Source: Candidatus Nanopelagicaceae bacterium
GTDB taxonomy: Bacteria; Actinomycetota; Actinomycetes; Nanopelagicales; Nanopelagicaceae
DNA: 32,368 nucleotides
Reading direction: 5' to 3'
NCBI GenBank assembly: GCA_947460855.1
Contig: CANHGU010000005.1
Coordinates: 1 to 32,368, forward strand
Positions 1-32,368 of this stretch are shown one piece after another. The notes beneath the pieces were generated by a model. The model made no database searches and was not told where the DNA came from. It worked only from the letters and a program-made list of their open reading frames with translations. The translations under genes and the position numbers were made by a program. Each line of letters opens with the position of its first letter. Position 1 is the first letter of the stretch.

Positions 1-452
1 ACTGGCTCAGCTTGCGCTACAGGTGCTTCTTCAACTACCGGCGCACTCTTAGCTGCTAAACGTTCTGCCGCTTTTTTCTTTAAAGTTGTCGCGCCATCTG
101 CTGGCTCATTCATCGCCTCTTTAACAGCGGCTTCATAAGCAACTCGCTTATCGATTCGTACTGGTTGTGGCTTTAATGTTCCCTCAGTTCCTGGTAGACC
201 ATTCGCTTTTTGATAGTCACCAGTAATTTTTAGTAGCGCAGTCACTGCCTCAGTTGGTTGTGCGCCAACTCCAAGCCAGTATTGAACGCGATCTGAGTTA
301 ACCTCAATTAATGAAGGCTCAGAAGCTGGTGAGTAGCGACCAATTTCTTCGATTGCTTTTGAATTACGAGCAGATCGAGAATCGGCAATTACGATACGAA
401 AATGAGGTGTGCGAATCTTTCCTAGACGCATTAACTTAATCTTTACTGACAC
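1..452 (-). CDS. rpsP: 30S ribosomal protein S16 (3' end outside window)
   Basis: Small-subunit ribosomal protein that binds 16S rRNA early in 30S assembly. About 150 codons are visible; the C-terminus runs off the left edge. The N-terminus [20 protein letters not shown] and the following [19 protein letters not shown] segment are classic S16. The GTG start has a GGGAG Shine-Dalgarno about five bases before it. After residue ~85 the protein continues into an Ala/Lys/Glu-rich extension, as in other actinobacterial S16 proteins and unlike the ~82-residue E. coli form. It is the downstream neighbour of ffh, separated by a 157-base structured leader, and rimM/trmD/rplS would be expected further left (family knowledge). 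Confidence 0.96.
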
Positions 453-489
453 AAAACTCCCTATAGAAAATTATTCGGCTTTATCTTCA

Positions 490-593
490 GTAAACAGCGG
501 GGGCGTTTACATCCAGAGCTAACCTTGCGGACAAATTTTGCTACGGGTTAGAGGGTCCCACTAGCAGGAGGCTAATCTTGCCAGCAGGTGGCA
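490..593 (-). promoter_or_regulatory. Hairpin-rich leader between ffh and rpsP
   Basis: On the minus strand this 157-base gap contains a chain of short inverted repeats. They are TGCCA-N5-TGGCA (579-593), ATTAGC-CTCCT-GCTAGT with one wobble (560-576), CTAACC-N21-GGTTAG (519-551), and GTAAACGC-CCCC-GC-T-GTTTAC with one bulge (490-510). The last lies about 40 bases upstream of the rpsP start. No run of T follows any stem, so a simple intrinsic terminator is unlikely. It may be a structured mRNA leader of the rpsP operon or a processing region. Function is inferred only; I see no confident -35/-10 pair. Confidence 0.4.
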
Positions 594-609
594 TTAATCC
601 CAAATTGGC

Positions 610-2043
610 CTAATTTCCCTCTTCCAATGCCCGCTTTGCTGGGTTGCCCGAGCGAGATTTTTTCTTAAAACTTTGCTCTTGTTGTTTTGGTTTCACAGGT
701 TGACCCATGCCAGGTAAGGATCCAAGTCCGGCCGGCATATTTCCACCTCTCATTTGCTTCATTACTTTTTGGGCTTGAGCAAAGCGCTCCACCAATGAAT
801 TAATTTCAGAAATGGCACGACCACTACCCCGTGAAATTCGAGCACGCCTAGAGCCATTTAATACTTTTGGATTACTCCTTTCCAGTGGTGTCATCGATTC
901 AATAATTGCTCTAGTTCTTACTAACTCAGTGTCATCAAAATTATTAAGCTGCTTCTTTAATCCCACTGCATTTGGTAATAAACCAAGTAATTTACTGATG
1001 CTTCCCATATTTTTCATTGCCTCAAGTTGGGATAAAAAGTCCTCAAATGTGAACTCCTCTCCTTTATTAAACTTATCTTCAAGTTTCTTCGAAGCTTCCT
1101 CTGGAATTGCTCGTTTAGCACTTTCGGCTAAAGAGGCGATATCTCCCATACCAAGAATTCGAGATGCCATCCGATCAGGATAAAATAAATCGAAATCATT
1201 AATTTTTTCCCCAGTAGATGCAAAAATAATTGGCTTTTTTGTAACTTCAACTATGGATAGTGCAGCGCCACCTCTGGCATCACCATCTAATTTTGTGAGT
1301 ACTACCGCATCAAATCCTACCCCTGCTAAAAATGCTTGAGCTGTAACAACTGCGTTCTGACCAATCATTGAGTCAACAACAAAAAAAGTTTCGTTTGGAT
1401 TCACCGTAGCTTTGATACTATTTAATTGCTGCATTAGCTCTTCATCAATCCCAGTGCGTCCAGCCGTATCAATGATCACAAAGTTGTGCAATTTATCCTT
1501 AGCAAAATTAAGAGATAACTTTGCAACACTTACTGGATCACCTACTCCATTGCCAGGCTCTGGTGCAAAAACTGGGACATTCACTGAATTCCCAACAACT
1601 TGAAGTTGGGTCACAGCGTTTGGGCGCTGTAGATCAGCGGCGACTAATAGTGGAGTATTTCCATCTGCTTTTAAATAATTAGCTAACTTGCCAGCAAGTG
1701 TGGTCTTTCCAGCTCCTTGTAAACCAATTAATAAAATTACAGTTGGTGAAGTTTTAGCATAACGAACTCTTCTAGATTCCCCACCAAGTATTTGAGTTAA
1801 CTCAAGATTGACTATCTCAAATATTTTCTGAGCTGGGTTAATACTTTTATTTATTTCTTCCGAACGTTCAACGGCTTTCTCGTAAATACGATTTGAAAAA
1901 GAGTCTGCGACTGATAAGGACACATCAGATTCGAGTAATGCATTTTTGATCTGCGAAGTGAAAGTTTTTAGATCTGACTCAGAAACCTTGCCACGCAGGC
2001 CAGAGAAGATGGAGCTAAATCTCTGGCCCAACGCTTCGAACAT
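610..2043 (-). CDS. ffh: Signal recognition particle protein Ffh (SRP54)
   Basis: GTPase that binds signal sequences of nascent chains together with 4.5S RNA and docks on FtsY at the membrane. At 477 residues it has the full N-G-M layout. The helical N domain is residues 1-90. The G domain has GLQGAGKTT (107-115), DTAGR (192-196), TKLDGDARGG (250-259) and the closing DRMASRILGMGD (290-301). The M domain starts near 325, with the RNA-binding NGSRRARISRGSG (396-408) and a short Met/Gly-rich tail. The start codon follows glnB by 21 bases. No Shine-Dalgarno is visible; a TAAGAT hexamer lies six bases before ATG. Its receptor gene ftsY lies in the same block, with amtB and glnB between. Confidence 0.98.
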   Translation of the reverse strand: MFEALGQRFSSIFSGLRGKVSESDLKTFTSQIKNALLESDVSLSVADSFSNRIYEKAVERSEEINKSINPAQKIFEIVNLELTQILGGESRRVRYAKTSPTVILLIGLQGAGKTTLAGKLANYLKADGNTPLLVAADLQRPNAVTQLQVVGNSVNVPVFAPEPGNGVGDPVSVAKLSLNFAKDKLHNFVIIDTAGRTGIDEELMQQLNSIKATVNPNETFFVVDSMIGQNAVVTAQAFLAGVGFDAVVLTKLDGDARGGAALSIVEVTKKPIIFASTGEKINDFDLFYPDRMASRILGMGDIASLAESAKRAIPEEASKKLEDKFNKGEEFTFEDFLSQLEAMKNMGSISKLLGLLPNAVGLKKQLNNFDDTELVRTRAIIESMTPLERSNPKVLNGSRRARISRGSGRAISEINSLVERFAQAQKVMKQMRGGNMPAGLGSLPGMGQPVKPKQQEQSFKKKSRSGNPAKRALEEGN

Positions 2044-2049
2044 GGAGGC

Positions 2050-2055
2050 ATCTTA
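2050..2055 (-). promoter_or_regulatory. Candidate -10 element for a leaderless ffh transcript
   Basis: TAAGAT is separated from the ffh ATG by exactly six bases (GCCTCC), the spacing expected if transcription starts at the start codon itself. There is no purine-rich ribosome binding site in the gap, and no recognisable -35 hexamer. This is inference from position and sequence only. Confidence 0.3.
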
Positions 2056-2064
2056 CATTTTTAT

Positions 2065-3704
<1,640 letters not shown>

Positions 3705-3725
3705 AACAGCTCCAATTTCGCTATT

Positions 3726-3754
3726 TTTATAGCACTAAGAGAAAAGAGTGGAAA
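3726..3754 (-). promoter_or_regulatory. Candidate amtB-glnB promoter
   Basis: An extended -10, TGC followed by TATAAA (3726-3731), sits about 17 bases downstream of TTTCCA (3749-3754; four of six matches to TTGACA). Transcription would start near 3720, giving a leader of about 15 bases that includes the GGAG ribosome binding site. Inferred from consensus only. Confidence 0.4.
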
Positions 3755-3813
3755 CCTCGTCGTTGAGATGGAGTAACTATGCTCAATCTGGGTTAAATCA
3801 GGGGGCTACTTAG

Positions 3814-3829
3814 GTTTCTTTCCTGTGAC
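3814..3829 (-). promoter_or_regulatory. GlnR-like half-site upstream of amtB
   Basis: The minus strand reads GTCAC-N6-GAAAC, an exact match to the gTnAC-N6-GaAAC unit described for actinobacterial GlnR nitrogen regulators. Related, weaker units flank it: GTAAC-N6-TTAAC (3845-3860, abutting the ftsY stop) and GTTAC-N6-TCAAC (3762-3777, just upstream of the candidate -35). Control of amtB-glnB by a GlnR-type regulator would make biological sense, but a glnR gene is not in this window and short AT-rich matches can occur by chance. Confidence 0.35.
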
Positions 3830-3860
3830 AGTTTTGGCTTGATTGTTAAAAGTATGTTAC

Positions 3861-4697
3861 TTAATTGAACAAACCTTGGATATAGGCAGTCGAATCAAAG
3901 GGTGAAAGGTCTAAGACGCCTTCACCTGTTCCCACAAATTTAATAGGAAGGCCGGTCTGCTTTTCAATTGCAAGAGCTACCCCACCTTTTGCTGACCCAT
4001 CTAATTTGGTGATTATAAATCCAGTAACACCAACTGCGTCAATAAATACTTTCGCTTGATTAATTCCATTTTGCCCAGTCGTTGCGTCTATAACTAGTAA
4101 AACTTCATCGACTTGTGAATGTTTATTTGTTACTCGCACTACTTTTCCAAGCTCATCCATCAAGTCCTGCTTATTATGCAATCTTCCAGCAGTATCAATG
4201 ATTAAGTATTGGAAATCTTCAGCTTTTGCCTTTGTCACGGCGTTAAAGGCCACCGATGCTGGGTCACTGTTGGCCTCCCCGGTAACTACTGGAGTCTTAA
4301 TGCGCTCCGCCCAGGTTTGAAGCTGTTCAGTTGCTGCAGCCCTAAATGTATCCGCAGCCGCAAGCAATACTTTATTGCCATCATTGATTAATTTAGTAGC
4401 AATTTTTGCAGTTGATGTAGTTTTGCCTGTTCCATTTACTCCAACTATCAAAATAGTTGTTAGGCGATCATGTTCTTTTTTTAGCGCTCTGCTCTTATCA
4501 CTTAGCCAACTGCTAACTAATTTAGTTATAGAGAGAACTGCATCATCAGCTTTCATCGATTTAGCTTGTTCAATTACTTCATCAACTAGGTTTGCTCCTA
4601 GATCGGAAGAAATTAATGTTCCTCTTAATTGCTCCCACTCGTCTGGGGAAACTGAACCAGATCGAATAGCGGTAAAAAGGCGCTTAAATAAACTCAT
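3861..4697 (-). CDS. ftsY: Signal recognition particle receptor FtsY (short form)
   Basis: Membrane-associated SRP receptor GTPase, partner of Ffh. It is only 278 residues. It starts MSLFKRLFTAIRSGSVSPDEW, so the acidic A domain found in many bacteria (197 residues in E. coli) is absent, and the N helix with LFKRLF may itself contact lipid. The NG domain is intact: GVNGTGKTT (86-94), AADTFRAAATEQL (114-126), DTAGR (168-172), TKLDGSAKGG (230-239) and the closing VGTGEGVLDLSPFD. It lies seven bases downstream of smc and ahead of amtB, the usual actinobacterial order. Confidence 0.97.
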   Translation of the reverse strand: MSLFKRLFTAIRSGSVSPDEWEQLRGTLISSDLGANLVDEVIEQAKSMKADDAVLSITKLVSSWLSDKSRALKKEHDRLTTILIVGVNGTGKTTSTAKIATKLINDGNKVLLAAADTFRAAATEQLQTWAERIKTPVVTGEANSDPASVAFNAVTKAKAEDFQYLIIDTAGRLHNKQDLMDELGKVVRVTNKHSQVDEVLLVIDATTGQNGINQAKVFIDAVGVTGFIITKLDGSAKGGVALAIEKQTGLPIKFVGTGEGVLDLSPFDSTAYIQGLFN

Positions 4698-4704
4698 TTA
4701 CTTT

Positions 4705-7700
4705 TTAAGATACAGCATCAACTTCGCGAATGCGCTGTGAAATAACTTCGCTGACTCCATCGCCTCGCATAGTCACTCCATATAGTGCATCGGCAATCTC
4801 CATCGTACGTTTCTGGTGGGTAATGATAATTAGTTGAGATTTTTCACGAAGTTCTTCAAATACTCCAAGTAGTCTGCCCAAGTTTGTATCATCTAAAGCT
4901 GCTTCAACCTCATCCATTACGTAAAATGGTGAAGGTCTGGCTTTAAAAATAGCGATTAGAAGTGCAACTGCAACTAGTGATCGCTCACCACCAGATAGAA
5001 GTGAAAGGCGTTTTACCCGTTTTCCAGGTGGGCGAGCTTCAACATCAACGCCAGAAGTTAACATATCGGATGGGTTGGTAAGAATTAACTTTCCATCTCC
5101 ACCTGGGAATAATCGTGCAAAAACAATTTCGAATTCTCGCGCAGTATCCTCATATGCTTGCGTAAATATTTGCTGCACTCGATCATCTACTTCTTTTATG
5201 ATGTCTAATAAATCTTTCTTTGTTTTCTTTAAATCCTCTAATTGCTCTGCTAGGTAACGCAATCTCTCCTCAAGAGATGAGTACTCTTCAAGAGCTAATG
5301 GATTAATTTTTCCAAGCAAGGTTAAAGATCGCTCTGCTTGGGCAAGACGCTTTTCTTGTTGATCTCTGCGATAAGGGATCAATTCACCTGGAACAAATTC
5401 TCCTTGCTCATTCTCGTAGAAAGTTGGAACATCATTAATTGGACCATATTCATTTGCTAATGTTTGAATATCAATTCCAAGCTCTTCAACCGCCTTATTT
5501 TCAATTTGTTCAATCCGCATACGATGTTCAGCTCTTGCAATTTCATCTTTATGAACACTTGAAGTTAAGCGCTCTAGCTCAGTTGCTAACTCTCTGCTTA
5601 CGGTGCGCAAACTTAATATCTCACCCTCTCGAGCTGATCGAGAAAGTTCTAATCTCTCCCGCTCGGCACCAGCGCGCAAAATAGATGACTCTATTTGAAT
5701 CAATGTCTCATAAGCTGCATCGGCAATTTGTTGGGCTGTAATAGCTGCTTGTGCTCGATTTTCGCGACGAGAAATTGATCTTGAAGCCGCATCACGCTCA
5801 GCAATTGCTTGATTCTCTAAAGTCTGTGCTCTTTGCTCAATAGCATCTTTACGCTCTTCGATGGTTCGAAGATTAAGTCTTGCTTCAACCTCTTTGGATC
5901 TCGCTGTAGAAACTTGAGAACGCAGATCCTCTAAATGAGTTAGATCAGGCTCCTGCGGTGATTGATGTGACTCAAATTGCGCGATTGCTGCAGCTAAATC
6001 TCGTTCATCAGATGTTCTTTGCTCAGTGGCCACCATTAACGCTGAAGATATTCGATCCAACTCCTCACCTGAGTTCTTAACATTCTGCCCAGCCACAGCT
6101 AACTGCTCAGCAAGCCCAGTCATGGCAGCATCGGACTCATTAAGTTTTGATAGCGCAACTTCAAACTCTTTATTAACTTTATTTAATACCTCTTGAGCGG
6201 TACTTAACTCAAACTTGGCTCGATCACAATCTGCTGAAACCTTTACAAGTTCTGACTCGCAGGTTGAAGTTAGTGAGGCAATTTTTTCAATAAGGGTGGT
6301 GTTGCCTGACCCCACAATAATCTCTTGTATCTCTTTAAATGCTGTCAATCTTCCCAATGATCCAGCTCTTAGCTTTTCAGCAGATTGTAATTTCTCAGTA
6401 TGAGTTTTTATATTTGCTTCGGATGCTTTAACCTCTAATTTTAATTTTTCAAATATGGCATCTAACCCAGGCTCAGATGCAGTAAGTGAGGAAATTTGGG
6501 TCTCAATTACAGCAAAACTTTCGCGATGATTTTTCAATCTATCTTGAACTAAATCGCGGGCAGTAGTTAAACGATTTATCTCACCAGTAGTTGCATCAAT
6601 CCTTGATCTCAGGCCATTTATGTGGCCCTCTTGCCTGGCAGTTCCTTCACGCTGATCAGCTATTGCTCTTAGTGAAGCTGAAACTCGATTTTCTTCTAGC
6701 GCTAGTTGATCTTCAATTGCTTTTAACGAGTTAGAGTCAACATTTAACTGTTCTTGAGAAATTTTCATCTGCGCTGCAAGTGTTGCCTCTTCCTTACGTA
6801 GTAACTGCGCCTCTTCATCTAATGCTTTTGGATCTCGACCAGTTGCCTTTGCCTCTTCAGCCTCTTCAGCTAAAAATCTAGAACGTTCGGAGGATAAATT
6901 TTGTACACCACGAATTTGTTCACGCTGAGCAGTTAGTCGGTAGAAATTTTCTTGAGCAGCGATAAGTTGTGGATTCTCACTTGCTGCTATCGCATCTAAT
7001 TCAATCTCTCGATCTCTAGCATTTTTTAACTCTCGCTCAACCTGATCTTTGCGATCTCTTAAAACAGTTTCATCAGCAACTTCAACTTCCATCTCCGAAC
7101 GCATGCGAATTAAATCATCGGCAAGTAAACGCAACTTGGCATCTCTCACATCTGATTGAATTATGGATGCTTTACGGGCCACTTCGGCCTGTTTGCCTAA
7201 TGGCTTTAACTGCCTGCGAAGTTCCACTGTTAAATCCTGAATTCTTGCAAGATTAGTTTGCATTGAATCTAACTTTCTAATTGCTTTTTCTTTGCGCTTA
7301 CGATGCTTAAGCACACCAGCAGCCTCTTCAATAAAAGCGCGCCGCTCCTCTGGGTTAGCCAACAAAATCGCATCTAGTTGTCCCTGGCCAACAATTACAT
7401 GCATCTCGCGGCCAATGCCACTATCACTTAGCAACTCCTGAATATCTAACAATCTTGTGGTTTCGCCATTTAACAAGTATTCAGATGAACCATTTCTAAA
7501 CAAAACACGAGTAATTGTTACTTCAGAAAAATCAATAGGTAATACACCATCAGCATTATCGATTGTTACCGATACCTCTGCTCGCCCTAATGGCGCCCTA
7601 CCTGATGTACCGGCAAAAATAACATCTTCCATTTTTCCACCACGTAAGGATTTGGCGCCCTGCTCACCCATTACCCAAGAGAGAGCATCTACTACATTTG

Positions 7701-7812
7701 ATTTACCTGAACCATTTGGTCCAACAACACAGGTTATGCCTTGCTCAAAATTAAGGGTCGTGGAGGATGCAAAGGATTTAAACCCCTTTAGGTTCATACT
7801 CTTTAAATACAT
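4705..7812 (-). CDS. smc: Chromosome partition protein SMC, apparently lacking the hinge domain
   Basis: ATPase that compacts and segregates the chromosome. It has 1035 residues, against about 1150-1200 in relatives. The N-terminal head has MYLKSMNLKGFKSFA and Walker A GPNGSGKS (31-38). The C-terminal head has LSGGERS (939-945) and Walker B with VMDEVEAALDD (Asp967, Glu968). The left arm (~165-495) and right arm (~508-875) have normal lengths. Between them, after RLTAFKEIQE, only a short Gly/Ser/Asn turn (about 498-508, near bases 6280-6330) stands where a ~150-residue hinge normally sits. I chose the ATG giving the family N-terminus; an in-frame GTG twelve bases upstream (7824) is possible. 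The gene follows mutM and precedes ftsY. Function as a condensin is inferred; how it would dimerise without a hinge is unclear. Confidence 0.95.
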   Translation of the reverse strand: MYLKSMNLKGFKSFASSTTLNFEQGITCVVGPNGSGKSNVVDALSWVMGEQGAKSLRGGKMEDVIFAGTSGRAPLGRAEVSVTIDNADGVLPIDFSEVTITRVLFRNGSSEYLLNGETTRLLDIQELLSDSGIGREMHVIVGQGQLDAILLANPEERRAFIEEAAGVLKHRKRKEKAIRKLDSMQTNLARIQDLTVELRRQLKPLGKQAEVARKASIIQSDVRDAKLRLLADDLIRMRSEMEVEVADETVLRDRKDQVERELKNARDREIELDAIAASENPQLIAAQENFYRLTAQREQIRGVQNLSSERSRFLAEEAEEAKATGRDPKALDEEAQLLRKEEATLAAQMKISQEQLNVDSNSLKAIEDQLALEENRVSASLRAIADQREGTARQEGHINGLRSRIDATTGEINRLTTARDLVQDRLKNHRESFAVIETQISSLTASEPGLDAIFEKLKLEVKASEANIKTHTEKLQSAEKLRAGSLGRLTAFKEIQEIIVGSGNTTLIEKIASLTSTCESELVKVSADCDRAKFELSTAQEVLNKVNKEFEVALSKLNESDAAMTGLAEQLAVAGQNVKNSGEELDRISSALMVATEQRTSDERDLAAAIAQFESHQSPQEPDLTHLEDLRSQVSTARSKEVEARLNLRTIEERKDAIEQRAQTLENQAIAERDAASRSISRRENRAQAAITAQQIADAAYETLIQIESSILRAGAERERLELSRSAREGEILSLRTVSRELATELERLTSSVHKDEIARAEHRMRIEQIENKAVEELGIDIQTLANEYGPINDVPTFYENEQGEFVPGELIPYRRDQQEKRLAQAERSLTLLGKINPLALEEYSSLEERLRYLAEQLEDLKKTKKDLLDIIKEVDDRVQQIFTQAYEDTAREFEIVFARLFPGGDGKLILTNPSDMLTSGVDVEARPPGKRVKRLSLLSGGERSLVAVALLIAIFKARPSPFYVMDEVEAALDDTNLGRLLGVFEELREKSQLIIITHQKRTMEIADALYGVTMRGDGVSEVISQRIREVDAVS

Positions 7813-7833
7813 AGCTTCGCCCACTCACTCCAC

Positions 7834-7849
7834 ATAGGCGCAAACCTAT
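7834..7849 (-). other. Small inverted repeat upstream of smc
   Basis: ATAGG-TTTGCG-CCTAT on the minus strand forms a 5-bp stem in the 64-base mutM-smc gap, followed closely by a GGAG motif. It is too short and AT-rich to call a terminator; it could influence smc translation. No function is claimed. Confidence 0.2.
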
Positions 7850-7876
7850 CTAAAAATTGGGCAAAATCGGTGATAC

Positions 7877-8728
7877 CTACCGTTGGCAACGCGGGCAAAA
7901 GTGGGAAGAGCGATTGGCAAAGGCTATTCGGCGGACCAAAGTTGCACATCTAGAACATGGCTCCCCTTCCCTACCATATACACTCAGTGAACGAGAAAAA
8001 TAGCCACTTTCACCATTCACATTTTTATACTGTTCATCAAAAGATGTTCCGCCAGCTTTAATTGCAGATTTCATTACTGCTTTTGCGCTTAAAACCACCT
8101 TTTTAATTTCATCCTCAGTTAGATCTCCGCAAATAATCTCAGGGTGAAGTCTGGCGCGCCATAGTGCTTCGTCAGCATAAATATTTCCAATACCGCTAAT
8201 TATCCCTTGATTTAATATTGCAGACTTAATTGCAGATTTTCTTCTCTTTAAATCAGAGATAACTGCCTTTAAATCAAACTCGTGTTCAAATGGATCATAG
8301 GCAATATGAGCAACCGATGTCGGGATTCCATTGCTTTGCTCCTCAACAGAAAGCCAGCCAAAGGTTCTTTGATCAATAAATCTAATCTCAATCTTTTCTC
8401 TACTTTTTTTGGGACTAATCAAGCTATTTCCGAGAACGAGGTTTGCTCGTAAATGAAGATGTTTTGGTGAGGTTATAGGTTGAACAAGTAGTTGCCCACT
8501 CATTCCCAAGTGCGCAACTAAAGCAAACTCGCGATCTAGTTCAAACCAAAGAAACTTTCCCCGTCGATTAACTGCGATAATTTTCGCCCCGATAACTGAC
8601 TTTAAAGTTGCAATCGAGGTTGTTTTTAAAGCCCTAGGATGGAAAGTTTGAGCTGCAGATATCTTTGCGCCTACTACATATCTTTCAAGGCCGGCTCGAA
8701 CCGTTTCAACTTCAGGTAGCTCTGGCAT
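7877..8728 (-). CDS. mutM: Formamidopyrimidine-DNA glycosylase (Fpg/MutM)
   Basis: Bifunctional base-excision repair enzyme that removes 8-oxoguanine and ring-opened purines. It is 283 residues, the normal length. It begins MPELPEVETVRAGLE, giving the catalytic Pro2 (after Met removal) and Glu3. The central LVAHLGMSGQL is typical, the helix-two-turn-helix is INQGIISGIGNIYADEAL-like, and the C-terminal zinc finger has Cys258, Cys261, Cys278 and Cys281 with the conserved Arg in FANRSSHFC. It sits between rnc and smc as in Streptomyces and Mycobacterium and is probably cotranscribed from the rpmF promoter. Confidence 0.97.
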   Translation of the reverse strand: MPELPEVETVRAGLERYVVGAKISAAQTFHPRALKTTSIATLKSVIGAKIIAVNRRGKFLWFELDREFALVAHLGMSGQLLVQPITSPKHLHLRANLVLGNSLISPKKSREKIEIRFIDQRTFGWLSVEEQSNGIPTSVAHIAYDPFEHEFDLKAVISDLKRRKSAIKSAILNQGIISGIGNIYADEALWRARLHPEIICGDLTEDEIKKVVLSAKAVMKSAIKAGGTSFDEQYKNVNGESGYFSRSLSVYGREGEPCSRCATLVRRIAFANRSSHFCPRCQR

Positions 8729-8743
8729 TTGGAGAGGGTACTT

Positions 8744-9430
8744 CTACTTTTTATTGCCTCTACTGCTTATAACTTCATGTGCAATTCTTGCGGCTGCTTG
8801 TTCTGCCTCACGCTTACTCTTTCCATTACCTATTGGAAAGCGTTCGTTCTTTACGATTGCTGTTGCTACAAAACTTTTATCATGATCTGGGCCAGATTCT
8901 GTAATCTCATACTCTGGAGCTGGCAGGTTAAGTAGTGCAGTTAACTCTTGCAGAGCCGTCTTACCATCAAGTCCTGCACCTTGTGAAGTTGCCAATTCAA
9001 TTGCTGCACCAATCCACTTTAAAACTATTTCTGAACTCTTTTTATAACCATGCTCAAGATAAATAGCCCCCACAAGTGCTTCTAGTGAATCAGCTAATAT
9101 TGAATTCTTATCCCGACCGTTAGTTGCCTCTTCACCTTTTCCAATTCGAAGATGCTCTCCTAATTTTAGATCTCTGGCAATTTGAGCCAACGCTCTCATA
9201 TTAACAACGCCTGAACGTAACGGACTTAATCTACTTTCATCTAGATCTGGAAATTTTTTATAAAGCTCATCAGTAACAATTAAACCAAGAACAGAGTCAC
9301 CTAAAAACTCAAGTCTTTCATTTGTAGGAATTCCACCAGCTTCATAAGAAAATGAACGGTGTGTTAATGCAAGTTCAAGCAACTCATCCTTAACCGATAT
9401 GCCGAGTTGCTCGGTTAGGCCAGAGTACAG
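8744..9430 (-). CDS. rnc: Ribonuclease III, probable CTG start
   Basis: Double-strand-specific endoribonuclease that processes rRNA precursors and structured mRNAs. The RNase III domain carries the signature NERLEFLGDSVLGL and a later acidic segment DSLEALVGAIYLEHG. The C-terminal dsRNA-binding domain includes DGKTALQELTALL and KSKREAEQAAARIA. The first standard start codon in frame is TTG at 9382, but that cuts off the conserved LTEQLGISVKDELLELALTH helix. Upstream to the in-frame stop no ATG, GTG or TTG exists, while CTG at 9428-9430 has AGAGG six bases before it and lies one base after the rpmF stop. From CTG the protein is 228 residues, the family norm. Confidence 0.93.
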   Translation of the reverse strand: MYSGLTEQLGISVKDELLELALTHRSFSYEAGGIPTNERLEFLGDSVLGLIVTDELYKKFPDLDESRLSPLRSGVVNMRALAQIARDLKLGEHLRIGKGEEATNGRDKNSILADSLEALVGAIYLEHGYKKSSEIVLKWIGAAIELATSQGAGLDGKTALQELTALLNLPAPEYEITESGPDHDKSFVATAIVKNERFPIGNGKSKREAEQAAARIAHEVISSRGNKK

Positions 9431-9431
9431 A

Positions 9432-9605
9432 TCAGACCTCTAAAACCTGGCGACGATTATAAGTTCCGCAGGTTGGGCAAGCAGTGTGTTGTAGTTTTGG
9501 TTGTTGGCATTGCTCACATGTTGCAAGATGAGCAGGAGTTGTCTTCCACATGCTTCGGCGAGAGCGAGTGCGTGCTCGCGACATTTTTCGCTTTGGTACT
9601 GGCAT
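9432..9605 (-). CDS. rpmF: 50S ribosomal protein L32, zinc-ribbon form
   Basis: Small large-subunit protein of 57 residues, opening MPVPKRKMSRARTRSRRSMW, the standard L32 start. Two cysteine pairs, C30/C33 (CEQC) and C43/C46 (CPTC), make this the zinc-binding C+ form. The ribosome binding site GGAG sits eight bases before the ATG; another in-frame ATG two codons earlier is too close to it. The stop is one base from the proposed rnc start, suggesting translational coupling. The gene order DUF177-rpmF-rnc is widely conserved in bacteria. A strong sigma-70-type promoter lies just upstream. Confidence 0.97.
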   Translation of the reverse strand: MPVPKRKMSRARTRSRRSMWKTTPAHLATCEQCQQPKLQHTACPTCGTYNRRQVLEV

Positions 9606-9625
9606 GATCATTGCTCCTTTATGAA

Positions 9626-9638
9626 TGCGCTTTGCGCA
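9626..9638 (-). other. 5-bp hairpin at the predicted 5' end of the rpmF mRNA
   Basis: TGCGC-AAA-GCGCA is a perfect stem with a three-base loop. From the promoter spacing the transcript would begin within a base or two of this stem, so the rpmF-rnc-mutM-smc mRNA would carry a terminal 5' hairpin, a structure known to slow RNase E-type decay in other bacteria. The role here is inferred. Confidence 0.35.
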
Positions 9639-9645
9639 GGTGAGA

Positions 9646-9674
9646 ATTATCTAGGAAAAGTTCAATCTTGTAAA
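9646..9674 (-). promoter_or_regulatory. Sigma-70-type promoter for rpmF-rnc-mutM-smc-ftsY
   Basis: TTTACA (9669-9674; five of six matches) and GATAAT (9646-9651; five of six) are separated by exactly 17 bases. The predicted start is near 9639, giving a leader of about 34 bases that ends in AAAGGAG and the rpmF ATG. It lies entirely in the 75-base gap between the DUF177 gene and rpmF. This is the best promoter match I noticed in the window. Confidence 0.6.
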
Positions 9675-9680
9675 AACGGC

Positions 9681-10268
9681 TTAACTTTTAAGCGGAAAAT
9701 CCTTCAATGCCGACCACCTTGGGTCATCGGGCGTGTGAGTGTGATCGGTAGGAAGATTGCTCCACTTAAGGCCGCACCCTTGGCATAATCCTGGGCAATC
9801 CTCAGTACACAATGGATTAATAGCTAAATTTAAAATTACAGCATCTCTTATTGCAAGCTCCAAATCAATCTCATCGCCGATCATAAAACTTAAATCGTCT
9901 TCATCTAAATCAATCTCTTGGTCCTTGCGAGGATTAGGTTTGTCTCTGCCTGCCTTCTTGCTACCAGACTTACCAGGTGATTTCTCATAGTAATAGAGCT
10001 CAGTAAAGCTCTCACTAATCGGCCAAATTATTGGTTCAAGGCAACGAGTGCACTCTCCAGTTGCAGTCGCACCGATCTCACCAGTTGCTAGCACTCCTTC
10101 ATCTACAGATTGAATTCTTAAATCCAGTTCAATAACCTCACCGGGCTTAACTGAAAGCAGGTCAACACCAACTGACTCGGAAAGTTTGAGATCAATTTGG
10201 TACTCACGCATCTCCCCAGCCCTATGCGGTAGATCATGGGTATTAAAGATATATATAGATCTTGCCAT
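9681..10268 (-). CDS. DUF177 / YceD family protein
   Basis: Member of the YceD (DUF177) family that is almost always found directly upstream of rpmF; in plants and E. coli relatives are linked to 23S rRNA accumulation. The protein has 195 residues. It shows the conserved GECTRCLEPI (Cys73, Cys76), an acidic linker, then INPLCTEDCPGLCQGCG (Cys154, 158, 162, 165), which may bind metal, and the C-terminal DDPRWSALKDF signature. A Lys/Gly-rich insert lies around 98-115. It starts four bases after the SepIVA-like gene. Precise function in actinobacteria is not established. Confidence 0.92.
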   Translation of the reverse strand: MARSIYIFNTHDLPHRAGEMREYQIDLKLSESVGVDLLSVKPGEVIELDLRIQSVDEGVLATGEIGATATGECTRCLEPIIWPISESFTELYYYEKSPGKSGSKKAGRDKPNPRKDQEIDLDEDDLSFMIGDEIDLELAIRDAVILNLAINPLCTEDCPGLCQGCGLKWSNLPTDHTHTPDDPRWSALKDFPLKS

Positions 10269-10272
10269 TAAA

Positions 10273-10749
10273 TTACTTTTTTAATTCAGAGAGCGCGTGC
10301 TTTGTCTCAAATCCATCAAGCTGATCACGTCCCTTACTTATTACATCTAAAGTTTTATTCAATATAACTTCAATTGTGGCCAGGCGAGAATCAATATAAG
10401 CCTCAATTTCTTCTCTACTCTTTTCGCTATCGGCATTAGCTTCAGCAAGAATTCGATTTGCCTCTTTACGAGCATTCGCGACAATGGTGGTCTGTTCGAC
10501 TAATCGGGAAACTTCTTCTCTTGCTTGTTCAATAATTGCATCAGCTTGTTTATGCGCATCTTCTAAAATATCTTCTTTCTCACGTTGAATCGAAATAGCT
10601 TTGGCTAAATCATTTGGGAAAGAAACCTTTATACGATCAAGGAGTTGAAGTAACTCACCTCTATTTAGTACGCAAGATGCTGATAGTGGGACTGAGCGGG
10701 CCTCTTCAACCGCTGCAATTGCTGCCTCTAAATTTTCGACTACATCCAT
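10273..10749 (-). CDS. SepIVA/DivIVA-like coiled-coil protein
   Basis: A 158-residue, mostly helical protein beginning MDVVENLEAAIAAVEEARSV, with a long predicted coiled coil rich in Glu, Ala and Arg (about 55-135) and no membrane segment. Position between coaD and the DUF177-rpmF-rnc genes matches the actinobacterial family annotated as cell division initiation protein, including mycobacterial SepIVA, which is needed for septation. It also resembles ATP synthase b-subunit helices, a common misannotation that the context does not support. It is shorter than mycobacterial SepIVA (about 245 residues, from memory). It starts two bases after the coaD stop. Confidence 0.78.
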   Translation of the reverse strand: MDVVENLEAAIAAVEEARSVPLSASCVLNRGELLQLLDRIKVSFPNDLAKAISIQREKEDILEDAHKQADAIIEQAREEVSRLVEQTTIVANARKEANRILAEANADSEKSREEIEAYIDSRLATIEVILNKTLDVISKGRDQLDGFETKHALSELKK

Positions 10750-10751
10750 GA

Positions 10752-11234
10752 TTAGCCTTTCCGCTCAAGTCTAGATTTTAACTTATCAACGATGGCGGCT
10801 GGCATATATGCCGATACATCTCCACCATAACTTGCAATTTCCTTGACTAAGGAGGATGAGAGAAATGAATGTGAAGGAGCGGTAGACATGAATAATGTCT
10901 CTACCCCTTGTAATTGAAGATTTACCTGACTCATTTGTAATTCATAATCAAAATCACTTACTGCTCGCAAGCCTTTAACAATTGTTGGAATCTTATTCGC
11001 TCGACAGTAATCAACTAGCAAGCCAGACCAAGAATCCACCGTGACATTCTTATATCGACTAGTTACTTCTTTGATCATCTCAATACGTTCATCAACAGTA
11101 AAAAGAGAGCTCTTGGTTTGATTTACCAAGACGGCAATGATTACCTCATCAAACAGAGTACAAGCCCTTGCGATGATATCTAAATGACCATTTGTAATCG
11201 GATCAAATGATCCTGGACAAACTACGCGCCTCAT
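10752..11234 (-). CDS. coaD: Phosphopantetheine adenylyltransferase
   Basis: Catalyses the fourth step of coenzyme A synthesis, joining 4'-phosphopantetheine and ATP to dephospho-CoA. It is 160 residues, the normal length, as a single nucleotidyltransferase fold. Visible motifs are CPGSFDPITNGHLDII with the T-N-G-H ATP-binding signature (14-17), KGLRAVSDFDYELQM, and SFLSSSLVKEIASYGGDVS near 123-141, the ISSxxxR/K-like nucleotide loop. It ends two bases before the SepIVA-like gene and begins 43 bases after rsmD. Confidence 0.98.
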   Translation of the reverse strand: MRRVVCPGSFDPITNGHLDIIARACTLFDEVIIAVLVNQTKSSLFTVDERIEMIKEVTSRYKNVTVDSWSGLLVDYCRANKIPTIVKGLRAVSDFDYELQMSQVNLQLQGVETLFMSTAPSHSFLSSSLVKEIASYGGDVSAYMPAAIVDKLKSRLERKG

Positions 11235-11277
11235 GGTTAAAACGCTAGCAAGTAATTGCTAAGTAAGCCATTTTCAC

Positions 11278-11862
11278 TCATACAGTGCGCTCAGTTATCA
11301 CTCCATAATGAATACTTCCAGCACCATAGGATCGGACTTTTAGCTCAGTTAATCCATCGGGCCATAGAAATGGTTTGGCTTTTCCGTCTCGCTCAATAGC
11401 AACAACACCAAACTTGTTTAGCAGATTTAACATGATTATTTTCCTCAGAATTTTCTCTACCTCTGAATTAGAAACCTCATACGGTGGATCTATATAGATA
11501 ATTTCATATTTATTAGTATCAGAATGATTTAAGAATTCAAATACAGTTTTATTATGTACTTTAAATTTTCCAACACCGTCAACTCCAGTTAATAAGTTAA
11601 AATTCTGCTCACAAATATCTGAGCTAGTTGAATTGCTCTCTACCGATTCAACTAAAGCTGCTCCTCTTGATAGCGCCTCAACTCCTACAGCTCCAGATCC
11701 TGCAAATAAATCTAGGAAGTGAAGGCCCTCTAAAGTACCGAAGGTTGAAACTAAAGATGAAAATAATCCCTCACGTGCACGATCTGATGTTGGCCTGGTT
11801 ATTGAAGGTGGTGAAAATAATTTTCTCCCCTTTGCAATCCCAGCAATTATCCGCATACTCAT
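11278..11862 (-). CDS. rsmD: 16S rRNA (guanine-966-N2)-methyltransferase
   Basis: SAM-dependent methyltransferase acting on assembled 30S particles. It has 194 residues. It begins MRIIAGIAKGRKLFSPP (after a possible two-codon extension), followed by TRPTSDRAREGLFSSL, the SAM-binding LDLFAGSGAVGVEALSRGA and the catalytic YIDPPY. The ATG overlaps the recG stop by four bases (ATGA), so it is coupled to recG; a second ATG two codons later is also possible. The recG-rsmD-coaD order is conserved in actinobacteria. Confidence 0.96.
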   Translation of the reverse strand: MSMRIIAGIAKGRKLFSPPSITRPTSDRAREGLFSSLVSTFGTLEGLHFLDLFAGSGAVGVEALSRGAALVESVESNSTSSDICEQNFNLLTGVDGVGKFKVHNKTVFEFLNHSDTNKYEIIYIDPPYEVSNSEVEKILRKIIMLNLLNKFGVVAIERDGKAKPFLWPDGLTELKVRSYGAGSIHYGVITERTV

Positions 11863-14045
11863 GATTTATCCATGAATCTGGCTGCTTCATCGCTTTTCAG
11901 TTTAGCAACCTCACTCTTTAGTTCCGGTAGATGATTTATCTCTGGATCACTCTCTAAAATCTTAAGGGCAACCTGGCGGGCCTGATCAATTAAATCTTCA
12001 TCCCGCAGCACTCTTAGTAATCGCAGATGAGATCTACCACCAGATTGCGATCTACCAAGCACATCGCCCTCTTTGCGTTGCTCAAGATCTAATCTTGCGA
12101 GCTCAAATCCATCTAAGGTGGCAGCAAGTGCGTTAAGTCGCTGCATACTTTGTGAATCCTCTTGCGAATTTGTAACCAGTAAACATAAGCCCGGCACACT
12201 ACCTCTGCCAACTCGTCCACGTAATTGGTGAAGTTGAGATATACCGAATCTGTCAGCATCCATAATGACCATCATTGATGCATTTGGAACATCTACTCCA
12301 ACTTCAATAACAGTAGTTGCGACTAGGACATCTATTTGGCCACTTGCAAATGCACTCATGGTTTGATCTTTCACCTCACTCGACTGGCGTCCATGTAATG
12401 TTGCAATTTTCAATCCAGCTAGGGCGCCTTTGGCTAACTCTGGCGCCAACTCTTCAACGGCACTCATCTGCTCATTATCTAAAAGCTCTTCTCCCAATAA
12501 TTGAGCAGCAGCTATCTCGCGCTCGGTTAGTTTTTTATTTGGATTTACGATTCGGGGAGCAACTATATAAACCTGATGACCCTTAGCTACCTCCTCATTG
12601 ACTCGTTCCCAAGCACGATTTAAGAAATGAGGTTTATCAAGTACTGGAATTATGTGTGTAGTAATTGCAACTCGACCACTCGGTAACTCCCTAAGTGTTG
12701 AGATATCTAAATCACCAAAGACTGTCATAGCAACAGTTCTAGGAATTGGTGTTGCCGTCATTACAAGTAGGTGAGGTGGCTGCTTAGCTTTCATGCGAAG
12801 TGCATCCCGTTGCTCTACACCAAATCTATGCTGTTCATCAACAACTACAAGCCCAAGATCTGCAAACTCGACGCCGTCTGAAATTAGAGCATGCGTACCA
12901 ATTACTATTCCGGTTTGGCCACTAGCTAACTTTGCGTGGATTTCTTTTTTCTGACCAGTTGTCAGTGAACCAGTTAGCAGCTCAACTTGTGTTCCGATCG
13001 AAGTTGCTTGCAAAGTCCCTGCTTGTGCTAAATCGCCAAGTAACTTATTAATAGTGCGAAAATGCTGCTGAGCAAGAACTTCAGTCGGTGCAAGTAGTGC
13101 TGCCTGGCCAGATGAATCAACTACTGAGAGCATCGCTCTGAGTGCGACTACAGTTTTACCAGATCCAACCTCACCTTGTAGCAGCCGGTGCATTGGATAC
13201 TTATTTGATAAATCTTTTTCAATTTGAGTATTTACCTCTATCTGACCGGCCGTATATTTAAATGGCAAGCGCTGCTCAAAAGCTGCAACCAAAACAGGTG
13301 TATTTGGTGTACGAGATTTCGTGCTTAACTTTACTATTTCATTTCTTCGCTGCCCAAGTAAGAGTTGTAATAACAGTGCCTCATCAAATGTGAGCCTGGC
13401 CCTTGCTTTCTCTGCTGACTCTAAATCTGATGGTAGGTGAATATCTGAAAAGGCTTTTTTTAAATTAGGGAAGTCAAACTCAGTTGCGATATCTGTAGGT
13501 AGGTAATCAGGCATTTCATCAAGTGAATCCAGTGCTAACTTCACACACTGCATAACCTTCCACGAAGGCAACTTTGCTGAAGCCGGATACACAGGCAAGT
13601 ATTTGCCAGCAAACTCTGCTACAGCGGCATCAACATCATCACCATCTGGAATTAACTGATAATCTGGATGAGATAACTGTCGTTTGCCTTTAAATACGCC
13701 AACCTTTCCAGCAAACATTCCTACTCGCCCAGTCTTAAGCTCTTTCTCGCGCCATGCTTGATTAAAAAATGTTAGAGATAAATTCGCACTGCCATCTGTG
13801 ACAACGACCTCTAATATGTTCTTTCCATTAGCTCGTCGTAATTTAACCGCCTCAATCTCAGCCAAAATTGTCACATCATCATCGGCAATTAATGTTGAAA
13901 TATCGGTTAATTCACCTCGAACTACATACCTTCTTGGATAGTGGCGTAGTAACTCATTAACTGTGCTCATACCAAAAGATTTCTCCAAAACAGAAGCGGT
14001 GCGATCACCTACTATGTTTTGCAATCTGCTCTCAAGGCTGGCCAT
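11859..14045 (-). CDS. recG: ATP-dependent DNA helicase RecG
   Basis: Superfamily 2 helicase that remodels stalled replication forks and branched DNA. From the chosen ATG it has 728 residues: an N-terminal wedge/OB domain (about 40-150, with HYPRRYVVRGELTDI), Walker A GEVGSGKT, DEQHRFGVEQR (motif II), VMTATPIPRT (motif III), and C-terminal motifs including VATTVIEVGVDVPNAS and QLRGRVGRG. A GTG seven codons upstream (14066) is an alternative. The ATG is preferred because it matches the family start MASLESRL-like helix, and GATACT lies exactly six bases before it with no ribosome binding site, as for a leaderless mRNA. It is divergent from rpmB. Confidence 0.96.
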   Translation of the reverse strand: MASLESRLQNIVGDRTASVLEKSFGMSTVNELLRHYPRRYVVRGELTDISTLIADDDVTILAEIEAVKLRRANGKNILEVVVTDGSANLSLTFFNQAWREKELKTGRVGMFAGKVGVFKGKRQLSHPDYQLIPDGDDVDAAVAEFAGKYLPVYPASAKLPSWKVMQCVKLALDSLDEMPDYLPTDIATEFDFPNLKKAFSDIHLPSDLESAEKARARLTFDEALLLQLLLGQRRNEIVKLSTKSRTPNTPVLVAAFEQRLPFKYTAGQIEVNTQIEKDLSNKYPMHRLLQGEVGSGKTVVALRAMLSVVDSSGQAALLAPTEVLAQQHFRTINKLLGDLAQAGTLQATSIGTQVELLTGSLTTGQKKEIHAKLASGQTGIVIGTHALISDGVEFADLGLVVVDEQHRFGVEQRDALRMKAKQPPHLLVMTATPIPRTVAMTVFGDLDISTLRELPSGRVAITTHIIPVLDKPHFLNRAWERVNEEVAKGHQVYIVAPRIVNPNKKLTEREIAAAQLLGEELLDNEQMSAVEELAPELAKGALAGLKIATLHGRQSSEVKDQTMSAFASGQIDVLVATTVIEVGVDVPNASMMVIMDADRFGISQLHQLRGRVGRGSVPGLCLLVTNSQEDSQSMQRLNALAATLDGFELARLDLEQRKEGDVLGRSQSGGRSHLRLLRVLRDEDLIDQARQVALKILESDPEINHLPELKSEVAKLKSDEAARFMDKS

Positions 14046-14126
14046 AGTGGAAGTATCCAATGCCACCTGCTTTATCTCGCGTAATTACCCACCGGATTAG
14101 CCATTTAATGCCCTTGCGAGGTAATC

Positions 14127-14156
14127 TTTCGCCTCTAATTAGTTCATTCGGCGAAA
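14127..14156 (+). promoter_or_regulatory. Inverted repeat in the rpmB upstream region
   Basis: TTTCGCC-N16-GGCGAAA forms a perfect 7-bp repeat ending four bases before the GGGAG ribosome binding site of rpmB. In the mRNA it could fold next to the binding site; as DNA it could be an operator. CTAATTAG, a palindrome, lies in the loop. No evidence tells which. Confidence 0.35.
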
Positions 14157-14172
14157 TAAGGGAGCAAATAAA

Positions 14173-14358
14173 GTGTCATCAGTATGCGATCTATGTGGCA
14201 AAGCCCCAAGCTTTGGCAATAATGTCTCCCACTCAAAGCGTGCTACCCGTCGCCGTTGGAACCCAAATATTCAAAAGATTCGTACATTTGTTAATGGACA
14301 GAGTAAGCGCAAGAATGTTTGTGCATCATGTCTTAAAGCAGGCAAAGCAGTTCGCTAG
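14173..14358 (+). CDS. rpmB: 50S ribosomal protein L28, zinc-binding form
   Basis: Large-subunit ribosomal protein of 61 residues. The start MSSVCDLCGKAPSFGNNVSH and the central RRRWNPNIQKIRTFVNG are characteristic of L28. Cys5/Cys8 and Cys50/Cys53 make it the C+ zinc form. The GTG start has GGGAG eight bases upstream. It is divergent from recG, as in many actinobacteria, and its stop codon directly abuts the stop codon of the convergent thiL with no base between. Confidence 0.97.
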   Translation: MSSVCDLCGKAPSFGNNVSHSKRATRRRWNPNIQKIRTFVNGQSKRKNVCASCLKAGKAVR

Positions 14359-15294
14359 TTAAAAGTGTTGGTAGCCTGAGTTTTTAAGCTCTACTCCATC
14401 TAGTAGTAATTTCCCATCACCCGACTCAACTCTACCTATCTCTATTCCTAAATCGCTATTAGCGTTTGTTTTATTAACTGTTGCAAGAAAGAAATGATCC
14501 TCACCACCAGATAAAATCCAATCAAATACATCTTCATTTAATTCAGTAGCAAGTTCGGAAAGATCCTTAAAATCAGGCGATTTCGCAATAAGCTCTTTAC
14601 TCAAATTTAAATTTACCGAGGAAGCACTAGCAATATGAAGTGCATCAGTTGTTAGCCCATCACTAATGTCACACATAGAGGTTGCATATTGAATTAATTT
14701 ATTAGGTGCTACTAATTTTGGATTTAAGTGAGCATCAACTACATATCTTGGCCGATCTAATCCCCGACTTAATATTGCAAGTCCAGCAGCTGATAAACCG
14801 GTAAGCGATGAGAGATAGATGAGATCTCCTACCTTTGCGCCACTTCTAGTAATCGGATTTCCAGAAATATCGCCAAGCGCAGTAATGCTTAGCATCATTT
14901 TTTCAGATTTACTTAAGTCCCCACCAATCACGCTGACTTCAAATCTATCTGCAACGGAGCGAATTCCCTTCGCTAGTTCGAGCACAATCTCTGCATTATT
15001 TATCTCAGAGATAGCGGCTGCAACTAACAAATATTTAGGCACGGCTCCCATTGCAAAAATATCTGCAAGATTGGCAGTTGTTAGCTTTGCACCAATTTGA
15101 AATGGTTGGGACCAGTTACGATTAAAGTGAATATCTTCTACAGCCATATCTACCGCTGCAACTAACTTATTACTTGACGGCTGCACTACCGCCGCATCAT
15201 CGCCAATTCCTACCTCAACCTGGCTTTGAAATGAGGTGTGAAATAGATCGCGCAAGCGTGCGATGAGCCCTGCCTCAGATTCAATCAATGCCAC
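14359..15294 (-). CDS. thiL: Thiamine-monophosphate kinase
   Basis: Phosphorylates thiamine monophosphate to the active diphosphate cofactor. It has 311 residues of the PurM/SelD-like ATP-binding superfamily. Recognisable pieces are GIGDDAAVV (29-37), AVDMAVEDIHF, ANLADIFAMGAVPKYLLVA, VIGGDLSKSE, CDISDGLTTDALHIA and the C-terminal LSGGEDHFFLATV. The GTG at 15294 has GGGGA directly next to it; the TTG two codons later would have better spacing, so the true start is uncertain by two residues. It is convergent with rpmB and divergent from the Lrp-like gene. Confidence 0.95.
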   Translation of the reverse strand: MALIESEAGLIARLRDLFHTSFQSQVEVGIGDDAAVVQPSSNKLVAAVDMAVEDIHFNRNWSQPFQIGAKLTTANLADIFAMGAVPKYLLVAAAISEINNAEIVLELAKGIRSVADRFEVSVIGGDLSKSEKMMLSITALGDISGNPITRSGAKVGDLIYLSSLTGLSAAGLAILSRGLDRPRYVVDAHLNPKLVAPNKLIQYATSMCDISDGLTTDALHIASASSVNLNLSKELIAKSPDFKDLSELATELNEDVFDWILSGGEDHFFLATVNKTNANSDLGIEIGRVESGDGKLLLDGVELKNSGYQHF

Positions 15295-15331
15295 TCCCCA
15301 ATTAACTCGCTATAGGCTACCCTTTAATTAC

Positions 15332-15358
15332 GCTTTGGTTCATTGCTGAACCTAAAGC
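15332..15358 (+). promoter_or_regulatory. 11-bp bulged palindrome upstream of the Lrp-like gene
   Basis: GCTTTGGTTCA-TTGC-TGAACC-T-AAAGC pairs over eleven base pairs with one bulged T and a four-base loop. It lies in the 84-base gap between the divergent thiL and Lrp-like genes, nine bases before the GAAAGG ribosome binding site of the latter. It could be a 5'-leader hairpin or a protein operator controlling either gene. Confidence 0.45.
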
Positions 15359-15378
15359 ATTAAATTGAAAGGCAAGAA

Positions 15379-15615
15379 ATGTCTGTTCAGGCTTACATTC
15401 TTATTCAAACTGAAGTAGGTAAGGCATCTAGCGTAGCAAAAGCTGTCTCTGCTATAGCTGGTGTAACTATCGCTGAAGGTGTTACCGGTCCATATGATGT
15501 AATTATGCGTGCAGAATCTGCGAGCATGGAAGATCTAGGCCGCACAGTTTTAGCAAAGGTGCAATCTGTATCTGGTATCACTAGAACTCTTACCTGCCCA
15601 GTTACCACTTTTTGA
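15379..15615 (+). CDS. Stand-alone Lrp/AsnC ligand-binding (RAM) domain protein
   Basis: A 78-residue alpha-beta sandwich protein with no DNA-binding domain: MSVQAYILIQTEVGKASSVA, GVTIAEGVTGPYDVIMRAES and VSGITRTLTCPVTTF match the C-terminal effector-binding half of Lrp/AsnC regulators. Such single-domain proteins form rings and may bind amino acids, but no role is settled. The ATG has GAAAGG seven bases before it. A gene of this kind is commonly found near thiL in actinobacteria (from memory). Confidence 0.9.
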   Translation: MSVQAYILIQTEVGKASSVAKAVSAIAGVTIAEGVTGPYDVIMRAESASMEDLGRTVLAKVQSVSGITRTLTCPVTTF

Positions 15616-15672
15616 GCTTTTAAGAATTGCTCTTTTTTTGACTAAACTTATTAGTTACCGAAGAGCAATTCT
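15614..15672 (+). terminator. Terminator-like structure after the Lrp-like gene
   Basis: GAGC (15614-15617) can pair with GCTC (15629-15632), followed by seven T, a weak intrinsic terminator. The same GCTC arm is also part of a perfect 12-bp repeat AGAATTGCTCTT (15623-15634) and AAGAGCAATTCT (15661-15672), with an inner 7-bp stem TGACTAA/TTAGTTA. The two folds exclude each other. The region lies between convergent genes and may end transcripts from both sides. The rest of the 162-base gap holds nothing I recognise. Confidence 0.45.
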
Positions 15673-15777
15673 GTAAAATAACTTTGGATAGGACGCAGGT
15701 AGATAATCATTTTGCCCAAAGAGTTCCGTGCACTTTTGGTCTAAATTTAGGAATATTAGAACTCTTGATTCTTTACA

Positions 15778-16008
15778 CTAAAACCAACGGATCATGCCAA
15801 TAATTCCAGCTGTTGCATAGAAAAATTGTAGGAAAAGAATCCCTTTGTGTTTACCGAGGAAAGCCCAAACTCCTATAAATGCAGACGAAGCGAGCAAAAG
15901 AGTAAACCCAATAAATTCAGCTCCAATATTAGCCGCCACCAGTAACGAATAAATTATTGCCGTCACTACCCCTAACCATTCAAAAACCTTTGACTTGTTT
16001 AGGCTCAT
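15778..16008 (-). CDS. Small membrane protein of unknown function
   Basis: A 76-residue protein with about three hydrophobic segments: VVTAIIYSLLVAANIGAEFI (14-33), FTLLLASSAFIGVWAFL (35-51) and ILFLQFFYATAGIIGMI (57-73), ending RWF. A short Lys-containing N-terminus and the GKHKG loop are the only clearly charged parts. The three-helix size and Trp/Phe pattern faintly recall half-transporters such as SemiSWEET or PnuC segments, but I do not recognise a family. Its ATG directly follows the stop codon of the YbaK-type gene (TAA-ATG), so it is very likely cotranslated, supporting a real gene. Confidence 0.7.
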   Translation of the reverse strand: MSLNKSKVFEWLGVVTAIIYSLLVAANIGAEFIGFTLLLASSAFIGVWAFLGKHKGILFLQFFYATAGIIGMIRWF

Positions 16009-16497
16009 TTACTCTCCTACTTTCATTGATCTAGCACTAGCTGAAGTAAGTAACTCATTATATGTAGTTGGAAATACCGCGTGTGGATGGCCAGCAGCAG
16101 CCCACACTACTTCATAATCATTTAGTGATTCGTCAATCAAAGTGATTGCTGGCTGGTTTATCCATCCAACAGGAGCGACTCCGCCAATAGAAAATCCAGA
16201 ATTGTTTTTTACGTAATCTGCATCAACTCGATCTAATTTATCTACATTTAAAGCTTTTGCGACTAAATCAGTATCAACTCGGTGGCGACCTGAAGTAATA
16301 ACAAGTAATGGACTCTGATCTGGCAGTTTGAAGATAATTGAGGATGCAATTTGTCCAACCTCTATACCTAGAGCTGCCGCAGCTTCTGCTGCACTTCTAG
16401 CACTATCTGATAAAACTTTAATTTGGCCGGTAATACCGTGGTCACACAATGATTGCTGAACTCGCCTGACCGCGCTTTTTTCTAGAACGCCCTCCAT
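16009..16497 (-). CDS. YbaK/EbsC-type aminoacyl-tRNA deacylase
   Basis: A 162-residue single-domain protein of the YbaK/ProX family, which hydrolyses mischarged aminoacyl-tRNA, chiefly on tRNA-Pro. Supporting segments are AALGIEVGQIASSIIFKLPD with the conserved lysine in FK, LLVITSGRHRVDTDLVAKAL, and GFSIGGVAPVGW, the glycine-rich active-site wall. The late AAAGHPHAVFPTTYNELL is also family-typical. Substrate (Cys, Ala or other) cannot be told from sequence. It begins two bases after the ddl stop and abuts the small membrane gene. Confidence 0.9.
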   Translation of the reverse strand: MEGVLEKSAVRRVQQSLCDHGITGQIKVLSDSARSAAEAAAALGIEVGQIASSIIFKLPDQSPLLVITSGRHRVDTDLVAKALNVDKLDRVDADYVKNNSGFSIGGVAPVGWINQPAITLIDESLNDYEVVWAAAGHPHAVFPTTYNELLTSASARSMKVGE

Positions 16498-16499
16498 CT

Positions 16500-17543
16500 T
16501 TATCTGGTAATGCTTGCTGAACGATTTTGAGCGCTCTGGATTAGCTTTGTAATTAATTCATTATAAGAGATACCGCTTTTCTCAATTAATTTTGGGTATA
16601 CCGAGGTGGGCGTAAACCCTGGCATAGTATTTATCTCATTAATAATGATCTCACCATCATTGGAATAAAAGAAGTCAACCCTTGCTAGGCCTTCACAGCC
16701 GGCTGTTTTAAAAGCCACAAGCGCAGCTGCTTGAATTTTCTCTTCCACACCAGCTTCAAGATCGGTTGGGAAGACAAGCTGCATGGAACTATCTAGGTAC
16801 TTAGCTTGGAAATCATAAAATTCATACTTACTAGAGATAACAATTTGTCCAATTGGTGAGGCTGAAACTTTTCCATCAGATTGCAGTACTGCACACTCGA
16901 TCTCTCGGCCAGTTATCGCCTGCTCTATTATCACTTTACTATCAAATGTTAAGGCGAATTCAACCGCCGATATCAGCTCAGATTCTTTTTTAACCTTAGT
17001 TGTACCCCGGCTTGATCCACTTCGAGCTGGTTTAACAAATAATGGATAATGCAAGTTACTTGGAAGATTAAATTTTAATGATGTAACAACAATACCAGGA
17101 GCTATTTTCAAATTGGCGGATGCAAAGATTGGTTTTGCGTAAGATTTATCCATACTAACTGCACTTGCTAAAACACCGGAGCCAACATAACGCAGGCCTA
17201 TCATTTCAAATAGCCCCTGAATAGTGCCATCCTCGCCATATGGTCCATGCAGGATCGGAAATGCCACATCAATCTCTAAATTTTTACCACTAGATACCAG
17301 TCCTTGACTTGTAATACTTATCTCTGTACCAGTTTCTGGAACTGAAGGAAGGGATCCATTTTTAATAGCAAAGCTTGTCTGCTCAGGTAAAAGGATCCAC
17401 TTTCCAGATTTAGTTATACCTATCAGTAACGGATCAAATTTTTCACGATCTATTGCAGCCAGTACTCCACTAGCTGATACACATGAGATCTCATGCTCAC
17501 TACTTTTACCACCACAAATAATTGCAACTCGGGTCCGGTTCAT
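16500..17543 (-). CDS. ddl: D-alanine--D-alanine ligase
   Basis: ATP-grasp enzyme that makes the D-Ala-D-Ala dipeptide for peptidoglycan. It has 347 residues. It starts MNRTRVAIICGGKSSEHEIS, then FPILHGPYGEDGTIQGLFEM (substrate loop), MDKSYAK, FVKPARSGSSRGTTKV (ATP-binding loop), ARVDFFYSNDGEIIINEINT and MPGFTPTSVYPKL with the metal-binding Glu-x-Asn and the final Ser. Its ATG overlaps the gpsA stop by one base (TAATG). The plsC-gpsA-ddl run is a known actinobacterial arrangement linking lipid and wall precursors. Confidence 0.97.
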   Translation of the reverse strand: MNRTRVAIICGGKSSEHEISCVSASGVLAAIDREKFDPLLIGITKSGKWILLPEQTSFAIKNGSLPSVPETGTEISITSQGLVSSGKNLEIDVAFPILHGPYGEDGTIQGLFEMIGLRYVGSGVLASAVSMDKSYAKPIFASANLKIAPGIVVTSLKFNLPSNLHYPLFVKPARSGSSRGTTKVKKESELISAVEFALTFDSKVIIEQAITGREIECAVLQSDGKVSASPIGQIVISSKYEFYDFQAKYLDSSMQLVFPTDLEAGVEEKIQAAALVAFKTAGCEGLARVDFFYSNDGEIIINEINTMPGFTPTSVYPKLIEKSGISYNELITKLIQSAQNRSASITR

Positions 17544-18541
17544 TAAATTTCAGCCTTAATACTTACCTGCATAAGACGTGCCATGGCATCTTTTGGATTT
17601 AATGTGCCAGCTACTACATCAGATACGGCTTCAATAATTGGTGCCTCAATACCAACGCGATGCGCTAACTCCAGCATTGCACCAGCTGAATAAACACCCT
17701 CAACAGTCTTTACAACTTGAGCTCTTGCTTTTGCAATCGAGCCAGATTTACCCACTACCTCTCCAAAACTTCTATTCCGAGAAAGTGGTGATTGCGCACT
17801 TGCCACAAGATCGCCAATTCCAGCAAGACCTAAGAAGGTAAGTGGATTGGCGCCATATGCCTCACCAAGTTTGGCAACCTCAGATAATCCACGAGTAATC
17901 ATTAATCCTTGCGTGTTTTCGCCATACCCCATACCTACTGCAATACCGACAGCTAGAGCAATAACACTTTTTGCTGCTCCAGCAAACTCACAACCAATTA
18001 AGTCAATAGATGGATAAATACGAAAGTACTTAGTTGAAAACATCTCAACCATTAAATCAATATTCTGCTGATTCCCTGAGGCAGCAACAGCTCCTGCTGG
18101 TTGCCTCATAATTATTTCATTAGCTAAATTTGGTCCAGTTATTAATCCAAGTCTTGATATATCTAAACCAAGAACTTCCTGTACTACCTCAGTCATCCGA
18201 TACTGGGTATCAACCTCAATGCCTTTTAAAGTACTAATTACGGGTAAATCCTTTGGAAAAAATCCCTTCCAACTCTCTAAATTTTCACGAAGTGTCTGAG
18301 CTGGAATTGCTAACAAAATAACCTCAGCAAATTCAAGTGCTGCCTTTATGTCAGTTGTTGCCTTTAATTCCCTTGGCAGATCAATTCCCTTTAAAAATCT
18401 TCGATTTGAATGTCGTCGATTTATCTCACGAACAACTTTTTTGTTTCGACCCCAGATTAAAACCTGTTGTCCAGAATCAACCATTACCTGACCGAGAGTT
18501 GTGCCCCACGCGCCAGAACCTAAAACTGCAACTTTCTTCAT
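17543..18541 (-). CDS. gpsA: Glycerol-3-phosphate dehydrogenase [NAD(P)+]
   Basis: Reduces dihydroxyacetone phosphate to sn-glycerol-3-phosphate, the backbone of phospholipids. It has 332 residues. The N-terminal Rossmann fold shows VLGSGAWGTTLGQV (6-19) and WGRN; then come LLAIPAQTLRE, STLKGIE, TGPNLANEI and the catalytic lysine in GAAKSVIALAVGIAVGMGYG. LAGIGDLVASAQSPLSRNR contains the substrate-binding Arg/Asn. The ATG overlaps the plsC stop (ATGA). PlsC, the next-but-one acyltransferase in the same pathway, is directly upstream, so the pair supplies phosphatidic acid. Confidence 0.98.
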   Translation of the reverse strand: MKKVAVLGSGAWGTTLGQVMVDSGQQVLIWGRNKKVVREINRRHSNRRFLKGIDLPRELKATTDIKAALEFAEVILLAIPAQTLRENLESWKGFFPKDLPVISTLKGIEVDTQYRMTEVVQEVLGLDISRLGLITGPNLANEIIMRQPAGAVAASGNQQNIDLMVEMFSTKYFRIYPSIDLIGCEFAGAAKSVIALAVGIAVGMGYGENTQGLMITRGLSEVAKLGEAYGANPLTFLGLAGIGDLVASAQSPLSRNRSFGEVVGKSGSIAKARAQVVKTVEGVYSAGAMLELAHRVGIEAPIIEAVSDVVAGTLNPKDAMARLMQVSIKAEI

Positions 18542-19320
18542 TTTTGATCTTTCTTAAAATTACCTGTTCTTGGCAGCGCAGATTTTTTTGGATCAAAAAT
18601 TTCAGCAGGAGCCTTCTCGCCTCGAATCTCTTCGAGTAATTTTGTAACTGCACTCATAACAAAAGCGGTTGCCTCTTCAAGAGCAACTGGGTCCTCTGCT
18701 CGGCCATACCATTTTGAAAAATCAAGTGGCTTACCAGCTACCACTACTACCTTGGTGCGAGGGAATAACTTTAGTTTTTTACTATAGGCCGGCAGAATTT
18801 CTTGCGCACCCCATTGCGCACAAGGAATTACCGGTACCTGCGTGAGAATAGCAAGGCGGGCAATTCCAGTTTTTGCTTTCATTGGCCAATAGTTTTTATC
18901 TCTAGTCAATGTTCCCTCAGGATATACCCCAAGCAGATGACCTGCTTTCAAAAATGCAATTGCATGCTGCAAGGATTGAGAGGCAGAGCTAGTCTCACGT
19001 TCTACTGGAATTTGGCCAGCGCCAAGCAATACCCGCCCAATAATAGGTAATCTAAATAGTGAGGCTTTACCCAAATATCTAGGCGCTCTACCATTGTTAT
19101 ATAAAAAATGGGTAAATAAAAGTGGATCTACATAAGAGATGTGATTGCATACGGCTATTGCTGCCCCACTCTTTGGAAGATTCTTACTGCCTCGCCAATC
19201 CCGCTTAGCAATTAAGTTTAGAAGCGGTCTTACTAAATTAGCGCCAAACTTAAACCAACTAGTTGCTCCTAATGGTTTTCCGCTAGGGGGCGCGTATGAA
19301 ACCTTCAGATCGGTAGACAC
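18538..19320 (-). CDS. plsC: 1-acyl-sn-glycerol-3-phosphate acyltransferase
   Basis: Membrane-associated acyltransferase making phosphatidic acid from lysophosphatidic acid. It has 260 residues. The catalytic NHISYVD (NHx4D; His60, Asp65), the substrate motif around PEGT (134-137, in GVYPEGTLTRD) and VPVIPCAQWGAQEI are present. A weakly hydrophobic N-terminal helix (about 22-38) probably contacts the membrane. The tail is Lys/Pro-rich. GTG is the start; no ribosome binding site is visible, but TAGAAT lies six bases before it, suggesting a leaderless mRNA. It heads the plsC-gpsA-ddl-YbaK-small membrane gene operon. Confidence 0.95.
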   Translation of the reverse strand: MSTDLKVSYAPPSGKPLGATSWFKFGANLVRPLLNLIAKRDWRGSKNLPKSGAAIAVCNHISYVDPLLFTHFLYNNGRAPRYLGKASLFRLPIIGRVLLGAGQIPVERETSSASQSLQHAIAFLKAGHLLGVYPEGTLTRDKNYWPMKAKTGIARLAILTQVPVIPCAQWGAQEILPAYSKKLKLFPRTKVVVVAGKPLDFSKWYGRAEDPVALEEATAFVMSAVTKLLEEIRGEKAPAEIFDPKKSALPRTGNFKKDQK

Positions 19321-19326
19321 TGCACA

Positions 19327-19354
19327 ATTCTACGACTAATACCGTTATTGACCA
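19327..19354 (-). promoter_or_regulatory. Candidate leaderless promoter of plsC
   Basis: TAGAAT (19327-19332) with TGGTCA (19349-19354; four of six to TTGACA) 16 bases upstream. The start codon GTG begins seven bases after the -10 hexamer, so transcription and translation would begin together. The element lies just downstream of the HU terminator, as expected for a new operon. Confidence 0.45.
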
Positions 19355-19365
19355 TAAATGAGCGT

Positions 19366-19397
19366 AAAAAGCGGGACCTCACGCATGAGATCCCGCT
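19366..19397 (-). terminator. Intrinsic terminator of the HU gene
   Basis: Minus strand AGCGGGATCTCA-TGCG-TGAGGTCCCGCT forms a 12-bp stem with one G-T wobble and a four-base loop, followed by five T. It starts 18 bases after the HU stop codon. This is the clearest rho-independent terminator in the window. Confidence 0.9.
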
Positions 19398-19414
19398 AAT
19401 TAATTACTTTTTAC

Positions 19415-19819
19415 TTAGCGACGCTTTGACTTCTTCGCTTTCTTAACAACCTTGCGAGCAGCCTTCTTTGCCTTTCCAACTTTCTTAACAGCCTTTGCTG
19501 GCGCTGCCTTTGCTGGAGGTGTTGGTGCTGCACCTAATTTACGAGCGCCAGAGATAACCTCTTTCAATCCCTTTGCAGGTAGAAAGCGAACCTTCTTGCT
19601 GGCTTTGATTTGGATTGTTTCTCCAGTAAATGGATTACGTCCCTTACGTGCTGGACGATCTACTTTCTTAAACTTACCGAAGTCATTAATCATTACATCT
19701 TCGCCCTTTGAGATATTGCGGATAACCGCATCAAAAACAACCTCAACAGCGCGAGCAGCTTCTTTCTTACTATCACCAAATTGTGGTGCTAGGTAAGCGA
19801 TGAACTGGGCCTTGTTCAT
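19415..19819 (-). CDS. HU-family DNA-binding protein with lysine-rich tail
   Basis: Nucleoid protein of 134 residues. Residues 1-90 are a normal HU fold: MNKAQFIAYLAPQFGDSKKE, INDFGKFKKVDRPARKGRNP and TGETIQIKASKKVRFLPAKG, including the DNA-intercalating arm with the Asn-Pro tip. Residues 91-134 are an Ala/Pro/Lys tail with histone H1-like AKKAARKVVKKAKKSKRR, as in mycobacterial HupB and streptomycete HupS. The gene sits downstream of leuD, matching the HupS position in Streptomyces. AAGGGG is a plausible ribosome binding site. It ends in a strong terminator and so is likely monocistronic. Confidence 0.96.
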   Translation of the reverse strand: MNKAQFIAYLAPQFGDSKKEAARAVEVVFDAVIRNISKGEDVMINDFGKFKKVDRPARKGRNPFTGETIQIKASKKVRFLPAKGLKEVISGARKLGAAPTPPAKAAPAKAVKKVGKAKKAARKVVKKAKKSKRR

Positions 19820-19842
19820 TTATTCCCCTTATTTACGCATAA

Positions 19843-19872
19843 ACATTAAGCATTCGCTTAACTAAGGGTTAA
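19843..19872 (-). promoter_or_regulatory. Possible HU promoter
   Basis: TTAACC (19867-19872) and TAATGT (19843-19848) are 18 bases apart, about 24 bases before the HU start. Both are partial matches. The 176-base gap between leuD and HU also contains an 8-base direct repeat TTAACTAA (19858-19865 and 19900-19907), 42 bases apart. Confidence 0.3.
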
Positions 19873-19964
19873 TCTATGGGGTGATTAGAAATACTGCGGT
19901 TAACTAATTCGGTGTGTCGCAAGCAAATTCTTATTGTAAATCAAGGGTTTTAAGAGATTTAGTA

Positions 19965-19991
19965 GAACTCTAAATAATTACTTTAGAGTTC
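19965..19991 (-). terminator. Hairpin after leuD
   Basis: GAACTCTAAA-N7-TTTAGAGTTC is a perfect 10-bp stem starting four bases after the leuD stop codon. There is no following T run, so if it terminates leuCD transcription it is not a standard intrinsic terminator; it may instead protect the mRNA 3' end. Confidence 0.45.
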
Positions 19992-19995
19992 AAAT

Positions 19996-20592
19996 CTACC
20001 GAATTGGTAGTGTTTTAGGCTTAAAAGCTGCTCTTTTTTCTTCAAACTTTGTTACACCATCAATTTTAGTAAAGGTTAAACCAATGTCATCTAAACCTTC
20101 CATCAATCGCCAACGAGTGTAATCATCAATGGCAAATGCAAGGGTTGTTGCATCATAGGTAACTGTTTTAGCCTCTAAATCAACGCTTATCTGGGTATCA
20201 GGCTTAATTTCTACCGCTTTCCAAATCTTTTCAATCTCCTCTTGTGGCAAAATCACTGTTAACAGACCAGCCTTTTGGGAATTACCCCTAAAGATGTCAG
20301 CAAAGCGACTAGATAAAACCACCTTAAATCCATAATTCTGCAGCGCCCAAACTGCATGCTCGCGTGATGAACCAGTACCAAAATCTGGACCAGCTACTAG
20401 AACAGTTGCGCTCTTATATTGAGGTTGATTTAACTCAAATGCTGGATCATTTCGCCAGGCAGCAAACAATCCATCCTCAAATCCACTTTTGGTGATCCGC
20501 TTTAGATAAACCGCTGGAATTATTTGATCGGTATCAACATTGCTTCTTCGTAGTGGCAGTGCGCTGCCCGTATGTTTAATGAACTTTTCCAT
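19996..20592 (-). CDS. leuD: 3-isopropylmalate dehydratase small subunit
   Basis: Swivelling domain subunit that pairs with LeuC to isomerise 2- to 3-isopropylmalate in leucine synthesis. It has 198 residues. It shows [19 protein letters not shown] near the N-terminus, [19 protein letters not shown] (the substrate-binding GTGSSREHA) and [17 protein letters not shown]. The ATG follows the leuC stop by one base (TAATATG), so it is tightly coupled to leuC. A 10-bp hairpin follows its stop. Confidence 0.98.
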
Positions 20593-20593
20593 A

Positions 20594-21991
20594 TTACAAA
20601 TCCGCCGGAGAGGCTAATGTTCCCTTTAAAGCAGTAGCAGCTGCCACCAAGGGGCTGACTAGATGGGTTCGGCCACCTTTGCCCTGTCTGCCTTCAAAGT
20701 TTCGATTGCTAGTAGATGCTGCTCGCTCACCAGGTTTTAATTGATCAGGATTCATTCCCAAGCACATCGAACATCCCGCACTGCGCCATTCAGCGCCAGC
20801 GTCTAGAAATACTTTATCAAGCCCTTCAGATTCTGCTTGCAATCTAACTCTGGCAGAGCCAGGGACAACTAGTAATCTCAAACTAGCAGCAATCTTTTTG
20901 CCTTTTAGTACTTCAGCAGCAGATCTTAAATCTTCAATTCTGCCATTTGTGCAGGATCCTAAGAAAACTGTATCTACTTTAATTGATTTAAGTGGTGTAC
21001 CAGGTTTTAAATCCATATATTCAAGTGCTCGTTCGGCAGCACCGCGATCTTCAGTATTAGTAAAATCAGCTGGATTCGGTATAGATGCGCTCAGCGGTAA
21101 GCCTTGGCCTGGATTAGTACCCCAAGTTACAAATGGAGCTAATTCATCGGCGTTTAGATTAATTTCTTTATCAAACTTTGCATCAGAATCTGTTGTAAGT
21201 GTTTGCCAATAAGCTAAAGCGGCATCCCAATCTGCTCCAACTGGTGCATGTGGCTTTCCCTTAACATAATCAAATGTAGTTTGATCTGGAGCAATTAATC
21301 CAGCTCTAGCACCAGCCTCTATCGACATATTACAAATTGTCATTCGTGCTTCCATTGAGAGCGCCCGTATTGCACTGCCGCGATACTCAAGAATATATCC
21401 CTGACCACCACCGGTGCCAATCTTTGCAATAACTGCCAAGATAATATCTTTGCTAGTAACTCCAGCTTTTAATGTACCGTCAACATTTATTGCCATAGTT
21501 TTTGGTCGAAGTAACGGCAAAGTTTGAGTTGCAAGTACATGCTCAACCTCACTTGTTCCAATGCCAAATGCAAGTGCACCAAATGCACCATGTGTTGAGG
21601 TATGCGAATCTCCACAGACAATTGTCATTCCGGGCTGAGTTATTCCAAGTTGTGGCCCAACAACATGAACAATTCCTTGATCAACATCACCTAGTGAGTG
21701 AATTCTTACCCCAAACTCAGCACAATTTTTTCGAAGCGTATCCACCTGCAGTTTTGAAACTGGGTCAGCAATAGGTTTATCAATATTAAGGGTTGGTACA
21801 TTGTGATCTTCTGTTGCAATAGTTAAATCAGCTCGGCGCACTCTGCGATTAGCAAGACGCAACCCATCAAATGCTTGTGGGCTTGTTACCTCATGAATTA
21901 AATGAAGATCTATGTAAAGCAGATCAGGTTCGCCAGCAGCAGAGCTAACAATATGCTCTGACCAAATCTTCTCGGCTAACGTCTTACCCAT
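20594..21991 (-). CDS. leuC: 3-isopropylmalate dehydratase large subunit
   Basis: Aconitase-family [4Fe-4S] enzyme subunit of leucine synthesis. It has 465 residues, beginning [15 protein letters not shown]. The cluster ligands are Cys347 ([13 protein letters not shown]), Cys407 and Cys410 ([14 protein letters not shown]), the same spacing as E. coli Leu[21 protein letters not shown] and [16 protein letters not shown] are further signatures. It is divergent from the IclR-family gene, which in Streptomyces (NdgR) and Corynebacterium (LtbR) regulates leuCD, so local control is very likely. A GGGAG/AGGA purine stretch precedes the ATG. Confidence 0.98.
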
Positions 21992-22016
21992 TTCTTTCCT
22001 GCTCCCTCACCTTACA

Positions 22017-22045
22017 ATTTTATTCACTAAGACTTGCTTCTCACA
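22017..22045 (-). promoter_or_regulatory. Candidate leuC promoter
   Basis: TAAAAT (22017-22022; five of six to TATAAT) with a poor -35, TGTGAG (22040-22045), 17 bases upstream. The weak -35 lies inside the palindrome at 22039-22053, which would let a bound regulator act on RNA polymerase directly. Confidence 0.4.
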
Positions 22046-22053
22046 GAGTGAGA
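22039..22053. promoter_or_regulatory. Possible IclR-family operator between leuC and its regulator
   Basis: TCTCAC-AGA-GTGAGA is a perfect 6-bp inverted repeat with a three-base centre, in the 77-base gap between the divergent genes. Size and symmetry suit a dimeric helix-turn-helix regulator. It overlaps the leuC -35 and lies 15 bases before the regulator start, so one site could control both. I cannot compare it with a known NdgR/LtbR consensus here. Confidence 0.4.
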
Positions 22054-22068
22054 TGGCATTATCAGAGT

Positions 22069-22791
22069 GTGGACAAGAAGAATAGCGGAGTTGGCGTATT
22101 AGATAAAGCCGTAAAGATCCTGGCAGCACTTGAAGCCGGTCCACAATCACTAAGTGATCTTGTTTCAACTACATCAATAGCCAGACCAACTGCTCATCGC
22201 CTGGCTGTAGCACTTGAGCACCATCGATTTGTAAGTCGAGATTTTTCTGGTCGATTTGTTTTGGGTGTTCGTTCATCAGAGTTAGCAGCAGCAGCTGGTG
22301 AGGATAAGTTATTGGCAATCGCAGTTCCAGCTCTTTCAGCATTAAGGGATGCAACTAGCGAAAGTGCACAGTTATACCGCCGCCAAGGTGACCTTAGAAT
22401 TTGTGTAGCAACCGCAGAAAGACTTACTGGATTACGTGACTCCGTTCCAGTTGGAACAGTTCTAACAATGCAAGCTGGTTCTGCCGCCCAAATCTTGTTA
22501 GCTTGGGAGGATCCAGAAAAACTCCACCGCGGATTAATTAATGCGAAATTTACTGCAGCAAATCTATCGGCGGTTCGTCGCCGTGGCTGGGCTCAATCTG
22601 TTGGTGAACGAGAGGCAGGAGTTGCATCTGTATCGGCACCAGTCCGTGGTCCAAATAACAAAGTAATTGCCGCAGTTAGTATAAGTGGACCTATTGAAAG
22701 ATTAAGTAGACAACCAGGCCGAATTCATTCGGCAGCTGTGGTTGCAACCGCTGCAAGATTAACTGAACACTTACTTAAAACTAGTAAGTAA
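22069..22791 (+). CDS. IclR-family regulator of the NdgR/LtbR type
   Basis: Transcription regulator of branched-chain amino acid genes, recognised by sequence and position. It has 240 residues from the chosen GTG, giving the family N-terminus VDKKNSGVGVLDKAVKIL. The winged helix-turn-helix is SLSDLVSTTSIARPTAHRLA followed by LEHHRFVSRD; the C-terminal effector domain includes SVPVGTVLTMQAGSAAQILL and SVSAPVRGPNNKVIAAVSIS. A GTG at 22048 is in frame, but it lies inside the palindrome and adds an atypical RWHYQS. CATTAT six bases before the chosen GTG fits a leaderless start. It is divergent from leuCD, its probable target. Confidence 0.94.
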   Translation: MDKKNSGVGVLDKAVKILAALEAGPQSLSDLVSTTSIARPTAHRLAVALEHHRFVSRDFSGRFVLGVRSSELAAAAGEDKLLAIAVPALSALRDATSESAQLYRRQGDLRICVATAERLTGLRDSVPVGTVLTMQAGSAAQILLAWEDPEKLHRGLINAKFTAANLSAVRRRGWAQSVGEREAGVASVSAPVRGPNNKVIAAVSISGPIERLSRQPGRIHSAAVVATAARLTEHLLKTSK

Positions 22792-22797
22792 CTAAAG

Positions 22798-22870
22798 TAG
22801 CTCCGAGGGGATTCGAACCCCCGTAGCTGGCTTGAGAAGCCAGAGTCCTAGGCCACTAGACGACGGAGCC
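22798..22870 (-). tRNA. tRNA-Glu (anticodon CTC)
   Basis: 73 bases without encoded CCA. The acceptor stem is GGCTCCG with CGGAGCT (a G-U pair at position 1-72). T8 and A14 are in place. The anticodon stem CTGGC/GCCAG encloses the loop TTCTCAA, so the anticodon is CTC, reading GAG. The T arm is GGGGG-TTCGAAT-CCCCT. It follows gltX and tRNA-Gln, and ends six bases from the convergent IclR gene stop. Confidence 0.97.
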
Positions 22871-22894
22871 GTACGGTAAATCATAAATACATCG

Positions 22895-22966
22895 CTGGGG
22901 TACCAGGACTCGAACCTAGACAAGCTGAACCAGAATCAGCTGGGCTGCCAATTACCCCATACCCCA
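22895..22966 (-). tRNA. tRNA-Gln (anticodon CTG)
   Basis: 72 bases without encoded CCA. The acceptor stem TGGGGTA/TACCCCA is perfect, with the U1-A72 pair typical of tRNA-Gln. The anticodon stem GCTGA/TCAGC holds the loop TTCTGGT, giving anticodon CTG for CAG codons. The T loop is TTCGAGT. It lies between gltX and tRNA-Glu on the same strand. Confidence 0.97.
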
Positions 22967-23010
22967 ATATTTAATTTTAAAGCAGGGATAAGAATACCCT
23001 GTGTAACAAT

Positions 23011-24474
23011 TTATTTGGAAATCACCGCGTTGATTCGCTCTATCGAGCGCTCTTTACCTAATAACTCTAGTGACTCAAATAATGGTGGTGATATATGAGA
23101 TCCAGTTACTGCAATCCGTAATGCACTAAAAGCAATTCTCGGCTTGAGTCCTAGCTCTTCAATCAATGCAACTCTAAGTGTTGACTCAATATTGGCATGA
23201 TTCCAAGAATCAAGTGGGGCAACTTTTGCTAACGCAACTTTTAGTACTTGCTGAGAACTATCATCCTTTATCTTAGATAGCTCATCTGGGGCAACGATAA
23301 AATTCTTCATAAATAGGAAGTTAAGCATTGCTGGAATCTCAGCTAAGGTAACTATACGCTCTTGAATTATTGGAAGCGCTGATTTAACTACGGAAATCTC
23401 ATCTGATGTACCGGATATTACGCCGGACTTAAGCAAAAATGGCAAAGACCATTCTAAGAATTTTTCAAGCGTAAGGGCTCTGATCTTGTCACCATTAATC
23501 GCTTCAAGTTTTTTCATATCAAACCTAGCGGGGCTACTGTTTACTCTTTCAACTGTAAACAGTTGAACAAGCTCCTCCATTGTAATGTTTTCTTTGTCAT
23601 CTCCAGGTGACCAACCGAGTAGGGCTAAATAATTACAAATTGCCTCTGGTAAATATCCTTGCTCACGGTACCAAGCAATTGAAACCTCACCATTTCGCTT
23701 TGATAATTTTGTATTATCTTGTCCCATTACAAATGGTAGATGAGCAAATAATGGATACTCTTCTGGATTTACTCCCATTGCCTGATAAACCCTAATTTGT
23801 CTTGGGGTCGACGAAAGTAGATCTTCTCCTCGTAAAACATGTGTGATTTTCATAAGGACATCATCAACTGCAACAGCAAGTGTATAAAGAGGAGAACCAT
23901 CTGCTCGTGCTAGAACAAAGTCTGGAACAAATTCATGATCAAACTTAACTTCGCCTCGAATTAGATCATTAAAAACCGTTTCACCTTGTGGCATTCTCAT
24001 TCTAACTACTGGTTTTCGACCACCATCTTTATATTGATCAATCTGTGTATTAGAAAGATCTCGACACTTTCCATCATAGCCAGGAGCTTTGTTGTTCTTC
24101 ATTTGTAATTGCCTGCGCTCTTCTAATTCCTCAGAGCTGCAGTAGCAGTGATAAGCATCGCCTTGATCTAAAAACTTTTGTGCCCAAGTAGAGTAAATAT
24201 CTAACCGCTGTGATTGTAAGTAAGGTCCGAACTCTCCACCCACCTCTGGTCCTTCATCCCAATTTAGACCCAACCACTTCAAAGTTTCGATTGCAGCTTG
24301 AATATACTCATCTGTTACACGATCTTTATCCGTGTCCTCAATTCTAAAAACTAACTTGCCGCCGGTATGTCTTGCATAAGCCCAGTCAAACAATGCAGTT
24401 CTTATATTTCCAACATGCAGATCACCGGTTGGGGATGGTGCAAAACGCACTCTGACTAATTTATTGTTGGACAC
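23011..24474 (-). CDS. gltX: Glutamyl-tRNA synthetase
   Basis: Class I synthetase of 487 residues. It has the HIGH-type motif PSPTGDLHVGN (13-23), RIEDTDKDR, the KMSKS-type KLSKR (256-260) in GQDNTKLSKRNGEVS, and a C-terminal anticodon-binding domain. Actinobacterial GltX usually also charges tRNA-Gln, with the product corrected by GatCAB (family knowledge). The GTG start overlaps the end of the FAH gene by 14 bases, with AAGG nine bases upstream. Both of its substrate tRNAs, tRNA-Gln and tRNA-Glu, lie immediately downstream on the same strand. Confidence 0.98.
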   Translation of the reverse strand: MSNNKLVRVRFAPSPTGDLHVGNIRTALFDWAYARHTGGKLVFRIEDTDKDRVTDEYIQAAIETLKWLGLNWDEGPEVGGEFGPYLQSQRLDIYSTWAQKFLDQGDAYHCYCSSEELEERRQLQMKNNKAPGYDGKCRDLSNTQIDQYKDGGRKPVVRMRMPQGETVFNDLIRGEVKFDHEFVPDFVLARADGSPLYTLAVAVDDVLMKITHVLRGEDLLSSTPRQIRVYQAMGVNPEEYPLFAHLPFVMGQDNTKLSKRNGEVSIAWYREQGYLPEAICNYLALLGWSPGDDKENITMEELVQLFTVERVNSSPARFDMKKLEAINGDKIRALTLEKFLEWSLPFLLKSGVISGTSDEISVVKSALPIIQERIVTLAEIPAMLNFLFMKNFIVAPDELSKIKDDSSQQVLKVALAKVAPLDSWNHANIESTLRVALIEELGLKPRIAFSALRIAVTGSHISPPLFESLELLGKERSIERINAVISK

Positions 24475-25255
24475 GAGAAGAAACCTTATTGGTTAGTGAA
24501 CCTAAACCATCAATCGCCACAGTAATTGTTGCTCCGGCAGGCATGGGACCAATACCTGCCGGTGTGCCAGTCAGAATAACATCGCCGGGAAGTAGTGTCA
24601 TCACATTTGTAACAAACTCTATGATTTGTGGAACCTTAAATATCATCTCTGAAAGAACTGAATCTTGTTTAACTTCACCATTTAGTGTTGCTGTAATTTT
24701 CTGACCTGATGGAACAAACTCGGTTTCAATCCAAGGTCCAAGTGGGCAAAATGTGTCAAAGCCTTTCGCGCGACTCCACTGCCCATCTTTCTTTTGAAGA
24801 TCTCGAGCAGTGACATCGTTGGCTAGTGTGTATCCATAGATAACATCCTTAGCTTTTGCAGCCGGAACCTCCTTGCAAATTCGACCAATCACAACTGCTA
24901 GCTCTGCTTCATGATCGACTCGCTCGCTCATTCTTGGCCACACAATTGTTTCATTGGGCCCAATTACTGTTGTATTTGGTTTAATAAAAATGATTGGTTC
25001 ACTTGGAACAGCTGAGTCCATTTCTGCAGCATGATCAGCATAATTTTTACCGATACAAACGACTTTGCTGCGAGGTATTACAGGTGCAAGTAATTTAACT
25101 TCACTCAGTTTTAAGCTTTTCTCCTGTGGAACTATTCCAGAATAAATTGGATCACCGCGTAAAACTAATATTGAATCTTTATCATTAAGCACCCCAAATA
25201 ATGGATCAGTTCCAACTCCTAGCTCGACCGGAGCTGAAAACCTTACTATGCGCAT
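24461..25255 (-). CDS. Fumarylacetoacetate hydrolase family protein
   Basis: A 264-residue enzyme of the FAH superfamily, members of which cleave or decarboxylate acylpyruvates or oxaloacetate. Metal ligands are visible in ERVDHEAELAVVIG (two Glu) and LANDVTARDLQ (Asp). CIGKNYADHAAEM, PLGPWIETEF and LTGTPAGIGPM complete the fold. The N-terminal ~55 residues are a small extra domain typical of the type that starts MRIVRF. Substrate is unknown. Adjacency to gltX is shared with Streptomyces and others, and the two genes overlap. Confidence 0.93.
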   Translation of the reverse strand: MRIVRFSAPVELGVGTDPLFGVLNDKDSILVLRGDPIYSGIVPQEKSLKLSEVKLLAPVIPRSKVVCIGKNYADHAAEMDSAVPSEPIIFIKPNTTVIGPNETIVWPRMSERVDHEAELAVVIGRICKEVPAAKAKDVIYGYTLANDVTARDLQKKDGQWSRAKGFDTFCPLGPWIETEFVPSGQKITATLNGEVKQDSVLSEMIFKVPQIIEFVTNVMTLLPGDVILTGTPAGIGPMPAGATITVAIDGLGSLTNKVSSRVQQ

Positions 25256-25264
25256 TAGAGCATC

Positions 25265-26560
25265 TTACAACTGATCTGTTGTCTTATTAGTTTCAGCTAT
25301 TTTTTCAACTAACACTGTAGCAATTCGGTGGCGTCGACCTACCGGGCGTTCTGCAGTTAGTTTCCAACCAGGAACAGATATTGTGCTCCCCGGAATGGGA
25401 ACACGACCTAGATGTTTAGCGATTAATCCCCCAATTGTGTCTACATCTTCAATTTCGTCTTGAGTAAATTCAGTCCCAAATTTTTCAGCAAAATCTTCAA
25501 CGTGAAGTCTGGCTGAGATTCGAGCCTTTTCTTTATTTAACCATTCAATTTCTTCAGTTTCATTATCGTCGTATTCGTCTGCAATTTCTCCTACGATCTC
25601 CTCCAAAATATCTTCAATGGTAATAAGCCCGGCAGTTCCACCATACTCATCAACAACAATTGCCATATGAATTTGGTCGCGTTGCATTTGCTTTAGTAGC
25701 TCATCTGCTGTTTTTGTTTCTGGAACAAATGTGGCATTACGCAAGTGATCTTTAACATTTTCATTTTGTTCTGCATCGCGATTTTCATGAACTCTCTTTG
25801 CTAAATCCTTTACGTAGGCAATTCCAACAACATTATCTAAATTATCTGAAATTACGGGTATTCGCGTAAAACCTGAGCGAAGGGCAAGCGACAAACCCTG
25901 ACGAAGATTTTTTCCAGATTCAATCCAAACCATCTCAGTTCTTGGCACCATTAACTCTCTGACCATTGTTTCGCCAAGATCGAAAACTGAGTGAATCATT
26001 TCTCGCTCAGATTCTTCGACGAACCCGCTCTCACGTGCTTGGTCAACCAAATCACGAAACTCAGCCTCATTTGAAAATGGTCCTGTTTTAAATCCCTTAC
26101 CAGGCGTTATTGCATTGCCAATTTTGATTAACAAACTAGTTAATGGACCAAGTAGTTTTGAAAGTACATCAGCTGCTATTACCGCTGGGGTAGACCAGGA
26201 AACTGCATTTTGCTTTCCGAGAGTTCTTGGTCCAACACCAACAAATATATATGAGATAGCAACCATTAAAATGATTGTTTGCGCTAAAGCTAGGGTTTCA
26301 TTTTTATTTGCCTCAATGAATAGTGATGCCACAAGTACAGTTGCAGTTAATTCACAGCTCTTACGAACTAATAGTAAAACATTTAAATATCTGGCAGGAT
26401 TTTCGGTAAATCTAGCAAAACGCTTTGATAATTTAGGTTTCTTTTCAACAATTTCTTCAATTAATAACCTGGATATAGAGGTAAGTGCAGACTCACTACC
26501 TGCTAAAAATCCAGCGAAAACTAATAGAAAGAAAACTGAAATTAATGTGAATATGCTCAT
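25265..26560 (-). CDS. CNNM/CorC-type membrane protein with CBS domains
   Basis: A 431-residue protein annotated in many genomes as hemolysin or magnesium/cobalt efflux. The N-terminal DUF21 domain (about 1-180) has three or four hydrophobic segments, starting SIFTLISVFFLLVFAGFLAG, with the SESALTSISR motif. Two CBS domains follow (about 205-335; MVPRTEMVWIE, GFTRIPVISDN and VVDEYGGTAGLITIEDILEE), then an HlyC/CorC C-terminal domain (VDTIGGLIAKHLGRVP). I chose the ATG that overlaps the ybeY stop (ATGA); an ATG five codons upstream (26575) is possible. Magnesium transport is the likely role by family. Confidence 0.93.
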   Translation of the reverse strand: MSIFTLISVFFLLVFAGFLAGSESALTSISRLLIEEIVEKKPKLSKRFARFTENPARYLNVLLLVRKSCELTATVLVASLFIEANKNETLALAQTIILMVAISYIFVGVGPRTLGKQNAVSWSTPAVIAADVLSKLLGPLTSLLIKIGNAITPGKGFKTGPFSNEAEFRDLVDQARESGFVEESEREMIHSVFDLGETMVRELMVPRTEMVWIESGKNLRQGLSLALRSGFTRIPVISDNLDNVVGIAYVKDLAKRVHENRDAEQNENVKDHLRNATFVPETKTADELLKQMQRDQIHMAIVVDEYGGTAGLITIEDILEEIVGEIADEYDDNETEEIEWLNKEKARISARLHVEDFAEKFGTEFTQDEIEDVDTIGGLIAKHLGRVPIPGSTISVPGWKLTAERPVGRRHRIATVLVEKIAETNKTTDQL

Positions 26561-26994
26561 GAATTTGTTCGCCATTGCATTAAGAAGTCCTCTTGAAGAG
26601 CAAACATTACTTTTTCTTCTGAAAGTTCTTCATGATCAAATCCGAGAAGATGTAGCACGCCATGGACTGTAAGTAATTCAAGTTCCATCTCCAAGGATTG
26701 CTTACCATTCTTGCTAGCAAACTCTGGGCAGAGGACGATATCCCCAACTACTCCAGGGCCATTTTTTGCAGAATTTGGTTTCAATTCATCCATTGGGAAT
26801 GATAAAACATCGGTTGGGCCAGGTAAATCCATCCATTTTAAATGTAGTTGAGCCATTTCTTCTTCTGTTACTAACCGAATTGCTAACTCAGATTCTGAGT
26901 GAATCCCAAGCTTAGTAAGGGCAAATTCAGCAATTGATTGAATACCAATTTCATCGCAATTGTAATTAGAATTATTCTCTAAATCTATTTTCAT
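26557..26994 (-). CDS. ybeY: Endoribonuclease YbeY
   Basis: Zinc-dependent RNase involved in 16S rRNA 3'-end maturation and 70S quality control. It is 145 residues from MKIDLENNSNYN. The signature LPGPTDVLSFPMDE and the metal triad HGVLHLLGFDH (His111, His115, His121) are complete. Longer in-frame starts exist inside phoH but add sequence foreign to the family. It lies 25 bases after phoH, with a small hairpin in the gap, and overlaps the CNNM-type gene. The phoH-ybeY-CNNM order is conserved across many bacteria. Confidence 0.96.
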   Translation of the reverse strand: MKIDLENNSNYNCDEIGIQSIAEFALTKLGIHSESELAIRLVTEEEMAQLHLKWMDLPGPTDVLSFPMDELKPNSAKNGPGVVGDIVLCPEFASKNGKQSLEMELELLTVHGVLHLLGFDHEELSEEKVMFALQEDFLMQWRTNS

Positions 26995-27001
26995 AAGTGT
27001 C

Positions 27002-27017
27002 GGCTCAGTTCTGAGCC
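27002..27017 (-). other. Hairpin between phoH and ybeY
   Basis: GGCTCA-GAAC-TGAGCC is a perfect 6-bp stem with a GAAC loop, located three bases after the phoH stop and seven before the ybeY ATG. No T run follows. It occupies the place where a ybeY ribosome binding site would be. Confidence 0.4.
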
Positions 27018-27019
27018 AA

Positions 27020-28018
27020 TTAACGATCACCTTTTCCGCTTCGAATTGGAAAAGTAGATTTTGTAATATTCTGATCCCAATTTCCATATGCCGTAACAAT
27101 GTCTCCGACTAATCGATTTCTTACTACATCCTCGGCGGTTAAATGCATGAAGGAAATATCATCTACCTCGTTAAGAATATCCTGGACAATCTTTAGGCCA
27201 GATTGAGAATTATTAGGCAAATCAATTTGAGTAACATCGCCAGTAACTACCATCTTTGATCCAAAACCAAGTCTGGTAAGAAACATCTTCATTTGCTCTG
27301 CCGTTGTATTTTGGGCTTCATCTAAAATAATGAATGCATCGTTTAGAGTTCTGCCTCTCATGTACGCAAGTGGGGCAACCTCTATAACTCCCGAGTTCAT
27401 CAAACGAGGAATTGCATCTTGATCAATCATGTCATGCAGGGCATCAAAGAGTGGGCGAAGATAAGGATCAATTTTTTCATGAAGTGTTCCAGGAAGAAAT
27501 CCCAATCTTTCACCTGCTTCAACTGCTGGTCTTGTCAAAATTATTCTGTTAACTTGCTTAGATTGTAGAGACTGAATCGCTTTTGCCATGGCTAAATACG
27601 TTTTACCAGAACCAGCAGGGCCAATTCCAAAAGTAATAGTATTGCTATCAATTGCATCAACATACTTCTTTTGGTTCGCAGTTTTCGGGCGAATTGTCTT
27701 GCCTCGATTACTTAATATATTCAAAGATAAAACCTCAGCTGGGTGTTCAGTTGGATCCTGTTTTATCATACCGATCGATCTGCTAACCATATCGCTGTTT
27801 AAATTTTGACCACTTCGTAAAATAGTAATTAATTCTTCAACTAAACCTTCAAACTGCTTAGAAACTTCAATCTCGCCTTTAACGTAAATTTCATTTCCGC
27901 GCACCGTAATAGCAAGTTGAGGAAATTGATTTTCTAAAATCCTTAAGTAAGAATCACCAGGCCCAACAAGTGCGACCATAGGAAATACGGTCGGAACTTT
28001 AATTACGATTGGCTCCAT
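27020..28018 (-). CDS. phoH: PhoH-like ATPase
   Basis: Cytosolic P-loop protein of the PhoH/YbeZ family, often partnered with YbeY in RNA metabolism. From the chosen ATG it has 332 residues. The N-terminal ~105 residues hold a small KH-like region. Walker A is GPAGSGKT (133-140), followed by LTRPAVEAGERLGFLPG, RGRTLNDAFIILDEAQN (Walker B, 233-237) and VTGDVTQIDLP. An upstream in-frame start (28069) would overlap the HIT gene and adds an untypical MGVDHSLGHP. TAGAAT seven bases before the ATG and no ribosome binding site suggest a leaderless or internal start. Confidence 0.96.
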   Translation of the reverse strand: MEPIVIKVPTVFPMVALVGPGDSYLRILENQFPQLAITVRGNEIYVKGEIEVSKQFEGLVEELITILRSGQNLNSDMVSRSIGMIKQDPTEHPAEVLSLNILSNRGKTIRPKTANQKKYVDAIDSNTITFGIGPAGSGKTYLAMAKAIQSLQSKQVNRIILTRPAVEAGERLGFLPGTLHEKIDPYLRPLFDALHDMIDQDAIPRLMNSGVIEVAPLAYMRGRTLNDAFIILDEAQNTTAEQMKMFLTRLGFGSKMVVTGDVTQIDLPNNSQSGLKIVQDILNEVDDISFMHLTAEDVVRNRLVGDIVTAYGNWDQNITKSTFPIRSGKGDR

Positions 28019-28025
28019 TAATCTG

Positions 28026-28031
28026 ATTCTA
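28026..28031 (-). promoter_or_regulatory. Candidate -10 element for phoH
   Basis: TAGAAT sits seven bases before the phoH ATG, in the 16-base gap after the HIT gene stop. No clear -35 is seen. The same hexamer with nearly the same spacing precedes plsC. It could give a leaderless phoH-ybeY mRNA inside the hrcA-dnaJ operon. Confidence 0.35.
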
Positions 28032-28034
28032 TAT

Positions 28035-28370
28035 TTAACCGGGTGGCCAAGCGAATGGTCTACCCCCAAGGAGGTGAAGGTGAGCGTGAAATACAGATTG
28101 CCCCGCAGCAGCTCCAGTGTTCACATTTAACCGATAACTACCTAAGCCAGATTCCAAGGCAATTTCTCCTGCAGCCTTAAAAATTTCCCCAACTAAACTT
28201 AAATCATTACTCGCAACCTCTGCCATATTCTCATAATGCTGATTTGGAATTATTAATATGTGAGTGGGAGCTTGCGGTGTAATATCATTAAAAGCGGTTG
28301 TTAATTCAGTTCTCTTAACTATATTGGCGGGTATTTGGCCAGCAACAATTTTACAGAACAAACAATCCAC
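28035..28370 (-). CDS. HIT family nucleotide-binding protein
   Basis: A 111-residue histidine triad protein of the HINT branch, which hydrolyse purine nucleoside phosphoramidates. The start MDCLFCKIVAGQIPANIV, the middle FNDITPQAPTHILIIPNQH and the catalytic VFHAHLHLLGG (His95, His97, His99) are all typical. The substrate in the cell is unknown. It begins with GTG one base after the rsmE stop and precedes phoH. Confidence 0.96.
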   Translation of the reverse strand: MDCLFCKIVAGQIPANIVKRTELTTAFNDITPQAPTHILIIPNQHYENMAEVASNDLSLVGEIFKAAGEIALESGLGSYRLNVNTGAAAGQSVFHAHLHLLGGRPFAWPPG

Positions 28371-28371
28371 A

Positions 28372-29088
28372 TTACCACCGCCCTAACTTAGTTTGAATTG
28401 CAGCAAGTGCAGCAATACCAGCATGGGCTGATCGTAGTACTGGTTCACCTAACTTAACTATATTTGCATTTGCTGATTTAAAAATATTCAATTCCTCACT
28501 AGAAATACCACCCTCTGGTCCTATGATCAAATAAACAACTGATACTGCTGAAGGAATAGATATATTTGAGAACTTAATCTTAGCCTCTTCGTGAAGAACT
28601 AAAATCAAATCATCACTGTTCACCTGAGTAACGAATTGTTTAGCACTAACAACTCCATCTAGCTTAGGTATCCGAACTCTTCTAGATTGTTTACAAGCTT
28701 CTTTAATTGTAATTCTCCACTTTTTATCTGAATCTATTTGCCATTTACTAATAGAGCGGTCTGACTGCCAGGGAATAATTCGATCAACACCAGCCACTGT
28801 AATTAGCTCGAGCATTTCTTTATTTCTGTCGGATTTTGTTACTGCCTGTACTAAGACAATCTCTGGTTTTTGTTCACTTTCTACGCCACGAGAAGTTATT
28901 TGAATACCTAAAGTTTTTTTATTTTTTTCGATAATTGGACCAGATACCCAAGTTCCAGTCCCATCGGAGATTTTAATTTCTTCACCAATTTCAAGTCTCA
29001 ATACTTTTATCGCATGATTGGCTTCATCTCCTAATAAAACCTGTGAATCTTTACCGTCTAAATTATCTACAAAAAATAAAGATAACAC
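28372..29088 (-). CDS. rsmE: 16S rRNA (uracil-1498-N3)-methyltransferase
   Basis: SPOUT-class methyltransferase acting on the 30S subunit. It has 238 residues. It has an N-terminal PUA-like region with DEANHAIKVLRLEIGEEIKI, then SDRNKEMLELITVAGVDRI and KEACKQSRRVRIP, and the SAM-binding knot IGPEGGISSEEL plus LGEPVLRSAHAGIAALAAI. The last differs from the common LR-T-E-TA form, as in other actinobacteria. GTG overlaps the dnaJ stop by one base (TAGTG). The dnaJ-rsmE-HIT-phoH-ybeY order is widely conserved. Confidence 0.96.
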   Translation of the reverse strand: MLSLFFVDNLDGKDSQVLLGDEANHAIKVLRLEIGEEIKISDGTGTWVSGPIIEKNKKTLGIQITSRGVESEQKPEIVLVQAVTKSDRNKEMLELITVAGVDRIIPWQSDRSISKWQIDSDKKWRITIKEACKQSRRVRIPKLDGVVSAKQFVTQVNSDDLILVLHEEAKIKFSNISIPSAVSVVYLIIGPEGGISSEELNIFKSANANIVKLGEPVLRSAHAGIAALAAIQTKLGRW

Positions 29089-30194
29089 TAGCGAAATGCA
29101 TTTCTTACTTTGCCAAAAAATCCTTCATCATGGGTTTTATGAATTGCAACTTTTCCTGATTCTTCATTACGTAGCTGCGCAAATTTATAAAGTAAATCGC
29201 TTTGCTCCTTATTCAATTTATTTGGGATCGTTACCTCGATATGCACGATTAAATCTCCTCTGCCAGAACCACGTAATTTAGTCACGCCAAGGCCACGCAT
29301 TAAAACTGTAGAGCCACTTTGAGTTCCCTCTTTAATTTCAACCTTTTGCTTGCCATCCAAAGTATCAATTTCAATTGAAGTTCCGAGTGCGGCAGACGCC
29401 ATAGGAATTGCAATTGATATATGTAGGTCATTGTTTTCGCGGATAAGAAAGTCATGGGGAGTTTCAACTATCTCGACATACAAGTCACCAGCTGGGCCAC
29501 CACCTGGGCCAATCTCACCTTGACCACTAAGTTGAATTCGATTACCAGTCTCTACACCTGCCGGAATCTTTATTGGAATACTTTTTCGAGATCGAACTCG
29601 CCCATCGCCAGCACACTCACCACAGGGATCAGAAATTACTGAACCAAAACCTTGGCAACTTGCACATGGCCTACTGGTCATAACCTGACCTAATATTGAC
29701 CTTGCAACTTGTTGAGTCTCGCCTCTACCCTTACAAATATCACAAGTTCTTGGTTTTGAATTATTAGCACAGCCAGTACCAGAGCATTTAGTACATGCAA
29801 TTGCTGTTTCAACATTTAATTCTCGATCGCAACCAAATGCTGCTTCTTTAAGATCTACTTCAACTCTTATCAATGCATCTTGACCAGGCCTAGTTCTTGG
29901 CCGCGGACCTCGCTGTTGGCCACCACCAAAGAAGGCATCCATAATGTCACCGAAGCCAAAACCGGCGTTGCCAAAGCCACCACCAAAGCTGCTTCCGCCA
30001 ACATCATAGTTTTGCCGTTTGTCTGGATCGCTTAATACTTCATACGCTGCAGTAATCTCTTTAAACTTTTCAGACATCTTTGGATCCGGATTAACATCTG
30101 GGTGGTAACTTCTAGCTAATTTTCGATATGCCTTTTTAATATCATCAAAACTTGCATCTCTATCAACGCCAAGTGTTTCGTATAAATCAGCCAT
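29088..30194 (-). CDS. dnaJ: Chaperone protein DnaJ (class A)
   Basis: Hsp40 co-chaperone that delivers substrates to DnaK and stimulates its ATPase. It has 368 residues: a J domain with HPD at 31-33, a Gly/Phe-rich linker (65-93), and four CxxCxGxG zinc repeats (Cys134/137, 151/154, 177/180, 191/194), followed by the beta-domains and dimerisation end. It follows hrcA by three bases and is the actinobacterial dnaJ2-type gene separate from the dnaK operon. The GGAG within the end of hrcA may serve as its ribosome binding site. Confidence 0.98.
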
Positions 30195-30197
30195 CTT

Positions 30198-31211
30198 CTA
30201 TTTACTCTCCGTCAAAAATCTACCAACATAATTTGCAACTGCATTTACTGCTGAAATAGAAGCCGCGTAATCCATTCGCGTGGGCCCTAAAATTCCAAGT
30301 GCACCAAAATCCGCATAACCAACTGAGACTAAACTTGTTTTTTGCAAACTCTTTTCACTTTGTTCATCACCTATCTGTACTCTGACTGATGAATCTGTCC
30401 CAGAAAGCAATCTAAGTAGTACGACCTGCTCTTCAAGAGCCTCTAAAATTGGATGGATACTATTCGATAGCTCTTGATTTGCTCTTGCTAGATTTGATGT
30501 GCCTGCTAGTACTACCTTTTCTTCTGGATGCTCAATGGTCATCTCAATTAAAGTTGCAATAACTACCATAACACTTGACTTGTCATTGCCGCGATGGGCG
30601 CTAGCAAGTGCATCTAACTTTGAAGCAACATTAGACAAAGATTGAGTCGCTATTGCTGAGTTAAGCTTTTTGTGTAAATCAGATAGTGAAGACTCTGTAA
30701 TATCAAATGGTAACTCAACCATTCTTTGTTCGACTCGACCAGTATCTGTAATAAGCACAATCATTACACGGGATGGATTTAGCAGGACTAATTCTATGTG
30801 CCTAACTTTAGCTTTTATTAATGATGGGTACTGAACAACTGCGACTTGCTTTGTTACCTGTGCCAATAAACGTACAGTGCGAGAAATAACATCATCTAAA
30901 TCTGTTGCGCCTTCAAGAAAATTTTCAATTGCTTTTCGCTCAGAGTTTGAAAGAGGTTTGATCTTTGCAAGTTGATCAACAAATACTCTATAACCTTTAT
31001 TAGTAGGTATACGACCTGCACTTGTATGAGGTTGCTTAATCAACCCTGCATCTTCTAATACAGACATCTCATTACGAATAGTTGCAGGAGAGATTCCAAG
31101 TCCAGTACGAGAGGCAATTGTCTTTGAGCCAACCGGCTCTTCCGTGGCAACATACTCATCAACTATTGCTTTTAAAATCTCAAGTTGCCTACCTGCCATT
31201 GTGCTACTCAT
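30198..31211 (-). CDS. hrcA: Heat-inducible transcription repressor HrcA
   Basis: Represses groEL-type heat-shock genes by binding CIRCE repeats. It has 337 residues. The N-terminal winged helix shows RQLEILKAIVDEYVATEEPV, KTIASRTGLGISPATIRNEM and QPHTSAGRIPTNKGYRVFVD. The C-terminal GAF-like domain ends SVGYADFGALGILGPTRMDY. Two in-frame ATGs (31211 and 31199) are possible; the second matches the usual MAGRQLEIL start. I see no CIRCE repeat near it, so it is probably not autoregulated here. It starts twelve bases after hemW. Confidence 0.96.
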   Translation of the reverse strand: MSSTMAGRQLEILKAIVDEYVATEEPVGSKTIASRTGLGISPATIRNEMSVLEDAGLIKQPHTSAGRIPTNKGYRVFVDQLAKIKPLSNSERKAIENFLEGATDLDDVISRTVRLLAQVTKQVAVVQYPSLIKAKVRHIELVLLNPSRVMIVLITDTGRVEQRMVELPFDITESSLSDLHKKLNSAIATQSLSNVASKLDALASAHRGNDKSSVMVVIATLIEMTIEHPEEKVVLAGTSNLARANQELSNSIHPILEALEEQVVLLRLLSGTDSSVRVQIGDEQSEKSLQKTSLVSVGYADFGALGILGPTRMDYAASISAVNAVANYVGRFLTESK

Positions 31212-31223
31212 ATGCCAACGCTA

Positions 31224-32368
31224 CTACACCATTATTTCGCGGACGATTCGGTCTGCAATAAGGCGCCCACTTAAAGTCAGGGTTGCTCTACCTTGATTCC
31301 AGTTTTCTTGGTCAAGATGTCCGCTGCCTACATATCCGGAAAGCTCTGAGATTTGTTGCTCATTTAGAGAGTTCTTTGCTACTCCACTTGGTAACCTAAA
31401 TGAGAGCATCAACCGCTCACTTTCTCTCTGTGAAAGATCTAGCACCTCTGAATCCAAAACTGCAGTTAAACCTGATTCAATTTTTTGTCTATATAAATTT
31501 GGGTGCTTAACATTCCAAAACCTTTTGCCATTTAAATGAGAATGGGCCCCTGGTCCTATACCCCACCAGTTATTCCCATGCCAATAAGCCAAATTATGTT
31601 TGCTTTGAGAATTAACTTTTGCCCAATTACTAAGTTCATACCAATTAAATCCTGCTTTTGAAAATGCTTTATCAGCCATTATGTACTTTTCGGCTGATAA
31701 ATCATCATCTGGTTTATTGACTTCACCACGCTTTATTTGAGAAGCAAGTTTCGTACCTTCTTCAACAATTAAAGCGTAGGCAGATATATGGGAAATTGGT
31801 AATGATAACGCGGACTCAATTGAGTATTGCCAATCAGTTTTACTCTCGCCGGGAGTTCCATAAATAAGATCAACTGAGATCTCTTCAAATCCAACCTGGC
31901 TAGCCCAATTACATACTTGAATTAAGTTCGCTGGATTGTGGGTTCGATCCAATGTCTCTAACACATGGGGAACTGCAGATTGCATTCCAAATGAAATTCG
32001 ATTCACGCCAACTTTCAGGAATTGATCTAGCTTATCTTTAGTAACTGAATCTGGGTTAACTTCTAGAGTTATTTCAGCATTCTTTTCTAATTCATAGTTT
32101 TCTTTTACTGCAGCAATAGCACGACCAATATCAGATGGCTCCATGAGTGATGGTGTTCCTCCGCCAAAAAATATTGAGGGAACAAGCACATCACCTTCAA
32201 TTTGGTTTCGGGTAAATTGGATTTCTTTAATAGCTAAATCAATGTAAGAGTTTGATATCTCTTTTAACCCTTCGGTTAGTTGCAATTCAGCTGGAGTGTA
32301 AGTATTGAAGTCGCAATAGCCACAGCGTTTAACGCAGTAAGGAATATGAATATAGAATGCAAGATTCA
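31224..32368 (-). CDS. hemW: Radical SAM heme chaperone HemW (5' end outside window)
   Basis: Radical SAM protein related to coproporphyrinogen dehydrogenase HemN but acting as a heme chaperone. The reading frame stays open to the right edge, so the extreme N-terminus is missing. The edge contains FYIHIPYCVKRCGYCDFN, with the CxxxCxxC cluster that binds [4Fe-4S]. Further signatures are FFGGGTPSLM, EVNPDSVTKDKL, FGMQSAVPHVL, DLIYGTPGES and KHNLAYWHGNNWWGIGPGAHS, the HNxxYW motif typical of HemW. The lepA-hemW-hrcA order is common, so lepA may lie just to the right. Confidence 0.96.
   Translation of the reverse strand, partial: NLAFYIHIPYCVKRCGYCDFNTYTPAELQLTEGLKEISNSYIDLAIKEIQFTRNQIEGDVLVPSIFFGGGTPSLMEPSDIGRAIAAVKENYELEKNAEITLEVNPDSVTKDKLDQFLKVGVNRISFGMQSAVPHVLETLDRTHNPANLIQVCNWASQVGFEEISVDLIYGTPGESKTDWQYSIESALSLPISHISAYALIVEEGTKLASQIKRGEVNKPDDDLSAEKYIMADKAFSKAGFNWYELSNWAKVNSQSKHNLAYWHGNNWWGIGPGAHSHLNGKRFWNVKHPNLYRQKIESGLTAVLDSEVLDLSQRESERLMLSFRLPSGVAKNSLNEQQISELSGYVGSGHLDQENWNQGRATLTLSGRLIADRIVREIMV

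Follow-up and report, generated by a model that had tools for sequence, protein, structure and literature searches.

The 157-base gap between ffh and rpsP, at positions 453–609 on the minus strand of the window (the whole stretch of 32,368 nucleotides that was analysed), appears to hold a promoter of rpsP followed by a structured 5′ leader of two hairpins, P2 and P3. Judged by comparison of genomes, the leader is a genuine and widely conserved element that recurs before rpsP in most actinobacterial families sampled. Our best reading, to which we assign a probability of about one half, is that ribosomal protein S16, or an early assembly complex, reads the leader for autoregulation. The hairpins, their loops and their link to rpsP across the class are evident from the compared sequences, from which we infer transcription from TGGCAAGAT and a regulatory function. 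The window belongs to an assembly of 733 kb in 67 contigs that is 57% complete and whose size, base composition and relatives point to the freshwater acI group; the features of the locus are the following:

610–2043, minus strand: ffh (SRP54), the upstream neighbour (PF00448, PF02978, PF02881).
599–604, minus strand: −35-like element TTTGGG, at a near-constant distance to the −10-like element in the family, with variable bases between.
575–583, minus strand: extended −10-like element TGGCAAGAT, conserved as TGGCAnnAT; predicted promoter of rpsP.
539–566, minus strand: hairpin P2 (TGCTA..GGG, ACCCTCTAA, CCC..TAGCA) with CCCTCT in its loop (548–556); covariation in alignments A3 and A5, closed loop.
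490–510, minus strand: hairpin P3 (GTAAAC, GCCCCCGCT, GTTTAC) with a C-rich loop (496–504); 92.7% of cells paired and five of six pairs changed on both sides in A3.
477–524, minus strand: suggested lower arm of P3 (GGTT..TCT / AGA..AGCC), from the minimum-energy fold of the predicted mRNA and folds of relatives.
457–462, minus strand: Shine-Dalgarno sequence AGGGAG, invariant in 24 of 24 leaders of the genus.
3–452, minus strand: rpsP (ribosomal protein S16), GTG start codon at 452–450; PF00886, E 7.3e-22; truncated by the window end.

Our comparison set comprised 60 genomes of the window's family, 24 of them from its genus, and 39 genomes from 35 other families of the class. Within the genus, rpsP was found in 24 of 25 genomes, each time with ffh directly upstream, a gap of 156–165 bases and the same blocks. 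Long invariant blocks run through the gap across these 24 genomes, next to ffh proteins that are 73–83% identical to that of the window. Because the folding of a single sequence proved no more stable than that of dinucleotide shuffles, both for the gap with its flanks (z +0.81; 159 of 200 shuffles at least as good) and for positions 463–570 (z −0.50; 54 of 200), it provides no evidence, and comparison does.

Comparison re-drew the structure that the sequence-only reading had proposed, a chain of four hairpins filling the gap. These had not been itemised and were taken as TGCCA/TGGCA (579–593), TTAGC-CTCCT-GCTAG with a T-G wobble (561–575), CTAACC/GGTTAG (519–551) and GTAAAC/GTTTAC (490–510). 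Fully paired in the 24 genus genomes were GTAAAC/GTTTAC in 24, TTAGC/GCTAG in 14, CTAACC/GGTTAG in 10 (best of four registers) and TGCCA/TGGCA in one; among 26 leaders of other genera the TTAGC/GCTAG stem was found in none and TGCCA/TGGCA in one. Thus only one of the four stems, P3, survives, and two of the others overlap the promoter-like block. The gap is there at its full 157 bases, but its 5′ third resembles promoter DNA and the repeats in it probably lie outside the mRNA. The CTCCT loop, put forward as complementary to a Shine-Dalgarno sequence, is not conserved as such, since the corresponding position reads CTCC in 13 of 50 family leaders, as against none of 150 other leaders of the class.

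What comparison strongly bears out is the broader claim of a structured RNA on the minus strand tied to rpsP: covariation among relatives, whose absence had been named beforehand as grounds for giving the leader up, was found for P3 and for the re-drawn P2. The outer five pairs of P2 (TGCTA...TAGCA, with GGG/CCC inside) are complete in 18 of the 24 genus genomes, and four of the five form in the other six. Alignment A3 consists of 16 selected leaders from four genera aligned by sequence alone with MAFFT; these are the 23 leaders of A2 minus seven whose P3 loop has an extra base and which MAFFT had set out of register. For the 14 pairs of P2 and P3 its covariation score was 0.450 versus 0.132 in shuffled alignments, none of 500 reaching as high, and sliding the structure along the alignment gave 0.038–0.115. 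Ten pairs changed on both sides. The share of paired cells was 92.7% for P3 and 64.1% for P2, the lower value being partly due to a shifted register of P2 in the window's genus. Alignment A5 (50 leaders, 48 distinct) scored 0.509 versus 0.141 shuffled; as it was fitted to a model it is biased in favour of the structure, and at some P2 pairs most of its leaders are unpaired. In both cases the shuffles leave the relatedness of the leaders in place, and G-U counted among the accepted pairs. RNAalifold gave no useful consensus over 115 class leaders and none over 50 family leaders.

An alignment-free control, in which 3′ arms were swapped between dereplicated leaders, agreed with the covariation. 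In the family, P2 folded at −12.1 kcal/mol versus −8.1 with swapped arms and P3 at −11.1 versus −6.5; in the class the values were −18.4 versus −12.6 for P2 and −16.4 versus −12.1 for P3, and swaps that equalled or bettered the real arms had a median share of 0.05–0.10. These figures come from a repeat of the control, a first version having picked the P3 site by best stem, which favours real pairs. The P2 loop was closed and unpaired in 15 of 15 family leaders versus 57 of 210 swapped ones, and in 53 of 75 versus 459 of 1500 in the class. For the P3 loop the corresponding counts were 14 of 26 versus 165 of 520 in the family and 30 of 79 versus 437 of 1580 in the class, the latter a small margin that is weak by single-sequence folding. 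A covariation-supported secondary structure, one mark of a ribosomal-protein leader (r-leader), is therefore present.

Other elements considered in the leader were set aside. In L158 and similar leaders TAGAGGGTCG, after the −10, can pair with the P2 loop CGACCCTCTA as an alternative to P2; an alignment of 20 Micrococcales-like leaders folded in this way, with the P2 loop joined to the 5′ end, and by eye it is not kept elsewhere. Pairing of the P3 loop with the Shine-Dalgarno sequence amounts by eye to two to four pairs that are not maintained between genera. A conserved small open reading frame was likewise rejected, the three frames being open in 4, 2 and 5 of 50 family leaders and in 52, 65 and 85 of 150 class leaders, mostly GC-rich ones.

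The 5′ third of the gap is likely the rpsP promoter, as suggested by a block at 604–575 on the minus strand that consists of TTTGGG, 15 variable bases and TGGCAAGAT. TGGCAnnAT is present in 51 of 51 family loci and TGGCAnn[AC]T in the nine loci added later (see below), even where the hairpins are gone; in other families of the class, TGGCAnnAT is matched by 26 of the 39 loci, and inspection by eye shows TGGCA in another 12. In the family, TTTGGG or a variant of it (TTTCAC, TTTTGG and similar) usually stands 15 bases before TGG and hence 18 before the hexamer. The TGGCA block is retained without hairpins in locus L029, with 25 bases from hexamer to start codon, and in L137, with 39 bases. A block that outlasts the hairpins and a spacer of variable bases amount to promoter-like behaviour, and transcription would be expected to start at about 574–564. 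A generic promoter scan of the window did not list the TGGCAAGAT block. With transcription starting there, the first of the four repeats described above, part of the second and a start-codon helix proposed by RNAalifold (see below) would fall outside the likely mRNA. A closing helix of ATTTGGG with CCGAAT, seen by eye, was dropped, the promoter reading accounting for ATTTGGG.

The leader is found throughout the family. Among 201 family genomes, 188 have rpsP, and from these we took 27 loci beyond the genus, from 12 genera; 26 of them carry the blocks, L029 being the one without, and ffh lies upstream in 26. Of 201 genomes that were sampled from the order and searched with model R1, 180 gave a match to the leader (those listed all belong to the window's family). 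They cover 11 of 16 genera, with one match per genome except for two in G124, and in six genomes compared by eye (G001, G003, G010, G026, G030, G080) the match lies directly before rpsP. Because R1 matched nothing in five sampled genera (g5, g11, g12, g13 and g14), nine loci of g4, g5, g10, g12 and g14 were added. Six of these have CCCTCT and the C-rich P3 loop in place (one each of g4, g10 and g14 and three of g5), and the three g12 loci (L292, L295, L296) retain TGGCAAGAT without CCCTCT. Over all 60 family loci, 56 have CCCTCT upstream of rpsP, and 15 of 17 genera are represented among them. A weak R1 match within the window itself (5263–5371, minus strand, E 0.28), away from rpsP, was taken as chance.

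Beyond the family, model R2 matched 43 of 394 class genomes. Of these, 40 belong to the window's family, and G465, from a different family, has its match adjacent to rpsP (E 0.0055); the other two were judged to be chance. The weak matches in G559 and G384 and a second one in G051 do not adjoin rpsP. As R2 is blind to divergent copies, the regions upstream of rpsP were sampled directly in 40 genomes of other families, of which L121 was dropped because a contig end leaves 59 bases, so that 39 from 35 families remain. In 35 of these 39 regions TGGCA, the P2 loop CCCTCT (CTCTCT in L133) and a P3 loop like CCCAC follow one another in this order, a triple that occurred in none of the dinucleotide-shuffled 39 regions in each of 50 rounds. 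In L113 the −10 is altered, and both loops can be made out by eye; L124, L129 and L137 are without the leader and retain the TGGCA block together with rpsP. Natural losses can thus be seen in L029, L292, L295 and L296 of the window's family and in L137 of another, in each of which the TGGCA block is kept and the CCCTCT hairpin gone.

A pattern scan of named genomes, made without reference to rpsP, returned at least 119 stretches. Among the matches listed, 115 of 119 lie 22–61 bases before rpsP, three are too near the end of their stretch and one (L218) has no rpsP match; the 80 titles among them are all actinobacterial and include Arthrobacter, Microbacterium, Actinomyces, Brevibacterium, Prauserella, Amycolatopsis and Kineosporia. 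In the 62 cases among the matches listed in which ffh was found, it is located upstream in the same orientation, separated by anything from 0 to more than 6000 bases, and this variable distance indicates that the leader goes with rpsP. A stricter pattern had matches in 7 genomes, every one a class member, among 396 of the phylum and in none of 358 outside it, figures that are a floor because the window itself was also missed. A consistent position upstream of a ribosomal-protein gene, a further mark of r-leaders, is accordingly seen in 56 of 60 family and 35 of 39 class loci.

No known RNA family accounts for the leader. A search of Rfam returned no family at its gathering score near rpsP in the window (whose tRNA genes lie elsewhere) or in 29 related loci. 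Matches below threshold were judged to be chance. In the window these were Rubella_3 (E 0.64) and ceN106 (E 7.4), and 17 class loci gave four, the best being CcsR1 (E 0.065) on the strand opposite the L135 leader; 12 relatives gave none at E up to 1. The 6C RNA of actinobacteria, a separate small RNA, resembles the leader in having two hairpins with C-rich loops, but no Rfam match to 6C was obtained here and the leader is tied to rpsP. The window also holds TGGGACC, which recalls the T-box bulge TGGNACC; unlike a T-box, it has no Rfam match, and the letters fall within the P2 stem and loop, where many leaders of other genera have GGGGCCC instead.

In the literature searched, which included few subscription papers, no rpsP leader is described in actinobacteria, the only candidate being the predicted S16 r-leader of Flavobacteria, for which a table in Eckert and Weinberg (2020; PMC7247131) lists rpsP and rimM and gives Flavobacteria as the lineage. 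As that paper describes it, this too is a structured RNA directly upstream of rpsP, with S16 proposed as its ligand because no other ribosomal protein is regulated, but it belongs to another phylum, and the comparison is one of descriptions, not of structures. The L31 and L17 r-leaders of actinobacteria covered there are elements of the same kind in related bacteria, but stand upstream of rpmE and rplQ, not rpsP (PMC7247131). The present leader, for which Rfam gave no family at threshold, is best read as a new candidate for autoregulation by S16. A 2024 review (PMC10931766) notes, in its passage on the subject, that there is no information on the regulation of the trmD operon, which includes rpsP, a rarity among ribosomal-protein operons. 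With the leader kept across Actinomycetes, including the cultured Arthrobacter, Microbacterium and Amycolatopsis, this question becomes directly testable.

S16 acts in the folding of the 5′ domain of the 30S subunit. Transcription from TGGCAAGAT would yield an mRNA that carries P2 with its near-invariant CCCUCU loop, P3 with its C-rich loop and the ribosome-binding site. Both hairpins would be recognised by unbound S16 or by an early assembly complex that contains it, and the bound leader would slow translation of rpsP, so that S16 output would track ribosome assembly and the protein may limit its own production. No terminator-like site was found in window 1–2400, which makes control of translation or mRNA stability more likely than attenuation. 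Several observations count against this reading: no conserved helix over the Shine-Dalgarno sequence or start codon through which repression would act was found among the leaders compared, P3 is weak by single-sequence folding in the wider class, and the CCCTCT hairpin is missing from L029, the three g12 loci, L124, L129 and L137. At the sequence level, too, the leader shows no likeness to 16S rRNA that would suggest a copied S16 site, and CCCTCT is absent from both mature 16S sequences taken. The best local matches were a stretch on the Shine-Dalgarno side (10 of 300 shuffles as good) and one of 11 columns (262 of 300). The former, AATTTTCTATAGGGAG at window 457–472, resembles the DNA at the 16S start in G001, AATTTTCTATGGAGAG. 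Resemblance to the rRNA site is described as common in r-leaders, not as required (PMC7247131).

The candidate ligand is favoured to be S16 on account of gene order. G304, from a different family, has its genes arranged as rpsP, khpA, rimM, trmD, rplS, lepB and rnhB, and khpA also directly follows rpsP in G030, G080, G026 and G032. This arrangement, together with two conserved C-rich loops that a KH domain could suit, makes KhpA a possible reader of the leader, as might be another RNA-binding protein or a small RNA. The usual rpsP operon is split in the window's genus, with rpsP-lepB-rnhB-dprA in one place and rplS-khpA in another: in G001 rpsP is followed by lepB, rnhB and dprA, and rplS and khpA lie together about 295 kb away (G001:C1:425281-426014; the locus L272 is from this genome), and in G002 and G003 they are likewise together and far from rpsP. 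In all three genomes khpA thus stands beside rplS, but the leader stayed with rpsP, and R1 sees a single match and no second copy in each. KhpA is encoded in 11 of 11 genomes searched, so its presence alone does not discriminate. A leader kept with rpsP apart from rplS and khpA favours S16 by the reasoning from the “only ribosomal gene” that is applied to ligands by Eckert and Weinberg (2020; PMC7247131), and we regard a reader other than S16 as unlikely. It is similarly doubtful that the leader works free of any ligand, its hairpins stabilising the mRNA or tuning initiation and its loops being kept by nuclease protection or by an accessible ribosome-binding site. The lack of a conserved switch with the Shine-Dalgarno sequence and the lineages without hairpins would suit such a role, but near-invariant loop letters on freely changing stems suit a recognised RNA better than a plain stabiliser.

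Three further explanations appear far less probable than these. If the gap worked as DNA alone, through a promoter and operators, and had no role as RNA, the promoter-like character of its most conserved 5′ blocks would be explained, but P2 and P3 stay paired through two-sided changes, with G-U counted as a pair, and pair worse when their arms are swapped, and we give this reading very little weight. A switch that hides the start by pairing the first rpsP codons with TGCTGGCA or with the P3 3′ strand TTTACTGA draws on the best RNAalifold consensus for the 24 genus sequences, which contains the TGCTGGCA helix, and on the longest exact inverted repeat of the region, eight bases of TTTACTGA (494–487) with TCAGTAAA (449–442, rpsP codons 2–4); runs of 5–8 bases occur in 24 of 24 genus leaders. 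The RNAalifold helix, however, has a covariation term of −0.5, and of its 30 pairs one shows changes in both partners. TGCTGGCA shares bases with the −10-like block and would probably not be part of the transcript, and in 26 leaders of other genera the P3-strand runs are 3–5 bases, the same as in swapped pairs, so that a start-codon switch seems very improbable. Equally hard to credit is that the P2 and P3 loops sense ribosome assembly by pairing with unassembled 16S rRNA instead of a protein. In the 5′ domain of 16S, GCCCTCTC is complementary to GAGAGGGC near 293 and TCCCCACT to AGTGGGGA near 352, and a change of the P3 loop from CCCACT to CCCGCT would retain G-U pairing with 16S. Scrambled words, however, are also found in 16S (13 of 15 for AGAGGG, 3 of 6 for GTGGGG, 21 of 30 for AGTGGG and 13 of 168 for GAGAGGGC), which leaves this complementarity unsupported. 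Autoregulation by a ribosomal protein, as the sequence-only reading had tentatively supposed, stays the best reading, with binding by S16 as its conjectural part.

Elsewhere in the window, P-II-like, ammonium-transporter-like and FtsY-like open reading frames, named by eye, lie upstream of ffh (2065–4697, minus strand), and two tRNA genes are found at 22798–22870 and 22895–22966, also on the minus strand. A run of 17 bases that covers the end of ffh and the −35 region (598–614) is repeated exactly at G000:C10:1745-1761 (E 0.037), probably by chance.
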